Assembly (NCBI GenBank): GCA_013044175.1
Contig: JABEUY010000117.1
Coordinates: 1 to 57,567 of the forward strand
Length of the DNA stretch: 57,567 nt
Direction: 5' to 3'
Source of the DNA: Bacilli bacterium
GTDB lineage: Bacteria > Bacillota > Bacilli > Alicyclobacillales > SLC66
The translations under genes and the position numbers were made by a program. Positions 1 to 57,567 of the stretch are shown in pieces. The notes beneath the pieces were generated by a model. That model did no database searches. It saw only the letters and a program-made list of their open reading frames with translations, and was not told where the DNA came from. Numbering within the stretch: the stretch's first letter is position 1; each line of letters opens with the position of its first letter.

Positions 1-170
1 GCAAAGACATGGCGTTATTCAATAACACTTGGTGAATGGGGAAGCAATAAGACGTAATTGAAGCTTGGAAGTGCCAAATGCAAGAATGTTCTTGATCAGT
101 ATGGTGACTAGGCAATTCAGTTCGGCGTAAGAAGTTTTCTTCGATTCTGAAACTTTGATGCCCAAGTAAC
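1..170. other. Upstream flank with no recognisable gene
   Basis: No convincing coding region is seen. Frame 1 is open from the window edge to a TAA at 55-57 (18 residues) and could be the tail of an upstream gene, but it resembles nothing I recognise. A 60-codon minus-strand ORF (19-201) would start inside the nrd operator and has no clear ribosome binding site, so I do not call it. Confidence 0.3.
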
Positions 171-179
171 CGTAAGATT

Positions 180-224
180 TCACTATATATAGCGTTGTCA
201 TTCTTTACTTACACCATATCTAGT
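180..224 (+). promoter_or_regulatory. Tandem NrdR boxes upstream of nrdAB
   Basis: Two near-identical AT-rich sites lie 31 bp apart, start to start: TCACTATATATAGC (180-193) and ACACCATATCTAGT (211-224). Both fit the known NrdR box, roughly ACACWATATWTAGT, and a 31-32 bp spacing (three helical turns) is the usual arrangement for this repressor of ribonucleotide reductase genes. The second box lies between the -35 (204-209) and -10 (227-232) elements, so binding would block RNA polymerase. The nrdR gene itself is not in this window. The match and spacing are seen; regulation by NrdR is inferred from the family. Confidence 0.8.
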
Positions 225-232
225 AGTATAAT
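204..232 (+). promoter_or_regulatory. Sigma-A type promoter of nrdAB
   Basis: A perfect -10 TATAAT (227-232) lies 17 bp downstream of TTTACT (204-209), a 4/6 match to TTGACA. Transcription would start near 239, just before the cobalamin riboswitch aptamer, so the promoter, operator and leader fit together. Confidence 0.7.
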
Positions 233-246
233 CGTTGTAATTTCAT

Positions 247-411
247 ATGCATGCTTGGTGCCGATAAGGTGAAAAGGGAATCCAGTGTGAATCTGGAGCG
301 GTCCTCGCCACGGTAATGATGATGCTTGATTCTGGTGTTTGATCACCGACCACTCGATGCAATCGGGGAAGGTTGAATCAAAGCAGATGAGTCTAAGTCC
401 GGAGACCTGCC
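247..411 (+). promoter_or_regulatory. Cobalamin (B12) riboswitch aptamer
   Basis: The leader holds the conserved blocks of the adenosylcobalamin riboswitch in order: GGTGCC near 257; the core AAAAGGGAATCCAGTGTGAA from about 271 with the following CTGG; GCGGTCCTCGCCACGGTA (298-315); and a near-perfect B12 box, AAGTCCGGAGACCTGCC (395-411). In the known class, effector binding reduces expression of the downstream gene. Here the downstream genes encode a class Ia, B12-independent ribonucleotide reductase, so cobalamin would switch it off. The start coordinate is approximate because the closing P1 helix was not folded. Confidence 0.9.
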
Positions 412-503
412 AACGCTTGCAAACGAAGTTGTTCCACGAGGACATGGAGCGAGTGATCAGCGATGCGTTGATGTGTGGTTGGCATCTTTCAAATCGCTTG
501 TAT

Positions 504-537
504 GACGCGCTGTCCTTTTGAGACAGGGTGTTTTTTT
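504..537 (+). terminator. Intrinsic terminator, likely expression platform of the B12 riboswitch
   Basis: A hairpin can form between 504-514 and 522-532 (core CTGTC/GACAG, extended by C-G, A-U and G-U pairs with one G-G mismatch). It is followed by a run of seven T at 531-537. It sits between the aptamer and the nrdA ribosome binding site (543-550), where a transcriptional expression platform would be. The antiterminator partner was not identified. Confidence 0.6.
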
Positions 538-559
538 ATGTTGGGGAGGAATTGTCAAG

Positions 560-2833
560 ATGAGTATCGTTCACGATGAAGTGCTCGTACATCAAACGCA
601 AGTTAGACAATCGGAATTATGGTATGCACTATGCGATGCACGAACGCTTATGCAAGTGATTGAGGCAGCTTGTCAGAATTTGTCGGGATGTTTGTCGGCA
701 GTTCTTATCGGCAAGATGGAATCCATGGCAAAAACAAAATATCCTTTACGCCAGCATCTCGTCATGGCACAACAAATGGCGGTTGAATTGACTTCGGTAG
801 AAGAACCAAACTGGCAATTTGTGGCCGCACGCTTGCTTTTGGCATCAAGGTATGCCATGGCGAAAGAACAATATCCGTTTTCGCTTTCGCCTTATTCGGG
901 ATTGTACGAGCGGATAACGACGTTAGAACGAGCAGGTCGTTATGGGCGCTACATCCGAACCCACTATACTAAAGAAGAAATGGATGAACTCTCAAATTAT
1001 CTTCAACCTACGCGTGATCTCCTCTTTACCTATGTCGGCTTGAAGCAGTTGATCGATCGCTATGCGATCACCGATGAGCAGCAACAAGCGCTCGAATTAC
1101 CTCAAGAGATTTTTATGGGTGTTGCGATGCATTTGGCGATGAAAGAAAAGCACAAAGTGGCGCGTGCCAAAGAATTTTATGATGTGTTGTCAAAGTTAGA
1201 GGCAACTGTAGCTACTCCAACATTATCCAACGCACGAAAGCCGTATCATCAACTTAGTTCTTGCTTTATCGATATGCCTGAGGATGATTTGATCAGTATC
1301 TACGAGACGGATAAAGCGTTTGCACGTGTTTCGAAATTTGGCGGAGGCATGGGGATTTATCTTGGCAAAATTCGAGCGCGTGGATCGGCGATTCGTCATC
1401 ATCAAGGTGCGAGTGGCGGTGTGATTCCGTGGATTAAAAACTATAACAATACGGCGATTAGTTGTAATCAACTTGGCGTGCGAAAAGGTGCGGTGGCGAT
1501 CTATCTCGACGTCTGGCATAAAGATATTCAAGATTTTTTGCAACTGAAAACGAACAATGGTGACGATCGCATGAAGGCGCACGATATTTTTCCGGCCATC
1601 TCAGTACCTGATGAATTTATGCGACGCGTACAAGCACGAAGTGCTTGGTATCTTTTTTGTCCGTATGAGGTGAAAAAAGTGATGGGATTTTGTCTGGAAG
1701 ATGTGTACGGTGAGGAGTTTGAGCGCCGCTATCAGGCTTGTATCGACCATCCTGATCTACCTCGTATCGAAATGCAGGCGATCGATCTGATGAAACGCGT
1801 TATGCAATCTGCCTTTGAGACCGGAACGCCTTTTGTGTTTTTTCGCGATACGGCCAATCGTATGAATCCGAATAAACATCTCGGTATGATCTATTGCAGT
1901 AATTTGTGTACTGAAATCATGCAAAATAGTAAACCGATGCGCATGGTGGAAGAAACCCTTCAAAACGGTGATATCATCATGCGTTATGAAGCCGGTGATT
2001 TTGTCGTCTGCAATCTTTCGTCACTCAATCTGGGACAATACGATTCGCTCGCCATGATAGAACGTGTGGTAACGACGCAAATTCGCATGATGGATAATGT
2101 GATCGATGTGAATTATTATCCGATCAAGCAAGCGCAGATCACGAATCAGAAGTATCGTTCGCTAGGACTGGGGATTAGTGGCTATCATCAGTACTTGGCG
2201 AAAAAACAGATCACCTGGGAATCGGAGGAACATAGTCACCACGTCGATGAACTGTTTGCTTGGATCAATTTTTTTGCGATTAAAGCTTCGATGGATTTGG
2301 CGAAGGAAAAAGGAGCTTGCTCAACGTTTGCAGGATCGGATTGGGATACGGGGGACTATTTTACCCTTCGTGGTTATGAGACGAAACAAGGTGGGCCTGA
2401 TTGGGACTGGCTTAAACAGGAAGTCCATAAGCATGGCCTGCGTAATGCTTATCTTATCGCGATCGCACCAACGAGTAGCACGAGTTTAATCGCGGGGAGC
2501 ACAGCGGGCATCGATCCAGTTTTTAAGCGTTTTTTCTTGGAGGAAAAAAAGAATGGCGTCATCCCGCAAACAGCACCTGGCTTGCATGCTGATACCTTCT
2601 GGTATTACAAGGAGGCACATACGATCGATCAAACGTACAGCATAAAGGCAGCGGCGGCGAGACAACGGCATATCGATCAATCGCAATCGTTTAATCTTTA
2701 TATCACGCCACAAATCGATGTGCGCGATTTTCTTGGCTATTATATGGAGGCTTGGCAACGCGGTCTCAAAACGATTTATTATGTGCGTAATCAGTCGCTT
2801 GAAGTCGAAGAGTGTGTCGCTTGTTCTTCGTAA
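560..2833 (+). CDS. nrdA: Ribonucleoside-diphosphate reductase class Ia, alpha subunit
   Basis: Catalytic subunit of aerobic ribonucleotide reductase, making deoxyribonucleotides from ribonucleoside diphosphates with the radical supplied by NrdB. It is 757 residues (E. coli NrdA is 761). Visible landmarks are the redox pair Cys235 (SSCFID) and Cys484 (VCNLSSLNLG), the NLCTEI motif with the thiyl-radical Cys450, the TIYYVRN double tyrosine of the radical path, and the C-terminal shuttle pair CVAC (752-755). The start at ATG 560 follows GGGGAGGA (543-550); a TTG start at 518 would lie inside the terminator. The N-terminal ATP-cone region looks degenerate: the usual KRDG-type strand is missing. 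nrdB follows 26 bp downstream. Promoter, NrdR boxes and B12 riboswitch lie upstream. Confidence 0.95.
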   Translation: MSIVHDEVLVHQTQVRQSELWYALCDARTLMQVIEAACQNLSGCLSAVLIGKMESMAKTKYPLRQHLVMAQQMAVELTSVEEPNWQFVAARLLLASRYAMAKEQYPFSLSPYSGLYERITTLERAGRYGRYIRTHYTKEEMDELSNYLQPTRDLLFTYVGLKQLIDRYAITDEQQQALELPQEIFMGVAMHLAMKEKHKVARAKEFYDVLSKLEATVATPTLSNARKPYHQLSSCFIDMPEDDLISIYETDKAFARVSKFGGGMGIYLGKIRARGSAIRHHQGASGGVIPWIKNYNNTAISCNQLGVRKGAVAIYLDVWHKDIQDFLQLKTNNGDDRMKAHDIFPAISVPDEFMRRVQARSAWYLFCPYEVKKVMGFCLEDVYGEEFERRYQACIDHPDLPRIEMQAIDLMKRVMQSAFETGTPFVFFRDTANRMNPNKHLGMIYCSNLCTEIMQNSKPMRMVEETLQNGDIIMRYEAGDFVVCNLSSLNLGQYDSLAMIERVVTTQIRMMDNVIDVNYYPIKQAQITNQKYRSLGLGISGYHQYLAKKQITWESEEHSHHVDELFAWINFFAIKASMDLAKEKGACSTFAGSDWDTGDYFTLRGYETKQGGPDWDWLKQEVHKHGLRNAYLIAIAPTSSTSLIAGSTAGIDPVFKRFFLEEKKNGVIPQTAPGLHADTFWYYKEAHTIDQTYSIKAAAARQRHIDQSQSFNLYITPQIDVRDFLGYYMEAWQRGLKTIYYVRNQSLEVEECVACSS

Positions 2834-2859
2834 TTGAAAGAAAGAGGGAATTCAATCGT

Positions 2860-3897
2860 ATGGTATTACAACGTACACCTTTATTTAACGCAAGTGGTGA
2901 TCGTGATTGGGGAAAACGACGCATCATCGGCGGTAACACGACCAACTTGATCGAATTGAATAACATCAAATACGAGTGGGCTTATCCGATGTATCGCTTG
3001 ATGATGAATAATTTTTGGATACCGGAAGAAATTGCACTCTCAGATGATGCTAGACAGTATCCGCATTTGTCGGCAGCAGAAAAGCGAAGTTTCACTAAGA
3101 TTTTGTCCTTTCTTATCTTTTTGGATAGTATTCAGACGCATAACTTACCGAATATCAACGAGTACATTACTGCACCAGAAGTGAATCTTTGTCTGACACT
3201 TCATGCTTTTCAAGAAGCTGTGCATTCACAATCGTACGGTTATCTGCTCGATTCGATCGTTAGCGCCGATGTTCGTGATGCGGTGTATAACGAGTGGCGC
3301 TATGATGATCATTTGCTTACACGCAATCAATTCATCACCGATCGTTATGAAGCTTTTATTCAAGATCCAAGTGAAGACAACTTGATCAAAACGGTGATGG
3401 CGAATTATATTTTAGAAGGAATCTATTTTTATTCGGGGTTTAGTTTTTTCTATGCGCTTGGTCGGCAAGGGAAAATGCTCGGTACGGTCTCCGAAATCAA
3501 GTATATTCAGCGCGATGAGTTGACGCATCTGGCGTTGTTTCGTAAGATTTTTCTGGAGATAAAAAATGAAAATCCGCATCTCTTCGATGCTACATTACTC
3601 GAAGCCTTGCGGGCGATGATGGCGCAAGCGGTTGAGCATGAAATCGCTTGGGGAAAATACGTGACGAACGATGAAATTGAAGGTTTATCGGCAAAAGAGA
3701 TCGACCAGTATATTCGGTATCTTGCGAACTCTCGTTTGACTGCGATTCAGATGGCGCCATTATATCCTGAAATCACAGAACACCCTATGCCTTGGGTAGA
3801 TCAATTTGCGGCGATGAATTCGCTGAAAACCGATTTTTTCGAGCAAAAAGTGACGAATTATACGAAATCCTCGAATCTGAAATGGGAGGATCTTTAA
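2860..3897 (+). CDS. nrdB: Ribonucleoside-diphosphate reductase class Ia, beta subunit
   Basis: Radical-generating subunit of ribonucleotide reductase, 345 residues. By comparison with E. coli NrdB the diiron ligands are Asp89 (FLDSIQ), Glu119 and His122 (EAVHSQSY), the Glu in ILEGIYFY, and Glu/His in RDELTHLALF. The radical tyrosine is present as Tyr126, so this is a tyrosyl-radical enzyme and not the Tyr-lacking Ic type. ATG 2860 is preceded by AAAGAGGGA (2841-2849); an upstream in-frame GTG at 2812 overlaps nrdA and lacks a binding site. It is co-transcribed with nrdA under NrdR/B12 control. A hairpin over the stop codon (3884-3910) closes the operon. Confidence 0.95.
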   Translation: MVLQRTPLFNASGDRDWGKRRIIGGNTTNLIELNNIKYEWAYPMYRLMMNNFWIPEEIALSDDARQYPHLSAAEKRSFTKILSFLIFLDSIQTHNLPNINEYITAPEVNLCLTLHAFQEAVHSQSYGYLLDSIVSADVRDAVYNEWRYDDHLLTRNQFITDRYEAFIQDPSEDNLIKTVMANYILEGIYFYSGFSFFYALGRQGKMLGTVSEIKYIQRDELTHLALFRKIFLEIKNENPHLFDATLLEALRAMMAQAVEHEIAWGKYVTNDEIEGLSAKEIDQYIRYLANSRLTAIQMAPLYPEITEHPMPWVDQFAAMNSLKTDFFEQKVTNYTKSSNLKWEDL

Positions 3898-3910
3898 GAG
3901 ATACCCTCCC
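3884..3910 (+). other. Hairpin at the end of nrdB
   Basis: GGGAGG (3884-3889) plus ATCT pairs with AGAT plus CCTCCC (3905-3910), with a two-base bulge and a five-base loop. It spans the nrdB stop codon. There is no T-run after it, so it may protect the mRNA 3' end or be a weak terminator. Confidence 0.45.
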
Positions 3911-3933
3911 TACATGCAATCGTGTCACCGTAT

Positions 3934-3981
3934 TATCAAATAATTAATCATTGTTTTATAACTATATGATATTATTTGATA
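3934..3981. repeat. 11-bp perfect inverted repeat upstream of galE
   Basis: TATCAAATAAT (3934-3944) is repeated exactly inverted as ATTATTTGATA (3971-3981), with 26 bp between. It lies 38-85 bp before the galE start, in the AT-rich region where its promoter must be, so it could be an operator with two half-sites or a cruciform/hairpin. No protein is known to me for this sequence. Confidence 0.5.
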
Positions 3982-4018
3982 GAAAGTGATTATCGGTGAG
4001 GAAAAAGGGGCGTTCGAA

Positions 4019-5008
4019 TTGGCGATTCTGGTGACAGGTGGAGCGGGATACATTGGTAGTCATACGGTACTCGAATTGCGACAAGCAGGCGAAGAGGTTG
4101 TCGTCGTCGATAATTTGGTGAAAGGGCATCGAGAGGCTGTGCGCGACGTGCCTTTTTACGAAGTCGATATTCGCGAGCGGGCGAAGATCATTGCGATCTT
4201 GAAAGATCATCATGTGGATACGGTGGTTCATTTTGCAGCGAGTTCGCTCGTTGGAGAAAGTATGGTCGATCCGCTAAAGTACTATGAAGATAATGTGGCG
4301 GCTACGGCAACGTTATTACAAGCGCTTGTCGAGGCTAACGTGAAACAATGTATTTTTTCTTCCACGGCGGCCACGTATGGTGAACCGATCGAGACACCGA
4401 TTACGGAAGAGCATCCTACTGTGCCGACGAATCCGTATGGGGAAACGAAGTTAGCCATTGAAAAGATGCTAGAATGGTCTTATCAAGCTTATGGGTTAAA
4501 GTCGATTCGACTTCGCTATTTTAATGCGGCGGGAGCGCATCCCGATCTGGCGATCGGTGAAGATCATGAACCAGAGACGCACCTGATTCCGATCATTCTA
4601 CAAGTTCCTTTGCAAAAACGGGATCACGTGATGATTTATGGTGATGACTATGCAACGCCCGATGGGTCTTGCTTACGCGATTATATCCATGTGATGGATT
4701 TAGCAAGTGCTCATCGTTTGGCCGTCAAACGGGTACGTGAAGAAGGAATTGGATCTGAAGTCTACAATCTTGGCAACGGCAAAGGTTTCTCCGTCAAAGA
4801 AGTGATTGAAGCGGCGAGAGTGGTTACCGGTCATCCGATTCCAGCCAAAGTGGGTGACCGTCGACAAGGGGATCCCGCTGTCCTCGTCGCCTCTTCGCAG
4901 TTGGCCAAAGAAAAATTAGGTTGGCAACCGCAGTACAACGATCTCCAAACGATCATTAGTGATGCTTGGCGATTTCACCAAGATCATCCTCATGGCTATA
5001 CAAAGTGA
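4019..5008 (+). CDS. galE: UDP-glucose 4-epimerase
   Basis: Interconverts UDP-galactose and UDP-glucose (Leloir pathway; also supplies UDP-Gal for envelope polysaccharide). It is a 329-residue short-chain dehydrogenase/reductase fold protein: NAD-binding TGGAGYIG at residues 6-13, and the catalytic YxxxK pair Tyr140/Lys144 (PYGETK). The substrate-side motifs FNAAGAHP, LRDYIHVMDLA and YNLGNGKG are all present. The start is taken as TTG 4019, because AAAAAGGGG (4002-4010) is well spaced and the protein then begins MAILVTGG as in other GalE; GTG 3986 would add 11 residues. It is a single gene, ended by a strong bidirectional terminator shared with the convergent MFS gene. Confidence 0.93.
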   Translation: MAILVTGGAGYIGSHTVLELRQAGEEVVVVDNLVKGHREAVRDVPFYEVDIRERAKIIAILKDHHVDTVVHFAASSLVGESMVDPLKYYEDNVAATATLLQALVEANVKQCIFSSTAATYGEPIETPITEEHPTVPTNPYGETKLAIEKMLEWSYQAYGLKSIRLRYFNAAGAHPDLAIGEDHEPETHLIPIILQVPLQKRDHVMIYGDDYATPDGSCLRDYIHVMDLASAHRLAVKRVREEGIGSEVYNLGNGKGFSVKEVIEAARVVTGHPIPAKVGDRRQGDPAVLVASSQLAKEKLGWQPQYNDLQTIISDAWRFHQDHPHGYTK

Positions 5009-5017
5009 TCGTAAACA

Positions 5018-5046
5018 AAACGGATCGTGATTATCACGATCCGTTT
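5018..5046. terminator. Bidirectional terminator between galE and the MFS gene
   Basis: A perfect 13-bp stem, AAACGGATCGTGA (5018-5030) with TCACGATCCGTTT (5034-5046), has a three-base loop. On the minus strand it is followed by TTTTGTTT. The MFS stop codon is inside the stem, so it serves both convergent genes. Confidence 0.85.
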
Positions 5047-6272
5047 GCTCGTTGTAATCGCGAACGTTGTGTAGCGATCAACAATAAGGCGATGAGAAAG
5101 GAAATGCTTGCTGCAACGAAAGGAAGTGTGATCGAGAAACTGACGAGAAACGATGCGATCGCAGGTCCGATAATACCACCGATATAAAGGGGAAGATAAA
5201 TGAGATTCATCGCGGTACTTCGATGCGAAATCGGGATTTTAGTAGAAAACAAAGCAAAGATCATGGCGCTTACGATCGAATAGCCAGCACTAAACACCGT
5301 TAAGGCAAGCGTGAAAAGAAGAATTTGATGCGTAATGCCAAGCAAGACTACAGATGGAATCAAGATAAAAAACGTAATCGTCATGATGCGAATAAAGCCG
5401 ACGCGATCACCAAGTCTTCCTGCATAAATCGTAATAATCGCTCCAACGACAGCCGATAATCCCATCAAATCACCGATTAAAGAAGATGTGGGAAGATGAA
5501 AGAAGGAAAGTTGTGCGATCATCAAAGGAAGATAGGGGCTTACCATTTGTCTTGCTACCATCATCGTGCTAAACAAGCCGAATAAAATCCACGTGATCGA
5601 TAAGCTAAAGGTAAACGTGATCGATTGCCATGCTTCATGCCAGACAGACGTAGTGTTTTCATTCGTCAAACTAGGTATTACAATTCGATCTTCACGATAC
5701 CCAAGCAGTAACATCGTACCGGCGAGAAAAGATAAGACGCCATCGATCAAATAAAGCCCATGCAGGTTCAGCCAGTGTGTGCCTACTAAAAGTCCTCCGA
5801 GAAGTGGACCGCCTGCCGATCCCACCGAAGAAGCTACGCTGAAGATAGAAACTGCGAAACCCACCTTGTTTTCTGGTGCAGCATGGCGAAGTGCTGCGAG
5901 CATAATGCCCGTATTGCCGAGTTGAAAGCCAACGAGCATCATCGCGACAAAAATCCCCAGCAAAGAGTGACTGAACGATAATAAAATAAAGACGAACATC
6001 TCAACGTACGCGCTTCGAATAATCACGAGTTTTCCGCCATAGCGTTTTGCCCAAATTCCCCAAAGCGGAACAAAAGGAAGACCGACAACGAACGTAACGG
6101 CAGAAAGAATTCCTACCCATGTCTTAGTATGGGCTACGTGCAAAGAGATAAGATAAATCGGCATAAAAGCAAACACATGACTCATCGTCATGGATTCGAT
6201 CGCCGACGTGATAAAAAAAAGAATGAGGATGACAAGCCAAGAAGAAGGTGCTTGCTTTAGGGTATGCTTCAA
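5034..6272 (-). CDS. MFS transporter, drug-efflux-like
   Basis: A 412-residue integral membrane protein with about 12 hydrophobic segments and the two-halves layout of the major facilitator superfamily. The first half contains the loop-2 type stretch PLWGIWAKRYGGK and the GGPLLGGLL turn; the second half contains GRLGDRVG at the equivalent position. Overall it resembles MdtG/multidrug-type drug:H+ antiporters, but the substrate cannot be read from the sequence. The start is TTG 6272, preceded on its strand by AAAGGA about ten bases upstream. It is monocistronic, convergent with galE and separated from the next minus-strand gene by that operon's terminator. Confidence 0.8.
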   Translation of the reverse strand: MKHTLKQAPSSWLVILILFFITSAIESMTMSHVFAFMPIYLISLHVAHTKTWVGILSAVTFVVGLPFVPLWGIWAKRYGGKLVIIRSAYVEMFVFILLSFSHSLLGIFVAMMLVGFQLGNTGIMLAALRHAAPENKVGFAVSIFSVASSVGSAGGPLLGGLLVGTHWLNLHGLYLIDGVLSFLAGTMLLLGYREDRIVIPSLTNENTTSVWHEAWQSITFTFSLSITWILFGLFSTMMVARQMVSPYLPLMIAQLSFFHLPTSSLIGDLMGLSAVVGAIITIYAGRLGDRVGFIRIMTITFFILIPSVVLLGITHQILLFTLALTVFSAGYSIVSAMIFALFSTKIPISHRSTAMNLIYLPLYIGGIIGPAIASFLVSFSITLPFVAASISFLIALLLIATQRSRLQRANGS

Positions 6273-6346
6273 TGTAAGTCATCCTTTATCATGAGATACG
6301 GCTTGCAAGGAGCACGCTGTGCGTATTATAGCATTTGACGATCATG

Positions 6347-6376
6347 AAAAAAAACGGCGACAAAAAGATGTCGCCG
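6347..6376 (-). terminator. Terminator of the ABC import operon
   Basis: Read on the minus strand, CGGCGACA and TGTCGCCG (plus-strand 6355-6362 and 6369-6376) form an 8-bp GC-rich stem followed by eight T. It ends the three-gene ABC operon about 28 bp after the last stop. Confidence 0.9.
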
Positions 6377-6403
6377 CAATATGATGGTTTACTAACGTCG
6401 TTG

Positions 6404-7645
6404 TTAATTCGAAGCAAGTGCCTGATTGATAGCCTGTGCTGCTTGCGATAAACCTTGCGATACGGAAACCGTACCATTGACGGCATTGGCGATTTGTGTG
6501 GAAGCTTCTGTCTCACCAGAGAACATATTAGCAACGCGTGGTCCGTAAAAAGCGTTTGGCAATTCGGAAGGACCTACCCCAACGAGGGGATGCTTTTTAC
6601 TATATGCTTTCCATATGTTGCTTTTTAAGATGCTTTTGTCAACGGGGAGATAACCGGTTGCCGTCGACCAAGCAAATGCGGTATTTGGTGCGATTAAAAA
6701 TTCTAAGTATTTGGCAGCAGCAGCCTTTTGTTGTGGGGTTGCACTGGTGAAAAGCGCGACGTTCGTGCCTGCTGTCGGTACTGCAGCTTTTACGCCGCGA
6801 GGAATCGGTGCAAGGGCAAAATGGGTATTGGGATTATTGATGTACGTGAGGGCAGCAACCGTATCGATATCCATCGCATATTCGTTGGCGTTAAATCCAT
6901 CGGAAAGATAGGCGTTAGCACTGATCACTGAAGCTGCCTTATCTTGATGGGCAAGCTTAGTCATAAAGGAAAGCGCACGTAAGCCTGCTTGATTGGTAAA
7001 TGCGGCTTGCCGATTTTTAGTTTTTAGATCGGTACCGTCAGCTTGTCGTAAAAACATCTCAAAAGTATAGTAATTGGGCTGCATACCAAACCCTGAAACG
7101 CCACTTTTCGTTAGCTTGATAGCATCTGATTCAAGTTGTGCCCAAGTAGAAGGCGGTGTTTTGATGCCAGCTTTTTTAAAATCATCGGTATTGTAATACA
7201 AGACATAATCGGATTTGTTAAAAGGAATCGAATAGAGTTTACCGTTAAACGTATTATCGCGAACCCAAACAGGCATAAGATCTTGGATCGATTTTTTCGG
7301 TAAGACTTGATTGAGTGGTGCGATAATCCCATCGTCGACAAACTTTTGTTCCCAACTGTCTTCAAGTTGCGCTATCGTTGGTTCGTTTCTGGCAGCGACC
7401 GAAGCGGTGAGTTTTTGTTGTAATGTGGAATAGCTCGCGGTAAAGACAAGTTGGACTTGGATGGAGGGATTCTGCTTTTCAAATTGATTCGTTAAGTTTT
7501 GTAATTCTTTACCGAGCTTAGACCCCATCGATTCATAAAATGTGATGGTGACAGGTGTACTAGCGTGTACGACGCTTGAAAGCGGTGCAAAAAGTAAGGA
7601 AGTCGTTACGCCGACGGCACTTGCGCTTGCGATGAGTTTATTCAT
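6404..7645 (-). CDS. ABC transporter solute-binding protein, family 1 (UgpB/MalE-like)
   Basis: Extracytoplasmic binding protein for a sugar or glycerol-3-phosphate-type ABC importer, 413 residues. After the signal peptide it has the family-1 pattern: a first beta strand VTITFYES, FEKQNPSIQVQLVF, PTIAQLEDSW, and YSIPFNKSDYVLYYNTDDFKKAGI in the hinge region. The N terminus (hydrophobic to about residue 25, then VVHAS) looks like a type I signal peptide. No cysteine is present, so there is no lipobox, which is odd for a Gram-positive binding protein. The start is secure (AAAGGAGA before ATG 7645). It is last of three genes, after two permeases, with a hairpin in the 67-bp gap. Confidence 0.88.
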   Translation of the reverse strand: MNKLIASASAVGVTTSLLFAPLSSVVHASTPVTITFYESMGSKLGKELQNLTNQFEKQNPSIQVQLVFTASYSTLQQKLTASVAARNEPTIAQLEDSWEQKFVDDGIIAPLNQVLPKKSIQDLMPVWVRDNTFNGKLYSIPFNKSDYVLYYNTDDFKKAGIKTPPSTWAQLESDAIKLTKSGVSGFGMQPNYYTFEMFLRQADGTDLKTKNRQAAFTNQAGLRALSFMTKLAHQDKAASVISANAYLSDGFNANEYAMDIDTVAALTYINNPNTHFALAPIPRGVKAAVPTAGTNVALFTSATPQQKAAAAKYLEFLIAPNTAFAWSTATGYLPVDKSILKSNIWKAYSKKHPLVGVGPSELPNAFYGPRVANMFSGETEASTQIANAVNGTVSVSQGLSQAAQAINQALASN

Positions 7646-7681
7646 TGGGACATCTCCTTTGGTTTGGTAAAATGGTAACTC

Positions 7682-7704
7682 TCAATCCTAGGTATTGGGA
7701 TTGA
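7682..7704 (-). other. Hairpin between permease and binding-protein genes
   Basis: TCAATCC (7682-7688) and GGATTGA (7698-7704) form a 7-bp stem in the intercistronic gap. Such hairpins often stabilise or uncouple mRNA segments so that the binding protein is made in excess over the permeases; that role is inference here. Confidence 0.45.
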
Positions 7705-7712
7705 CACAGGAA

Positions 7713-8519
7713 TTATCGTAGGCCAGTGCGTGAGATGCCTTCGATAAAATAGCGTTGTCCAAACAAAAACAGGATGACCAAGGGCAAAAGACTACAAGTA
7801 GCAGCTGCCATCATCTGGTTGTATACGGTGTCGAAATCGGACGTAAAATTCAGAAGGCCAACAGGAACCGTATAAAGAGAACTGGAATTGGCGACGATCA
7901 AGACCCATAAAAAAGAGTTCCAAGAGCCTACGAATTTGATAAGACCTGCTGTAATCCAGATCGGTTTGGCTAAAGGGAAGATGATTTGAAATAAGATGCG
8001 AAAGTGTGAACAGCCATCCAACTCTGCCGCGTCAAATAATTCTTGGGGAAGCCCAAGAAAAAATTGTCGCATCAAGAAAATCGTAAATACGCTGATGAGC
8101 CATGGTACGATCAGGCCTTGGTAGGTATTTGTCCAGCCCCACCCCGAGATGGTGATGAAATTCGGTACGAGCATCATTTCTCCAGGCACCATCATCGTGG
8201 CGAGAAATACGAGAAAGAGTACTTTTCGACCGTAAAAATCGATGCGGGCAAAAGCATATGCTGCCATTGCACCGAACGTTAAATCGAAAATCGTCTCAAG
8301 CATCGAAATAAAAAAACTATTTAAAAAATACGTCCCAAATGGTGAGGAGCTAAGTGCTTTGCCGTAATTTGAAAAACGAATAGGTTGTGGAATCCAAATC
8401 GGAATCTTCGTCATCACTTCGAAAGAAGGTTTTAAGGAAGTGATAATCATCCATAAAAAAGGCACAAAAACGAAAGCGGCTAAAAGAATAAGAAAAAGGT
8501 ATATCGGCGTTTTTCGCAA
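7713..8519 (-). CDS. ABC sugar permease, UgpE/MalG-like
   Basis: Inner-membrane permease, 268 residues, six predicted helices. The EAA loop that contacts the ATPase is clear as ELFDAAELDGCSHFRILFQI around the last third of the protein, and the N-terminal FLWMIITSLKP is typical of MalG-type subunits. It lies 23 bp downstream of the partner permease and forms the heterodimeric channel with it. No ATP-binding subunit is encoded here, so an MsmX/UgpC-type shared ATPase elsewhere is presumed. Confidence 0.9.
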   Translation of the reverse strand: MRKTPIYLFLILLAAFVFVPFLWMIITSLKPSFEVMTKIPIWIPQPIRFSNYGKALSSSPFGTYFLNSFFISMLETIFDLTFGAMAAYAFARIDFYGRKVLFLVFLATMMVPGEMMLVPNFITISGWGWTNTYQGLIVPWLISVFTIFLMRQFFLGLPQELFDAAELDGCSHFRILFQIIFPLAKPIWITAGLIKFVGSWNSFLWVLIVANSSSLYTVPVGLLNFTSDFDTVYNQMMAAATCSLLPLVILFLFGQRYFIEGISRTGLR

Positions 8520-8542
8520 AAGAATACACTCCTACAATCGAA

Positions 8543-9427
8543 TTACTGATCGTAATGAACGCGTCGTGATAATGTCATCTGAATGAGTGTGACGATAAAG
8601 GTAATCAAGAAAAGCACGTACGCAGTTGCGCTCGCATACCCCATCTTGTAATCGTTAAATCCCATCTCATACATGTAATAAAGAAGCGTCATGCCACTAT
8701 TGTTCGGCCCTGGCGTTTGGCCATAGAGCACATAGACTTGTAAAAAAACACGAAATGCTTCAATGGTCGAAAGAAGCAAAACGAAATAGGTTGTTGGTGA
8801 TAAAAGAGGTAACGTGATATGCCATACTTTTTGTAACGCGGAAGCGCCGTCCACATCAGCCGCTTCATACGCTTCTTTGCTAACGTTTTGTAATCCGGCG
8901 AGAAAAATCACCGCAACATAGCCAAGATTTTGCCAAACACCAAATAAAACCATAGTAAACATCGTGAGATTCTGATTATTCAGCCAATCTTGCGAAGGCA
9001 AACCGACTGCCTGTAAAAAATAATTGACGAGACCAAACTGATCATTAAACAACCATTGCCAAAGAACGCCTGTTGCGGCCAACGAAGTAATATAGGGTAA
9101 AAACATGATCGTTCGAAAAAAACTTAAAAATCGCACTTTGCTATTTAGGAGTAAAGCAGCGAGAAGGCCAACGATCATTACAATTGGCACAAAAAACACA
9201 ACATATTCCACCGTGTTGAGTAAAGCTTGCAAAAACAGAGGATCGGTAAAGATATGAATATAGTTTTGTAATCCCACGAAAGGACGCGCGGTACTCATAA
9301 TGTCCCAACGAAAAAAACTGATATAAAGAGAATCCAAAATAGGGTAGATCGTAAAAATACCGAGCAAGATAAGCGAAGGAAAGAGCAAAGTATAGGCGAC
9401 TACTGTTCTTCGCAATTTGAGGATCAT
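8543..9427 (-). CDS. ABC sugar permease, UgpA/MalF-like
   Basis: Inner-membrane permease, 294 residues, six predicted helices. The N terminus has the YTLLFPSLILLGIFTIYPI motif typical of UgpA/MalF subunits, and the EAA loop reads EAYEAADVDGASALQKVWHI. ATG 9427 follows AGGAGGTGAAA on the minus strand. It is the first gene of the operon permease-permease-binding protein. No clear promoter was identified in the 166-bp region divergent from the metallo-hydrolase gene. Confidence 0.9.
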   Translation of the reverse strand: MILKLRRTVVAYTLLFPSLILLGIFTIYPILDSLYISFFRWDIMSTARPFVGLQNYIHIFTDPLFLQALLNTVEYVVFFVPIVMIVGLLAALLLNSKVRFLSFFRTIMFLPYITSLAATGVLWQWLFNDQFGLVNYFLQAVGLPSQDWLNNQNLTMFTMVLFGVWQNLGYVAVIFLAGLQNVSKEAYEAADVDGASALQKVWHITLPLLSPTTYFVLLLSTIEAFRVFLQVYVLYGQTPGPNNSGMTLLYYMYEMGFNDYKMGYASATAYVLFLITFIVTLIQMTLSRRVHYDQ

Positions 9428-9522
9428 CGAGTTTCACCTCCTAACTTTCCGTATCATGTCTTTTACACTACCCCAGAATTTTTAAGGAAGTGCAAAGGAA
9501 ATGTAAAAGTAATGTGTAATAT

Positions 9523-9550
9523 TTGACTTTATTCATTTTGAGTGTATATT
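9523..9550 (+). promoter_or_regulatory. Promoter of the beta-CASP-like gene
   Basis: TTGACT (9523-9528) and TATATT (9545-9550) with a 16-bp spacer, 44 bp before the start codon. It is the best sigma-A match in the divergent intergenic region. Confidence 0.55.
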
Positions 9551-9593
9551 TTTATGGTATACTGAAATCTTACATGAAAATAGGTGGCGATTT

Positions 9594-10880
9594 ATGCTAA
9601 CAAATCTGCAATTTTATGCAGGACTCAAGACGATTGGTGGAACGATTGTTGAAGTGACCCATGATCGCTATCGTCTGCTTTTTGATATGGGCAAAGTATT
9701 TGATCCTGAAGCAGTCTATGAGCGACCGATCGTTCCTTGGGTATTTGCTGATGCGGATGATGCGAAAGAGGAAAGCCCCTATGGGACGATGATTGCGATC
9801 AGTCATCATCATGTCGATCATACCGGTCTCTTGCCTTACATTCGTAAAGAAATTCCTGTCGTGATGAGTGAAGCGACATATAACTTAATGGCACTGTTAG
9901 GGCAATGCGGTCTTGGAGAAGCGCAATCTACGAAGCCGAAATCGCTTGCTTTTCGTGAAACGTTGACGTGGGGTGCTATCAAACTCACGTTTTACCCGGT
10001 GGATCATGACATTCCAGGGGCTTGCGCTATGTTGATCGAGACGCCAGATCTTCGTCTTGTGTATACTGGAGATTTTCGTCTCCACGGGTTACATCCTGAA
10101 TGGACTTGGGAATTTGCCGACGCGGCGAGGTGTTTTGCGCCTGATCTTTTGCTGATCGAAGGGACGAGGGCGGACAGTGAAGATAACCGCGATGTGCTAA
10201 AAGAAGAGGAACTTACAGCGTTTATGCACGGATTATTACTCCGACAGCAAGGTGGGGCTTTTTTTACTACCTATCCACGAAACCCTGAGCGAATCGCTAT
10301 TTTCGCTGAAGTGGCACGTCGGACAAAGCGAAAATTGCTTTTGCATCCGGCACATGCTTATATCTATTCGAATTTTTTGGCTACAATGGACGATGTCTAT
10401 GTATGGTCGCCAGAATACGTCTCAGTCAATGATCAAGTTATGGCATGGCTAGAGACCACAGGTCAAAAAATCATCACATCAGCAGCGATCAAGGCGGATT
10501 TATCGAATTGGCTTATCGACTTACCGTTTGCTGATTTTTATCTTTGGGATGCTTTGGGTGACGTATCAGGTTCCATCTACTTTGCTTCTAATGGGTCACC
10601 TCTTGGTCCGTTTGATCCTTCCTATGCGATCTTTACAAAACAACTGGAATCCCGTGGTGTTTCTTTAATTTATGCTGGATCAACAGGTCATGCGTCACGC
10701 CGAGATATCTTAGAAATCGCTTCAAAAATCGCACCAGAAGTGATGATGCCGCTACACTCGTTTAAGCCTTGGCGAATAGGCGCAACGACGATCAAACGTA
10801 TTATGCCGGAATATGAAAAAAGTTACGATCGCAATGCTCTTAAGACGGCAACCTATCCGAAAGCGACAGACTTACTCTGA
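9594..10880 (+). CDS. Metallo-beta-lactamase fold hydrolase, beta-CASP/RNase J-like
   Basis: A 428-residue predicted zinc-dependent hydrolase, probably a nuclease. Metal-ligand motifs are intact: HxHxDH with His71, His73, Asp75 and His76 (SHHHVDHTG), His138 (PVDHDIPGA), Asp160 (YTGDFRLHG) and a late His388 (MPLHSFKP) where RNase J has its last ligand. The IEGTRA stretch resembles beta-CASP motif A. It is shorter than RNase J (about 555 residues) and lacks its C-terminal domain, so the substrate is uncertain. ATG 9594 has ATAGGTGG upstream. The 3' end overlaps the convergent lysR gene by 9 bp. Confidence 0.75.
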   Translation: MLTNLQFYAGLKTIGGTIVEVTHDRYRLLFDMGKVFDPEAVYERPIVPWVFADADDAKEESPYGTMIAISHHHVDHTGLLPYIRKEIPVVMSEATYNLMALLGQCGLGEAQSTKPKSLAFRETLTWGAIKLTFYPVDHDIPGACAMLIETPDLRLVYTGDFRLHGLHPEWTWEFADAARCFAPDLLLIEGTRADSEDNRDVLKEEELTAFMHGLLLRQQGGAFFTTYPRNPERIAIFAEVARRTKRKLLLHPAHAYIYSNFLATMDDVYVWSPEYVSVNDQVMAWLETTGQKIITSAAIKADLSNWLIDLPFADFYLWDALGDVSGSIYFASNGSPLGPFDPSYAIFTKQLESRGVSLIYAGSTGHASRRDILEIASKIAPEVMMPLHSFKPWRIGATTIKRIMPEYEKSYDRNALKTATYPKATDLL

Positions 10881-11780
10881 ATGTTGATCATGATCTTGCC
10901 ACATGGCAGCATGTTGTTGCATGAGTAGGATGAATTCTTCCATCGCAGGACTAAGCCATTTGTCTTTATGAAACCGCAGTTGTGTCAACACGTGATCGTC
11001 TTGATGTACCCAAGGTAACGCGATCAAACGTTTTGCTGCGATTTCTTCTCGCACCGTAATGCTAGGAAGATAGGAAATGCCTAATCCGCTCTTTACGCAT
11101 TGCTTGATCGCTTCAATGCTCCAGAAATCGATAATCGATGGCGTGCCATGGTCGAGTTGTAACCAGCGTACTACGATATCACGATAACTTCCCCGTTCCG
11201 TTAAAAGCAGCGTCTCCGAGGATAAATCGATCGGAGTTACGCTCTTTTTTTGTCCTAAAGGATGTTGATACGGGGCAACGAGAGACAAATTTTCTTTGGT
11301 CAGCACGATATTGGTGACTTGTGCTTCTTCGGTTTTTATGTCGGTAATCACGGCAAGATCGACTTCGCCAGATGTCAATTTATCATTTAAGTCAAGGTTC
11401 TCACTCGGTAGTAAAACGAGGTTGACGTGCGGAAAACGCTTTTTATAGGCCAATAAGACGGGAGGAAGTCGATAGACCATTAACGTCTCGGTAGCGCCAA
11501 TGCGTAAAGTGCCTGCGGGTTGGTTGAGAGGATGTAAGGAGGCGATTGCCTCATGGGAAAGTCGCAGAATTTCTTTTGCATATTGTAAAAAATGTTTTCC
11601 GTTTTCAGTTAATAAAATGCGCTTTCCGATCCGATCAAAAAGAGGTGCTTTAATCTCTTGCTCAAGTTCTTTAATGTGTGCTGTAATCGTGGATTGCGTA
11701 TAACCTAATTCAATGCCTGCCCGTGTGAAACTTTGTTTGGCTACGACAGTGACAAATGTTTGTAATTGACGGATTTCCAT
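10872..11780 (-). CDS. LysR-family transcriptional regulator
   Basis: A 302-residue LysR-type DNA-binding regulator. Residues 1-60 are the winged helix-turn-helix (MEIRQLQTFVTVVAKQSF, QSTITAHIKELE, LFDRIGKRILLTENG), followed by a coiled helix and a type 2 periplasmic-binding-protein-like effector domain. ATG 11780 is preceded on its strand by AAGGAGTG; the longer in-frame extension into the sda promoter is not credible. It is divergent from sdaAA-sdaAB, so by the usual LysR arrangement it probably controls L-serine dehydratase. The effector is unknown. Confidence 0.88.
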   Translation of the reverse strand: MEIRQLQTFVTVVAKQSFTRAGIELGYTQSTITAHIKELEQEIKAPLFDRIGKRILLTENGKHFLQYAKEILRLSHEAIASLHPLNQPAGTLRIGATETLMVYRLPPVLLAYKKRFPHVNLVLLPSENLDLNDKLTSGEVDLAVITDIKTEEAQVTNIVLTKENLSLVAPYQHPLGQKKSVTPIDLSSETLLLTERGSYRDIVVRWLQLDHGTPSIIDFWSIEAIKQCVKSGLGISYLPSITVREEIAAKRLIALPWVHQDDHVLTQLRFHKDKWLSPAMEEFILLMQQHAAMWQDHDQHSE

Positions 11781-11807
11781 GCGTTCACTCCTTCGATCGA
11801 AATTAAT

Positions 11808-11861
11808 GATGATAATCATCGAAATGATTTGTTTTATGACTAGGTTGCTTATGATTATACT
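11808..11861 (+). promoter_or_regulatory. sda promoter and palindromic candidate LysR operator
   Basis: A palindrome GATGATAATCATC (11808-11820) sits between the two divergent genes. Downstream is a possible promoter, TTTATG (11833-11838), 17 bp, TATACT (11856-11861). The operator is about 40-60 bp upstream of the predicted start site, the usual place for LysR activators. The promoter match is moderate. Confidence 0.45.
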
Positions 11862-11898
11862 AGGTTTACAGAGATTGATGGTACAAGGGGGAACCCGT

Positions 11899-12801
11899 AT
11901 GGCATTCTCAGCGATACGTGAATTGCTTGCCATGGCGAATAAAAAACAACAAACAATCGCTTCTTGCATGCTCGACATCGAACAAAACGAAACGGGTCGA
12001 ACGAAAGAAGAAATCATCACGCTGATGACACAGCAGTTTGATGTCATGATTGAAGCGGCGCATAAAGGTGTCGAACAGCCTATGATGTCAAGAACTGGGT
12101 TGACTGGCGGGGATGGTTACCGTGTTGAGGAATATCGTAAAAAGGGTATAAGTTATCTTGGCACAAACACGCTACAAGCGATGGCTTATGCGCTATCAGT
12201 CAATGAAGTTAATGCTGCCATGGGGAGAATCGTGGCGACGCCGACAGCAGGTTCGGCAGGCATTTTACCTGGTGTGCTCATCGCCATCTATGATCAAAAA
12301 GTGCACGCAAAAGAAGCGATTATCCAAGGTTTATTTACGGCGGCGGCCATCGGACTCGTTATCGCCAATGCGGCATCGATATCGGGTGCTGCTGGAGGTT
12401 GCCAAGCCGAGATCGGCTCTGCGACAGCGATGGCAGCAGGTGCTGCTGTTGAAATCGCCGGTGGATCACCAGAACAAGTCGGGAACGCTGTCGGTCTTGC
12501 GTTAAAAAATTCGCTCGGACTCGTCTGCGATCCTGTCGGTGGGCTTGTTGAGATTCCTTGTATTATCCGCAACGGATTGCATGCCGTGACAGCGCTTGCA
12601 GCGGCAGATATGGCATTAGCAGGAGTCCGAAGCGTCATACCGCCAGATGAAGTCATTCATGCGATGTATGCGATCGGAAATGAAATGCCTGAGTCTCTTC
12701 GTGAAACAGGTCTTGGCGGGCTTGCGGCTACACCGACCGGGAAACGACTTCGCGAAAGATTATTTGGCAAAATGGATCAACAGGTGGTGGAGAAAGCATG
12801 A
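11899..12801 (+). CDS. sdaAA: L-serine dehydratase, iron-sulfur type, alpha subunit
   Basis: Catalytic subunit of the [4Fe-4S] L-serine deaminase (serine to pyruvate and ammonia), 300 residues. It shows the family motifs GTNTLQAMAYA, PTAGSAGILPGVL, GAAGGCQAEIGSA and LVCDPVGGLVEIPCI; the cysteines of the last two are the expected cluster ligands. The start at ATG 11899 has AAGGGGGAA upstream; an in-frame ATG at 11779 would run through the divergent promoter. It overlaps sdaAB by 4 bp (ATGA), so translation is coupled. The divergent LysR gene is the likely regulator. Confidence 0.94.
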   Translation: MAFSAIRELLAMANKKQQTIASCMLDIEQNETGRTKEEIITLMTQQFDVMIEAAHKGVEQPMMSRTGLTGGDGYRVEEYRKKGISYLGTNTLQAMAYALSVNEVNAAMGRIVATPTAGSAGILPGVLIAIYDQKVHAKEAIIQGLFTAAAIGLVIANAASISGAAGGCQAEIGSATAMAAGAAVEIAGGSPEQVGNAVGLALKNSLGLVCDPVGGLVEIPCIIRNGLHAVTALAAADMALAGVRSVIPPDEVIHAMYAIGNEMPESLRETGLGGLAATPTGKRLRERLFGKMDQQVVEKA

Positions 12802-13466
12802 GATATCATTCCGCTTTTGAAATCATTGGACCGATTATGGTTGGACCTTCAAGTTCTCATACGGCCGGAGCTGTTCGTATCGGTAATTTAGCGCGACAAT
12901 TGCTTGATGATGAACCGATCCAAGTGCATTTTACCTTGATGGGATCCTTTGCACAGACGTATCAAGGTCATGGCACGGATGTTGCTTTGATCGCAGGTGT
13001 ACTTGGCTTTACGACCGATGATCCAAGGATCACCGATGCTTTCTCACTGGCTTCTGATCGAGGGCTTCATGTGCAATTTGCTAAAGCGAATTTTGGTTTT
13101 TTTCATCCCAATACGGTATCGATCAACATCGAAGGAAGAAAGCGACAGTCCCAATTGATCGCAAGTTCACTCGGTGGCGGTAAAGCCGAGGTGCAAGAGA
13201 TGGAAGGCCTCCCTTTAAAATTGACAGGTGAACGCCCCACGTTGATTATTGATCATCATGATCGACCGGGTTTTTTAGCAAAAATCTCAAGTTTACTCAG
13301 TCAAGAGGGATATAACATCGTGCGCATGATGGTTGAACGTGTCGAGAAATCCGGTAAAGCGATCACAGTATGTGAACTCGATGAATTGCCAAATCCGACT
13401 ACTTTAGCGAATTTGCGTACTTTCGTGGACGTTGTCGAACATGTCCGGTTGATCTATGTTGTATAA
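12798..13466 (+). CDS. sdaAB: L-serine dehydratase, iron-sulfur type, beta subunit
   Basis: Partner of SdaAA, 222 residues. The N-terminal half has the serine-dehydratase beta signature IIGPIMVGPSSSHTAGAVRIG and GSFAQTYQGHGTD. The C-terminal third (about 148-222) is an ACT domain (LIIDHHDRPGFLAKISSLLS), a probable amino-acid-sensing module. It overlaps sdaAA by four bases and is followed by a strong terminator 5 bp after the stop. Confidence 0.94.
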   Translation: MRYHSAFEIIGPIMVGPSSSHTAGAVRIGNLARQLLDDEPIQVHFTLMGSFAQTYQGHGTDVALIAGVLGFTTDDPRITDAFSLASDRGLHVQFAKANFGFFHPNTVSINIEGRKRQSQLIASSLGGGKAEVQEMEGLPLKLTGERPTLIIDHHDRPGFLAKISSLLSQEGYNIVRMMVERVEKSGKAITVCELDELPNPTTLANLRTFVDVVEHVRLIYVV

Positions 13467-13470
13467 GTAA

Positions 13471-13508
13471 AAATGCCTTTGCCAAGTAGGATGGCAAAGG
13501 CATTTTTT
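13471..13508. terminator. Bidirectional terminator after sdaAB
   Basis: AAATGCCTTTGCCA (13471-13484) pairs with TGGCAAAGGCATTT (13492-13505), a 14-bp stem with a 7-base loop. T-runs on both strands (TTTTTT on plus, TTTTTA on minus) serve sdaAB and the convergent membrane-protein gene. Confidence 0.92.
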
Positions 13509-14370
13509 AAGCTTGTCTTGTTTGATAGCGCGATGCGAATCGGATAGGCTGCGTACATAGGGCAAGCAGAATCAGGAGAGGTCCTGAGTTAGGATCTGTC
13601 CCGAGTGGTGTTAGCATCTGCCCAAATCCTTCTCCTGCCCACCAAATAAAAAGCGCAAGCAGAATCGTCAACCAAAACCCGATTACTTGCCATTTTTTAT
13701 GGTTGAAAAGCAAAAGAATACCTGTGATTGCCATGAGAATCATGATGACGAGATCGAGAAAGAAGGGGTGAGAAGAGGCCAGTTGATTGAACGCATTGAT
13801 CGTAAAAAGGCCTTGTAAGCCAGCTTGTGACCAGTACAGGGGCTGCGCTTGTAAAACCGCGCCTAACATCCATAAGACAAAAAGACTTATGCGTGCGATG
13901 AACATTCTTTTTTTGCTGAGAAAAGAGCCTGGAATCAGGGTTTCTTGCGTTGGCCAGATAAGTATACCGATTAATCCATATAAAAAAACAGCACCTGGCG
14001 CACCTGTTAAAAAGGTGGCATTGCCTGCAATCAACATGCCAAAACCTTCGGATAGTGACCAAACGATCGCTGCCCAAACGAAAGAAACGATTAAAATAGG
14101 TTTTACCCATCGATTGATAAGCAGGAAAAGACCGATCGCGAGTTGAACCAAGGCAAAAAGCAAATTATATACAGCAATATGAGGTGCAACCAGATGGGCG
14201 CTCGCTGTGATCATGTGTTGGATCAAACTGGGTTGACCTTGTGCAGTGGGTAGCACGACTTGATTGATAAATGCCTGCGTAAACATCTGGGGTTTCAATT
14301 GCAAAACCCCATCGAGTAGCCAAATGAACCCGAGTATGGCTTGTAGCGTGCGGCGAGATCGTATATTCAA
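13507..14370 (-). CDS. Polytopic membrane protein with internal duplication (DoxX-like look)
   Basis: A 287-residue membrane protein of unknown function with about eight hydrophobic segments. The two halves are related: the first begins ILGFIWLLDGVLQLKPQMF and ends WSLSEGFGMLIAG, the second begins LFVLWMLGAVLQAQPLYW and ends WWAGEGFGQMLTP. The shared W-x3-EGFG motif and the LQ-x-(K/Q)-P motif argue for a tandem duplication of a four-helix unit. The overall character resembles DoxX-type proteins, but I cannot assign it. The start is TTG 14370 with TGGAGG upstream. It is probably monocistronic. Confidence 0.7.
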   Translation of the reverse strand: MNIRSRRTLQAILGFIWLLDGVLQLKPQMFTQAFINQVVLPTAQGQPSLIQHMITASAHLVAPHIAVYNLLFALVQLAIGLFLLINRWVKPILIVSFVWAAIVWSLSEGFGMLIAGNATFLTGAPGAVFLYGLIGILIWPTQETLIPGSFLSKKRMFIARISLFVLWMLGAVLQAQPLYWSQAGLQGLFTINAFNQLASSHPFFLDLVIMILMAITGILLLFNHKKWQVIGFWLTILLALFIWWAGEGFGQMLTPLGTDPNSGPLLILLALCTQPIRFASRYQTRQA

Positions 14371-14444
14371 ACGGTAGTGCCTCCAAAAGTAAGTATAGTA
14401 TGTAAGCGTTTAAGTTTATCATACAAGCTGTAATCAAATAGGCA

Positions 14445-14660
14445 TCAAATGTGAAAAACTTTTAAAAACATAAGGACAACGATTACGAAGACTAAATGAT
14501 AGAGATTGGATAGGAACCGCTTTTGCAGATAATCTTTTAACCCTGCATGAGCGAGACGAAGGGCAGGGATGAGTAAATAAGCGAGCAAAAAAAATAAAAG
14601 GCTGAGAAAAAAAACAATCTCGAAGGAAATAATCCAGCCCTGTATGGCAGACAGCATCAT
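14445..14660 (-). CDS. Small two-helix membrane protein
   Basis: A 71-residue ORF, unknown family. Two hydrophobic stretches (WIISFEIVFFLSLLFFLLAY and LYHLVFVIVVLMFLKVF) flank a basic amphipathic loop (HAGLKDYLQKRF), giving a plausible hairpin membrane protein. A longer alternative frame in the same place (14434-14679) lacks such a pattern. A good promoter lies just upstream on the same strand (14700-14728). The ribosome binding site (ACGGTGA) is weak. Confidence 0.5.
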   Translation of the reverse strand: MMLSAIQGWIISFEIVFFLSLLFFLLAYLLIPALRLAHAGLKDYLQKRFLSNLYHLVFVIVVLMFLKVFHI

Positions 14661-14699
14661 AATTTATCACCGTAATCATCGATTTTGGTATATATTTAA

Positions 14700-14728
14700 A
14701 GTATACATGAAGCCATAGTTTTCGTAAA
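14700..14728 (-). promoter_or_regulatory. Promoter for the small membrane protein
   Basis: On the minus strand, TTTACG (plus 14723-14728) and TATACT (plus 14700-14705) are separated by 17 bp, pointing toward the 71-residue ORF that starts 40 bp downstream. Confidence 0.5.
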
Positions 14729-14744
14729 GAATGGATGAGTTGCT

Positions 14745-15758
14745 ATGACATTGAAAGCTTATGAAAGTATGTTTTTTAATGAGCCAGCGATTATCTTGCA
14801 GGCTGGTCACCTTGAAGCGATTTATCTACCTGCGCGTGGTGGGAATCTGATTGCATTAAGGGATTTGCGAAGAGGTTACCGCTTTTTACGCGAGCCGGAT
14901 CGTCGGCAAATGGATGGCGAGTTTCAACAAAATCCCAATGTATTTGGCATCCCTGTTTTATTTCCGCCCAATCGCATCGATCAGGGCCGATTTACATGGG
15001 GGGACCACACGTATACTTTTGCGTTAAATGAAAAGCAATGGAATAATTCGTTACATGGTATTTTGAATACGGCCACGTGGGAAATCAAAGGGTATGGGTC
15101 GAATGATGAGGATAGTTATGTAACGGGACAAATCTTGATCGATGCTGAGCACCCCTTGTATCAAGTTTTTCCACATAAGTTCGCCATGGAAATTACGTAT
15201 CGATTATCCGAGGCAGGTTTGACACAAGAAATTATCGTGGAAAATTTAGGTGGTGATGCGATGCCGTTGATGTTGGGATTTCATACGAGTATTCAGATTC
15301 CCTTTCTCCCCTATCGTCAAAAAGATCATGAATATTATCGGATTAAGATCCCAGCGACTAAACGTTATCAATTGAATGATCGGATGTTGCCAACGGGGGA
15401 AACGGAAGAATTATCGCCTTTTGAAATCGAAATGGGGCAACATGGTGTAAAACCATACCCTTTAAAACTGGATTCGTTGTATCAGGCGCACACTGGGGAT
15501 GGATTTCATGAGATGTGTGTCCTCGATGATCGCCATCACGTTACACTTCGTTATCAAGTAGATGATGCCTTTCCATTTTGGATGGTATGGAATCATTTTG
15601 GCAAACCAGGTCTTTTTTGTCCTGAACCGCAAACTTGTCTTGTCAATGCACCGAATCTCGATATGCCACCAACAGAATCTGGCATGATCACCATGGATTC
15701 GCGCCAAGTATGGAAGGCTACGAATCGCATTCTCATCGAATTGACTAGTCTGACGTAA
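14745..15758 (+). CDS. Aldose 1-epimerase family protein
   Basis: A 337-residue protein of the galactose-mutarotase-like fold. The region NSLHGILNTATW contains the first conserved histidine and MLGFHTSIQIPF the second; FGKPGLFCPEPQT near the C terminus carries the conserved acidic position. The substrate is unknown; it may act on free aldoses or on a hexose derivative. ATG 14745 has a modest GGATGAG upstream. galE is about 10 kb away and not in the same operon, so a shared galactose role is only a possibility. Confidence 0.82.
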   Translation: MTLKAYESMFFNEPAIILQAGHLEAIYLPARGGNLIALRDLRRGYRFLREPDRRQMDGEFQQNPNVFGIPVLFPPNRIDQGRFTWGDHTYTFALNEKQWNNSLHGILNTATWEIKGYGSNDEDSYVTGQILIDAEHPLYQVFPHKFAMEITYRLSEAGLTQEIIVENLGGDAMPLMLGFHTSIQIPFLPYRQKDHEYYRIKIPATKRYQLNDRMLPTGETEELSPFEIEMGQHGVKPYPLKLDSLYQAHTGDGFHEMCVLDDRHHVTLRYQVDDAFPFWMVWNHFGKPGLFCPEPQTCLVNAPNLDMPPTESGMITMDSRQVWKATNRILIELTSLT

Positions 15759-15806
15759 CTAATGGTTTAGTCATTAACAACTGATTTCGATACTACCTTC
15801 GAAAAA

Positions 15807-15824
15807 ATGTGAGAAAAGTCACAT
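15807..15824 (+). promoter_or_regulatory. Fnr/CRP-type operator upstream of hcp
   Basis: A perfect palindrome ATGTGA-N6-TCACAT, matching the TGTGA-N6-TCACA site of the Fnr/CRP family, including Bacillus Fnr. Its centre (15815.5) is about 41 bp upstream of the start site expected from a -10-like GAAAAT (15844-15849), the class II activator position. No fnr gene is in the window. Confidence 0.75.
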
Positions 15825-15892
15825 CATACTTTTCGGAATTCGTGAAAATAAAGGTGTGAAAAAAAGAACGAATTTCAGGAGTGTGGTCATCG

Positions 15893-17542
15893 ATGAGTAT
15901 GTATTGTTTTCAATGTCAAGAAACGTTAAATAACCAGGGTTGTGTCAAAGTTGGTGTATGTGGGAAAACGAGCGAAGTAGCCAATTTGCAAGATCAATTG
16001 ATCTACTTGTGTAAAGGGATTGCATTTTATGGCCAACTCGCGATCGATCATGAGATTTCAGTTAAAGAAGATGCTTTTTTTATCGCGCACAGCCTATTTA
16101 CCACAATTACGAATGCCAATTTTGATGAAGCGTATTTTGTACAACGTATTCAAGAAGCTATTGTGGTCCGCGACTCGCTTCGTAATCGATTGATCGAGTT
16201 TGGTATCAAACTGCCTGATACTTTGCCTGATGCTGCGGTTTGGCAAAGTGCACAAGCGAAGGCGATGGATGAAAAGGCTGAAACGGTCGGTGTGCTCCGT
16301 ACGCAAAATGAAGATGTACGCTCACTGCGCGAATTGATCGTATACGGTGTGAAAGGCATCGCTGCCTACGCAGAGCACGCGCATTCTCTTGGTCGCGATG
16401 ATCATGAGGTGTTGAATTTCTTTATGAAGTCGTTAGCTGCGACGCTTGATGATATGCGAAGTATCGATGAACTCGTGGCGCTTTCCATGGAGACGGGGAC
16501 TGTTGCTGTGAAAGCGATGGCGCTTTTGGATGGTGCCAATACGGCTACGTATGGTCATCCTCAACCCACACGCGTCTCGATCGGTGTACGCAATCGACCT
16601 GGTATTCTCGTCACCGGGCATGATTTGCATGATCTCGAAGATTTGTTAGTGCAAACGCAAGGTGAAGGTATCGATATTTATACGCACGGTGAAATGCTCC
16701 CCGCACATGGTTATCCAGAACTCCATAAGTACGAACATCTCGTTGGCAATTATGGTGGAGCTTGGCATGAACAACTTAGCGATTTTGAGGCATTTCAAGG
16801 ACCGATCTTATTAACGACGAATTGTTTAATTCCACCTAAAGCCACGTATCGAGATCGTGTCTATACGACAGGTGCTGTCGGCTTTCCTGGTCTTACGCAT
16901 ATCGCCGATCGCGAACCAGGTAAACGCAAAGATTTCAAGATATTGATTGAACATGCAAAACGTTCAGCTTCTCCAAAAGAAATCGAAACGGGCTACGTCC
17001 AGACTGGCTTTGCCCATAACGCAGTCCTTTCGATAGCGGATACGGTAATCAGTGCGGTTAAACAAGGCGCGATTCGCAAATTCGTGGTGATGGCAGGGTG
17101 TGATGGTCGTCAGCAAAGTCGTGGCTATTTTACCGAACTTGCACAAAAACTTCCCCACGACACAGTGATTTTAACGGCAGGCTGTGCAAAATATCGTTAT
17201 AATAAACTCGGCCTTGGTGAAATTGTCGGTATACCGCGTGTGCTTGATGCAGGGCAATGCAATGATTCGTATTCCTTGGTCGTCATTGCTCAAGCTTTAG
17301 CGCAAGCTTTTGAATTGGATGATATCAATCAATTACCGCTTGCCTTTGATATCGGTTGGTATGAGCAAAAAGCGGTGGCTGTCCTGCTTGCTTTGCTATC
17401 ACTTGGCGTTAAAGGGATTCGACTCGGGCCAACATTACCCGCTTTTGTGTCGGCGAACGTTTTGGACGTCTTAGTGAAAAATTTTGCGATTGACGGAACC
17501 ACGACGGTTGATGCGGATCTTGAAGCGATGATGGCTGTCTAA
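15893..17542 (+). CDS. hcp: Hybrid cluster protein (hydroxylamine/NO reductase)
   Basis: A 549-residue iron-sulfur enzyme with an N-terminal cubane cluster and a hybrid Fe-S-O cluster, reducing NO to N2O or hydroxylamine to ammonia under anaerobic or nitrosative stress. The N-terminal pattern CFQC-x8-C-x5-C is the short-spaced type known from Desulfovibrio rather than the C-x2-C-x11-C-x6-C type of E. coli. Hybrid-cluster ligand regions are seen at HGEMLPAHGYPEL, LLTTNCLIPP, GCDGR, ILTAGCAKYRYNKL and DAGQCNDSY. ATG 15893 follows AGGAG at 11 bases; ATG 15899 is possible. An Fnr-type box lies upstream. No partner reductase Hcr is adjacent. Confidence 0.94.
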   Translation: MSMYCFQCQETLNNQGCVKVGVCGKTSEVANLQDQLIYLCKGIAFYGQLAIDHEISVKEDAFFIAHSLFTTITNANFDEAYFVQRIQEAIVVRDSLRNRLIEFGIKLPDTLPDAAVWQSAQAKAMDEKAETVGVLRTQNEDVRSLRELIVYGVKGIAAYAEHAHSLGRDDHEVLNFFMKSLAATLDDMRSIDELVALSMETGTVAVKAMALLDGANTATYGHPQPTRVSIGVRNRPGILVTGHDLHDLEDLLVQTQGEGIDIYTHGEMLPAHGYPELHKYEHLVGNYGGAWHEQLSDFEAFQGPILLTTNCLIPPKATYRDRVYTTGAVGFPGLTHIADREPGKRKDFKILIEHAKRSASPKEIETGYVQTGFAHNAVLSIADTVISAVKQGAIRKFVVMAGCDGRQQSRGYFTELAQKLPHDTVILTAGCAKYRYNKLGLGEIVGIPRVLDAGQCNDSYSLVVIAQALAQAFELDDINQLPLAFDIGWYEQKAVAVLLALLSLGVKGIRLGPTLPAFVSANVLDVLVKNFAIDGTTTVDADLEAMMAV

Positions 17543-17561
17543 GTACGATTTGGTGTAAGAT

Positions 17562-17600
17562 ACAAGCGTCGATCGCGATTTTGGATCGGCGCTTGTTTGA
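17562..17600 (+). terminator. Terminator after hcp
   Basis: ACAAGCGTCGATC (17562-17574) pairs with GATCGGCGCTTGT (17584-17596) over 13 positions with one G-U. The tail TTTGATGATTT is only moderately T-rich. Confidence 0.7.
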
Positions 17601-17625
17601 TGATTTGACTTACAAAGTGAGGGTT

Positions 17626-18912
17626 ATGCGCTTGCGTGATATCATCGATGTGGTCGTGATCGGCTCAGGACCGTCTGGGATCATGGCAGCGATCGCTGCT
17701 GCACAACAAGGTGCAAAGACGCTACTCCTTGAAAAGGGAGACCGCCCAGGACGTAAGTTGCTCATTTCGGGTGGTGGTCGTTGCAACGTGACCAATGCGC
17801 GTGGCACGGACCATATCATTGAAAACACACCTGGTAATGGCCGATTTTTGCATAGTGTTTTTGCTCAATGGTCAAATGAATCGATTATCGATTTCTTTAC
17901 TTCGCGCGGTGTTGCCCTAAAGGAAGAAGATCGTGGACGAATGTTTCCTGTTAGCAATAAAGCGAAAACCGTTCTTGATGCTTTGCGCCGTGAAATGGTG
18001 GCACTTGATATTCAGGAGTCATATGGCGAAGAAGTCGTAGAGATTGAACAAACAAAGACACATTGGAACGTGGTAACTAGAAATCGTAAAATCCAAACTC
18101 ATGCGCTTGTTATCGCCACAGGTGGCTGTTCGGTTCCTCAGACAGGTTCAACTGGTGATGGTTATCGATTCGCTCGTGGTATCGGTCATACGCTTGTTGC
18201 ACCGTATCCGACTTCAGTCCCGCTTACCTCAGAGGATTCTTTTATCACACAGGGCAAGCTACAAGGCTTGGCGTTTCGCGACTGCGTGCTTACATTATTC
18301 GATCCAAAAGGAAAGAAGGTAACGAAAGAACAGGGTGATTTATTAGTGACACACTTTGGCTTATCGGGACCTGTCGCTTTACGAATAAGCCAATATGTGG
18401 TTAAGACAATGGCGAAATTTCCCCAAGAACGTTTTTTGCCTATCGTAGTCGATACGAATCCAACACTAAACCAAGAAGAACGTTTTGCTTTTTGGCAATC
18501 GGCATTTCATTCTTCAGCTCGTAAAGCCATACGTAACATTTTGCGTGAGCATTTACCTGATCGCTTTGGTGAACTTTTTTTATCAGAATATTCTTTGGAT
18601 CCTTATCTTGAAGGTGCCCAAGTCAGTCAGAAAATGTTGAAGCAACTCGTCGCTTGGGAAAAAGAATGGCCAGTGCAAGTGACGGGGACATTAGGTTTAG
18701 AGAAGGCGACGGTCACCGGAGGTGGTATTCACCTTAAAGAGATCGAACCGACCACACTAGCCTCGAAGATTACCTTAGGTTGCTATTTTTGTGGTGAAGT
18801 GCTTGACCTTCATGCGCACACAGGAGGTTATAATATTACTGTTGCGTTTAGTACCGGTTATGTGGCTGGCCGTCATGCTGCTGAGTATGCATTGTATCAA
18901 CCTTTAGGATGA
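17626..18912 (+). CDS. FAD-dependent oxidoreductase, HI0933/YtfP family
   Basis: A 428-residue flavoprotein. The N terminus has the dinucleotide-binding GSGPSGIMAAIAAAQQG, then the family hallmark GRKLLISGGGRCNVTNA, and near the C terminus TGGGIHLKEI and GCYFCGEVLDLHAHTGGYN, which close the FAD site. Biochemical function in this family is poorly defined (some members act on bile-acid derivatives). The start is ATG 17626 with AAAGTGAGGG upstream; a TTG at 17581 lies inside the hcp terminator. folB starts 24 bp downstream. Confidence 0.88.
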   Translation: MRLRDIIDVVVIGSGPSGIMAAIAAAQQGAKTLLLEKGDRPGRKLLISGGGRCNVTNARGTDHIIENTPGNGRFLHSVFAQWSNESIIDFFTSRGVALKEEDRGRMFPVSNKAKTVLDALRREMVALDIQESYGEEVVEIEQTKTHWNVVTRNRKIQTHALVIATGGCSVPQTGSTGDGYRFARGIGHTLVAPYPTSVPLTSEDSFITQGKLQGLAFRDCVLTLFDPKGKKVTKEQGDLLVTHFGLSGPVALRISQYVVKTMAKFPQERFLPIVVDTNPTLNQEERFAFWQSAFHSSARKAIRNILREHLPDRFGELFLSEYSLDPYLEGAQVSQKMLKQLVAWEKEWPVQVTGTLGLEKATVTGGGIHLKEIEPTTLASKITLGCYFCGEVLDLHAHTGGYNITVAFSTGYVAGRHAAEYALYQPLG

Positions 18913-18936
18913 TTTGACTTGCTAGGAGCGAAAGAA

Positions 18937-19299
18937 TTGGATAGTATTTTTCTTACACGCATGCAGTTCTATGGACGTCATGGTGTCCATCGGGAAGAAA
19001 CAGCTTTGGGTCAACGCTTTATTGTTTCCGTACGTTTAGCGGTGGATTGTCTTGAGGCAGGACTGCACGATGATCTCCAACTGACAGTAAACTACGGAGA
19101 AGTGTATAATGTCATTAAGGGAATTGTCCAAGGAACTCCCTTTAAGCTTCTTGAGGCTTTGGCGCAGGCTGTGGCTGATGCCGTCTTGGGGCACTTTTCC
19201 TTTGTTGCTCGCATTGAAGTAACGATTGAGAAACCAGGTGCACCGATCGATGGTATCTTCGATACTGTAGGCGTTCAGATAGAACGTTGCCGCGAATAA
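18937..19299 (+). CDS. folB: Dihydroneopterin aldolase
   Basis: Folate biosynthesis enzyme converting 7,8-dihydroneopterin to 6-hydroxymethyl-dihydropterin and glycolaldehyde, 120 residues as usual. FYGRHGVHREE with the conserved glutamate, TVNYGEVYNVIKGIV and the C-terminal EKPGAPIDGIFD with the conserved lysine are present. TTG 18937 is chosen because AGGAG (18924-18928) is eight bases upstream. It is isolated from the other folate genes and lies 24 bp after the flavoprotein gene. Confidence 0.9.
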   Translation: MDSIFLTRMQFYGRHGVHREETALGQRFIVSVRLAVDCLEAGLHDDLQLTVNYGEVYNVIKGIVQGTPFKLLEALAQAVADAVLGHFSFVARIEVTIEKPGAPIDGIFDTVGVQIERCRE

Positions 19300-19345
19300 G
19301 CAGCGAGGCAATTTTATATATCACGATAAAGGGGTACGTTAAAGC

Positions 19346-19459
19346 ATGAAAAAATTGATGTGGGTAGCTATGTTTGTGGTTGCTGTTGTTGTTGGCTATT
19401 TTACGTTTACTTCGCCTGATTGGTCATCGATTACCGTATTGCAAAGTATTCTTTCGTGA
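19346..19459 (+). CDS. 37-residue single-pass membrane peptide
   Basis: ATG 19346 follows a strong AAAGGGG (19328-19334) and encodes a basic start (MKK), one hydrophobic helix (about residues 5-21, MWVAMFVVAVVVGYF) and a short polar tail ending ITVLQSILS. Its stop codon is immediately followed by, and overlaps, the ribosome binding site (GTGAGGA) of the thioesterase gene 12 bp further on, which suggests coupled translation. Function unknown. Confidence 0.6.
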   Translation: MKKLMWVAMFVVAVVVGYFTFTSPDWSSITVLQSILS

Positions 19460-19471
19460 GGATAATTTTTT

Positions 19472-19975
19472 ATGAATGCTAAGCCTGTTTCAGCCTCTCG
19501 TACGATGATGACCGATTTGGTACTGCCTTCGGATGCGAATGTATACGGTACCATTTTTGGCGGAAAGGTCATGGCGTATGTTGATAAAATTGCGAGTATT
19601 ACAGCGATGCGCCATTGCCGGATGCCAGTCGTCACTGCAAGTACAGATAGTTTTAATTTTTTGGCACCCATTCACGTTGGCGAAGCGATTTCTGTTGAAG
19701 CGTTCGTTGCGTGGACACATAACACTTCGATGGAAATTTTCTGTCGGATTGAATGTGAAGATTTAATGACGGGTCAACGTAAAGAAACGGGGACATCGTA
19801 TCTCACGTTCGTCGCGTTAGGTAGCGATGGGAAACCCGCTCTTGTTCCCCCTGTTGAACCAGAGACGGATGAAGAAAAATGGCATTTTGAAACGGCATCG
19901 TTACGAAGAAAGCAACGACTGGCTGCTCGACAGGATCATCGCCAACAGCGGCAAACACGACAATCAGAAACGTAA
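19472..19975 (+). CDS. Acyl-CoA thioesterase, hot-dog fold (YkhA-like)
   Basis: A 167-residue acyl-CoA hydrolase of the YciA/YkhA type. MTDLVLPSDANVYGTIFGGKVMAYVDKIA is the hallmark N-terminal region (residues about 13-41; catalytic Asp within PSDAN), followed by TASTDSFNFLAPIHVGE. The C-terminal 35 residues are hydrophilic and Gln/Arg-rich, apparently a disordered tail. It is preceded closely by the 37-residue membrane peptide and followed 21 bp later by the PASTA gene. Confidence 0.88.
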   Translation: MNAKPVSASRTMMTDLVLPSDANVYGTIFGGKVMAYVDKIASITAMRHCRMPVVTASTDSFNFLAPIHVGEAISVEAFVAWTHNTSMEIFCRIECEDLMTGQRKETGTSYLTFVALGSDGKPALVPPVEPETDEEKWHFETASLRRKQRLAARQDHRQQRQTRQSET

Positions 19976-19996
19976 ATGTGAAGGTAGGGTGATTGG

Positions 19997-21424
19997 GTGA
20001 TTTCGTTGACCGGCAGATATAAAGCGATCGAGTTAGAGGCGTTAGCATCTGGCTGGCGTGTTGGTTTAGGCACAGATCTCAAGTTGGATCGAAACGTCGT
20101 ACTCGCTGTTCTGTCGCAATCTTCCATCGATAAGCAGATGCTCGATGCATGGTTGCAGTGTCGGTCAACGCTCTCACACCCTTACGTCGCACAATTGCTC
20201 GATATCGCGTTGACTGACCAAGATGTAATTTGTGTTTTTGAATCGGCCAAAATGATACAATTTGGGTTGCCTAATCTTTCTTCAGCGAGTCTTCTTACTG
20301 TGTTTATTCAGATCGTGGAAGGCATGGAGACGCTTTTTCGCAGTGGTATCTCTTCGAACTTCCACATTGGAGAGTTGCTATATGATGGTAAAAAACCATC
20401 GTTGCTTGGCTTGCTTCCCAGGGGAATTTCTGAAGATATTACAGAAAAAGAGATTGTGCAAAATCTTGCCTTATATCTCGGTCATGCTTTAGAGTGGGTT
20501 GTTGTATCAGGCCATGCGATCAGCCATGAGCCCATAGCGCCTGTATGGCAGACTGGACTTGAGCGCTTGTTACGGCACAGTACTACACTGCAGGGCTTTG
20601 GAGATTTGCAAGCATTGCTCAGTGTCATGGTCTCCCAAGATGATATGGTTTTTTCGAATACCTCGTCGGAGGAAGACGAGACCTCGAGAATGCAAAGATC
20701 GAACATGCTCAATTTGCGTTCGCTTCCTGATCGCGAGATGGAAGATACGGCAACTTATGAATTGGATGAGATCGAGTCTTTACGACCACGTATGGTCGGT
20801 AGACTTACTTTTTTTTCAATCGGTATTCTTGTTCTTGTCATCGCAATTCTATTTGGTGGCCAATGGTTGTTGCATGCACAGAAAAGTCCGCAAACGATAG
20901 CAACACCCGTAACTCCGCCTGCGCTTCCTGCTAAAGCAAAAGGAAGTACAAGCAATATAAGCCATAAAGTAGGCTCGACGCAAAATGTTACTTCTCACAA
21001 CCCGACGGATCATTTTACTTCAGTGATTCCAAATGTAGTTTCTAAAAATCTTGCGACTGCAGTTATGCTTTTACAAAAGGCAGGCATAAGTGAAACCGAT
21101 TTGGTCGTCAAATCAATAACCGGTCAAGGTGTATCGGGTGATGTTGCTTCTATCTTGCCATCGGCTGGCTCAAGTTATCAGAAAGGGCAAAGTGTGATTC
21201 TCCAAGTTGATCTTACCTCAGGACAAGAGATCATTCCTTCCATTGTGGGGTTACCACTCAAGACAGTATCCGCAGTTTTATTAGAAAATCATATCCATTA
21301 TTCTTACACGATGATTTCATCAAAAGGTAATGCTATCGGCAATGTTGTCAATCAGTCCCCGAGTGCTTATCAGATTGTTCCAACGAATGCCAAACTCATT
21401 TTCCAAGTTGCTGCTTCCTATTGA
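19997..21424 (+). CDS. Membrane-anchored PASTA protein with degenerate kinase domain (pseudokinase)
   Basis: A 475-residue protein arranged like PrkC/Stk1: cytoplasmic kinase-like region (about 1-225), acidic linker, one transmembrane helix (about 270-292), Ser/Thr-rich spacer and two PASTA domains (about 343-408 and 413-475; IPNVVSKNLATAVMLL and IPSIVGLPLKTVSAVLL). The kinase region aligns by eye (LTGRYKAIE; TDLKLDRNVVLAVLS; LSHPYVAQLLDI) but has lost the glycine loop, the AxK lysine (VVLAVL), the HRD motif (SNFHIGELLY in its place) and DFG. It should therefore not phosphorylate but could bind peptidoglycan fragments through PASTA and signal or scaffold inside. The start is GTG 19997. Confidence 0.75.
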   Translation: MISLTGRYKAIELEALASGWRVGLGTDLKLDRNVVLAVLSQSSIDKQMLDAWLQCRSTLSHPYVAQLLDIALTDQDVICVFESAKMIQFGLPNLSSASLLTVFIQIVEGMETLFRSGISSNFHIGELLYDGKKPSLLGLLPRGISEDITEKEIVQNLALYLGHALEWVVVSGHAISHEPIAPVWQTGLERLLRHSTTLQGFGDLQALLSVMVSQDDMVFSNTSSEEDETSRMQRSNMLNLRSLPDREMEDTATYELDEIESLRPRMVGRLTFFSIGILVLVIAILFGGQWLLHAQKSPQTIATPVTPPALPAKAKGSTSNISHKVGSTQNVTSHNPTDHFTSVIPNVVSKNLATAVMLLQKAGISETDLVVKSITGQGVSGDVASILPSAGSSYQKGQSVILQVDLTSGQEIIPSIVGLPLKTVSAVLLENHIHYSYTMISSKGNAIGNVVNQSPSAYQIVPTNAKLIFQVAASY

Positions 21425-21441
21425 TTGACATTGCTCGCTCA

Positions 21442-21471
21442 TTGACAGGGCACCTATCCGCTACCCATAAT
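21442..21471 (+). promoter_or_regulatory. Promoter of the glucosaminidase gene
   Basis: TTGACA (21442-21447), 18-bp spacer, CATAAT (21466-21471), a near-consensus sigma-A promoter right after the PASTA gene. The leader would be short (start site near 21478, start codon 21496). Confidence 0.6.
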
Positions 21472-21495
21472 AGAAAGCGGAGGGGAAGGCGTACC

Positions 21496-23868
21496 ATGAA
21501 TCGAAATCGTTTTTTGTTTTTAGCTCTATCGTTGACTAGTTTTTTTGTCGCCTGCCCTGGAATTGCTGATGCGGCCGTCGCGATGCCAAGTGCGTATAGT
21601 GCGTGGCAGATGCGACTAAAAGGAGATGTTCAATCGACCAGAACGACTCCGCAAAAGTTTTTGGCACGGTACCAAGTGAGATGGTTGGATACAGGTAAAA
21701 CGCAAAATTACTCATCATATAATTCTGCCTTGTCCTTGGTTACAGGGAAACAAGATGTTACGATCACCGATACGACATCAGGTATTGTCATCTATAGTTC
21801 GATAAAACAACCATTTGCTGTGCGTTACGTTACTTTAACTGGGAAATCCATCGGCAATGGTCAGATGACCGATTATACCACCTATGAATTAGCAAGAGCA
21901 GCCGTGACCTCCAAGGCATTCGTCGAAATCATCGATCGCAGTACGGGTGATGTTATTTGGAGTAATATACCTAATTATTGGTTGATTTCTTCAAAATCAA
22001 CCGTGACACAACAAACTTATCAATCGCTCACGCCTGCAATCTCAGGCGCATCTTCGCAGCCCAATACTTCGGTTGATCAAGCCGGTTTAACGCAACCCGT
22101 ATGGACACCTGCTTATGATGTTTTGGTGAATAATCAATTCAGCGGCTCTTTCCTTACTGAGGCGTCAGCACAAGCCTATGCACAAGGGCAGACCAATGCG
22201 CAAGTGATTGATCTTGCAACGGGTAAAGACGTTTGGGATAATCTTGCACGTTACAGCGTGGAACAAAACGGGAATGTTATTCAGCAATTTTCAACGCAAG
22301 CTGCTGCGATGGCTTTTGCAAACACGTTATCTAATGTTACGGTCATAGAAATTGCGAATCAACAAGTGATTTTTACCAATGTTCCAGCATATCTCGTGGA
22401 AGTTTCGGGAAAAATAATCAACTCCTTTGTAACTTTACAAGCTGCTATTATCTATGCACAAACGGTTGCTAACGCAGTGGTTGTCCAAATCAGTAACGGA
22501 CAAACTGTGTGGCAAAAAGGTGATACGCCTCCTTCGAACACGGGTGGTGGCACAAGCGGTGGTACAGGTGGTGGATCTTCTTCCAACACCAATGGAAATC
22601 AACCGCTCATTTATGAGGTTTTTCAATATCAAAAGTTGTTGCAATCATTTCCAACACAAAGTGCGGCTCAAGCGTTTGTGCAATCTTTAAGTGGTGTGCA
22701 AATCATCGATAAATCGACAGGACAAATTTTGTATTCGAATTATCCTTCAACGGTAAAATCGCCGATCGGAGATTATCTTGTCGTGAGAAACGGGATTGCT
22801 GTTGATATCTGGGGATCATCGATTATCCCATTAGCCCCAGCTCCTAGTTTTATGCAGCCGAATTATCAGTACGTATCGCCAGATTTTACGCATTGGTATG
22901 TTTCAACGCCGACAGGGGATAAGTTTGTAGGTACGTGGCAAAATCCTTATCAGACGTTTAATTTAGAAACTGCTTCGACGCTAACTGCATCACAAATCAA
23001 TCAATTTCTTGCGACGCATGCGGTTGCGAGCAGCGTTTTACAAGGAGCGGGTAAGTATTTTATTGAGGCACAAAATGCTTATGGCGTCAATGCACAGTAT
23101 CTTGTTGCGCATGCGATCATCGAATCAGCATGGGGAACATCCTACTTTGCAACGGATCGTAATAATTTATTTGGTTATCGCGCTTACACGAATAATCCCA
23201 ATATGGCGGCGACATTTCGTTCTGTTGAGTACGATATTAATTTTGAAGCGTGGTTTGTTCGCAATTCGTATTTAAGTAGTACTGGCGCCTTTTATAATGG
23301 CGCTAATCTTAATGGTATGAATGTCGATTATGCGACAGGAATATACTGGTCCAATAGCATTGCGCGGATCATGGCAGAGATTGCGACGTATTCTACGCAA
23401 ATCGCGTCACAACCTACATTGCCGGAAACGGGTAATCGTCCGTTTTTTCCCTATCCGAATGGTGCGACAGCGTTAGCCACGACGAACCTAACGGTTTATA
23501 ACCTTCCTGATGATGCACAAGGCGCTTTAATCGAACCGATAGGAACGATTGCGAAAGGTACTGTGTTTTCCGTGCTCGGCGATTCACCAGGATGGGACAA
23601 GGTTCAGTTAAGTAATGGAAAAAGCGGTTTTGTCGATTGGAACCCGGTGAGTCTGCAAAATATGGTTCAGGTCACTGGCATTGATGTTGGTAGTGAACTT
23701 GATGTTCGGTCAGCGCCTGCGACACTCAATGCAACGACGATCGATACGCTCAAGAATGGACAATATCTCGTCGTACTTAAAACGCTCAGTGATGGTTGGG
23801 ATGAAGTTGTTGATTCATCCAATAAAACAGGTTACGTTTCCTCAGCCTATGTACAGGTAATTCATTAA
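21496..23868 (+). CDS. Secreted glucosaminidase with six N-terminal repeats and two SH3 domains
   Basis: A 790-residue predicted peptidoglycan hydrolase. Signal peptide 1-26 (cleavage after GIADA). Residues about 54-416 hold six degenerate repeats of about 45 residues (core: xYxV..G..xxxFxTxxxAxxxAxxxxNxxVIDxxTGxxxWxN) interrupted by a Gly/Ser/Thr/Asn linker (about 345-369). Residues about 520-632 are a LytD/FlgJ-type glucosaminidase with AHAIIESAWGTS carrying the probable catalytic Glu543, and NNLFGYRAY. Two bacterial SH3 domains end the protein (about 659-720 and 725-790). ATG 21496 follows AGGGGAAGG. It is likely secreted and cell-wall associated. Confidence 0.82.
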   Translation: MNRNRFLFLALSLTSFFVACPGIADAAVAMPSAYSAWQMRLKGDVQSTRTTPQKFLARYQVRWLDTGKTQNYSSYNSALSLVTGKQDVTITDTTSGIVIYSSIKQPFAVRYVTLTGKSIGNGQMTDYTTYELARAAVTSKAFVEIIDRSTGDVIWSNIPNYWLISSKSTVTQQTYQSLTPAISGASSQPNTSVDQAGLTQPVWTPAYDVLVNNQFSGSFLTEASAQAYAQGQTNAQVIDLATGKDVWDNLARYSVEQNGNVIQQFSTQAAAMAFANTLSNVTVIEIANQQVIFTNVPAYLVEVSGKIINSFVTLQAAIIYAQTVANAVVVQISNGQTVWQKGDTPPSNTGGGTSGGTGGGSSSNTNGNQPLIYEVFQYQKLLQSFPTQSAAQAFVQSLSGVQIIDKSTGQILYSNYPSTVKSPIGDYLVVRNGIAVDIWGSSIIPLAPAPSFMQPNYQYVSPDFTHWYVSTPTGDKFVGTWQNPYQTFNLETASTLTASQINQFLATHAVASSVLQGAGKYFIEAQNAYGVNAQYLVAHAIIESAWGTSYFATDRNNLFGYRAYTNNPNMAATFRSVEYDINFEAWFVRNSYLSSTGAFYNGANLNGMNVDYATGIYWSNSIARIMAEIATYSTQIASQPTLPETGNRPFFPYPNGATALATTNLTVYNLPDDAQGALIEPIGTIAKGTVFSVLGDSPGWDKVQLSNGKSGFVDWNPVSLQNMVQVTGIDVGSELDVRSAPATLNATTIDTLKNGQYLVVLKTLSDGWDEVVDSSNKTGYVSSAYVQVIH

Positions 23869-23914
23869 ATGTATGATATGATGATGCAATGAACTAAGAT
23901 GTTGAGGTGAGATG

Positions 23915-25138
23915 ATGGAAGAAGCAGTAATGCCATTGCGATGGCGTTGGCCGGTCTATCTCCTGGCAGCCTATCCGATTGTTGATTATTTTATGGGTAT
24001 TTATCCATGGGGGATCATCGGCCATGAATGGGACAAGATCACATTTATTTTGTTCGCCATTTATGCGCTCCGATCTTACATGGTCAATGGTCGTAGGAAG
24101 ATGTATCCAACTTATAAATACATTCTTTTTCTCGCAGTCATCGGATTAGGATACATACTGATGGATGTTGGGTATATGACCGTTGCATTTGCAGGGTACC
24201 AGGTCGATTATATGTACATGTTGCTCGCCTTGACATTACCCTATATCGTTGCTAAAGAAGATATCGTTCCGCTGTTACGATTTGTTGTTCTAACGGGTCT
24301 CTTGATGAGCATGCACGGGGTCTATGAGTACATCATCAAAGCCCCGGTTCCTGCTCAATGGATCCCGATTGGACAAAGCGAAAGAACACGCGTGTACTCT
24401 CTATTTGGAAGTCCTAACATTTTTGGTTCGTATACAGCATTTATTACACCGCTTGCTATCAGTTTCTTTGTTACGGAAAAAGAAAGAGCGCAAAAATTGT
24501 TTTATGGTGCTGCAGCATTGCTTTCGATTGCAACGACCGTTTTCTCCTATACGCGAGGCGCTTGGATTGGTTTGGTGATCGGCATTCTCGTGGTGACTTG
24601 GTTGATCGATAAACGATGGACTTTTGTCGTTATCATTCTCGCCGTATTGTCCACACTTTTCGTTCATTCCATTCAAGTTCGCATCGAGCAGTTTCTGTCG
24701 CCTGTGTATTGGTCACAAACGTTTAACAATGGACGAATTGCACGTTGGATTAATGCTTATGACCAAATGGTCGCCAATCCCTTTTTCGGTGCTGGTCTTG
24801 GTCGTTATGGTGGAGCTATTGCATCTCGTTATTTTGGTGTTATTTATGTCGACGGGTATTATGCAAAAACGCTAGCGGAAACTGGCATTATAGGACTTTT
24901 TGCTTTTGTCGCATTGCTCTTTGCGTACGCACGCGATGTATATCGTATCTGGCGTAAAACGGTTGATCCTCAAATGAAAGTGCTTATTGCAGGTGTCTTT
25001 GCTTCGATTTTAGTCTTGATCGCGCATAATTCGATTGAGAACGTATTTGAAGATTCGGCGATGAATATGTTGTTTTGGTTAGTTGGGACACTCGTTTTGA
25101 TTTACGGTGAAAAAATGGGGGTGGATCGACGTGTTTGA
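23915..25138 (+). CDS. O-antigen ligase/polymerase-like membrane protein (Wzy_C type)
   Basis: A 407-residue polytopic protein (about ten helices) of the O-antigen ligase/WaaL superfamily, enzymes that join or polymerise lipid-linked glycans outside the membrane. The large extracytoplasmic loop follows SYTRGAWIGLVIG and contains NNGRIARWINAYDQMVANPFFGAGLGRYGG, the most conserved part. GAGG (23904-23907) is 7 bases before ATG 23915; ATG 23912 is the alternative. It overlaps the next gene by 8 bp. Gram-positive members are often linked to wall polymer or exopolysaccharide attachment; the substrate here is unknown. Confidence 0.75.
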   Translation: MEEAVMPLRWRWPVYLLAAYPIVDYFMGIYPWGIIGHEWDKITFILFAIYALRSYMVNGRRKMYPTYKYILFLAVIGLGYILMDVGYMTVAFAGYQVDYMYMLLALTLPYIVAKEDIVPLLRFVVLTGLLMSMHGVYEYIIKAPVPAQWIPIGQSERTRVYSLFGSPNIFGSYTAFITPLAISFFVTEKERAQKLFYGAAALLSIATTVFSYTRGAWIGLVIGILVVTWLIDKRWTFVVIILAVLSTLFVHSIQVRIEQFLSPVYWSQTFNNGRIARWINAYDQMVANPFFGAGLGRYGGAIASRYFGVIYVDGYYAKTLAETGIIGLFAFVALLFAYARDVYRIWRKTVDPQMKVLIAGVFASILVLIAHNSIENVFEDSAMNMLFWLVGTLVLIYGEKMGVDRRV

Positions 25139-26792
25139 TTCGCTTGCCAAGCGTTGGATAACGATGCCGTTATTGATCCTTTATTCCTTGTTTGTGATTT
25201 TGTTTTATCAGCTCGTCTTTACGGGTTGGACAACCGAATATTCCTTTTATGGCGTAGCTGGTGTCATTGTTGCTTCGTTAGTATTTATTTTTGCCTATCC
25301 CAAACAGGATCGCAGCATGTTGATTCGCTTTACTTTATTTAGTTTAATGATAAGTTTTGCTCTGGCTAGTTTCGTAGCTGAATCGAACACTTGGCGCATG
25401 ATCGACTATGTGGCGCTCGTTATTTTTGCGGTTATTCTTGGTCGTATCTTTGTGAAAATCAGTATGTTGAAATTACTGGTTGTCATTATCGTAATCAGTT
25501 TATTTCAAGTATGGGTTCCTCTGTCAGACATGGGTCTTCTTTCGGCTTTTTCGATTCGACTTATCGATCACATCGATAGCCCAGACAAACAAGTACCCAG
25601 CATTCCTGTGGCCTTAGTAAACGATCCTAATCGTCCAGGTGTTCAGACGATTATCACGTTACGCGGTCATGCCCCTAAAAAAGGGGAAGTACAGCAATTA
25701 ATAACGATGATGGCGAATGACCCGGCGCAAGCATCGCAAGCGAATGCAGCCGTCGCCGAAATTCAACATTCCTATGATCTTGTTTCAGTTTCTCCACACG
25801 GATCTGGTTTTAAAGAAAAGAGTGCAACGATCGCAGAACTTGCGCAACTCCGTAGTGACCAACTCGGTTTGATCGATTTCCCTTTTACTACTGCTCATTT
25901 TTTATCCATAGGATCTAAAGTACGGATGTATGTCACGCTTTCTCAAAATCCAGGACAAATGTTTACGATGTTGATGAATCCTGGCAGTATGGCTGATGCG
26001 TTGGGTAGACTTAGTCTATCGGTACAACAACAGGTCAGTCAGAACTGGCGAGCACTAACATCTCGAACCGCGGATGTCATTGACGGATTGATGATACAAC
26101 ATGGTCGATTACAAGGTGAATTTAGAGGTAATTCGATCTCGATGCCGACAAATGCTGTCGCGTTACTAGGTGTTTATCCTATTTTACCTAAACAGATCGA
26201 TTCGACACCGCAAGCGGTTTTGGAAGGTAATAATTTTATTCAGATCGTTTCGTTGTCTGCACCGCAAGGAAAAGTTGTGGGTACATTAACGGGCACGTAC
26301 ACGTATCCATTAACGCGAGATATCGTGTTTGGTGATTTGACCGGAAATGGTCAGGATGAACTGATGATCAATACGATTCCGGCGCAGATCGTTCAATTTA
26401 TGGGTATTAATCAGTCGAAACGCTTATGGGTCAGCGGTCAAAGTAGTTTTCGCTTTGAAACGGTTTTTCAAAAGGCAACGGGTGATGAGATCATTGCAAA
26501 TGCTCCGGCAACGATCACGACTTCACCGACGCGCTATCTGGGTGGATACGTCTATCGTAGTGGATCGCTCGTACCGGTATTTCGTGCCTACCATGTTGAT
26601 TTAGTCAGCCTCCATGCAGCGCATGTCACGTCGAGTCAGCAAACGGAATTGCTTACTTCGACCTATGCGCATCAAAAGATCATGCTGTTGGCACCGACAC
26701 GGTTTCCCTGGTTATTGATTGTCGAGATCGTATATGGACTTCTCGTCCTACTTGGGATCGGACGTCGGATTCAAAAGGGGGTTGCGAAATGA
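25131..26792 (+). CDS. Membrane protein with extracytoplasmic FG-GAP-like domain, unknown function
   Basis: A 553-residue protein. About five hydrophobic segments occupy residues 1-150, a long extracytoplasmic region follows (about 150-525), and a last helix (WLLIVEIVYGLLVLLGIG) precedes a basic tail. Near residue 397 DIVFGDLTGNGQDELMI resembles the calcium-binding FG-GAP/VCBS repeat (DxDxNGxxD-like). I recognise no family for the whole. GTG 25131 with GGGGGTGG upstream is preferred; GTG 25107 would add eight residues. It overlaps the preceding gene by 8 bp and the lipoprotein gene by 4 bp, so the three are made together. Confidence 0.6.
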   Translation: MFDSLAKRWITMPLLILYSLFVILFYQLVFTGWTTEYSFYGVAGVIVASLVFIFAYPKQDRSMLIRFTLFSLMISFALASFVAESNTWRMIDYVALVIFAVILGRIFVKISMLKLLVVIIVISLFQVWVPLSDMGLLSAFSIRLIDHIDSPDKQVPSIPVALVNDPNRPGVQTIITLRGHAPKKGEVQQLITMMANDPAQASQANAAVAEIQHSYDLVSVSPHGSGFKEKSATIAELAQLRSDQLGLIDFPFTTAHFLSIGSKVRMYVTLSQNPGQMFTMLMNPGSMADALGRLSLSVQQQVSQNWRALTSRTADVIDGLMIQHGRLQGEFRGNSISMPTNAVALLGVYPILPKQIDSTPQAVLEGNNFIQIVSLSAPQGKVVGTLTGTYTYPLTRDIVFGDLTGNGQDELMINTIPAQIVQFMGINQSKRLWVSGQSSFRFETVFQKATGDEIIANAPATITTSPTRYLGGYVYRSGSLVPVFRAYHVDLVSLHAAHVTSSQQTELLTSTYAHQKIMLLAPTRFPWLLIVEIVYGLLVLLGIGRRIQKGVAK

Positions 26793-27532
26793 AAAAACGC
26801 AACTTGGGGTATCTTGTAACGGCTACTGTAGGTATTACGCTGCTTTCTGGTTGTAATCTCGTTTCGACACCAAAGGCAATTCAGACCCAAGTCGCTACGC
26901 AAACTGTCGACCCTACAGGTTTACAGGCTGTTCTTGCTTCGATCGATACCATGAAAGGTTTATCATCGTTTGAAGTCAAGGCGCAGATTCAAGAAGCAGC
27001 AGGAAAATTCAATCGGCAAGTAGATTACTACGGTTCAATTTTGTTACCCCATACGGTTTATGTGGATGAAACGATCGGTGGTAATGATTATCTAGTCTAT
27101 CAAGATGGAACGTTTTCCTATTATCGCGATAATGGTCATTGGTACCCGATGCAACCATTAACAGCGTTAAAACCATGGGATTCGTTGCGCAAGCTACTCA
27201 CGACGAATCCCCCTAAAGTTGTCGATCAGTTGCCTACGCAAACGGTTGTTTCATGGTTATGTAATGTCTATCAATTCACGACGTCAGCGAGTCCGGTAAT
27301 CGGTGGTTCTTCCTTAACTTCGACTCTAGGTAAAACACCTTCGAAAGCTTTATATACAGTATGGGTCGATGCAACGGATGGTAAATTACGACAAATTGAA
27401 GTCCAGTCAACAATTGGTGTTCCCGAAATTGGTACTGCTTCAATTTCTTCGACAGAATTGATTTTTGGAGAAAATGCAATTAATTCGCTTCCTGTACCTC
27501 AAGATCTTGTGTCTCAGGTCGAAAAACCTTAG
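26789..27532 (+). CDS. Lipoprotein, outer-surface carrier-like (LolA/LppX-type look)
   Basis: A 247-residue predicted lipoprotein: MKKR start, hydrophobic helix and lipobox LLSGC with Cys22. The mature part (STxxGLQAVLASIDTMKGLSSFEVKAQ, then DYYGSILLPHTVYVDE, YQDGTFSYYRDNGHWYP) has alternating beta-strands like lipid/peptide-carrier lipoproteins, but the match is only by appearance. It is last of the three coupled genes (ATGA overlap). Confidence 0.65.
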   Translation: MKKRNLGYLVTATVGITLLSGCNLVSTPKAIQTQVATQTVDPTGLQAVLASIDTMKGLSSFEVKAQIQEAAGKFNRQVDYYGSILLPHTVYVDETIGGNDYLVYQDGTFSYYRDNGHWYPMQPLTALKPWDSLRKLLTTNPPKVVDQLPTQTVVSWLCNVYQFTTSASPVIGGSSLTSTLGKTPSKALYTVWVDATDGKLRQIEVQSTIGVPEIGTASISSTELIFGENAINSLPVPQDLVSQVEKP

Positions 27533-27541
27533 GTAGCTACT

Positions 27542-27569
27542 TTGCAGACTGAATTGAATATGGTATACT
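27542..27569 (+). promoter_or_regulatory. rplS promoter
   Basis: TTGCAG (27542-27547), 16-bp spacer, TATACT (27564-27569) with an extended TGG just before the -10. It gives rplS its own transcription start. Confidence 0.7.
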
Positions 27570-27575
27570 AACGTT

Positions 27576-27634
27576 CTGTAACAGGGCGGTCCTCTACACG
27601 ATGTAATCGTGCAAGAACACCCGTCGGGAGGTGG
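27576..27634 (+). promoter_or_regulatory. rplS leader, possible L19 autoregulatory RNA
   Basis: The leader contains a perfect 6-bp hairpin CACGAT/ATCGTG (27597-27611) with a GTA loop, flanked by GC-rich stretches (GGGCGGTCC, ACACCCGTC) and then the ribosome binding site GGGAGGTGG (27626-27634). An L19 leader element is known in Firmicutes at this spot; identity here is suggested by position, not by a structural match. Confidence 0.4.
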
Positions 27635-27639
27635 AGGGT

Positions 27640-27984
27640 ATGCACCCATTAGTACAAGTAGTCGCTCGTGAACAATTGCGTTCCGATATTCCTGCATTTC
27701 GACCAGGGGACACGCTTCGTGTACATGTTAAAGTACGTGAAGGTTCCCGTGAGCGTATTCAGGTCTTTGAAGGTTTCGTAATAAAACGTCGTGGAACAGC
27801 GATTAGCGCGACTTTTACAGTTCGCAAAATTTCATATGGTGTTGGTGTAGAGAGAGCGTTTCCGCTTCACTCACCAAAACTTGAAAAGATCGAACGTGTG
27901 AAACGCGGTAAAGTGCGTCGTGCGAAATTGTATTACATGCGTAATTTACGCGGTAAAGCGGCTCGTATCAAAGAAATTCGTTGA
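27640..27984 (+). CDS. rplS: Ribosomal protein L19 (bL19)
   Basis: 50S subunit protein at the 30S/50S interface, 114 residues. It carries [32 protein letters not shown] and [21 protein letters not shown], nearly identical to Bacillus L19. ATG 27640 is chosen over GTG 27631 by family start and by GGAGG spacing. trmD, its usual upstream neighbour, is not present; a dedicated promoter and leader precede it, and a terminator follows. Confidence 0.97.
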
Positions 27985-27992
27985 TCGGACGC

Positions 27993-28024
27993 GGGGGACT
28001 TGGGAAACCAAGCCCCTTTTTTTT
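27993..28024 (+). terminator. Terminator after rplS
   Basis: A GGGG-(GA)-CTTGG arm pairs with CCAAG-CCCC around a GAAA tetraloop, followed by eight T (28017-28024). Confidence 0.9.
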
Positions 28025-28063
28025 GAGATAAGGACAATATGAAGTGATAAAAGGGCGATAACC

Positions 28064-28939
28064 TTGAGCATACAATGGTTTCCTGGTCACATGGCGAAAG
28101 CCCGTCGGGAAGTTACAGAAGCACTTAAACTGGTGGATGTCGTCATTGAAATTGTCGATGCACGTCTTCCTGTTTCGAGTCGAAATCCTATGATGGCAGA
28201 AGTAACCCAAAATAAGCCGATTGTTATTGTTTTGGGTAAAGCAGATATGGCAGATGACGGAATGACAGCGTTATTTCGTGACCAGTGGAAAAAAAACTTA
28301 CACGTCCCTGTGGTTGCCGTTGATAATCTTCATGGTCAGGGTATGAATATTCTTATTGAAGCAGCTAAACAAGCGACTGCGGACAAATTTGCGAAAATGG
28401 CGAAGAAAGGGATTCGCCGCAAAACGATTCGTGCTATGGTTGTAGGGATTCCCAATGTCGGTAAATCGACGATGATCAATCGACTGGCTAAACGCAGTGC
28501 AGCGAAAACTGGCGATAAACCTGGCGTAACCAAACAACAACAGTGGATTAAAGTGGGTCAAGAACTCGAATTACTCGATACACCAGGTATCTTATGGCCT
28601 AAGTTTGATGATCGAGATGTGGCACTTCGATTGGCGTGGTCTGGTGCGATCAAATCAACATTATTAGAATCGCAAGAACTCGCACTTGAATTGCTTTCTT
28701 GGTTAAATAAACAGTATCCTCAAGCGTTGCAGAATCGATATCAGTTCTCCTCGATGACGATGACGAGTGCAGAAATGCTGGAAGAAATCGGTGCGAAACG
28801 CGTTGCAAAAAAAGCGCAAGATGTCATCGATGTTGAACGTGCGGCGGAGTTAGTTCTTCGCGACGTACAAACTGGATTGCTAGGAAGAATTACGTTTGAC
28901 GAACTTACTATGCTTGATTCCTTCGGTGATCAAGCATGA
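28064..28939 (+). CDS. rbgA: Ribosome biogenesis GTPase A
   Basis: A circularly permuted GTPase (YlqF) required for a late step of 50S assembly, 291 residues (Bacillus 282). MSIQWFPGHMAKARREV starts the protein. The order is permuted: NKADxxD-like LGKADMADD (G4) first, then GIPNVGKSTMINRL (G1, P-loop) and DTPGILWP (G3). TTG 28064 has AAAGGG upstream. It overlaps rnhB-yraN by 4 bp, so translation is coupled. Confidence 0.96.
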   Translation: MSIQWFPGHMAKARREVTEALKLVDVVIEIVDARLPVSSRNPMMAEVTQNKPIVIVLGKADMADDGMTALFRDQWKKNLHVPVVAVDNLHGQGMNILIEAAKQATADKFAKMAKKGIRRKTIRAMVVGIPNVGKSTMINRLAKRSAAKTGDKPGVTKQQQWIKVGQELELLDTPGILWPKFDDRDVALRLAWSGAIKSTLLESQELALELLSWLNKQYPQALQNRYQFSSMTMTSAEMLEEIGAKRVAKKAQDVIDVERAAELVLRDVQTGLLGRITFDELTMLDSFGDQA

Positions 28940-29976
28940 AGACTGTTCGCTTTTCGCCCAAAAAGTTAGCTTTATTTGAAGAAGTGCTCTTCTTTGATCA
29001 GAGTTTACGCAAATCTGGTCATTCCATACTTTGTGGTGTCGATGAAGCGGGGCGTGGACCTTTAGCAGGACCTGTCGTAGCGGCAGCTGTAGTATTACCT
29101 GATGATGACCAAGTGGAACCGTTTTTTGATTCAAAACAGATGACGCAAAAGCAACGAGAATATGCGTATGACCTTGTACTTCAAAAGGCGATAGCATATG
29201 GTATCGGGATCGTTGATGCAGATGGCATTGATCAAATGAATATTTTACAAGCAACGTTCGTAGCGATGCGTCAAGCGCTTGATCAAATAGAGCAATCTGT
29301 AGATTTGGTTCTGATCGATGGATGTAATTTGCCAGGGATGACAACAGCACAGCGTAAAGTCATTCATGGTGATGCCATGAGTCAGAGCATAGGTGCAGCT
29401 TCTTTGTTAGCAAAAGTGACGAGAGATCGAATCATGCTTCAGTTTGATCAACAATACCCTGAGTATGGCTTTGCAAAACATGTGGGGTATGGTACAAAAG
29501 AGCATGTGGAGGCTTTGCGTACCTTTGGTCCATGTCCGATTCATCGGCGATCTTTTGCACCTGTACGCAATCTCTTCACGGAAAGCGAAAGCGAAAAGAC
29601 GTCAGTTTCAAAACGCATGATTGGTGCTCGTTATGAAAAGCAAGCCGAGCATTATCTTCTCGCAAAAGGTTATCAATGTATTGAAGCGAATTGGCGAACA
29701 CGATATGGTGAAATCGACTTGATCATGCAAGATCAAGATACTTTGGTGTTCGTTGAAGTGCGATATAAGCATAATCATGCGCTAACTGGTATTGAAGATG
29801 CTGCTTTTTCGATCGATCAAAGAAAGCGTGATCAAATTCGACAGATGGCAAATGCCTATTTGGCTTCGCATGAAGGTAAAAAATATCGACAATTCCGCTT
29901 TGACTGTATGCTTTGTACAGAAGATAATGTGCATCGTAATCTTGTTGTTGACCATATTATCGCTGCTTTTGAGTAA
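28936..29976 (+). CDS. rnhB: RNase HII fused to YraN/UPF0102 nuclease-like domain
   Basis: A single 346-residue ORF with two domains. Residues about 15-215 are ribonuclease HII, with GVDEAGRGPLAGP (catalytic Asp/Glu), LIDGCNLPG (Asp) and VTRDRIM (Asp); it removes ribonucleotides from DNA. Residues about 226-346 are a YraN-type domain (GARYEKQAEHYLLAKGY, WRTRYGEIDLI, LVFVEVRYK), whose D..ExR/K pattern matches the restriction-endonuclease-like fold. In Firmicutes the two proteins are usually encoded by separate, often adjacent genes. No stop or frameshift lies between them; the linker (about 215-226) is short and acidic. ATG 28936 overlaps the rbgA stop. Confidence 0.9.
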   Translation: MKTVRFSPKKLALFEEVLFFDQSLRKSGHSILCGVDEAGRGPLAGPVVAAAVVLPDDDQVEPFFDSKQMTQKQREYAYDLVLQKAIAYGIGIVDADGIDQMNILQATFVAMRQALDQIEQSVDLVLIDGCNLPGMTTAQRKVIHGDAMSQSIGAASLLAKVTRDRIMLQFDQQYPEYGFAKHVGYGTKEHVEALRTFGPCPIHRRSFAPVRNLFTESESEKTSVSKRMIGARYEKQAEHYLLAKGYQCIEANWRTRYGEIDLIMQDQDTLVFVEVRYKHNHALTGIEDAAFSIDQRKRDQIRQMANAYLASHEGKKYRQFRFDCMLCTEDNVHRNLVVDHIIAAFE

Positions 29977-29994
29977 GCTAGGAGGGCTATATCA

Positions 29995-30303
29995 ATGATT
30001 TGGTTAGGACTTGGCATAGGATTACTTGTTGGACTTATCGGTGGTGTATTTTTGGGCATATGGTTATTTCGTCGAAGTATGGCTACCATGGAACCTGATG
30101 ATCAAGATTTGACGGCGATGGCCAAAAAGATGGGTGTAAACCTAAATCCACGTCAATTACAAGTGGTAAAACAGCAAATGAAAAAAGCTGGAAATAATCC
30201 GCCTCCGTTATTTGGTTCAGGGAAAAAAGCTAAAAATAAAGCCAAAAACATTGGTGTAGCCAAAGGTACATCAAAGCCATCACCCACAAGTAAGAAGAAA
30301 TAA
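29995..30303 (+). CDS. YneF-like (UPF0154) membrane protein
   Basis: A 102-residue protein. One N-terminal transmembrane helix (WLGLGIGLLVGLIGGVFLGIW) is followed by a segment with KKMGVNLNPRQLQVVKQQMKK, resembling YneF of Bacillus. It differs by a long Lys/Pro/Ser-rich tail (from about residue 63) that looks disordered. ATG 29995 follows TAGGAGGG. Function unknown in the family. Confidence 0.75.
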   Translation: MIWLGLGIGLLVGLIGGVFLGIWLFRRSMATMEPDDQDLTAMAKKMGVNLNPRQLQVVKQQMKKAGNNPPPLFGSGKKAKNKAKNIGVAKGTSKPSPTSKKK

Positions 30304-30319
30304 AAGATTGACTTATGTG

Positions 30320-30347
30320 AAGACCGCTGAAGATCGGCGGTCTTTTT
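30320..30347 (+). terminator. Terminator after the YneF-like gene
   Basis: AAGACCGC (30320-30327) pairs with GCGGTCTT (30337-30344), followed by TTTTT. The convergent comM gene ends at 30346. Confidence 0.85.
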
Positions 30348-31809
30348 ATGTGCGGTATTGAAGTGCTTCTAAAATGTGATCTTTCTCAATTGATAAGCTA
30401 GCTTTAAGATCGGCAATCGAACGGGCAACTTTTCTTGTGCTCTCGATACTTCTTGAGGACAAAGCGAGTCGCGTGGCTACCTCGATGAGGAGTTGGGCTG
30501 CATTGTATGACAAATGGTCTTCACTTAAGCCATCTTGTTGATAGCGTAACGTACGAAAAGCGAGTGCGCAACGAACATTCTCTCGCATTTGTGAAGCGGA
30601 GATCGAAGCGGGCGTTATGCGATGAACGAGATGATCAGGGTCAGTAGGACGAACAAATAATGTTATATCGATTCGATCGCGAATCGGACCAGATAGTTTC
30701 GTTTGATAGCGTCTTATTTGTTGCATCGAGCAAGTACACTCTTTAGAATCCGACCCAAGATAACCACATGGACAAGGATTCATAGCTGCGATCAATTGGA
30801 AGTCGGCGGGGAATCGATAGGTTAATCCTGCCCGACGAATGTGAATTTCGTGATCTTCCATCGGTTGACGTAGCCCATCGATAGCATTTCGCGTGAATTC
30901 TGCAAATTCATCCAGAAAGAGAATACCTTCATGCGCTAACGATATCTCGCCGGGCAAAATCGGATTGCCACCGCCAAGGAGACCTTGCGTACTGATGGTC
31001 GCATGGGGAGAACGAAATGGTGGATAATCACCGCGCTTATAATTGATGCCAGCAACGCTGTAGATTTGTTCGATTCGACTTTTCTGGTTTGAAGAAAGTG
31101 GAGGTAAAATAGAAGGAAAGCGCTTTGCCAGCATGCTTTTACCAGCGCCAGGTGGTCCGATTAGTAGAAGATGATGATGACCTACGGCAGCGATCATGAG
31201 TGCGGTTTTCTCTTTATCAAGACCTATAAGGTCATCAAAAGAAAGTTGATTTTCTTCCACCGTTAGGTAAGTATCTTGTTCAAAAAAGCTGACGTTTGTT
31301 TCGCCGCGTAATAGGGCGATCGTTTGAGCCAATGAAGATGTAGGCAGAAGGTTCGCTTTTAGTTCTTCGGGAAGTTCACCTAAAGGCATAGAAGCTGGTG
31401 CGATCATTTTGACCTGATGATCTTCAAGTGCAGATTTGCATACTGTCCATGCCCCCTTACATGGGCAAACCTTGCCATCAAGTGAAAGTTCACCGACGAA
31501 AAAATAGTCTGCCGTACTTGGCGGAATCTGCTCAGAAGCGATTAAAATGGCAAGAGCAATAGCTAGATCAAGTCCCGTCCCCTCTTTTTTGCAATCGGCA
31601 GGTCGTAAACTGATGATCAGACGTTGATGTGGCCATTGATACCCTGAATTGATGATCGCGAAACGAACACGTTCCTTTGCCTCTTTAACGCTAGATGCTG
31701 GCAAGCCTACGAGATCTACATAGGGTAGCCCTGGGTGTACATCTGCTTCAACAAGAATAGGGTAGCTTTCAATCCCTCGCAATGCCATACTGCGAACTGC
31801 GGTGAACAT
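30346..31809 (-). CDS. comM: Mg-chelatase-like AAA+ protein, ComM/YifB
   Basis: A 487-residue AAA+ protein. N-terminal Lon-protease-like domain (about 1-170; VDLVGLPASSVKEAKERVR, ISLRPADCKKEGTGLDLAIA), Walker A GPPGAGKSMLAKRF (about residue 217), Walker B ILFLDEFAEF, the NPCPCGYLG/CTCS zinc-like cluster, and RxRID near the end (RDRIDIT). ComM is a DNA helicase promoting branch migration during natural transformation in Proteobacteria; its role in Firmicutes is unclear. It is transcribed opposite to its neighbours. The ribosome binding site is weak. Confidence 0.92.
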   Translation of the reverse strand: MFTAVRSMALRGIESYPILVEADVHPGLPYVDLVGLPASSVKEAKERVRFAIINSGYQWPHQRLIISLRPADCKKEGTGLDLAIALAILIASEQIPPSTADYFFVGELSLDGKVCPCKGAWTVCKSALEDHQVKMIAPASMPLGELPEELKANLLPTSSLAQTIALLRGETNVSFFEQDTYLTVEENQLSFDDLIGLDKEKTALMIAAVGHHHLLLIGPPGAGKSMLAKRFPSILPPLSSNQKSRIEQIYSVAGINYKRGDYPPFRSPHATISTQGLLGGGNPILPGEISLAHEGILFLDEFAEFTRNAIDGLRQPMEDHEIHIRRAGLTYRFPADFQLIAAMNPCPCGYLGSDSKECTCSMQQIRRYQTKLSGPIRDRIDITLFVRPTDPDHLVHRITPASISASQMRENVRCALAFRTLRYQQDGLSEDHLSYNAAQLLIEVATRLALSSRSIESTRKVARSIADLKASLSIEKDHILEALQYRT

Positions 31810-31904
31810 GGTTAATCATCTTCTTTGTAAGCATTTTTCGATGTGTGTAGCATACATCTTTGGGAAGATGATTACGATCAAACATTGGAGAAATAACATC
31901 CAAA

Positions 31905-31939
31905 AGAAAAAGCCCTATACGTTACAAGGGCTTTGTAAC
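31905..31939 (-). terminator. Terminator of the zinc-ribbon gene
   Basis: On the minus strand AAAGCCCT and AGGGCTTT (plus 31909-31916 and 31927-31934) form an 8-bp stem followed by TTTTTC and TTTT. An alternative stem GTTACAA/TTGTAAC (31921-31939) overlaps it, so the two are mutually exclusive. Confidence 0.8.
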
Positions 31940-31958
31940 AAGCATGATATTAGAATGG

Positions 31959-32399
31959 TTAAAAGCGTGAGGATGTCGAGGCGAAATGAAATTGAGTTAA
32001 CTCATGCATTTTTACTTGATGGAGGAGATGAAGTGAATTTTTGATCTCATCGATCCAGTGCTGATCGCCAATTTCAGCGGCGAAATTCCAAACGTCAAGC
32101 ATATGATCAACTTGATCTTCGGTGACATAAGGATCAGTTTCTGAATCAAACGGTTCATAGGTTGAAAGAATTTCAGCGATTTCGGCTTCGGATACAGCAT
32201 CCAATAAGCTTGCTTGGGTTACTCCGTCCGTTTCGCAATGATGTACATATAACGTCACTTGTGTCTCTACCGAAGGGGCAACCACTGTATTGCCGCAGGT
32301 ATGACAGACTAAGAAGGGAACATCCGTTAAGAGCATGCCCCTATCAGAATGAAGTGGTCGAATTTTAACAGCCATCGTAGCTCCGCAACAGAAGTCCAT
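31959..32399 (-). CDS. Zinc-ribbon protein, YgiT-type finger with unknown C-terminal domain
   Basis: A 146-residue protein. CCGATMAVK and FLVCHTCGNTVV form a CxxC...CxxC-like zinc ribbon, similar to the MqsA/YgiT-type finger. The remaining about 95 residues are acidic (YEPFDSETDPYVTEDQVDHML) with no helix-turn-helix, so it is not a full MqsA antitoxin, and no toxin partner is adjacent. ATG 32399 has a strong GAGGGAGGG upstream and a sigma-A promoter (32424-32451). Function unknown. Confidence 0.65.
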   Translation of the reverse strand: MDFCCGATMAVKIRPLHSDRGMLLTDVPFLVCHTCGNTVVAPSVETQVTLYVHHCETDGVTQASLLDAVSEAEIAEILSTYEPFDSETDPYVTEDQVDHMLDVWNFAAEIGDQHWIDEIKNSLHLLHQVKMHELTQFHFASTSSRF

Positions 32400-32700
32400 A
32401 TCGTTCCCTCCCTCTTTTCTTGTATTATAACAGCGTTTTTAGGAAACACAATCGGAAAAAGCGAAAAAAACAAAAAAGTTAGACATTTACTCATTCGGAT
32501 GGAATTAAAAAGTTACACGCAATGAAAGCGGTATCATGTACTGCAATTCACAAACTCGTCGTTTTTTCCGGCTAAGGCGTGCCGATATCTGGTAAGTTGT
32601 ATTGAATTCCTTGATCGAGTAGGGTATCTTAGTAGTTGTGTTTAACATGGCAGATCCAATCGGATCGGCTCGAACGAGAGTCGGTAGGGAGGAAGTATTC
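32400..32700. promoter_or_regulatory. Divergent promoter region between zinc-ribbon gene and sucCD
   Basis: A 301-bp intergenic region. Minus strand: TTGTGT, 16 bp, TATAAT (plus 32446-32451 and 32424-32429) drives the zinc-ribbon gene. Plus strand: TTGAAT (32602-32607), 17 bp, TATCTT (32625-32630) is the best candidate for sucCD. The stretch 32460-32600 shows no gene or obvious operator. Confidence 0.5.
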
Positions 32701-33858
32701 GTGAACATTCATGAGTATCAGGCAAAAGCCGTTTTGCGTAAATACGGCGTGGCAGTACCAGCTGGTTCCGTCGCTTTTAGTGCGGACGAAGCCGTTAAAG
32801 TAGCAGAACAATTTGGTGGTAAAGCTGTCGTGAAGGCGCAAATTCACGCCGGTGGACGTGGTAAAGCAGGTGGCGTTAAACTCGCCAAAAGTTTGGATGA
32901 AGTTCGTCAGTACGCAACGGAATTGCTTGGCAAAACACTTGTCACGCATCAAACAGGACCAGAAGGTAAAGTCGTTCAACGTCTGTTAGTTGAAACGCTC
33001 AGTGATATTCAAAAAGAATATTACATCGGCGTCGTCATTGATCGTGCAACAGGTCGTGTCACGATGATGGCTTCAGAAGAAGGTGGTATGGAGATTGAAG
33101 AAGTCGCCGCCAAATCTCCCGAGAAGATTTTTAGAGAAACAATCGACCCTGCGATTGGCTTGAAATCCTTCCAAGCTCGCAAACTTGCTTATGCTATACA
33201 TATTCCGAATGAATTAATCAAGCAAGCGGTTGCTTTTATGGTTGGTTTATACAAAGTATTTGTCGAGAATGACTGTTCGATCGCGGAAATCAATCCGCTT
33301 GTCGTCACAAAAGATGGACAAGTTATGGCGCTTGATGCCAAACTCAATTTCGATTCAAATGCGTTATATCGTCATGCAGATATCGTCGAATTGCGTGATC
33401 TTGCGGAAGAAGATCCTCGTGAAATCGAAGCTTCCAAGTTTGACCTGAGCTATATTGCCCTACATGGTAACATCGGTTGCATGGTTAATGGTGCTGGACT
33501 CGCTATGGCGACGATGGATACGATTAAGTATTACGGTGGCGAGCCGGCTAACTTCCTCGATGTTGGTGGCGGTGCTACAGAAGAAAAGGTCACAGAAGCG
33601 TTTAAGATCATTTTATCGGATCCGGGCGTCAAAGGTATTCTTGTGAATATTTTCGGTGGTATCATGAAATGTGATGTCATCGCCAATGGTGTAGTCGCGG
33701 CAGCAAAACAAGTCGGTCTAACGCATCCTCTTGTCGTTCGTCTAGAAGGTACGAATGTCGATATGGGAAAACAAATCCTGAAAGATTCTGGCTTAGCGAT
33801 TGTGCCTGCTGATTCTTTGGCAGAAGCTGCACAAAAAATCGTTGAGCTTGTGAAGTAG
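32701..33858 (+). CDS. sucC: Succinate-CoA ligase, ADP-forming, beta subunit
   Basis: TCA-cycle enzyme subunit, 385 residues, binding nucleotide and succinate. The ATP-grasp region is seen ([16 protein letters not shown] near residue 45, [19 protein letters not shown]) and the C-terminal domain ([26 protein letters not shown]). GTG 32701 with AGGGAGGAAG upstream gives the standard N terminus MNIHEYQAK; the longer ORF from 32638 has no site. sucD follows after 12 bp. Confidence 0.97.
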
Positions 33859-33870
33859 GGGGTTACGATC

Positions 33871-34770
33871 ATGAGTATTCTCGTTAATAAGAACACACGC
33901 GTAATCACACAAGGTATCAGTGGTAAAACGGGACTTTTTCACACAAAACAAGCGATTGAGTATGGCACGAACATGGTGGGTGGTGTTACACCAGGTAAAG
34001 GCGGTACGGTGATCGAAGGCGTTCCTGTCTTTGATACGGTAGAAGCGGCAGTCCGTGAAACGGGTGCGAACGCTTCTGTTATTTATGTTCCACCAGCTGG
34101 TGCTGCAGAAGCGATCATCGAAGCGGCAGATGCAGGCATCGACCTTGTGATTTGTATCACCGAAGGTATTCCAGTCCTCGATATGGTTCAAGTGAAACGT
34201 TATCTTGAAGGAAAAAAGACACGTTTAATTGGCCCAAACTGTCCTGGTGTGATTACACCGGATCAATGTAAAATCGGTATTATGCCAGGGTATATCCATA
34301 AACCAGGTCGTGTCGGAGTCGTTAGCCGGAGCGGAACCTTGACATATGAAGCAGTGTATCAATTGACGACCAAAGGGATCGGTCAATCGACGGCAGTCGG
34401 AATCGGCGGAGATCCTGTAAATGGAACGAATTTCCTCGATGTTTTAAAGATGTTTAACGAGGATCCTGATACCGAAGCTGTTATCATGATCGGCGAAATT
34501 GGTGGTACTGCTGAAGAAGAAGCAGCTGCTTATGTGAAAGAACATATGAAAAAACCGGTTGCTGGATTTATCGCAGGTCGTAGTGCGCCTCCGGGCAAAC
34601 GTATGGGTCATGCTGGTGCGATTATTTCCGGCGGAAAAGGTACTGCCGATGAAAAAGTCGCAGCGATGGAAGCGGCAGGTATTCATGTTGCTCCGACGCC
34701 GTCTGAAATGGGATCGACCTTATTTGCTATGTTGGAAGCACGCGGATTATTGGATAAATGTCGTAGCTGA
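33871..34770 (+). CDS. sucD: Succinate-CoA ligase, alpha subunit
   Basis: CoA-binding and phosphohistidine subunit, 299 residues. [21 protein letters not shown] (CoA-binding Rossmann region), [20 protein letters not shown], and the active-site histidine in [17 protein letters not shown]. It forms an operon with sucC and is followed by a strong terminator. Confidence 0.97.
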
Positions 34771-34791
34771 TCGTTTGATGATGATGTTGGT

Positions 34792-34831
34792 ACTGCCGAT
34801 TAACCTTTTAAGGTTAATCGGCAGTTTTTTT
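34792..34831 (+). terminator. Terminator after sucCD
   Basis: ACTGCCGATTAACCTT (34792-34807) pairs perfectly with AAGGTTAATCGGCAGT (34810-34825), followed by seven T. Confidence 0.95.
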
Positions 34832-34923
34832 ACTATGGGAAGTATCTTCTTCTTTACATCATGGTGTATCGATACAGCATCTCGCATACTAAAAAAGAGA
34901 AACGGTAAAGCGAGTGAACGATC

Positions 34924-36024
34924 ATGTGCGACGAGACAATGCTGGTATGGTTAACGTTGTTAGCAACACCTGGTATAGGGTTACGAAGTGCACGAATGAT
35001 TATCGAGCAATGTAAGCGAATTGATGCGCATCCAACACTATTAGTTTTGCAAGAAGTGCTTCCGATGCTTAAGGCAGATTTGCAGATTCAACTTGTAGAA
35101 ACTATGCAACAGAAAAATGGACAGCGAGATTTCGAACAACTTAAGGTAATGCCCTATACTGTACTTTGTGAAGATGATGACAACTATCCACAGGCACTTT
35201 TAGAAATTTCAGATCCTCCACCTTTTTTAACAGTATTAGGAAAATCGCTTGATCCTTATCGGCCAGCTGTGGCCATTGTCGGCACACGTCATTGTAGTGC
35301 CTATGGGCAACGGGCAGCACGAGAAATCGCAGAGGATCTTGTCAAAGACGGTTTTGCGGTTTTATCCGGTTTAGCGATTGGTATTGATCAGGCAGCGCAT
35401 CAAGGTGCTGTCAATGCGCATGGTAAGACCATTGCGGTACTTGGTTCGGGGTTACAGAAAATCTATCCTCAAAATTCGACAAGACTGGTCGATAAAATTC
35501 TTGCTGAAGGTGGCGCGGTTTATAGTGAATTTTTGCCGTGGCAACAAGCGCAAAAATATCAATTTGTGCAGCGTAACCGCATTATAAGCGGAATGGGACA
35601 AGCGGTGATCGTTGTCGAAGCGGGTGCGCGAAGTGGCGCTTTGATCACCGCAGATTTTGCGCTTTCGCAAAATCGTGATGTTGCCGTTGTACCTGGTTCT
35701 TTATATGGAAACTCTTCATTAGGATGTCACTTTCTTGCGAATCAAGGCGCTTTTTTATTAGTAGCAACAGATCATGTTGCGAAACAATTAGCTTTGCGAG
35801 GTATTGTTGATCCTGAAGAAAGAAAAGCGTTGACACGTAATCAACCATCCTCTTTTTGTCAAACAATCTTGACACAATTAATGATCAACCGAAAAAGCAT
35901 CGATCAGTTAACGCGTGTTTTTGAGGAAAAAGGGTGGAAAGAAGAGGAGCTTTGGCAAGCTCTGTTTGAATTAGAATCTGCAGGAGAAATCGTTCGTATC
36001 GGTCCAGGACTTTATTCACGATAG
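34924..36024 (+). CDS. dprA: DNA processing protein DprA
   Basis: A RecA loader that protects incoming single-stranded DNA during transformation, 366 residues. N-terminal helical (SAM/HhH-like) region to about 105, then the Rossmann-like DprA core: VAIVGTRHCSAYGQRAARE, LSGLAIGIDQAAHQGAV, VLGSGLQKIYP, FVQRNRIISGM and VVEAGARSGALITADFAL. The C-terminal winged domain (LTRVFEEKGWKEEELWQAL) is kept. The ribosome binding site before ATG 34924 is weak. With comM, xerC, topA and the YraN domain nearby it fits the common dprA-topA neighbourhood. Confidence 0.94.
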   Translation: MCDETMLVWLTLLATPGIGLRSARMIIEQCKRIDAHPTLLVLQEVLPMLKADLQIQLVETMQQKNGQRDFEQLKVMPYTVLCEDDDNYPQALLEISDPPPFLTVLGKSLDPYRPAVAIVGTRHCSAYGQRAAREIAEDLVKDGFAVLSGLAIGIDQAAHQGAVNAHGKTIAVLGSGLQKIYPQNSTRLVDKILAEGGAVYSEFLPWQQAQKYQFVQRNRIISGMGQAVIVVEAGARSGALITADFALSQNRDVAVVPGSLYGNSSLGCHFLANQGAFLLVATDHVAKQLALRGIVDPEERKALTRNQPSSFCQTILTQLMINRKSIDQLTRVFEEKGWKEEELWQALFELESAGEIVRIGPGLYSR

Positions 36025-36043
36025 TCGTTGACTAATTTCCTGT

Positions 36044-36073
36044 TTGCATTAAATTGGCTTCTGATGATAAGAT
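36044..36073 (+). promoter_or_regulatory. topA promoter
   Basis: TTGCAT (36044-36049), 18 bp, TAAGAT (36068-36073) with an extended TGA before the -10; start codon 32 bp downstream. Confidence 0.5.
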
Positions 36074-36104
36074 GTGGAGAACTTAACTGTCTAGGAGGTA
36101 AGCG

Positions 36105-38189
36105 ATGGCAGACTATTTGGTCATCGTCGAGTCACCCGCGAAAGCTAAGACGATCGGAAAGTATCTTGGCAGTAAGTACATGGTGAAAGCTTCAATGGGG
36201 CATGTGCGTGATCTTCCGAAAAGCCAACTTGGCGTGGACATCGATCATCAATTTGAACCGAAATACATCACGATCCGAGGCAAAGGTGATGTGGTTAAGC
36301 AACTGCGCGATGCGAGTAAAAAGGTCAAAAGTGTCTATCTTGCGGCTGACCCGGATCGTGAAGGCGAAGCGATCGCTTGGCACCTTGCTCACACGCTTGA
36401 AATTGACCCTTCAAAGCCTGTTCGTGTTGTTTTCAATGAAATAACTAAGCAAGCTGTTAAAGATGCGTTTAAATCCCCACGGGCCGTGGATATGGATCTT
36501 GTTCATGCACAACAAGCAAGACGTATCCTTGATCGTCTCGTAGGGTATCGAATCAGTCCTTTGTTATGGAAAAAAGTTAAAAGAGGTTTATCGGCGGGTC
36601 GTGTTCAGTCTGTGGCCGTTCGATTGATCGTAGACCGAGAGCGTGAAATCAAAGCATTTATTCCAGAAGAATATTGGCGGGTTCTCGCGAAATGTAATGC
36701 ACATGGTGAGAAATTCGATGCTACTTTTCATGGGTTTGGCGATAAGAAAGTAGATTTACCTTCTCGTCAGGAAGTCGATGAATTATTGGTCCGCATCGCC
36801 GGACAAGATTTTGTCGTGGCCTCTGTGAAGACCAGTGAGAAAAAACGCAATCCTTCGCCACCTTTTACAACGAGTACTTTGCAACAAGAATCGGCTCGCA
36901 AGCTGGGTTTTCGTGCGCAAAAAACGATGTCGGTAGCGCAACAACTCTATGAGGGCATTGATTTACCTAAAGAAGGCGCAGTTGGGTTGATTACGTATAT
37001 GCGTACCGACTCTGTTCGTATCTCTGATTCGGCGAGTGAGGAAGCAAAATCGTATATCAGTACGATGTATGGTGATACTTTTTTACCTTCACAAAAGCGA
37101 GAATTTTCGACAAAAAAAGGTGCACAAGATGCGCACGAAGGCATTCGTCCGACTTCCTTGATGCGGGATCCCGAAAGGATTAAAGAATTCCTTTCTAAAG
37201 ATCAATATCGGCTTTATAAGTTGATCTTTGATCGATTCCTTGCAAGCCAAATGGCTTCAGCTATTCTTGATACGATGTCGGTTGATCTTAAAGCTGGCGA
37301 TGCGATTTTTCGTGCGACAGGATCACGTGTCAAATTTCCTGGCTTTATGAAAGTTTATACGGAATCGTCCGATGAGAAAAAAGAAGAAGAGAAATTTTTG
37401 CCTCCCCTTCAGCAGGGTGAAATAATCACGACACCTAAAATCGTGACAGAACAACATTTCACGCAACCACCTCCGCGCTTTAGTGAAGCTAGGTTGGTAA
37501 AGACGATGGAGGAACTTGGCATAGGGCGTCCGAGTACGTATGCGCCAACGATTGAAACGATTCAAAAACGTGGTTATGTGCTGATGCAAGAAAAAAGATT
37601 TGTTCCGACCGAACTTGGCGAGATTGTTTTCGACATGCTAAAGGAATTCTTTCCTACGATTGTCGATGTTGATTTTACGGCAAACCTTGAACAGCAGCTT
37701 GACGATGTGGAAGATGGCGATGTCGACTTTGTATCGATGCTGTCAGTCTTTAATCAAGATTTTGAGAAGTACTTAACCGTAGCTGAAAAGACGATGGAAC
37801 ATGTAACGCTTGAAGAAGAAGTGTCCGATGAGGTCTGTGAAAAATGCGGACGTCAGATGGTTTATAAGCATGGCCGATTTGGTAAATTTCTCGCTTGCCC
37901 AGGTTTTCCGGAATGTCGAAACGCAAAACCGATCGTGAAAGAAGTCGGTGCTCACTGTCCGAAATGCCAAAAACCACTGGTCGAACGACATGGTAAGCGT
38001 AGGAAAGTTTTTTATGGATGTTCAGGATATCCGGAATGTAACTACGTGTTGTGGGATGAACCTGTAGGTCGCAGTTGTCCGAAGTGTCAAGAGCCTTTGG
38101 TAAAAAAGAAGCAGAAAAACAGCAACGAAACGATCATTTGCTCGAACGCGAATTGCGATTATAAAGAAAATCACGTTGAGTCTCCGTAA
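36105..38189 (+). CDS. topA: DNA topoisomerase I
   Basis: Type IA topoisomerase relaxing negative supercoils, 694 residues. Toprim domain ([33 protein letters not shown]), active-site Tyr298 in [13 protein letters not shown], and DAHEGIRPT in the gate region. The C terminus carries three four-cysteine zinc ribbons (about 580-690: CEKCGRQM...[15 protein letters not shown]...[15 protein letters not shown]...CSNANC). ATG 36105 has TAGGAGGTAA upstream. A terminator overlaps the stop codon. Confidence 0.97.
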
Positions 38190-38206
38190 GGGGACTCGGC
38201 TTTTTT
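38178..38206 (+). terminator. Terminator at the topA stop
   Basis: GAGTCTCC (38178-38185) and GGGGACTC (38190-38197) around a GTAA loop, then GGC and six T. The loop contains the topA stop codon, and trmFO begins 17 bp later, so readthrough may be partial. Confidence 0.8.
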
Positions 38207-38222
38207 GAAAAGGGGAAAAATA

Positions 38223-39536
38223 GTGGCTTTTCAAGGTGTGACGATTATCGGTGCAGGACTTGCCGGATCTGAAGCAGCATGGCAGGTAGCAACAAAAGGT
38301 GTGCCTGTACGCCTCTATGAAATGCGCGGCGTAAAACAGACACCAGCGCATCGCAGTACTGATTTTGCAGAGTTAGTCTGTTCAAATAGCTTACGTGCGG
38401 CAGGTTTAACGAATGCAGTGGGTCTTCTTAAAGAGGAAATGCGCCAATTAGGTTCTTTGGTCATTGAAGCTGCAGATCTTCACGCAGTGCCTGCTGGAGG
38501 CGCACTGGCAGTCGACCGGGAACTTTTCTCACAAACGATAACAATGAGACTTGAGCAACATCCATTCATCGAAGTGATTCGTGATGAAATCAAAGAAATC
38601 CCTGAAGGTATCGTGATTATCGCAACAGGTCCTTTAACTTCCGATGCGTTAAGCGAAGTGATTGGAAAGTTTACTGGCATTTCGTCGCTTTATTTTTATG
38701 ACGCAGCAGCACCCGTTGTAGAAAGGGATAGCATCGATGAATCTATCGCTTATTTTGCTTCGCGTTACGACAAAGGTGAAGCTGCCTATTTGAATTGTCC
38801 GATGAATGAAGAACAATTCGATCACTTTTATGAAGCCCTTATTCACGCGCAAACAGCGCCAGTGAAAGAATTTGAAAAAGAGATCTATTTTGAAGGCTGT
38901 ATGCCGATCGAAGTGATGGCTAAACGCGGTCGCAAAACGATGCTATTTGGTCCATTAAAACCTGTTGGATTGCGTCATCCTGTAACAGGGGAATCGGCAT
39001 TTGCTGTCGTTCAACTTCGCCAAGATAATGCGGCAGCTACCTTATTCAATCTCGTTGGTTTTCAGACTCATCTAACGTGGGGAGAACAAAAAAATGTGTT
39101 TCGTCTAATCCCAGGTCTTGAACGAGCAGAATTTGCTCGTTATGGCGTAATGCATCGCAATACTTTTTTGCGGTCGCCAGAAGTGTTGCAAAGTACATAC
39201 GAAACGAAGGCTCGACGCGGCTTATTTTTCGCTGGGCAAATGACAGGGGTAGAAGGCTATGTCGAATCGGCTGCTTCCGGTCTCCTTGCAGGCATCAACG
39301 CAGCAAGAGCATATCAAAATCGTGAATTGCTCGAATGTCCGGTTGAGACGGCAATTGGTAGCTTAGCTCACTATATTACGCATGCGGATCCAGAACATTT
39401 CCAACCGATGAACATCACGTTTGGGTTGTTTCCATCATTAACAGAACGAATTCGTTCAAAGAAAGAAAAAAATGAAAAAATTGTGTTGAGAGCGCTTACT
39501 ACAATTCAGAATTTTGCTCAGATCACGCGCAATTAA
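38223..39536 (+). CDS. trmFO: tRNA m5U54 methyltransferase, folate/FAD-dependent
   Basis: Methylates U54 in the T-loop of tRNA using methylenetetrahydrofolate and FADH2, 437 residues. [14 protein letters not shown] (FAD site), [25 protein letters not shown] (conserved cysteine), [27 protein letters not shown] and [21 protein letters not shown] are diagnostic. GTG 38223 has AAAGGGG upstream; the TTG at 38205 lies in the terminator T-run. Confidence 0.96.
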
Positions 39537-39537
39537 C

Positions 39538-39567
39538 TTGCCAACGTGTTGAAAAACGTGGTAAGAT
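39538..39567 (+). promoter_or_regulatory. Promoter upstream of xerC-hslVU-codY
   Basis: TTGCCA (39538-39543), 18 bp, TAAGAT (39562-39567) with an extended TGG. It starts immediately after the trmFO stop, about 50 bp before xerC. Confidence 0.6.
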
Positions 39568-39617
39568 ACGTTTGTTTTCCAAGTTGGCGGTCATAATGAA
39601 TCCGGTGGTGCGAGTCG

Positions 39618-40511
39618 ATGGAAGTCATTCTTGATGAACACCTCCATCATCAGCTGGAGGCTTTTTCTATATTTTTAAAAGTAGAAAGAAATCTCTCTTC
39701 GCACACGGTGATCGCTTATCAGCGGGATCTTCTCGATTATTTTCAATCGACGAGTCTACTGACAGGGGAATTATCGATAGCTTCTTTGCGTCAATACATG
39801 GCTATGCTATTGCAAAATGGCATAAGTAGGCGGACGATCGCGAGAAAATTGAGTGCCATTCGCTCATGGTGTCGTTATCTTGCCAAAGAAGATGGAGATC
39901 TTTCTCCCGCCGTAACGGTTCACGCACCGAAGATGTCAATCAGGTTACCCGTGGTTCTTTATGTTGATGAGATGCTTGCTTTATTACAAGCACCCGATCT
40001 AACTCGACCGCTTGGCATGCGGGATCGCGCAATAATGGAGTTACTCTATGCTACGGGAATGCGCGTCTCAGAGTGTGTAGCTTTAGATCTTGATGAATTG
40101 CGTTTGACGCAAACGTTTGTTTCCGTAATGGGCAAAGGTGCTAAAGAGAGAATTGTGCTTTTTGGCACAGAAGCAAAGGTTTCACTGGCTCGTTATGTGC
40201 AATCGGCACGTCCAAAACTGGCTAAACGTGAAGAAAATGCACTTTTTGTTAATCATCTAGGCACCCGATTGACCGATCGGTCGGTACGTAGAATTGTGGA
40301 AGGTTATGTTAAGCGAGTTGCCTTGCAAAAAAAGATCACGCCACATACTTTTCGTCATTCTTTCGCCACACATATGTTAGAAGGTGGCGCCGATTTACGT
40401 GTGGTGCAAGAATTATTAGGTCATGTTAGCTTATCGACCACACAAATTTACACACATACAGCCGGAGACTATCTGATGAAAGTGTATGAAGCAGCTCATC
40501 CAAGAGCATAA
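39618..40511 (+). CDS. xerC: Tyrosine recombinase XerC
   Basis: Site-specific recombinase resolving chromosome dimers at dif, 297 residues. N-terminal SAM-like domain ([20 protein letters not shown]), catalytic residues Arg in ATGMRVSE, Lys in GKGAKERIV, HxxR in [10 protein letters not shown], His in LGHVSLS and nucleophile Tyr in TTQIYTH. First gene of xerC-hslV-hslU-codY as in Bacillus. The ribosome binding site is weak (GGTGGTG). Confidence 0.95.
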
Positions 40512-40525
40512 GTGAGGTTCAGAAA

Positions 40526-41068
40526 ATGGAAAGTTTTCACGCAACCACGATTTTTGCTATCCGTACACCGCAAGGCGCTGCGATGGCTGGCGATGGGCAA
40601 GTGACATTTGGTAATGCCATGGTGATGAAAAGTACGGCAACCAAAGTACAACGTCGCTATCACGGTGAAGTGATTGTTGGGTTTGCTGGCAGTGTGGCAG
40701 ACGCTTTTACGCTGTCAGATAAGTTTGAACAAAAACTCGAAGAATGTCGAGGCAATGTTCAGCGTGCTGCTGTTGAATTGGCGAAGATGTGGCGCACGGA
40801 TCGAATGCTAAGTAAATTGGAAGCGATGTTACTCGTTTTATCCAAAGACGCTTTGCTTTTAATTGCTGGAACTGGCGAAGTGATCGAACCGGATGATGGC
40901 ATCATCGCCATAGGATCGGGCGGACCTTATGCGCTTTCGGCAGGCCGTGCACTTGCACGTCATGCTGCTATGGCCCCCAAAGACATTGCTTACCATGCGC
41001 TAAAAATCGCGAGTGAAATCTGCGTCTATACGAACGATAACATCGTCGTTGAAGAAATCGAAAGTTAA
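40526..41068 (+). CDS. hslV: ATP-dependent protease peptidase subunit HslV/ClpQ
   Basis: Proteasome-like peptidase of HslUV, 180 residues. It begins [13 protein letters not shown]; the TT motif is the proteasome-type nucleophile region, and [20 protein letters not shown] and [16 protein letters not shown] are intact. In Bacillus CodW a serine follows the initiator Met and serves as nucleophile; here residue 2 is Glu and residue 3 Ser, so maturation must differ or expose Thr7. GTGAGG lies 8 bases before ATG 40526. hslU follows 20 bp later. Confidence 0.95.
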
Positions 41069-41088
41069 TGCGGACGGAGGAGTACGAA

Positions 41089-42477
41089 ATGCAAGATTTA
41101 ACGCCACATCAAATCGTTGCACAACTCGATAAGTATGTCGTTGGTCAGTCCCAAGCTAAGCGAGCTGTGGCAATTGCCCTTCGTAATCGTTATCGTCGTT
41201 CAAAACTCGACCCGTCTTTGCGTGAAGAAGTTTCTCCAAAAAACATTCTTATGATTGGACCGACAGGCGTTGGTAAAACGGAAATAGCTCGTCGAATCGC
41301 AAAATTGACGGGAGCACCTTTTATCAAAGTCGAAGCGACAAAATTTACTGAAGTTGGTTACGTAGGTCGCGATGTCGACTCGATGGTAAGGGATCTTGTG
41401 GAGACGGGTATACGTATGGTAAAGGCTGAACGCATGAAAAATGTTGAAAAATCAGCGCAAAGTGCCGTAATACCTCGATTACTCGATGCTCTCGTTCCCG
41501 AATCGGCTCAGCATGAACCGGCTGGGTTTAAAAATCCGCTCGAATCGTTATTCGGGGGATCATCAGAGAGTAAACAGTCAAGTTCAACTTCGTCAAAAGC
41601 GAAAGAAGAGCGAGAAGCGCTTAAACGTAAGTTGGAAGATGGCCTTCTGGAAGAACAGATAATTGAAATTCTCGTCGAAGAAAGTGCTGTACCTACGATG
41701 GATTATATGCCTGGCATTGCACCAGAAGGTATGGGTAATTTGCAAGAGATGTTTGGGAATTTGATACCAAAAAGAAAAAGAAAGCGTAAAGTATCCGTGC
41801 GAGAGGCCAGAAAAATTCTCGTTCAAGAAGAAGCGCAAAAAATGATCGATATGGAAGAAGTAACGGCAGAAGCGATTCGGCGTACGGAAGAAGCGGGGAT
41901 CATTTTTATCGATGAATTCGATAAAATCGCAGCACGAGAAGGACGTTCAGGTGCTGATGTTTCTCGCGAAGGCGTACAAAGGGATATTTTGCCAATTGTT
42001 GAAGGCTCAACTGTGAATACAAAACATGGTCCTGTTAAGACGGATCATATGTTATTTATCGCAGCCGGTGCATTTCATATGGCAAAACCGTCTGATCTTA
42101 TCCCAGAATTGCAAGGGCGATTTCCGATTCGCGTGGAATTAACCAGTTTGACTGCACATGATCTAGAGAAAATTCTGACCGAGCCCGAGCATGCTTTATT
42201 GCGTCAATACATTGCGCTTTTAGGGGCCGATCATATCGAAGTCGATTTTGAAGCTGAGGCGATCACACGGATTGCCGAAATCGCTGCAAAAGTAAATGAA
42301 GATACTGAAGATATCGGAGCGAGAAGACTGCATACGTTGATGGAACGCGTTCTTGAGGATCTTTTGTTTGAAGCTCCTGATATTGGGCAACAGAGAATTG
42401 TGATTACACCGCATTATGTGGATGAAAAAGTCGGTGCCATTGTTAAAAATAAAGATCTAAGTAAATACATTTTGTAA
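41089..42477 (+). CDS. hslU: ATPase subunit HslU/ClpY
   Basis: AAA+ unfoldase feeding substrates to HslV, 462 residues. Walker [16 protein letters not shown], the GYVGRDV pore loop, a charged I-domain (about 130-250), Walker [12 protein letters not shown] and sensor/arginine-finger elements [12 protein letters not shown] and [15 protein letters not shown] 41089 with GGAGGAG six bases upstream is preferred over ATG 41068. Confidence 0.95.
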
Positions 42478-42500
42478 ATATGACGAGGAGATGTTATTGA

Positions 42501-43277
42501 ATGGATTTATTATCAAAAACGAGACGAATTAATCGATTGTTACAACGCGCTGGTCAATATGTGGATTTTATGGAAATGGCACAAGTGATGCGTGACGTCA
42601 TTGATGCGAATATCTTTGTATTGAGCCGTTCTGGAAAAATCTTAGGTTATGCTATTCCTGCTGAATTTGCACAAGATGTTATGGACGAACTTTTATCGCA
42701 AAAGATTTTCCCGCCTGAATATAATGCAAGTATGCTTCGCATGGATGCGACCGTTGCGAATACGCCTGATATACAACCATTTAGTGTTTTTCCAGAACCA
42801 GTACTTGAAGAACACGCTCAACATTATGTAACGATCGTACCTGTGATTGGTGGTGGCGAACGCCTTGGTACATTGATTCTTGCTCGACTCGATCATGCAT
42901 TTACCGATGAAGATCTAATCCTTGGTGAATATGGCACAACGGTTGTCGGTATGGAAATTCTTCGTTCTAGAGCGCATGAAATTGAAGAAGATACTCGTTC
43001 TCGCGCTGTTGTTCAGATGGCGGTCGATTCGTTATCGTACAGTGAACTTGAAGCGATCGAGCATATCTTTGATGAACTTGATGGTAAAGAAGGGTTATTG
43101 GTTGCAAGTAAAATCGCTGATCGCGTAGGTATAACCCGCTCGGTAATCGTCAATGCTTTGCGAAAGTTAGAGAGTGCTGGTGTAATCGAGTCACGTTCAC
43201 TCGGTATGAAAGGCACGTATATTCGGATTTTAAATGATAAATTATTAGCACAATTGGATAAAGTGCGCCATCGCTAA
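42501..43277 (+). CDS. codY: GTP- and branched-chain-amino-acid-sensing repressor CodY
   Basis: Global regulator of nutrient limitation in Firmicutes, 258 residues. N-terminal GAF domain ([34 protein letters not shown]), linker helix and winged helix-turn-helix ([40 protein letters not shown] is nearly invariant in the family). Last gene before the flagellar operon, separated by a terminator. Confidence 0.97.
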
Positions 43278-43296
43278 TAGGTTTCTGAGAGAAAGC

Positions 43297-43329
43297 GCCT
43301 CAAATCTTAGGAAATGAGGCTTTTTTTTT
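43297..43329 (+). terminator. Terminator after codY
   Basis: GCCTCA (43297-43302) and TGAGGC (43315-43320) with a 12-base loop, followed by nine T. It separates codY from the fla/che operon. Confidence 0.88.
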
Positions 43330-43436
43330 ATGAGGTTTTTGTCGATTTTGGTCGAACTATTGCAGGTAAATTGACGTGTTATGTAGAATAACAACGAATA
43401 ATGTTTTTTGTATCAATTATGGCGGGAGGTCGTTGC

Positions 43437-43868
43437 GTGGCTACGATCGATTCGGTGCTTTTTTCCTCGTTGCAATCGGCATTGACTGCCAGTCAACTGA
43501 GTCAACAAGCGTATGCGAACAATATCGCGAATGCAAATACCCCTGGCTACAAGCGTCAAAGCGTTGCCTTTAGTCAATTATTAGCACAACAATTAAACGC
43601 TATGGGCTATCTTCAAGGATCGAGCAATTCATCGTTGTCGATGGCAACGAATAGTTCTCTTGATTTATCGGGTGCTTCTTCAACCTTTAACCCTGTTCAA
43701 CCTGTCGTCGTAACGGATTCTTCGACATCGACGAAAAATAATGGTAATAATGTTGACTTAAATGTTGAGATGAGTGGTCTTGCTCAAAATCAGGTCAATT
43801 ATGCTGCGCTGGTGACGGAGATGAATAATCAGTTCGCGATGTTACGTTCAGCCATTCTCGGGAGTTGA
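43437..43868 (+). CDS. flgB: Flagellar basal body rod protein FlgB
   Basis: Proximal rod subunit, 143 residues, first gene of the fla/che operon. The N-terminal rod motif is present (QQAYANNIANANTPGYKRQ), as is the C-terminal coiled segment (NYAALVTEMNNQFAMLRSAI). GTG 43437 with GGGAGGT upstream. Upstream, TTGCAG (43360) and TAGAAT (43384) form a weak promoter candidate. The operon may be driven from here or from a sigma factor whose site I do not recognise. Confidence 0.94.
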   Translation: MATIDSVLFSSLQSALTASQLSQQAYANNIANANTPGYKRQSVAFSQLLAQQLNAMGYLQGSSNSSLSMATNSSLDLSGASSTFNPVQPVVVTDSSTSTKNNGNNVDLNVEMSGLAQNQVNYAALVTEMNNQFAMLRSAILGS

Positions 43869-43873
43869 TCGAA

Positions 43874-44305
43874 ATGGGTTTATTCACAGGATTATCGATT
43901 AGTGCTTCTGGGCTCACAGCAAACAATTTGTGGATTAATGTCATCGCAAATAATATCGCGAATGCGAATACGACAAGGACGCCGAGCGGCGGACCCTATC
44001 GTCGTGAAGAAGTGGTATTGGCCTCTGGGAATGGTTCGCCAAGTTTTGCTTCTGCTCTTCAAGCGGCTACGGGAAGTACGGGTGGCGTGCATGTTCAATC
44101 GATTGTACAAGATCCCACGCCGTTCAAATTGGTCTATGATCCATCTTCACCGGATGCTGTCAATGGTTATGTTCAGATGCCAAATGTAAGTATAGCAACA
44201 GAAATGGTGGATCTCTTGACAGCTTCGCATGCCTATCAGGCAAACATTACAGCATTTAATGCGGCGAAAGCGGTTGATACGCAAGCGTTACAAATTGGAA
44301 AGTAG
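43874..44305 (+). CDS. flgC: Flagellar basal body rod protein FlgC
   Basis: Proximal rod subunit, 143 residues. SASGLTANNLWINVIANNIANANTTRTPSGGPYRR and the C-terminal EMVDLLTASHAYQANITAFNAAK are typical. ATG 43874 has GGGAGTTG eight bases upstream, 5 bp after flgB. Confidence 0.95.
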   Translation: MGLFTGLSISASGLTANNLWINVIANNIANANTTRTPSGGPYRREEVVLASGNGSPSFASALQAATGSTGGVHVQSIVQDPTPFKLVYDPSSPDAVNGYVQMPNVSIATEMVDLLTASHAYQANITAFNAAKAVDTQALQIGK

Positions 44306-44315
44306 GTGTTGATTT

Positions 44316-44630
44316 ATGGTGTTACCGCTCACTCCGCTTACTTCATCAACCGTTACTTCGACAGCTTTTCCAACGCTCACGCCGGCGTCTTCAGCGAGTA
44401 AAGGTTCGACTTCTAGTTTTGCTTCAGCTTTGGGTAATGCGCTTCAAAATATCAGCGATACAGTTGCAAACTCACAAGTCCAAGGTCTAGGACTTGCTTC
44501 GGGAACTGCAACGAATCTTTCTGCCGTGATGACTTCGGCGACACAAGCAGAACTTGCTGTTGAACTGACGGTGCAGATACGAAATCGTGTGGTGTCTGCT
44601 TATCAACAAGTGATGAACATGCAGGTATAG
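44316..44630 (+). CDS. fliE: Flagellar hook-basal body protein FliE
   Basis: MS-ring/rod junction protein, 104 residues. Ser/Thr-rich N terminus (to about 33), then FASALGNALQNI and the conserved C terminus TQAELAVELTVQIRNRVVSAYQQVMNMQV. Confidence 0.93.
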   Translation: MVLPLTPLTSSTVTSTAFPTLTPASSASKGSTSSFASALGNALQNISDTVANSQVQGLGLASGTATNLSAVMTSATQAELAVELTVQIRNRVVSAYQQVMNMQV

Positions 44631-44657
44631 TGAAGAAGTGGCCGGGTGACTTCATTT

Positions 44658-46190
44658 ATGAATTTTGATCTTACAGCTTTGCGAACGCGCTTTTTGGCGT
44701 GGTACAACAGTTTGCAAAAAGGGCAGCGACGTAATTTATGGATTGCAGTCGTCGTATTTTTAGGCGCCGTAATCGCTTTGTCGATCATGTTTAACAATCC
44801 TAATTATGTTGTTGTTTTTTCCAATTTGGATGCGAAATCAGCAGGGCAGATTACCCAAAAATTATCGCAGTCCAAAATTCCTTATGAACTTCAAGGGACA
44901 TCGATTCTCGTTCCGGCAGCTCAAGCCGATCAGGTGCGTGTGGATATGGCGATGGCAGGGTTGCCCGCGACAGGGAACATCGACTATACGTCGATTTTTT
45001 CATCGGGGAATTTACTCGGAATGTCAAGTCAACAATTAACGCTTGAAGAATTATCCGTATTACAACAACGTATTGCCCAGTCAATCGACACGATCAATGG
45101 GATCAATAACTCGATTGTAACGATCGTTCCTCAGCAGCAGCAGTCTTTTTTACTCAATACTTCAGCTGGTGCTGCAAAAGCGACGGTAGCGTTATCATTA
45201 GCACCAAGTGTTGTACTTTCGCCGCAACAGGTTTTTGGCATTCAAGAACTCGTCGCTAATTCTGTTCAAGGTCTAACCGCTGCCAATGTCGCGGTTGTCG
45301 ATCAAAATGGCAATGATTTATCGGCGAATGGGGGCAATTCAGCGACCACTGGAGGGACATCTGCTGTGAACCAAGATTTGGCGATGCAGCAGCAGTTAGA
45401 GCAATCGATTCAATCACAACTGCAAGCAAGCCTAAGTCAAATGGTTGGCAGTGGTAATGTGCAGGTGATCGTTCATGCTGCCGTGACGTTTAATCAAGTT
45501 ACGCAGCAAAAGCATCAAGTCACTACTGGTCCGATTTTATCGCAGCAAACATCACAAACCTCTTCGACGGGAGCAACCAGTGGGACGGCAGCAGGTATAG
45601 CAGGACAAGCGACACAAAATCCAAACATTACGACGTATGGTACGACAGGTACGGGTAATGGAGGGTCTTCATCAAGTAAGTCTGGAACGACAAATTATGA
45701 TAATAATTACACCAACACGTCGACGACGTATGATCCGATGCAAATAAATGGATATTCGGTAAGTGTGCTCATCAATTCGAAAGTTATGCCTTTAACCAAT
45801 CAATTAAAAACAGCGATTCAATCGTATGTAACGAATGCGGTTGGTCAACGTGGGACGACACCGATTCCTGCGTCAGTATCGATTGCGGCAGTTCCGTTTA
45901 CCAATCAGGTTGTCGTTCCGCCTGCACCGTCGTTCTTTACAACGCCGACAGGTATAGCGAGTATCGCTGGTGGTGCTTTACTCTTGATCGTTCTGTTCTT
46001 ATTGTGGCGTCGTTCCCGTAATCGTCAAAAAATGACGGATGATGCACTCGGTTCTTTAACCGCCGCCTCAAGTGCGAATGCACCTTCCGAAGCTGAAGAG
46101 GTCTCGCTGACGAAACAACTTCAAGAGATGGCTTTACGTCGTCCTGAAGCGTTTGCAGGGTTGCTTCGTTCTTGGATTTCAGAGGATTAG
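44658..46190 (+). CDS. fliF: Flagellar M-ring protein FliF
   Basis: MS-ring subunit, 510 residues from ATG 44658 (GGGTGA upstream) or 514 from GTG 44646. N-terminal helix NLWIAVVVFLGAVIALSIMF, ring-building domains (NLDAKSAGQITQKL, RVDMAMAGLP, GINNSIVTIV), a low-complexity Ser/Thr/Gly/Asn region about 315-355, C-terminal helix GIASIAGGALLLIVLFLLW and a FliG-binding tail (KQLQEMALRRPEAFAGLLRSW). Confidence 0.95.
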   Translation: MNFDLTALRTRFLAWYNSLQKGQRRNLWIAVVVFLGAVIALSIMFNNPNYVVVFSNLDAKSAGQITQKLSQSKIPYELQGTSILVPAAQADQVRVDMAMAGLPATGNIDYTSIFSSGNLLGMSSQQLTLEELSVLQQRIAQSIDTINGINNSIVTIVPQQQQSFLLNTSAGAAKATVALSLAPSVVLSPQQVFGIQELVANSVQGLTAANVAVVDQNGNDLSANGGNSATTGGTSAVNQDLAMQQQLEQSIQSQLQASLSQMVGSGNVQVIVHAAVTFNQVTQQKHQVTTGPILSQQTSQTSSTGATSGTAAGIAGQATQNPNITTYGTTGTGNGGSSSSKSGTTNYDNNYTNTSTTYDPMQINGYSVSVLINSKVMPLTNQLKTAIQSYVTNAVGQRGTTPIPASVSIAAVPFTNQVVVPPAPSFFTTPTGIASIAGGALLLIVLFLLWRRSRNRQKMTDDALGSLTAASSANAPSEAEEVSLTKQLQEMALRRPEAFAGLLRSWISED

Positions 46191-46208
46191 AGATGAGGTG
46201 AAATCACG

Positions 46209-47219
46209 ATGCGACGTGGAAGTGACATGTCAAGTAAACAAAAAGCGGCTATCCTGATGATCTCACTCGGTCCAGAAGTAGCCTCTAATGTCTACCGGCA
46301 TTTGCGCGAGGATGAGATCGAACAATTAACGCTTGAAATCGCTTCGATCCGAAAAGTTGAAAGTGCGGAAAGAACACCGATTTTAGCGGAGTTTCAAGAG
46401 TTAGCCGTTGCAGATCAAATCATTGCGCAAGGCGGTATTGAATACGCGAAGGATGTTCTTGAAAAAGCGATGGGGCAAGAAAAAGCGCTTTCGATTATCG
46501 AAAGGTTAACTTCTTCTTTGCAAGTACGCCCATTTGAATTTGCGCGCAGAACGAACCCTTCGCAAATTTTGAGTTTCATTCAAAATGAACATCCGCAAAC
46601 GATTGCGCTTGTTTTATCCTATCTCGAGCCAGCACAGGCTGCGATTATCTTAGCCGAGTTGCCACAAAACATACGTGCCGATGTAGCGAAGCGAATTGCT
46701 ATGATGGAAGCAACTAGTCCAGAAGTGATCAATTCTGTTGAACGTGTTTTAGAAACGAAAATGGCTTCTGCACAATCGGTCGATGTGACGGATGTCGGTG
46801 GACTCGAAGCAGTTGTTCACATATTGAATGGTGTAGACCGAGCTACGGAACGAAATATCTTAGAAAGTCTTGAATCCAGTGATCCTGAATTAGCCGAAAG
46901 CATTAAGAAAATGATGTTTGTCTTTGAAGACATCGTACTTCTTGATAATCGAGCCATCCAGCGTGTCATTCGTGATATTGAACAAAATGATTTAATGCTT
47001 GCTTTGCGAACAGCCAGTGAAGATGTGCAAGATGCTGTTTATCGCAATATGTCTAAGCGGATGGTCGAGACGTTCAAACAAGACATGGAATTTGCGCCGC
47101 CAGTTCGTTTGCGTGATGTTGAAGAGGCGCAGCAACGTATCGTCGCGCAGATCCGCCGCCTCGAAGAGATGGGCGAAATCGTAATCGCTCGTGGCGGAGG
47201 TGATGATGTCCTTGTCTAG
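46209..47219 (+). CDS. fliG: Flagellar motor switch protein FliG
   Basis: Rotor torque protein, 336 residues. SKQKAAILMISLGPEVASNVYRHL at the N terminus, the middle EHPQTIALVLSYLEP (EHPQ motif), and C-terminal charged torque helix FEDIVLLDNRAIQRVIRDIEQNDLMLALR. ATG 46209 with GAGGTGA upstream. It overlaps fliH. Confidence 0.97.
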   Translation: MRRGSDMSSKQKAAILMISLGPEVASNVYRHLREDEIEQLTLEIASIRKVESAERTPILAEFQELAVADQIIAQGGIEYAKDVLEKAMGQEKALSIIERLTSSLQVRPFEFARRTNPSQILSFIQNEHPQTIALVLSYLEPAQAAIILAELPQNIRADVAKRIAMMEATSPEVINSVERVLETKMASAQSVDVTDVGGLEAVVHILNGVDRATERNILESLESSDPELAESIKKMMFVFEDIVLLDNRAIQRVIRDIEQNDLMLALRTASEDVQDAVYRNMSKRMVETFKQDMEFAPPVRLRDVEEAQQRIVAQIRRLEEMGEIVIARGGGDDVLV

Positions 47220-47997
47220 AATCGTGCGTCCACGCGATGAAGTGATTCCTGAAAGGAAAATCATTCTCCCAATACGTCCTTATCTGGTGGAGCAAGACGT
47301 TGAGGAGATCGATCTTGATCCCGATTCGATTGAGCATAAGATTCAAGTAAAACGCGCAGAACTTTCCCAATTGCAGCAGGAAACGATGCAATTGTTGGAT
47401 GAAGCGCAAACGCAAGCGAATGGACTTATCGATCAAGCGCAACAGCAAGCGATTCAGATACACCAAGATGCGCAAGAACAAGGTTTTACACAAGGATATG
47501 AGCAAGGAAAGCAGATCGCCTATGAAGAGATGAGCGAACAGTTTGCCCAGATTAATCGGTTGCTACTTCTTGCTGAGAAGGAAAGAAAGGCAAGAATTAA
47601 AAAATCGGAATCGTTTATCGTGGAATTGGCGATGCAAATAGCACAAAATCTTTTTGCTCGCGAACTTCAGGAAGAAACGGAAAGATACGCGGCATCGTTG
47701 ACGTTGCAATTGCTTGAAGAAGTCGATAAAGCTCATGAGATCGAGATTCGAGTGAGTGCAGAAGATTTTGCAAGTGTACTCGATCGCCGAGAGCATTTTG
47801 AACGATTATTATCGCAAACGGCAGAATGTTCGATTATTATCGATCATGCGCTTCATCAAGGTGATGTCGTGATCGCCACGGAACAAGGAACGGTCGATGG
47901 ACGTCTGGATATCCGCTTTGAGCAAGTGCGACAAATCTTGCTTGCAGTAGCTAAAGAGTGGGAGATGCATGGCGATGAGCACGAATCGTACGATTGA
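47206..47997 (+). CDS. fliH: Flagellar assembly protein FliH
   Basis: Regulator/stator of the FliI export ATPase, 263 residues. Central coiled coil rich in Gln/Glu/Ala (about 48-110), GYEQGKQIAYEE, and the conserved C-terminal domain (FIVELAMQIAQNLFARELQ; GDVVIATEQGTVDGRLDIRFEQV). ATG 47206 is placed by GGAGG (47196-47200); it overlaps fliG by 14 bp and fliI by about 29 bp. Confidence 0.92.
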   Translation: MSLSRIVRPRDEVIPERKIILPIRPYLVEQDVEEIDLDPDSIEHKIQVKRAELSQLQQETMQLLDEAQTQANGLIDQAQQQAIQIHQDAQEQGFTQGYEQGKQIAYEEMSEQFAQINRLLLLAEKERKARIKKSESFIVELAMQIAQNLFARELQEETERYAASLTLQLLEEVDKAHEIEIRVSAEDFASVLDRREHFERLLSQTAECSIIIDHALHQGDVVIATEQGTVDGRLDIRFEQVRQILLAVAKEWEMHGDEHESYD

Positions 47998-49300
47998 CAT
48001 GTATCGCAAAGCGCTCGTTCGAGGGCGATTGCATAAAGTTTATGGTCGCATTGAGCAAGTGATTGGTCTGACTATTGAATCGAATGGTCCTGCAGCTCGT
48101 ATCGGTGATGTTTGCGTTGTTCTCGGGGATCGAGGACAACGATCGCTTTGTGAAGTCGTGGGTTTTCGAGCAAATCGTGTTCTTCTCATGCCACTTGGCG
48201 CTCTAGAAGGATTAGCGCCTGGCAGTGAAGTCGAAGCGACGGGGGATTCGTTACATATCGCCGTCGGGAATAGTTTGTTAGGAAGAGTATTAGACGGTCT
48301 GGGAAATCCAGTTGACGGATTGGGTAAAATCGTCACCGAGGAAATGGTGCCTGTTTATCGGGAACCTCCTTCTCCATTGTCACGACCGAGAATTGATACA
48401 AGAATGGGTTCAGGTGTGCGGGTGATCGATGCCCTTATGACCCTTGGCTTGGGGCAACGTGTAGGCTTATTTGCAGGAAGTGGTGTTGGTAAAAGTACGC
48501 TTCTTGGCATGATTGCAAAAAATACGGAAGCTGATGTGAATGTCATTGCGCTGATCGGTGAACGTGGTCGCGAGGTGCGCGAATTTATCGAACGTGATTT
48601 AGGCGATGCACTTTCTCATTCTGTTGTCGTAGTCGCAACGTCCGATCAACCGCCACTTGTGCGCATTAAAGGCGCGTTTGTCGCTACGGCCATTGCTGAG
48701 TATTTTCGTGATCAAGGTAAACAAGTTACGCTCATGATGGACTCGGTAACGCGATTTGCGATGGCTTCTCGTGAAGTTGGCTTGGCGATTGGTGAGCCGC
48801 CTACTTCGCGCGGTTATACACCTTCTGTTTTTGCCACATTGCCCAAACTATTAGAAAGAGCAGGGCGATCTTCGGAAGGTTCGATAACGGGAATCTACAC
48901 GGTTCTTGTCGATGGGGATGATCTGTCCGATCCGATCGCGGATGCTGTTCGTGGTATCTTGGACGGGCATATTGTACTCGATCGTAATCTAGCTAATCGC
49001 GGACATTTTCCTTCTGTCGATCCGTTACAAAGTATCAGTCGATTAATGGGTGACATTACTTCCGTTGATCATCAAGGCGCGGCGATGCATATACGTCGTT
49101 TGATGGCAGCAAAACGAGATATTGACGATTTAATTAAAATCGGTGCTTATCAACATGGTTCTGATTCGGTTGCCGATCAGGCGATTGCATTGGATAATGA
49201 ACTTAATCGCTTTTTGTGTCAAAGTGTCAATGATGCATCAGCTTTTGATGAAACCATCTCTCGATTGATCGAATTAGCGCAAGGAGGGATCGATCGTTGA
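47969..49300 (+). CDS. fliI: Flagellum-specific ATP synthase FliI
   Basis: Export ATPase of the flagellar type III apparatus, 443 residues. Walker A GLFAGSGVGKSTLLGMIA, NVIALIGERGREVREFIE, Walker B QVTLMMDSVTRFAMA and RGYTPSVFATLPKLLERAG. ATG 47969 with GGGAG close upstream (ATG 47975 is possible). The stop overlaps the fliJ TTG start. Confidence 0.97.
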   Translation: MAMSTNRTIDMYRKALVRGRLHKVYGRIEQVIGLTIESNGPAARIGDVCVVLGDRGQRSLCEVVGFRANRVLLMPLGALEGLAPGSEVEATGDSLHIAVGNSLLGRVLDGLGNPVDGLGKIVTEEMVPVYREPPSPLSRPRIDTRMGSGVRVIDALMTLGLGQRVGLFAGSGVGKSTLLGMIAKNTEADVNVIALIGERGREVREFIERDLGDALSHSVVVVATSDQPPLVRIKGAFVATAIAEYFRDQGKQVTLMMDSVTRFAMASREVGLAIGEPPTSRGYTPSVFATLPKLLERAGRSSEGSITGIYTVLVDGDDLSDPIADAVRGILDGHIVLDRNLANRGHFPSVDPLQSISRLMGDITSVDHQGAAMHIRRLMAAKRDIDDLIKIGAYQHGSDSVADQAIALDNELNRFLCQSVNDASAFDETISRLIELAQGGIDR

Positions 49301-49728
49301 ATAAGTTTGATCGAACGAAACGCATCCATCATTTGCATGATCTTATTTTGCAACAGTCGGTGACCGCAAAGCAGCAGGTTGCCAATCGACTCCAAGAGGA
49401 AACGTATAAATTGGATCATCTTCACACGACGATCCATTCGCTCGATCAAGTTCGTTTCGATGATACCAAAAGTGCTTTTGATGCCGTCTTATGGCAACAT
49501 TACTTCGATGCTCTTCATACGCAAGAAAATGATCAGAGCGCCACGGTGGATCTTTGGCAAGCAGAAATGGAAAAAAAGCAGGAATTAACGGTAATTGCCT
49601 ATCAGGATGCCAGGCGGTGGGAGATTTATCGTGATAAGACTAAGCTTGCCTATGAGACGCAAGACCGTAAGAAAGACTTGCGTAATGCAGATGATCTTGC
49701 TTCAAGTCGTCATCGTCATCGAGATTAG
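49297..49728 (+). CDS. fliJ: Flagellar export chaperone FliJ
   Basis: A 143-residue, highly charged, almost entirely coiled-coil protein in the fliJ position right after fliI, starting at TTG 49297 over the fliI stop with AAGGAGGG upstream. Identity rests mainly on coiled-coil character and order. Confidence 0.85.
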   Translation: MNKFDRTKRIHHLHDLILQQSVTAKQQVANRLQEETYKLDHLHTTIHSLDQVRFDDTKSAFDAVLWQHYFDALHTQENDQSATVDLWQAEMEKKQELTVIAYQDARRWEIYRDKTKLAYETQDRKKDLRNADDLASSRHRHRD

Positions 49729-49774
49729 TAGTTAGTATCTTTGGCGAGTAGGAAAGATAGGGGCTGAACGTTAA

Positions 49775-50380
49775 TTGGCAGCAAAAAAAGCAAAAACCAA
49801 AGATAAAAACTATCAAGTCAAGCCAATCTCATGGATTTTTTATATGATTGTATTACCTATACTCTTTACGGCTGTCTTAATTGTGGTTATTATGCAGTTT
49901 ATTTTAGGGTTTAATGTTTTTGGCGATGTTACAAAATGGGCAGAATCGATTCCGGTGGTTCGTCACGTTCTTGGCATCCCTAATCCGCCAGTACCGGTTC
50001 CGCAACAAGTCGCATCCCTAAAGAAACAATTAAAAACCGTTCAATCTACGGATCAAAAGCAAATTACCGCTTTACAAAATGAAGTAGCAAAATTATCTTC
50101 TGAATTAGCGACAGCCAAATCTGTCTCGTCGAATCTTCACGGAAAACTCGTATCGACGACAATACAATTAAAAGCTGCTCAAGTAGCTTCAGCAACGGCA
50201 AAATCAGAAGCGGCGATTTTGACCAATATGTCTTCCAATCAAGCAGCTTCAGTATTGCAACAATTGCCCTTTCAAGAACAAGTTCAAGCCCTGCAAGCGA
50301 TGAACAGTTCAGATCAAGCGTCGTTATTGTCGCAATTGCCCGTGAACATCGCGGCAAAATTACTTAAAGCTGGCGGTTAA
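49775..50380 (+). CDS. MotE/YlxF-like flagellar protein
   Basis: A 201-residue protein. One N-terminal transmembrane helix (ISWIFYMIVLPILFTAVLIVVIMQF), a Pro-rich linker, a coiled coil (about 78-145), and a C-terminal MgtE-N-like repeat (MSSNQAASVLQQLPFQEQVQALQAMNSSDQASLLSQLP). MotE proteins act as stator-assembly chaperones in other bacteria. TTG 49775 with TAGGGG upstream. It occupies the ylxF position between fliJ and fliK. Confidence 0.85.
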   Translation: MAAKKAKTKDKNYQVKPISWIFYMIVLPILFTAVLIVVIMQFILGFNVFGDVTKWAESIPVVRHVLGIPNPPVPVPQQVASLKKQLKTVQSTDQKQITALQNEVAKLSSELATAKSVSSNLHGKLVSTTIQLKAAQVASATAKSEAAILTNMSSNQAASVLQQLPFQEQVQALQAMNSSDQASLLSQLPVNIAAKLLKAGG

Positions 50381-50448
50381 TCGCATTGCAGGTGAAGGAG
50401 GTGATGCTTTCCGAAAGACCATGTTGACAGAAAGGAGGAAAAGAAAGA

Positions 50449-52554
50449 ATGCTTATGTCTGAACTTTTATCAACGCTCGCTGTTGATAATTCCGGTATCA
50501 AAGGAAGTAATAGGATTGGTAAGTTGCAAAATGGCAAGGAGAAGTTACTCCCTTCCAATGAACTAGCTCATACGGTACCTGCTTCTACGCATACGTCTAC
50601 TGCAAAATCATCAACTTTTTTGCAGACGATCCATGCGCAGCAGGAAAAAGTTAAAGCGAAACCATTGTCAAAAAAAGATGGGACTACGGTAACCTTTACA
50701 CCGACACAGGCATCGCTATCAACAGTACCAAACGTAATACCATCGACGCTTCATGCACCAAATGAATTGGCAACGTTCACGAATTCGTTGCACGCTGAAG
50801 CCATTGTGCCTAACGTTAGTTCTCCGTCATCAGGATCAAAGGTGACTAAGCAAGCAAACGTTAATTTTGCAAAACAGGGTGAGCAAGGGCAACCTGTGAT
50901 AGCGTCTGACATTCTGCTTGCAAAGACACCGTTATCACCCTCGAAGGCGGCAGCGAACACACTGGGGGTCAAGTATGAAAAGGTAATTTCGGGACATCCA
51001 CAGTCAGCAAGTGCTGTGCCGTCAAATAGGACCCTTGTGCAGACGCCAAGTAAGGTTCCGGTAAAAGGAACGCCAGTGCAAGTGACGAGTTCGGTATCTG
51101 AGACAAGTACGCCGCCCGTTACATCGACACGAGGGCAGGTGACAAATGCTGTGCAAGCTAAGTTGAGGCTTATGCAGGCGACAAGTGCTGTGCAAGCTAA
51201 AAAGACCTTTGTGCAGACGCCAAGTAAGGTGTCGGTAAAAGGAACGTCAGTGCATGTGACGAGTTCGATACCTGAGACAAGTACGCCGCCCGTTACATCG
51301 ACACGAGGGCAGGTGACAAATGCTGTGCAAGCTAAGTTGAGGCTTACGCAGGTGACAAGTGCTGTGCAACCAAAGTCGGAACCTGTTCCATCCTACTTGC
51401 TGACATCGCCTATGTCATTGCAGGCGGAACTTAGACCATTTAGTGTGCATGGAGTAAAGGAAGCTAGCCAACCCGCTACGCAACTACCTGCTACACAAGC
51501 CATTCAAGCATCGTTACAGTCATCCGTTGTGCAACAAATCGTCGTCACCAAATTGCCGACGACGAAAACATCAAGTCTGAACGCGTTGTCCAATGCACAT
51601 GGACGATTTGCCCTTTCGGCTTTGGTCAATCCGCCACTTTTATTGTCGCAAGCCAAAGGATTTCGCCGTGTGTCAAACAACACAATTTCTCGCCAGAACG
51701 CGCAAAAAATTACGCGTGTTGTACAACCACACCAACAAGAAGCGCTTTCTTCTTGGCTAGGCTTTTTGCCAACATCTTTTCGTTTGCGACAAGCGCGAAT
51801 AACGCCAACCCTTTCAAGTCGACAGCTTGCACAAGGAAAAGCGGAGGTACAACCAGGATTGGCTTTGCAGGATACAATGCAAAAGGCCAATATGCCTGCC
51901 AACCGATCCTTTGCGCTTTCCATGACTCTTTCGCACCATGTAGCTAAGAAAATCGTTCCATCTAAATCAACCGCTACTTTGCCGAATTCTTCGTCGGTGA
52001 CAAATACCAATGCGGCGAGCGGTTTTTGGGGCAACGCCTCAACGGTAGGTGCGCAAAATTCCTTGCAAACCTCCAATTATCTTTTATCCAGTCCGATGAC
52101 GATGGCATCCGCTGCTATGTGGGCGTTCGGTGAAGGTAATCCTTTGCTTTTACTCGCTTTGCAAAAAGCGCGGCAGACAAGACAAATCACGACGACGCGT
52201 GTGGAGATGACGCTTCACCCTGCCAATCTCGGTAAATTGCATTTACAGGTGCAGGCACATCCGAGCGGTCAACTGCAAATTCAGTTTTTAGCGTCTCAAA
52301 CATCTTCCAAATCCTTGCTCGAAAAGTATCTGCCTGATTTGAAACAATCCTTGCAGCAAAGCGGTTTTACGCAAATCTCTGTCGATGTGCGTAGTGGTGG
52401 CGGGCAATCACAACAGTACCCGTCAAATCACACAGCGTCGCCACTGTCCATCGGATCGATTTCGCCAACGATGCATGCTTCACGTCCCATCGCTTCGATC
52501 GATCAATTTGAAGGTAACAGCAGTAATACAGTTGGTTTTATTGCACGAGCTTAA
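50449..52554 (+). CDS. fliK: Flagellar hook-length control protein FliK
   Basis: Molecular ruler setting hook length and switching export specificity, 701 residues, long for the family (400-500 is common). The N-terminal 500 residues are Ser/Thr/Pro/Val-rich and low in complexity, with a 58-residue tandem duplication (nt 51037-51369). The conserved C-terminal domain (about 580-650) shows VEMTLHPANLGKLHLQVQ and KYLPDLKQSLQQSGF. ATG 50449 with AAGGAGGA upstream; ATG 50455 is possible. Confidence 0.9.
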   Translation: MLMSELLSTLAVDNSGIKGSNRIGKLQNGKEKLLPSNELAHTVPASTHTSTAKSSTFLQTIHAQQEKVKAKPLSKKDGTTVTFTPTQASLSTVPNVIPSTLHAPNELATFTNSLHAEAIVPNVSSPSSGSKVTKQANVNFAKQGEQGQPVIASDILLAKTPLSPSKAAANTLGVKYEKVISGHPQSASAVPSNRTLVQTPSKVPVKGTPVQVTSSVSETSTPPVTSTRGQVTNAVQAKLRLMQATSAVQAKKTFVQTPSKVSVKGTSVHVTSSIPETSTPPVTSTRGQVTNAVQAKLRLTQVTSAVQPKSEPVPSYLLTSPMSLQAELRPFSVHGVKEASQPATQLPATQAIQASLQSSVVQQIVVTKLPTTKTSSLNALSNAHGRFALSALVNPPLLLSQAKGFRRVSNNTISRQNAQKITRVVQPHQQEALSSWLGFLPTSFRLRQARITPTLSSRQLAQGKAEVQPGLALQDTMQKANMPANRSFALSMTLSHHVAKKIVPSKSTATLPNSSSVTNTNAASGFWGNASTVGAQNSLQTSNYLLSSPMTMASAAMWAFGEGNPLLLLALQKARQTRQITTTRVEMTLHPANLGKLHLQVQAHPSGQLQIQFLASQTSSKSLLEKYLPDLKQSLQQSGFTQISVDVRSGGGQSQQYPSNHTASPLSIGSISPTMHASRPIASIDQFEGNSSNTVGFIARA
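51037..51369 (+). repeat. 174-bp tandem duplication in fliK
   Basis: Copy A begins at 51037 and copy B at 51211, exactly 174 bp (58 codons) later, and they match to about 51195/51369 with roughly eight mismatches, frame preserved. A shorter echo (AATGCTGTGCAAGCTAAG-like units) also occurs inside each copy. Confidence 0.9.
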
Positions 52555-52570
52555 GGAGGGACTTGACACA

Positions 52571-53032
52571 ATGACGTTTCCAATCAGCCTAAACTCAGGA
52601 AGTACAACGTATACGCCGCCTATTTCGTCAACATCCACTGCAAGTTCGACGTCAACGAGTGGCGCAAATAACAATAACGTATCAAATGCGTTAACGAACG
52701 CCGTTACAGGAACAAATTCTCTTGGCGAAAATGCTTTTTTACAGTTGCTCGTTACGCAGATGCAACATCAAGATCCAACACAACCGCAAAGTAATACGCA
52801 ATTCATTGCACAGTTGGCACAGTTCACATCGGTGGAACAGATGACCAATGTGGCGACGACAAATAATCAGTTGGAAGCATTTCAGTTATTGGGCCATACG
52901 GTTGCGGTCAAGTACAATGGGAACAGTGATTCTGGTGTCGTAACTTCGATTGCGACTAATAATGGTTCCCCGATACTGTCGATCAATGGGAATGCTTATC
53001 CTTTGTCCTCAGTCGTCGCAGAGCTCAAGTAG
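52571..53032 (+). CDS. flgD: Flagellar hook assembly protein FlgD
   Basis: Hook cap scaffold, 153 residues. Ser/Thr/Asn-rich N terminus, then the hallmark FLQLLVTQMQHQDPTQPQSNTQFIAQLAQFTSVEQMTN. It lacks the large C-terminal domains of enteric FlgD, like the short Bacillus form. ATG 52571 with AAGGAGGG upstream; the ORF's longer 5' part lies over fliK. Confidence 0.94.
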   Translation: MTFPISLNSGSTTYTPPISSTSTASSTSTSGANNNNVSNALTNAVTGTNSLGENAFLQLLVTQMQHQDPTQPQSNTQFIAQLAQFTSVEQMTNVATTNNQLEAFQLLGHTVAVKYNGNSDSGVVTSIATNNGSPILSINGNAYPLSSVVAELK

Positions 53033-53043
53033 GGGGGATCGAC

Positions 53044-53439
53044 GTGGCTGAAAATTGGCATTATCCAAAGATTTCAGCGAACACGCCTTCAAAGCCGTTA
53101 CAGAATCAAGCGAAAAATGCTAAGCCGACGATGGTAAATTCATCGTTTGCGCAAGCCCTAGAGCAAGCGACGGCAAAATCGGTCGTTATGTCGGCGCACG
53201 CTTCACAACGTCTACAAATGCGCGGTGTCCCTGTGACGACGCAAACGATGTCGAATTTAAACAAAGCTGCTGAGCAATTATCGGCGAAAAACGCGAAAGA
53301 ATCGCTCGTCATTATGGGCGGCGTCGGCTATGTGCTCAACGTGCCGAATCGAACCGTGGTCACTGCGATGCGCCTTGGTGAACAAGAGGCCAATGTGATT
53401 ACCAATATCGATAGCGCGCTCGTCATGCCAAACTCGTAA
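53044..53439 (+). CDS. TIGR02530-type flagellar operon protein
   Basis: A 131-residue protein of the conserved small family found between flgD and flgE. SAHASQRLQMRGV and LVIMGGVGYVLNVPNRTVVTAM are the recognisable parts. GTG 53044 with TAGGGGG upstream. The family's role in hook assembly is unsettled. Confidence 0.85.
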   Translation: MAENWHYPKISANTPSKPLQNQAKNAKPTMVNSSFAQALEQATAKSVVMSAHASQRLQMRGVPVTTQTMSNLNKAAEQLSAKNAKESLVIMGGVGYVLNVPNRTVVTAMRLGEQEANVITNIDSALVMPNS

Positions 53440-53458
53440 CGAAGAAAGAAGACATCTT

Positions 53459-53516
53459 GTAGCCGGACCGCTTGTCGGAAGCTACGAATACAATTCTCGC
53501 CGACTGACTGAGGCGA
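53459..53516 (+). other. Two hairpins in the gap before the hook gene
   Basis: Hairpin 1 pairs GTAGC/GCTAC (53459-53463, 53481-53485) with an imperfect CGGAC/GTCGG inner stem; hairpin 2 pairs TCGCC (53497-53501) with GGCGA (53512-53516). Neither has a T-run. They fill the 96-bp gap before AAAAAGGGG and the hook gene start, the only sizeable gap in the operon. Confidence 0.5.
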
Positions 53517-53535
53517 CAAAAAAGGGGATAATAAA

Positions 53536-54540
53536 ATGCTTCGTTCATTGTATTCAGCGATTTCAGGGATGAATGCTTTTCAAACACAACTTGACGTAAC
53601 GGGTAATAACATTGCTAACGTCGATACGACAGGCTTTAAGGCTGGTCGCGTCGAGTTTAGTGATATTTTGTCGCAAACGATGTCAAACGCAACACAACCA
53701 ACTGCAGCAGGAACAGCTACTCCCATAAATTTTGGGCCTGGTGGTATCAATCCACAACAAATTGGACTTGGTGTTAATGTTGCATCGATCGACACGATGT
53801 TCACGCAAGGTGCGGATCAACAAACAGGCGTTCCTACTGATATGGCTCTCGATGGTGATGGTTTATTCATTGTGAGTCCAAATATGAATACAGTTCTTCC
53901 GACTAGTGCAGGCACCGCACCATCATATACGGGAACTGCTACCGGTGTAACGTATAATTACTCTAGAGCAGGAAATTTTTCAGTCGATGCTCAGGGGAAT
54001 TTGGTTTTACCAGATGGATCAAAATTAATGGGATATGAGTTGCAAACAAGTGCGACCGGAACGTCAGCAACATTACCCACAAATCTAAATAAGCTCGTTC
54101 CTATCAATATTTCCATTATCCCAAGTAGTCCGACTGGTACAACGACGCCGGTTCCTGGTAATTTTACAATTGGAACAAATGGTGTTGTCACTGTCACCGA
54201 TCCAACTAATCCATCGAATTATTTCACTTTCCAAATTGCGTTAGCTAATTTTAATAATCCTGGAGGATTACAAAAGGTAGGGAATAATCTTTATGAAACC
54301 ACGAGTAACTCGGGTCAATTTAATGCTGGTGCACCATCAAATAACGCATTGATAGGTATCCCTGGGAGCAATGGTTTTGCAAACGTTCGCCCTGGCTATC
54401 TCGAAGCTTCCAACGTGAACTTAACGCAGGAGTTTACGAACATGATCGTGGCGCAACAAGGCTTTGATGCTAACTCCAAAGTGGTCAACACGGACAATAA
54501 TATCTTGTCTACCATTGATAACTTGGAACAACAAGCGTAA
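53536..54540 (+). CDS. flgE: Flagellar hook protein FlgE (annotated FlgG in some Firmicutes)
   Basis: Hook subunit, 334 residues. N-terminal LYSAISGMNAFQTQLDVTGNNIANVDTTGFKAGRVEFSDIL, middle domain with LDGDGLFIV and YSRAGNFSVDAQGNLVLPDGSKLMGY, and C-terminal YLEASNVNLTQEFTNMIVAQQGFDANSKVV. Length and position (after flgD) fit the short hook type of Bacillus. ATG 53536 with AAAGGGG upstream. Confidence 0.92.
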   Translation: MLRSLYSAISGMNAFQTQLDVTGNNIANVDTTGFKAGRVEFSDILSQTMSNATQPTAAGTATPINFGPGGINPQQIGLGVNVASIDTMFTQGADQQTGVPTDMALDGDGLFIVSPNMNTVLPTSAGTAPSYTGTATGVTYNYSRAGNFSVDAQGNLVLPDGSKLMGYELQTSATGTSATLPTNLNKLVPINISIIPSSPTGTTTPVPGNFTIGTNGVVTVTDPTNPSNYFTFQIALANFNNPGGLQKVGNNLYETTSNSGQFNAGAPSNNALIGIPGSNGFANVRPGYLEASNVNLTQEFTNMIVAQQGFDANSKVVNTDNNILSTIDNLEQQA

Positions 54541-54572
54541 AAAAGTAATTTCAAATTGACGGAGGCTGTGGC

Positions 54573-54803
54573 ATGATTCAAGTAACGCGGATTGGCGGCT
54601 CGGTATTTAGACTAAATGCAGCGATGATTGAGCTGGTGGAAGCTACTCCCGATACGGTGATCACCATGGTCTCCGGCAAGAAATATGTGGTCATTGAAAC
54701 TGTCGACCAAGTCGTTGAAGCGATGACTGCATTCTATCACCGTATAGGTATCGTCGGTACATGCACCGATTCAAGGAGGGGACCTGAACACGATGAACGT
54801 TAA
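54573..54803 (+). CDS. FlbD/SwrD family flagellar protein
   Basis: A 76-residue protein beginning MIQVTRIGGSVFRLNAAMIELVEATPDTVITMVSGKKY, the FlbD pattern. The Bacillus homologue SwrD increases flagellar motor power. It ends in a polar tail and overlaps fliL by 11 bp. CGGAGG precedes ATG 54573. Confidence 0.9.
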   Translation: MIQVTRIGGSVFRLNAAMIELVEATPDTVITMVSGKKYVVIETVDQVVEAMTAFYHRIGIVGTCTDSRRGPEHDER

Positions 54804-55215
54804 AAAAATGTCGATGATTATCATCGGTGCGGTAGCACTTATCTTGCTTGGTGGGGCTGGCACCTATGAGTTTCTCTTAAAACCGCCGAGTAAACCGGTT
54901 CCACCTTCTGCCGCCCAACTACAATCGTGGCAATATCAGGTCGATAAATTGACGACGAATCTACAAGGCGGTAATATGATTCAAATTCAATTTACTCTCC
55001 AAGCGCCAAATTCGAATGTTCTCGCTGAGCTAACAAGTCGAGCTTCCCAAGTCGACGATGGCATTTTGTCGATCTTAAATAGTCTGTCGGCAAGTGAAAT
55101 TTTGCAACCAGGCGGTTATACTTACTTAAAAGATTTGATTATCAAAAAAATCAATGGGTTTTTGACTACAGGAAAGATCATTAATGTGTATGTTAACAAT
55201 TCGATTATTCAATGA
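54793..55215 (+). CDS. fliL: Flagellar basal body-associated protein FliL
   Basis: A 140-residue single-pass membrane protein near the stator. Transmembrane helix about 8-27 (MIIIGAVALILLGGAGTYEFLL), then a periplasmic-side domain ending LKDLIIKKINGFLTTGKIINVYVNNSIIQ, the FliL C-terminal pattern. The start overlaps flbD; AAGGAGGGG precedes ATG 54793. Confidence 0.9.
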   Translation: MNVKKMSMIIIGAVALILLGGAGTYEFLLKPPSKPVPPSAAQLQSWQYQVDKLTTNLQGGNMIQIQFTLQAPNSNVLAELTSRASQVDDGILSILNSLSASEILQPGGYTYLKDLIIKKINGFLTTGKIINVYVNNSIIQ

Positions 55216-55244
55216 CGAAAACTTCATGAGAGGAGGGGATTGCA

Positions 55245-56246
55245 ATGCCCGACGTACTGTCGCAAGGAGAAATTGACGCTCTGCTTTCTGCATTAACATC
55301 CGGGGAAGTATCGGCTGAAGAGATTCGCCGTAGCGATGAAGCTGTGCGTATACGCACCTACGACTTTAAGCGGGCGATGCGTTTTTCCAAAGAACACATT
55401 CGATCAATCACAAGGATCTATGAACATTATGCGCGACTTTTGTCGACGTTTTTTTCAGCACAATTACGTGCTGTCGTTCAGATGACGGTCGAATCAGTCG
55501 AACAAGTACCGTATGAAGAGTTTATTCGTTCGATTCCTGCGGTAACCGTTCTGAATGTGATCAATGTATCCACGCTCCAAGGTAAGTTTCTTCTCGAAGT
55601 GGCTCCTTCCGTCTCGTATGCCATGCTTGAACGACTACTTGGCGGAACTGGAGTTTCGCAAGATTCGGAGAGACGATTGACGGAGATCGATACGGTGATT
55701 TTGGAGCGGCTGTTTTCCAAGACGCTCAATTCCTTGACAGTAGCTTGGGGAACGGTACAGGAATTGCACTTTGAGTATGATAGTTTAGAAATCAATCCGC
55801 AATTCATTCAAATTGCGAATCAAAGTGATGTCGTACTCGTCGTATCGATCTCTGTCATTATCGGCAATACGACAGGAACGATGAATATTTGTATGCCTCA
55901 TGTTGTGTTAGAACCATTGATGTCGAGATTAAGTGCGCGTTATGTATACGCTTCGCCAAGGTCACAGCAATCCTCGCTCGCTGAATCGACGAATGCTCTT
56001 AAAACGCATATGAACCAAGTGGAAGTACCCGTTAATGCTGAATTAGGTTATGGTTCGATCAGCGTTGACGACCTCTTGAATCTTTCGCTAGGGGATGTTA
56101 TTACCCTCGATCAATCATTAGGGGATCCCCTTTATATTCGGATCGGTGGAGAGATCAAATTTCGCGCAGATCCAGGTTTGCATCGAGGGAGATATGCTGT
56201 GAAAATAACGCAGGTCGTGGAAGATGGTGTTGCAGATGAGCAGTGA
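55245..56246 (+). CDS. fliM: Flagellar motor switch protein FliM
   Basis: C-ring protein, 333 residues. N-terminal CheY-P-binding segment LSQGEIDALLSAL, CheC-like middle domain (YDFKRAMRFSKEHIRSITRIYEHYARLLSTF) and C-terminal SpoA domain (VNAELGYGSISVDDLLNLSLGDVITLDQ). ATG 55245 with GAGGAGGGG upstream. It overlaps fliY. Confidence 0.97.
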   Translation: MPDVLSQGEIDALLSALTSGEVSAEEIRRSDEAVRIRTYDFKRAMRFSKEHIRSITRIYEHYARLLSTFFSAQLRAVVQMTVESVEQVPYEEFIRSIPAVTVLNVINVSTLQGKFLLEVAPSVSYAMLERLLGGTGVSQDSERRLTEIDTVILERLFSKTLNSLTVAWGTVQELHFEYDSLEINPQFIQIANQSDVVLVVSISVIIGNTTGTMNICMPHVVLEPLMSRLSARYVYASPRSQQSSLAESTNALKTHMNQVEVPVNAELGYGSISVDDLLNLSLGDVITLDQSLGDPLYIRIGGEIKFRADPGLHRGRYAVKITQVVEDGVADEQ

Positions 56247-57390
56247 CTTTTTATCGCAAGATGAGATCGAAGCGTTATTGCATGGTGATGGCGGTCAAAA
56301 CACGACGGATCTCGATAGCCAGCTATCATCGCTTGAACGCGATACGCTCGGTGAAGTGGGTAATATATCGTTTGGAACAGCAGCGACCACGTTGTCGACG
56401 ATTCTGCGCCAAAAAGTGAGTATTACGACGCCACAAGTGACCCTTCATTGGCGTACAGAATTTATCGAAGATTTTCCGTTGCCTCATGTCGCTGCCCGCG
56501 TGGAGTATACGGAAGGGCTTAAAGGTTCGAATATCTTAATGATTCTGGAAAAAGATGCGAAAATCATCGCGGATCTAATGCTTGGTGGCGATGGTTTAAA
56601 CCCAACCGATGAACTTTCGGAATTGCATTTAAGTGCAGTCGGTGAAGCGATGAATCAGATGATGGGTTCTGCATCAACGTCGATGTCGACAATGATTGGC
56701 AAAGCTGTCAATATCTCGCCGCCGAATGTACAAAAGATGGATTTCGCCAATTCTTCATCGTTTGTTCCGGATGCTGATATACTCGTTAAAATTTCTTTTC
56801 ATTTGCAAGTAGGCGAGTTGATCGATTCGAGTATAATGCAAGTTATTCCGATCGAATTTACGAAAGATATGATCGCGATGATTATGGGTACGCAAGATAG
56901 CGGGTCCGAACCCGTCGTGGAAACGCAGGCACCTATGCCTTCTGCTTCGATAGCATCGTCATCGATGGATTCTTCCATGATGGGGTCAGCAGGGTATGGC
57001 CAGGCAGCAAACGCCTATGCGGCAAACGGTGCACAACGTGCGCCATCGGGATCTGTGAATACACCACCACAAGCGCCAGTGGAAAAAGCTGTTTTTTCTT
57101 CATTTGATCAGGCTCTTTCACCTAAATCAGGGCGTAATCTTGACTTGTTACTCGATATTCCGCTTCAATTAACTGTAGAACTAGGTCGCACAAAAAAACA
57201 AATTCGTGATATTCTAGAACTAGGTTCTGGGTCGATCATCGAACTCGATGCACTGGCTGGTGAACCTGTCGATATCTTGGTAAATAACAAGTTGATCGCT
57301 CGGGGTGAAGTGGTCGTCATCGATGAGAATTTCGGTGTGCGTGTAACCGATATTATCAGTCCGGCGGAACGCATCGCGCGTTTGCAATAA
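56236..57390 (+). CDS. fliY: Flagellar motor switch phosphatase FliY
   Basis: C-ring protein with CheY-P phosphatase activity, 384 residues (Bacillus 378). N-terminal LSQDEIEALL, two CheC/FliY phosphatase motifs (ERDTLGEVGNISFGTAATTLS and LHLSAVGEAMNQMMGSASTSMS, each with E-x2-N), a Ser/Ala/Pro linker (about 220-285), and a SpoA domain (LLLDIPLQLTVELGRTKKQIRDILELGSGSIIELD). ATG 56236 lies inside fliM; GTG 56224 is less likely. Confidence 0.96.
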   Translation: MSSDFLSQDEIEALLHGDGGQNTTDLDSQLSSLERDTLGEVGNISFGTAATTLSTILRQKVSITTPQVTLHWRTEFIEDFPLPHVAARVEYTEGLKGSNILMILEKDAKIIADLMLGGDGLNPTDELSELHLSAVGEAMNQMMGSASTSMSTMIGKAVNISPPNVQKMDFANSSSFVPDADILVKISFHLQVGELIDSSIMQVIPIEFTKDMIAMIMGTQDSGSEPVVETQAPMPSASIASSSMDSSMMGSAGYGQAANAYAANGAQRAPSGSVNTPPQAPVEKAVFSSFDQALSPKSGRNLDLLLDIPLQLTVELGRTKKQIRDILELGSGSIIELDALAGEPVDILVNNKLIARGEVVVIDENFGVRVTDIISPAERIARLQ

Positions 57391-57433
57391 CTTGCAGCAA
57401 AGAATACAGATCGAGAAATGGAGTGTTGTTTTC

Positions 57434-57567
57434 ATGTCCAACCGTATCCTCATTGTAGACGACGCCGCTTTTATGCGCATGATGATTAAAGAAATTCTCA
57501 CGAAAAACGGTTTCGTCGTCGTGGGTGAAGCAAGTGATGGTGTACAAGCTGTCGATAAGTATAAAGA
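57434..57567 (+). CDS. cheY: Chemotaxis response regulator CheY, cut by window end
   Basis: The first 44 codons are present: MSNRILIVDDAAFMRMMIKEIL and VVGEASDGVQAVDKYK, the CheY/receiver start with the acidic pair VDD. It signals to FliM/FliY. ATG 57434 with GGAG ten bases upstream. The rest, including the phosphoacceptor Asp, lies beyond the window. Confidence 0.92.
   Translation, partial: MSNRILIVDDAAFMRMMIKEILTKNGFVVVGEASDGVQAVDKYK

Follow-up and report, generated by a model that had tools for sequence, protein, structure and literature searches.

The window, the whole 57,567-nucleotide stretch of DNA from a Bacilli bacterium analysed here, encodes a 475-residue protein that looks like a PrkC/Stk1 receptor kinase from its C-terminal part, raising the question of whether its N-terminal half is a kinase and, if it is not a working one, what such a receptor would do. 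The first-pass annotation had assigned it the PrkC/Stk1 architecture of a kinase-like region, a transmembrane (TM) helix, and two PASTA domains, and all of these parts were found, in the order cytoplasmic kinase fold, TM helix, and extracellular PASTA repeats:

19997..21424, + strand: PASTA pseudokinase gene, an open reading frame of 475 codons with a GTG start and 16 syntenic orthologs
19997..20647, + strand: degenerate (pseudo)kinase domain, residues 1-217 (hhalign against PrkC, AF2, Foldseek against the PDB)
20657..20797, + strand: disordered acidic juxtamembrane linker, residues 221-267 (full-length AlphaFold model, linker composition)
20801..20878, + strand: TM helix, residues 269-294 approximately (AlphaFold model, hydropathy)
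21023..21211, + strand: PASTA domain 1, residues 343-405 (Pfam PF03793)
21218..21418, + strand: PASTA domain 2, residues 408-474 with approximate limits (second PF03793 stretch, strands and helix of the model)

PF03793 matched the protein in two stretches with an E-value of 7.5e-13 (Pfam), and the full-length AlphaFold model contained an N-terminal domain folded over residues 1-213 and a second disordered stretch at residues 296-339. NF033483, the NCBIfam model of PASTA kinases, scored only 45.7 bits, where its cut-off is 450, in a match confined to the PASTA part, and the protein has neither the competent kinase domain nor the above-cut-off score of a PASTA Ser/Thr kinase.

Searches with the single sequence left the N-terminal half unassigned. 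Pfam recognised no domain in it (Pkinase at E=0.095), and phmmer against the PDB did not recognise the kinase domain. The Ssp2 kinase (E 1.5) and PknA (E 2.2 by profile) were weak PDB matches treated as leads only, and 8gaa_A (profile E 0.0089) was set aside as a chance match, being a repetitive chain (C6HR1_4r) without an individually significant stretch. Orthologs were aligned over their full length (alignment A1) and over the N-terminal domain (alignment A2; 16 orthologs, from the genome itself and 15 further genomes). Against the kinase domains of 15 canonical PrkC proteins, the A2 profile gave an alignment that spans residues 5-120 and has a score of 46.3 and an E-value of 3.4e-6 (hhalign), in an ungapped register across the first 56 residues; as controls, 40 column-shuffled PrkC alignments scored at most 19.2 and the reversed alignment 10.2. 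Against YabT-like kinases of the host's bacterial family, the same profile scored only 22.1 in hhalign, near the noise level, which favours descent from the PrkC lineage. AlphaFold on A2 gave a model with a pLDDT of 88.4 and a pTM of 0.87, whose elements follow a kinase-like order of five N-lobe strands with αC, αE, β7-β8, and αF, making both lobes of a Hanks-type fold recognizable; a full activation segment does not fit. Foldseek returned 1,973 PDB chains at E≤1e-3, and the best 50 of these 1,973 were all protein kinases. The top TM-score among the matches listed was 0.72, for the pseudokinase domain of MviN (3uqc), and PknB reached 0.69. The fold check that had been proposed for residues 1-225 thus returned the protein-kinase fold and no other, by profile alignment with its controls, structure prediction, and structure search, strongly supporting a degenerate kinase fold.

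The positions at which a kinase would carry its catalytic residues are occupied as follows:

20054..20056, + strand: W20, an invariant bulky residue where the glycine-rich loop would be (ortholog alignment)
20105..20107, + strand: A37, at the position of the β3 (VAIK) lysine; Ala, Leu, or Gly in all orthologs (alignment with PrkC)
20162..20164, + strand: R56, at the position of the αC glutamate; Arg in 16/16 (alignment with PrkC)
20354..20416, + strand: catalytic-loop and DFG equivalent, residues 120-140, without HRD, Lys, Asn, or DFG (model, alignment)

None of the 16 orthologs keeps G17, G18, K37, or E56. A DGW-like motif with an invariant Trp20 (16/16) stands in place of the glycine loop, and the equivalent of HRDxKPxN...DFG reads like FSAGQVLWDGKEPRVLGL, in which the catalytic Asp, the Lys, the Asn, and the metal Asp are absent; neither HRD nor DFG occurs within residues 110-150. 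The register is secure across the N-lobe, including the β3 lysine, and less certain in the C-lobe, where the profile alignment stops at residue 120 and the exact HRD and DFG columns were placed by the model and the β7-turn-β8 pattern. Having lost the VAIK Lys, the HRD Asp, and the DFG Asp, the domain is a pseudokinase. The first-pass claim that every catalytic element (glycine loop, β3 Lys, HRD, and DFG) is lost was borne out, and no alignment restores them. Because these elements are absent in all 16 orthologs, their loss is a stable trait of the family and not a sequencing error.

What the N-lobe keeps is a different set of residues. PrkC conserves 53 positions in its N-lobe, and at eight of them all 16 pseudokinases carry the PrkC residue, namely R7, Y8, D27, L30, R32, V34, S64, and D73 in PrkC numbering, the last being D69 of the window protein. 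With an offset of +3 to PknB, in which Lys40 and Glu59 form the catalytic pair, R7, L30, and D73 correspond to R10, L33, and D76 of the back-to-back N-lobe dimer; R10 we take to be an interface residue that partners L33 and D76 in PknB structures. The three sites lie in the gene as follows:

20015..20020, + strand: R7-Y8, invariant in 16/16; R7 equals PknB R10 (dimer interface; alignment with PrkC)
20084..20086, + strand: L30, invariant; equals PknB L33, the centre of the N-lobe dimer (alignment; L33 mutants in PMC8541300)
20201..20203, + strand: D69, invariant; equals PknB D76 (dimer interface; alignment; D76A in PMC8541300)

All three PknB equivalents, kept in 16/16 orthologs, are among the eight retained residues, for which the probability by chance is about 0.002 in an after-the-fact comparison of two sets that had both already been seen. 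The control set comprised 12 other kinases from the sampled genomes of the host's bacterial family, mostly YabT-like. All 12 keep the β3 Lys, the catalytic Asp, the Lys, the Asn, and the DFG Asp, and none keeps R10 or L33; D76 is kept in 10 of the 12, making it the weakest interface evidence of the three. Judged by their sequences, the two groups appear close to mirror images, the pseudokinases with the interface kept and the chemistry lost, and the control kinases with the chemistry kept and most of the interface lost. Fold stability or homodimerization could alternatively account for the retention of R7, L30, and D69. In PknB and PknD, N-lobe dimerization activates the kinase allosterically (PMC3601408), and L33D and D76A are PknB mutants designed for work on dimerization and on how the kinase is regulated (PMC8541300).

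Set against PrkC, StkP, and PknB (NF033483), the window protein has the same order of parts, from the N-terminal kinase fold through the juxtamembrane linker and single TM helix to the extracellular PASTA domains, and shares with them the N-lobe register and the dimer-interface residues. It differs in that its domain is catalytically bare and shortened (about 217 versus 270 residues), with a 4-residue deletion after αC and no activation loop, in carrying two PASTA domains versus three PF03793 stretches in the PrkC of the same genome, and in being unlinked to prpC. YabT-like kinases of the same bacteria are likewise membrane-anchored and Hanks-type, but they keep the catalytic residues, have lost the PknB-type R10 and L33, and show no PASTA domain.

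Among known pseudokinases, the domain of MviN/MurJ (Rv3910), a member of the ActPs3 group, shares with the window protein full catalytic degradation, a shortened activation segment, membrane anchoring, a cell-wall setting, the N-lobe dimer residues, and a bulky aromatic in the ATP site, the last suggested here by W20. ActPs3 is defined by degraded catalytic motifs, an activation-loop deletion, and a C-terminal TM helix, and PknB phosphorylates the pseudokinase of MviN, which retains an analogous dimer interface (PMC12599244). All three defining features are present in the window protein, a likeness at the level of fold and features. However, the MviN domain sits within a peptidoglycan-synthesis membrane protein, is actinobacterial, lacks PASTA domains, and acts through FhaA. 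The window protein is MviN-like (ActPs3) by fold and anchoring, and a PrkC derivative by architecture and sequence. The marks of ActPs2 (β3 Lys to Arg, HRN, and a long activation-loop insertion) are missing, as the β3 position holds Ala, Leu, or Gly and there is no insertion. EssB/YukC of type VIIb secretion is also a membrane-spanning protein of Bacillota whose kinase domain is degenerate and has a short activation loop, but it has no PASTA domain and belongs to a secretion system; no type VIIb secretion genes occur in the neighbourhood examined, where the neighbours are metabolic and cell-wall genes.

Orthologs were found in 16 of 18 genomes of the host's bacterial family and in none of 41 genomes of its sister family in the same order. 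The two family genomes without the gene (G008 and G017) are 60-73% complete and also lack the flanking thioesterase and glucosaminidase genes, so true loss was rejected, and every family member with an assembled locus keeps the gene. Sampling 399 genomes of the class and 398 of the phylum revealed no ortholog outside the family. Weak out-of-family profile matches (G395, G516, and G584) proved to be ordinary bacterial kinases or an unrelated protein that resembles a kinase, a separate hit in a distant genome (G076) was a chance match to an ABC/CBS transporter, and a scan of genome contigs with the single protein as query returned no relatives.

Two conserved neighbours flank the gene:

19472..19975, + strand: thioesterase (4HBT), upstream, 21 bases before the pseudokinase gene (Pfam, synteny)
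21496..23868, + strand: secreted glucosaminidase with SH3 domains, downstream, with a signal peptide and a likely start at ATG 21496 (Pfam, synteny)

Where contigs allow, the order is conserved as HI0933-like FAD protein, folB, thioesterase, pseudokinase, glucosaminidase/SH3, Wzy-like protein, two unknown proteins, GTPase, and RNase HII. Two proteins without a Pfam match, one in the membrane (25107-26792, +) and the other lipoprotein-like (26789-27532, +), also keep their order family-wide, and at 28936-29976 (+) RNase HII and a following UPF0102 (YraN-like) domain share one open reading frame, an apparent fusion of genes that are often close together. The glucosaminidase/SH3 gene lies downstream of the pseudokinase gene in every relative with a long enough contig, directly so in the genome itself and several relatives; in many others (L090, L095, and L084 among them), asparaginase(-like) and/or thiolase genes intervene. 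For this reason we give less weight to a functional operon of pseudokinase and glucosaminidase. Elsewhere in the genome, unlinked to the pseudokinase gene on the chromosome, an intact rlmN-prpC-prkC-rsgA-rpe cluster encodes a PrkC with all catalytic residues, so the active prkC next to prpC that had been proposed as a check is indeed there. PrkC is present in 21 of 21 genomes searched, whether or not they carry the pseudokinase gene, and its co-occurrence is accordingly weak evidence for a partnership.

Given a receptor that keeps a dimer surface and has lost catalysis, we see roughly an even chance that the protein is a receptor-type PASTA pseudokinase, a duplicate of a PrkC-like kinase, whose N-lobe mediates pairing, either with PrkC or between two copies of the protein, and which sets PrkC activity. 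The role and mechanism that we infer begin with the ancestor of the host's bacterial family, in which a PrkC-like kinase would have been duplicated. Its extracellular PASTA domains would draw the pseudokinase to growth sites, where they would bind peptidoglycan or lipid II and where N-lobe contacts would join its kinase-like domain to PrkC (or to a second copy of itself). The pairing might activate the partner allosterically, as happens in the N-lobe dimers of PknB and PknD, or might titrate PrkC by offering it a non-productive partner. Because the pseudokinase should be unable to transfer phosphate itself, its effect would show in the state of PrkC, in the phosphorylation by PrkC of the acidic juxtamembrane linker, or in both. 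The first-pass idea of a non-catalytic peptidoglycan sensor that may modulate PrkC gains a structural argument from the apparently preserved N-lobe dimer surface. The protein probably serves PrkC as a dedicated partner without enzymatic activity, probably either allosteric or titrating. A narrower version, held more tentatively and at somewhat less than even chances, is a family-specific, dedicated allosteric heterodimer partner comparable to HER3, in which a dead receptor with its own peptidoglycan-sensing ectodomain would set the live PASTA kinase through the N-lobe.

The chief rival, which we consider possible though rather doubtful, is that the protein is a substrate of PrkC and a scaffold, whose phosphorylated juxtamembrane linker would recruit cell-wall proteins in the way that MviN recruits FhaA or the linker of StkP brings in division proteins. 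The linker is disordered, acidic, and Thr/Ser-containing in all 16 orthologs, but its length (28-110 residues) and sequence vary among them. The juxtamembrane domain of StkP is phosphorylated on seven Thr and influences the recruitment of division proteins (PMC12077195), and MviN, itself a PknB substrate, gave the best TM-score among the matches listed. A search of 18 genomes, the host's own and those of 17 relatives, turned up no FHA domain, which makes the MviN-FhaA version of this reading unlikely. Somewhat less probable still is a PrkC-independent membrane scaffold or homodimeric sensor that binds peptidoglycan and localizes or controls the neighbouring secreted glucosaminidase. A homodimer would use the dimer residues equally well, and the glucosaminidase gene does lie downstream wherever the contig reaches; yet the intervening genes, and the synteny of the whole neighbourhood with its housekeeping genes, make this adjacency weak evidence, and the hydrolase is extracellular, leaving contact possible solely via the PASTA part.

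A switch of the kinase-like domain to a different chemistry, on the example of SelO (AMPylation) and SidJ (glutamylation), strikes us as very improbable. Invariant polar residues remain (R7, D27, R32, R56, and D69), but nothing survives of the Gly-loop, β3 Lys, αC Glu, HRD, or DFG, and the site of the Gly-loop holds an invariant Trp. Least credible of all is that a duplicated kinase gene is here in decay and has left a remnant without function. The N-terminal domain is strongly divergent (28-48% identity of the orthologs to the window protein), but purifying selection refutes decay: the kinase-like domain has a dN/dS of 0.05-0.16 in close pairs, frames are intact in 16 genomes of 8 genera, 16 residues of the N-terminal domain are invariant, and the chromosomal position is conserved.

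The preferred reading, a receptor-type pseudokinase that would act on PrkC, bears on a question that is still debated, namely whether ligand- or concentration-driven dimerization couples peptidoglycan binding to the activity of PASTA kinases (PMC3601408). A natural PASTA receptor with a dimer surface and without catalysis separates the two functions and makes the N-lobe dimer model directly testable. It would also lengthen the short list of described bacterial pseudokinases, which are experimentally largely unexplored, by a family of receptors with PASTA domains; in the review of these proteins, PASTA appears solely in the reference list (PMC12599244). The first-pass annotation knew of no described PASTA pseudokinase of this form in Bacilli, and the open-access full-text literature searched contained no PASTA pseudokinase, a description outside open-access texts being possible. 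Since Pfam and NCBIfam miss the fully degenerate domain, similar partners may be overlooked elsewhere.

Two other kinase-like proteins came to light in the survey. In a genome of the same class (G395, L135), a 573-residue protein carries two tandem kinase domains, the second with HREMKPASI/DFS in place of HRD/DFG, and by its sequence is possibly a kinase-pseudokinase pair. A YabT-like kinase-domain protein at G000:C89:10965-11405 (L121, L134) has the catalytic loop YSFGDSKPANIL and a change of DFG to DFA.
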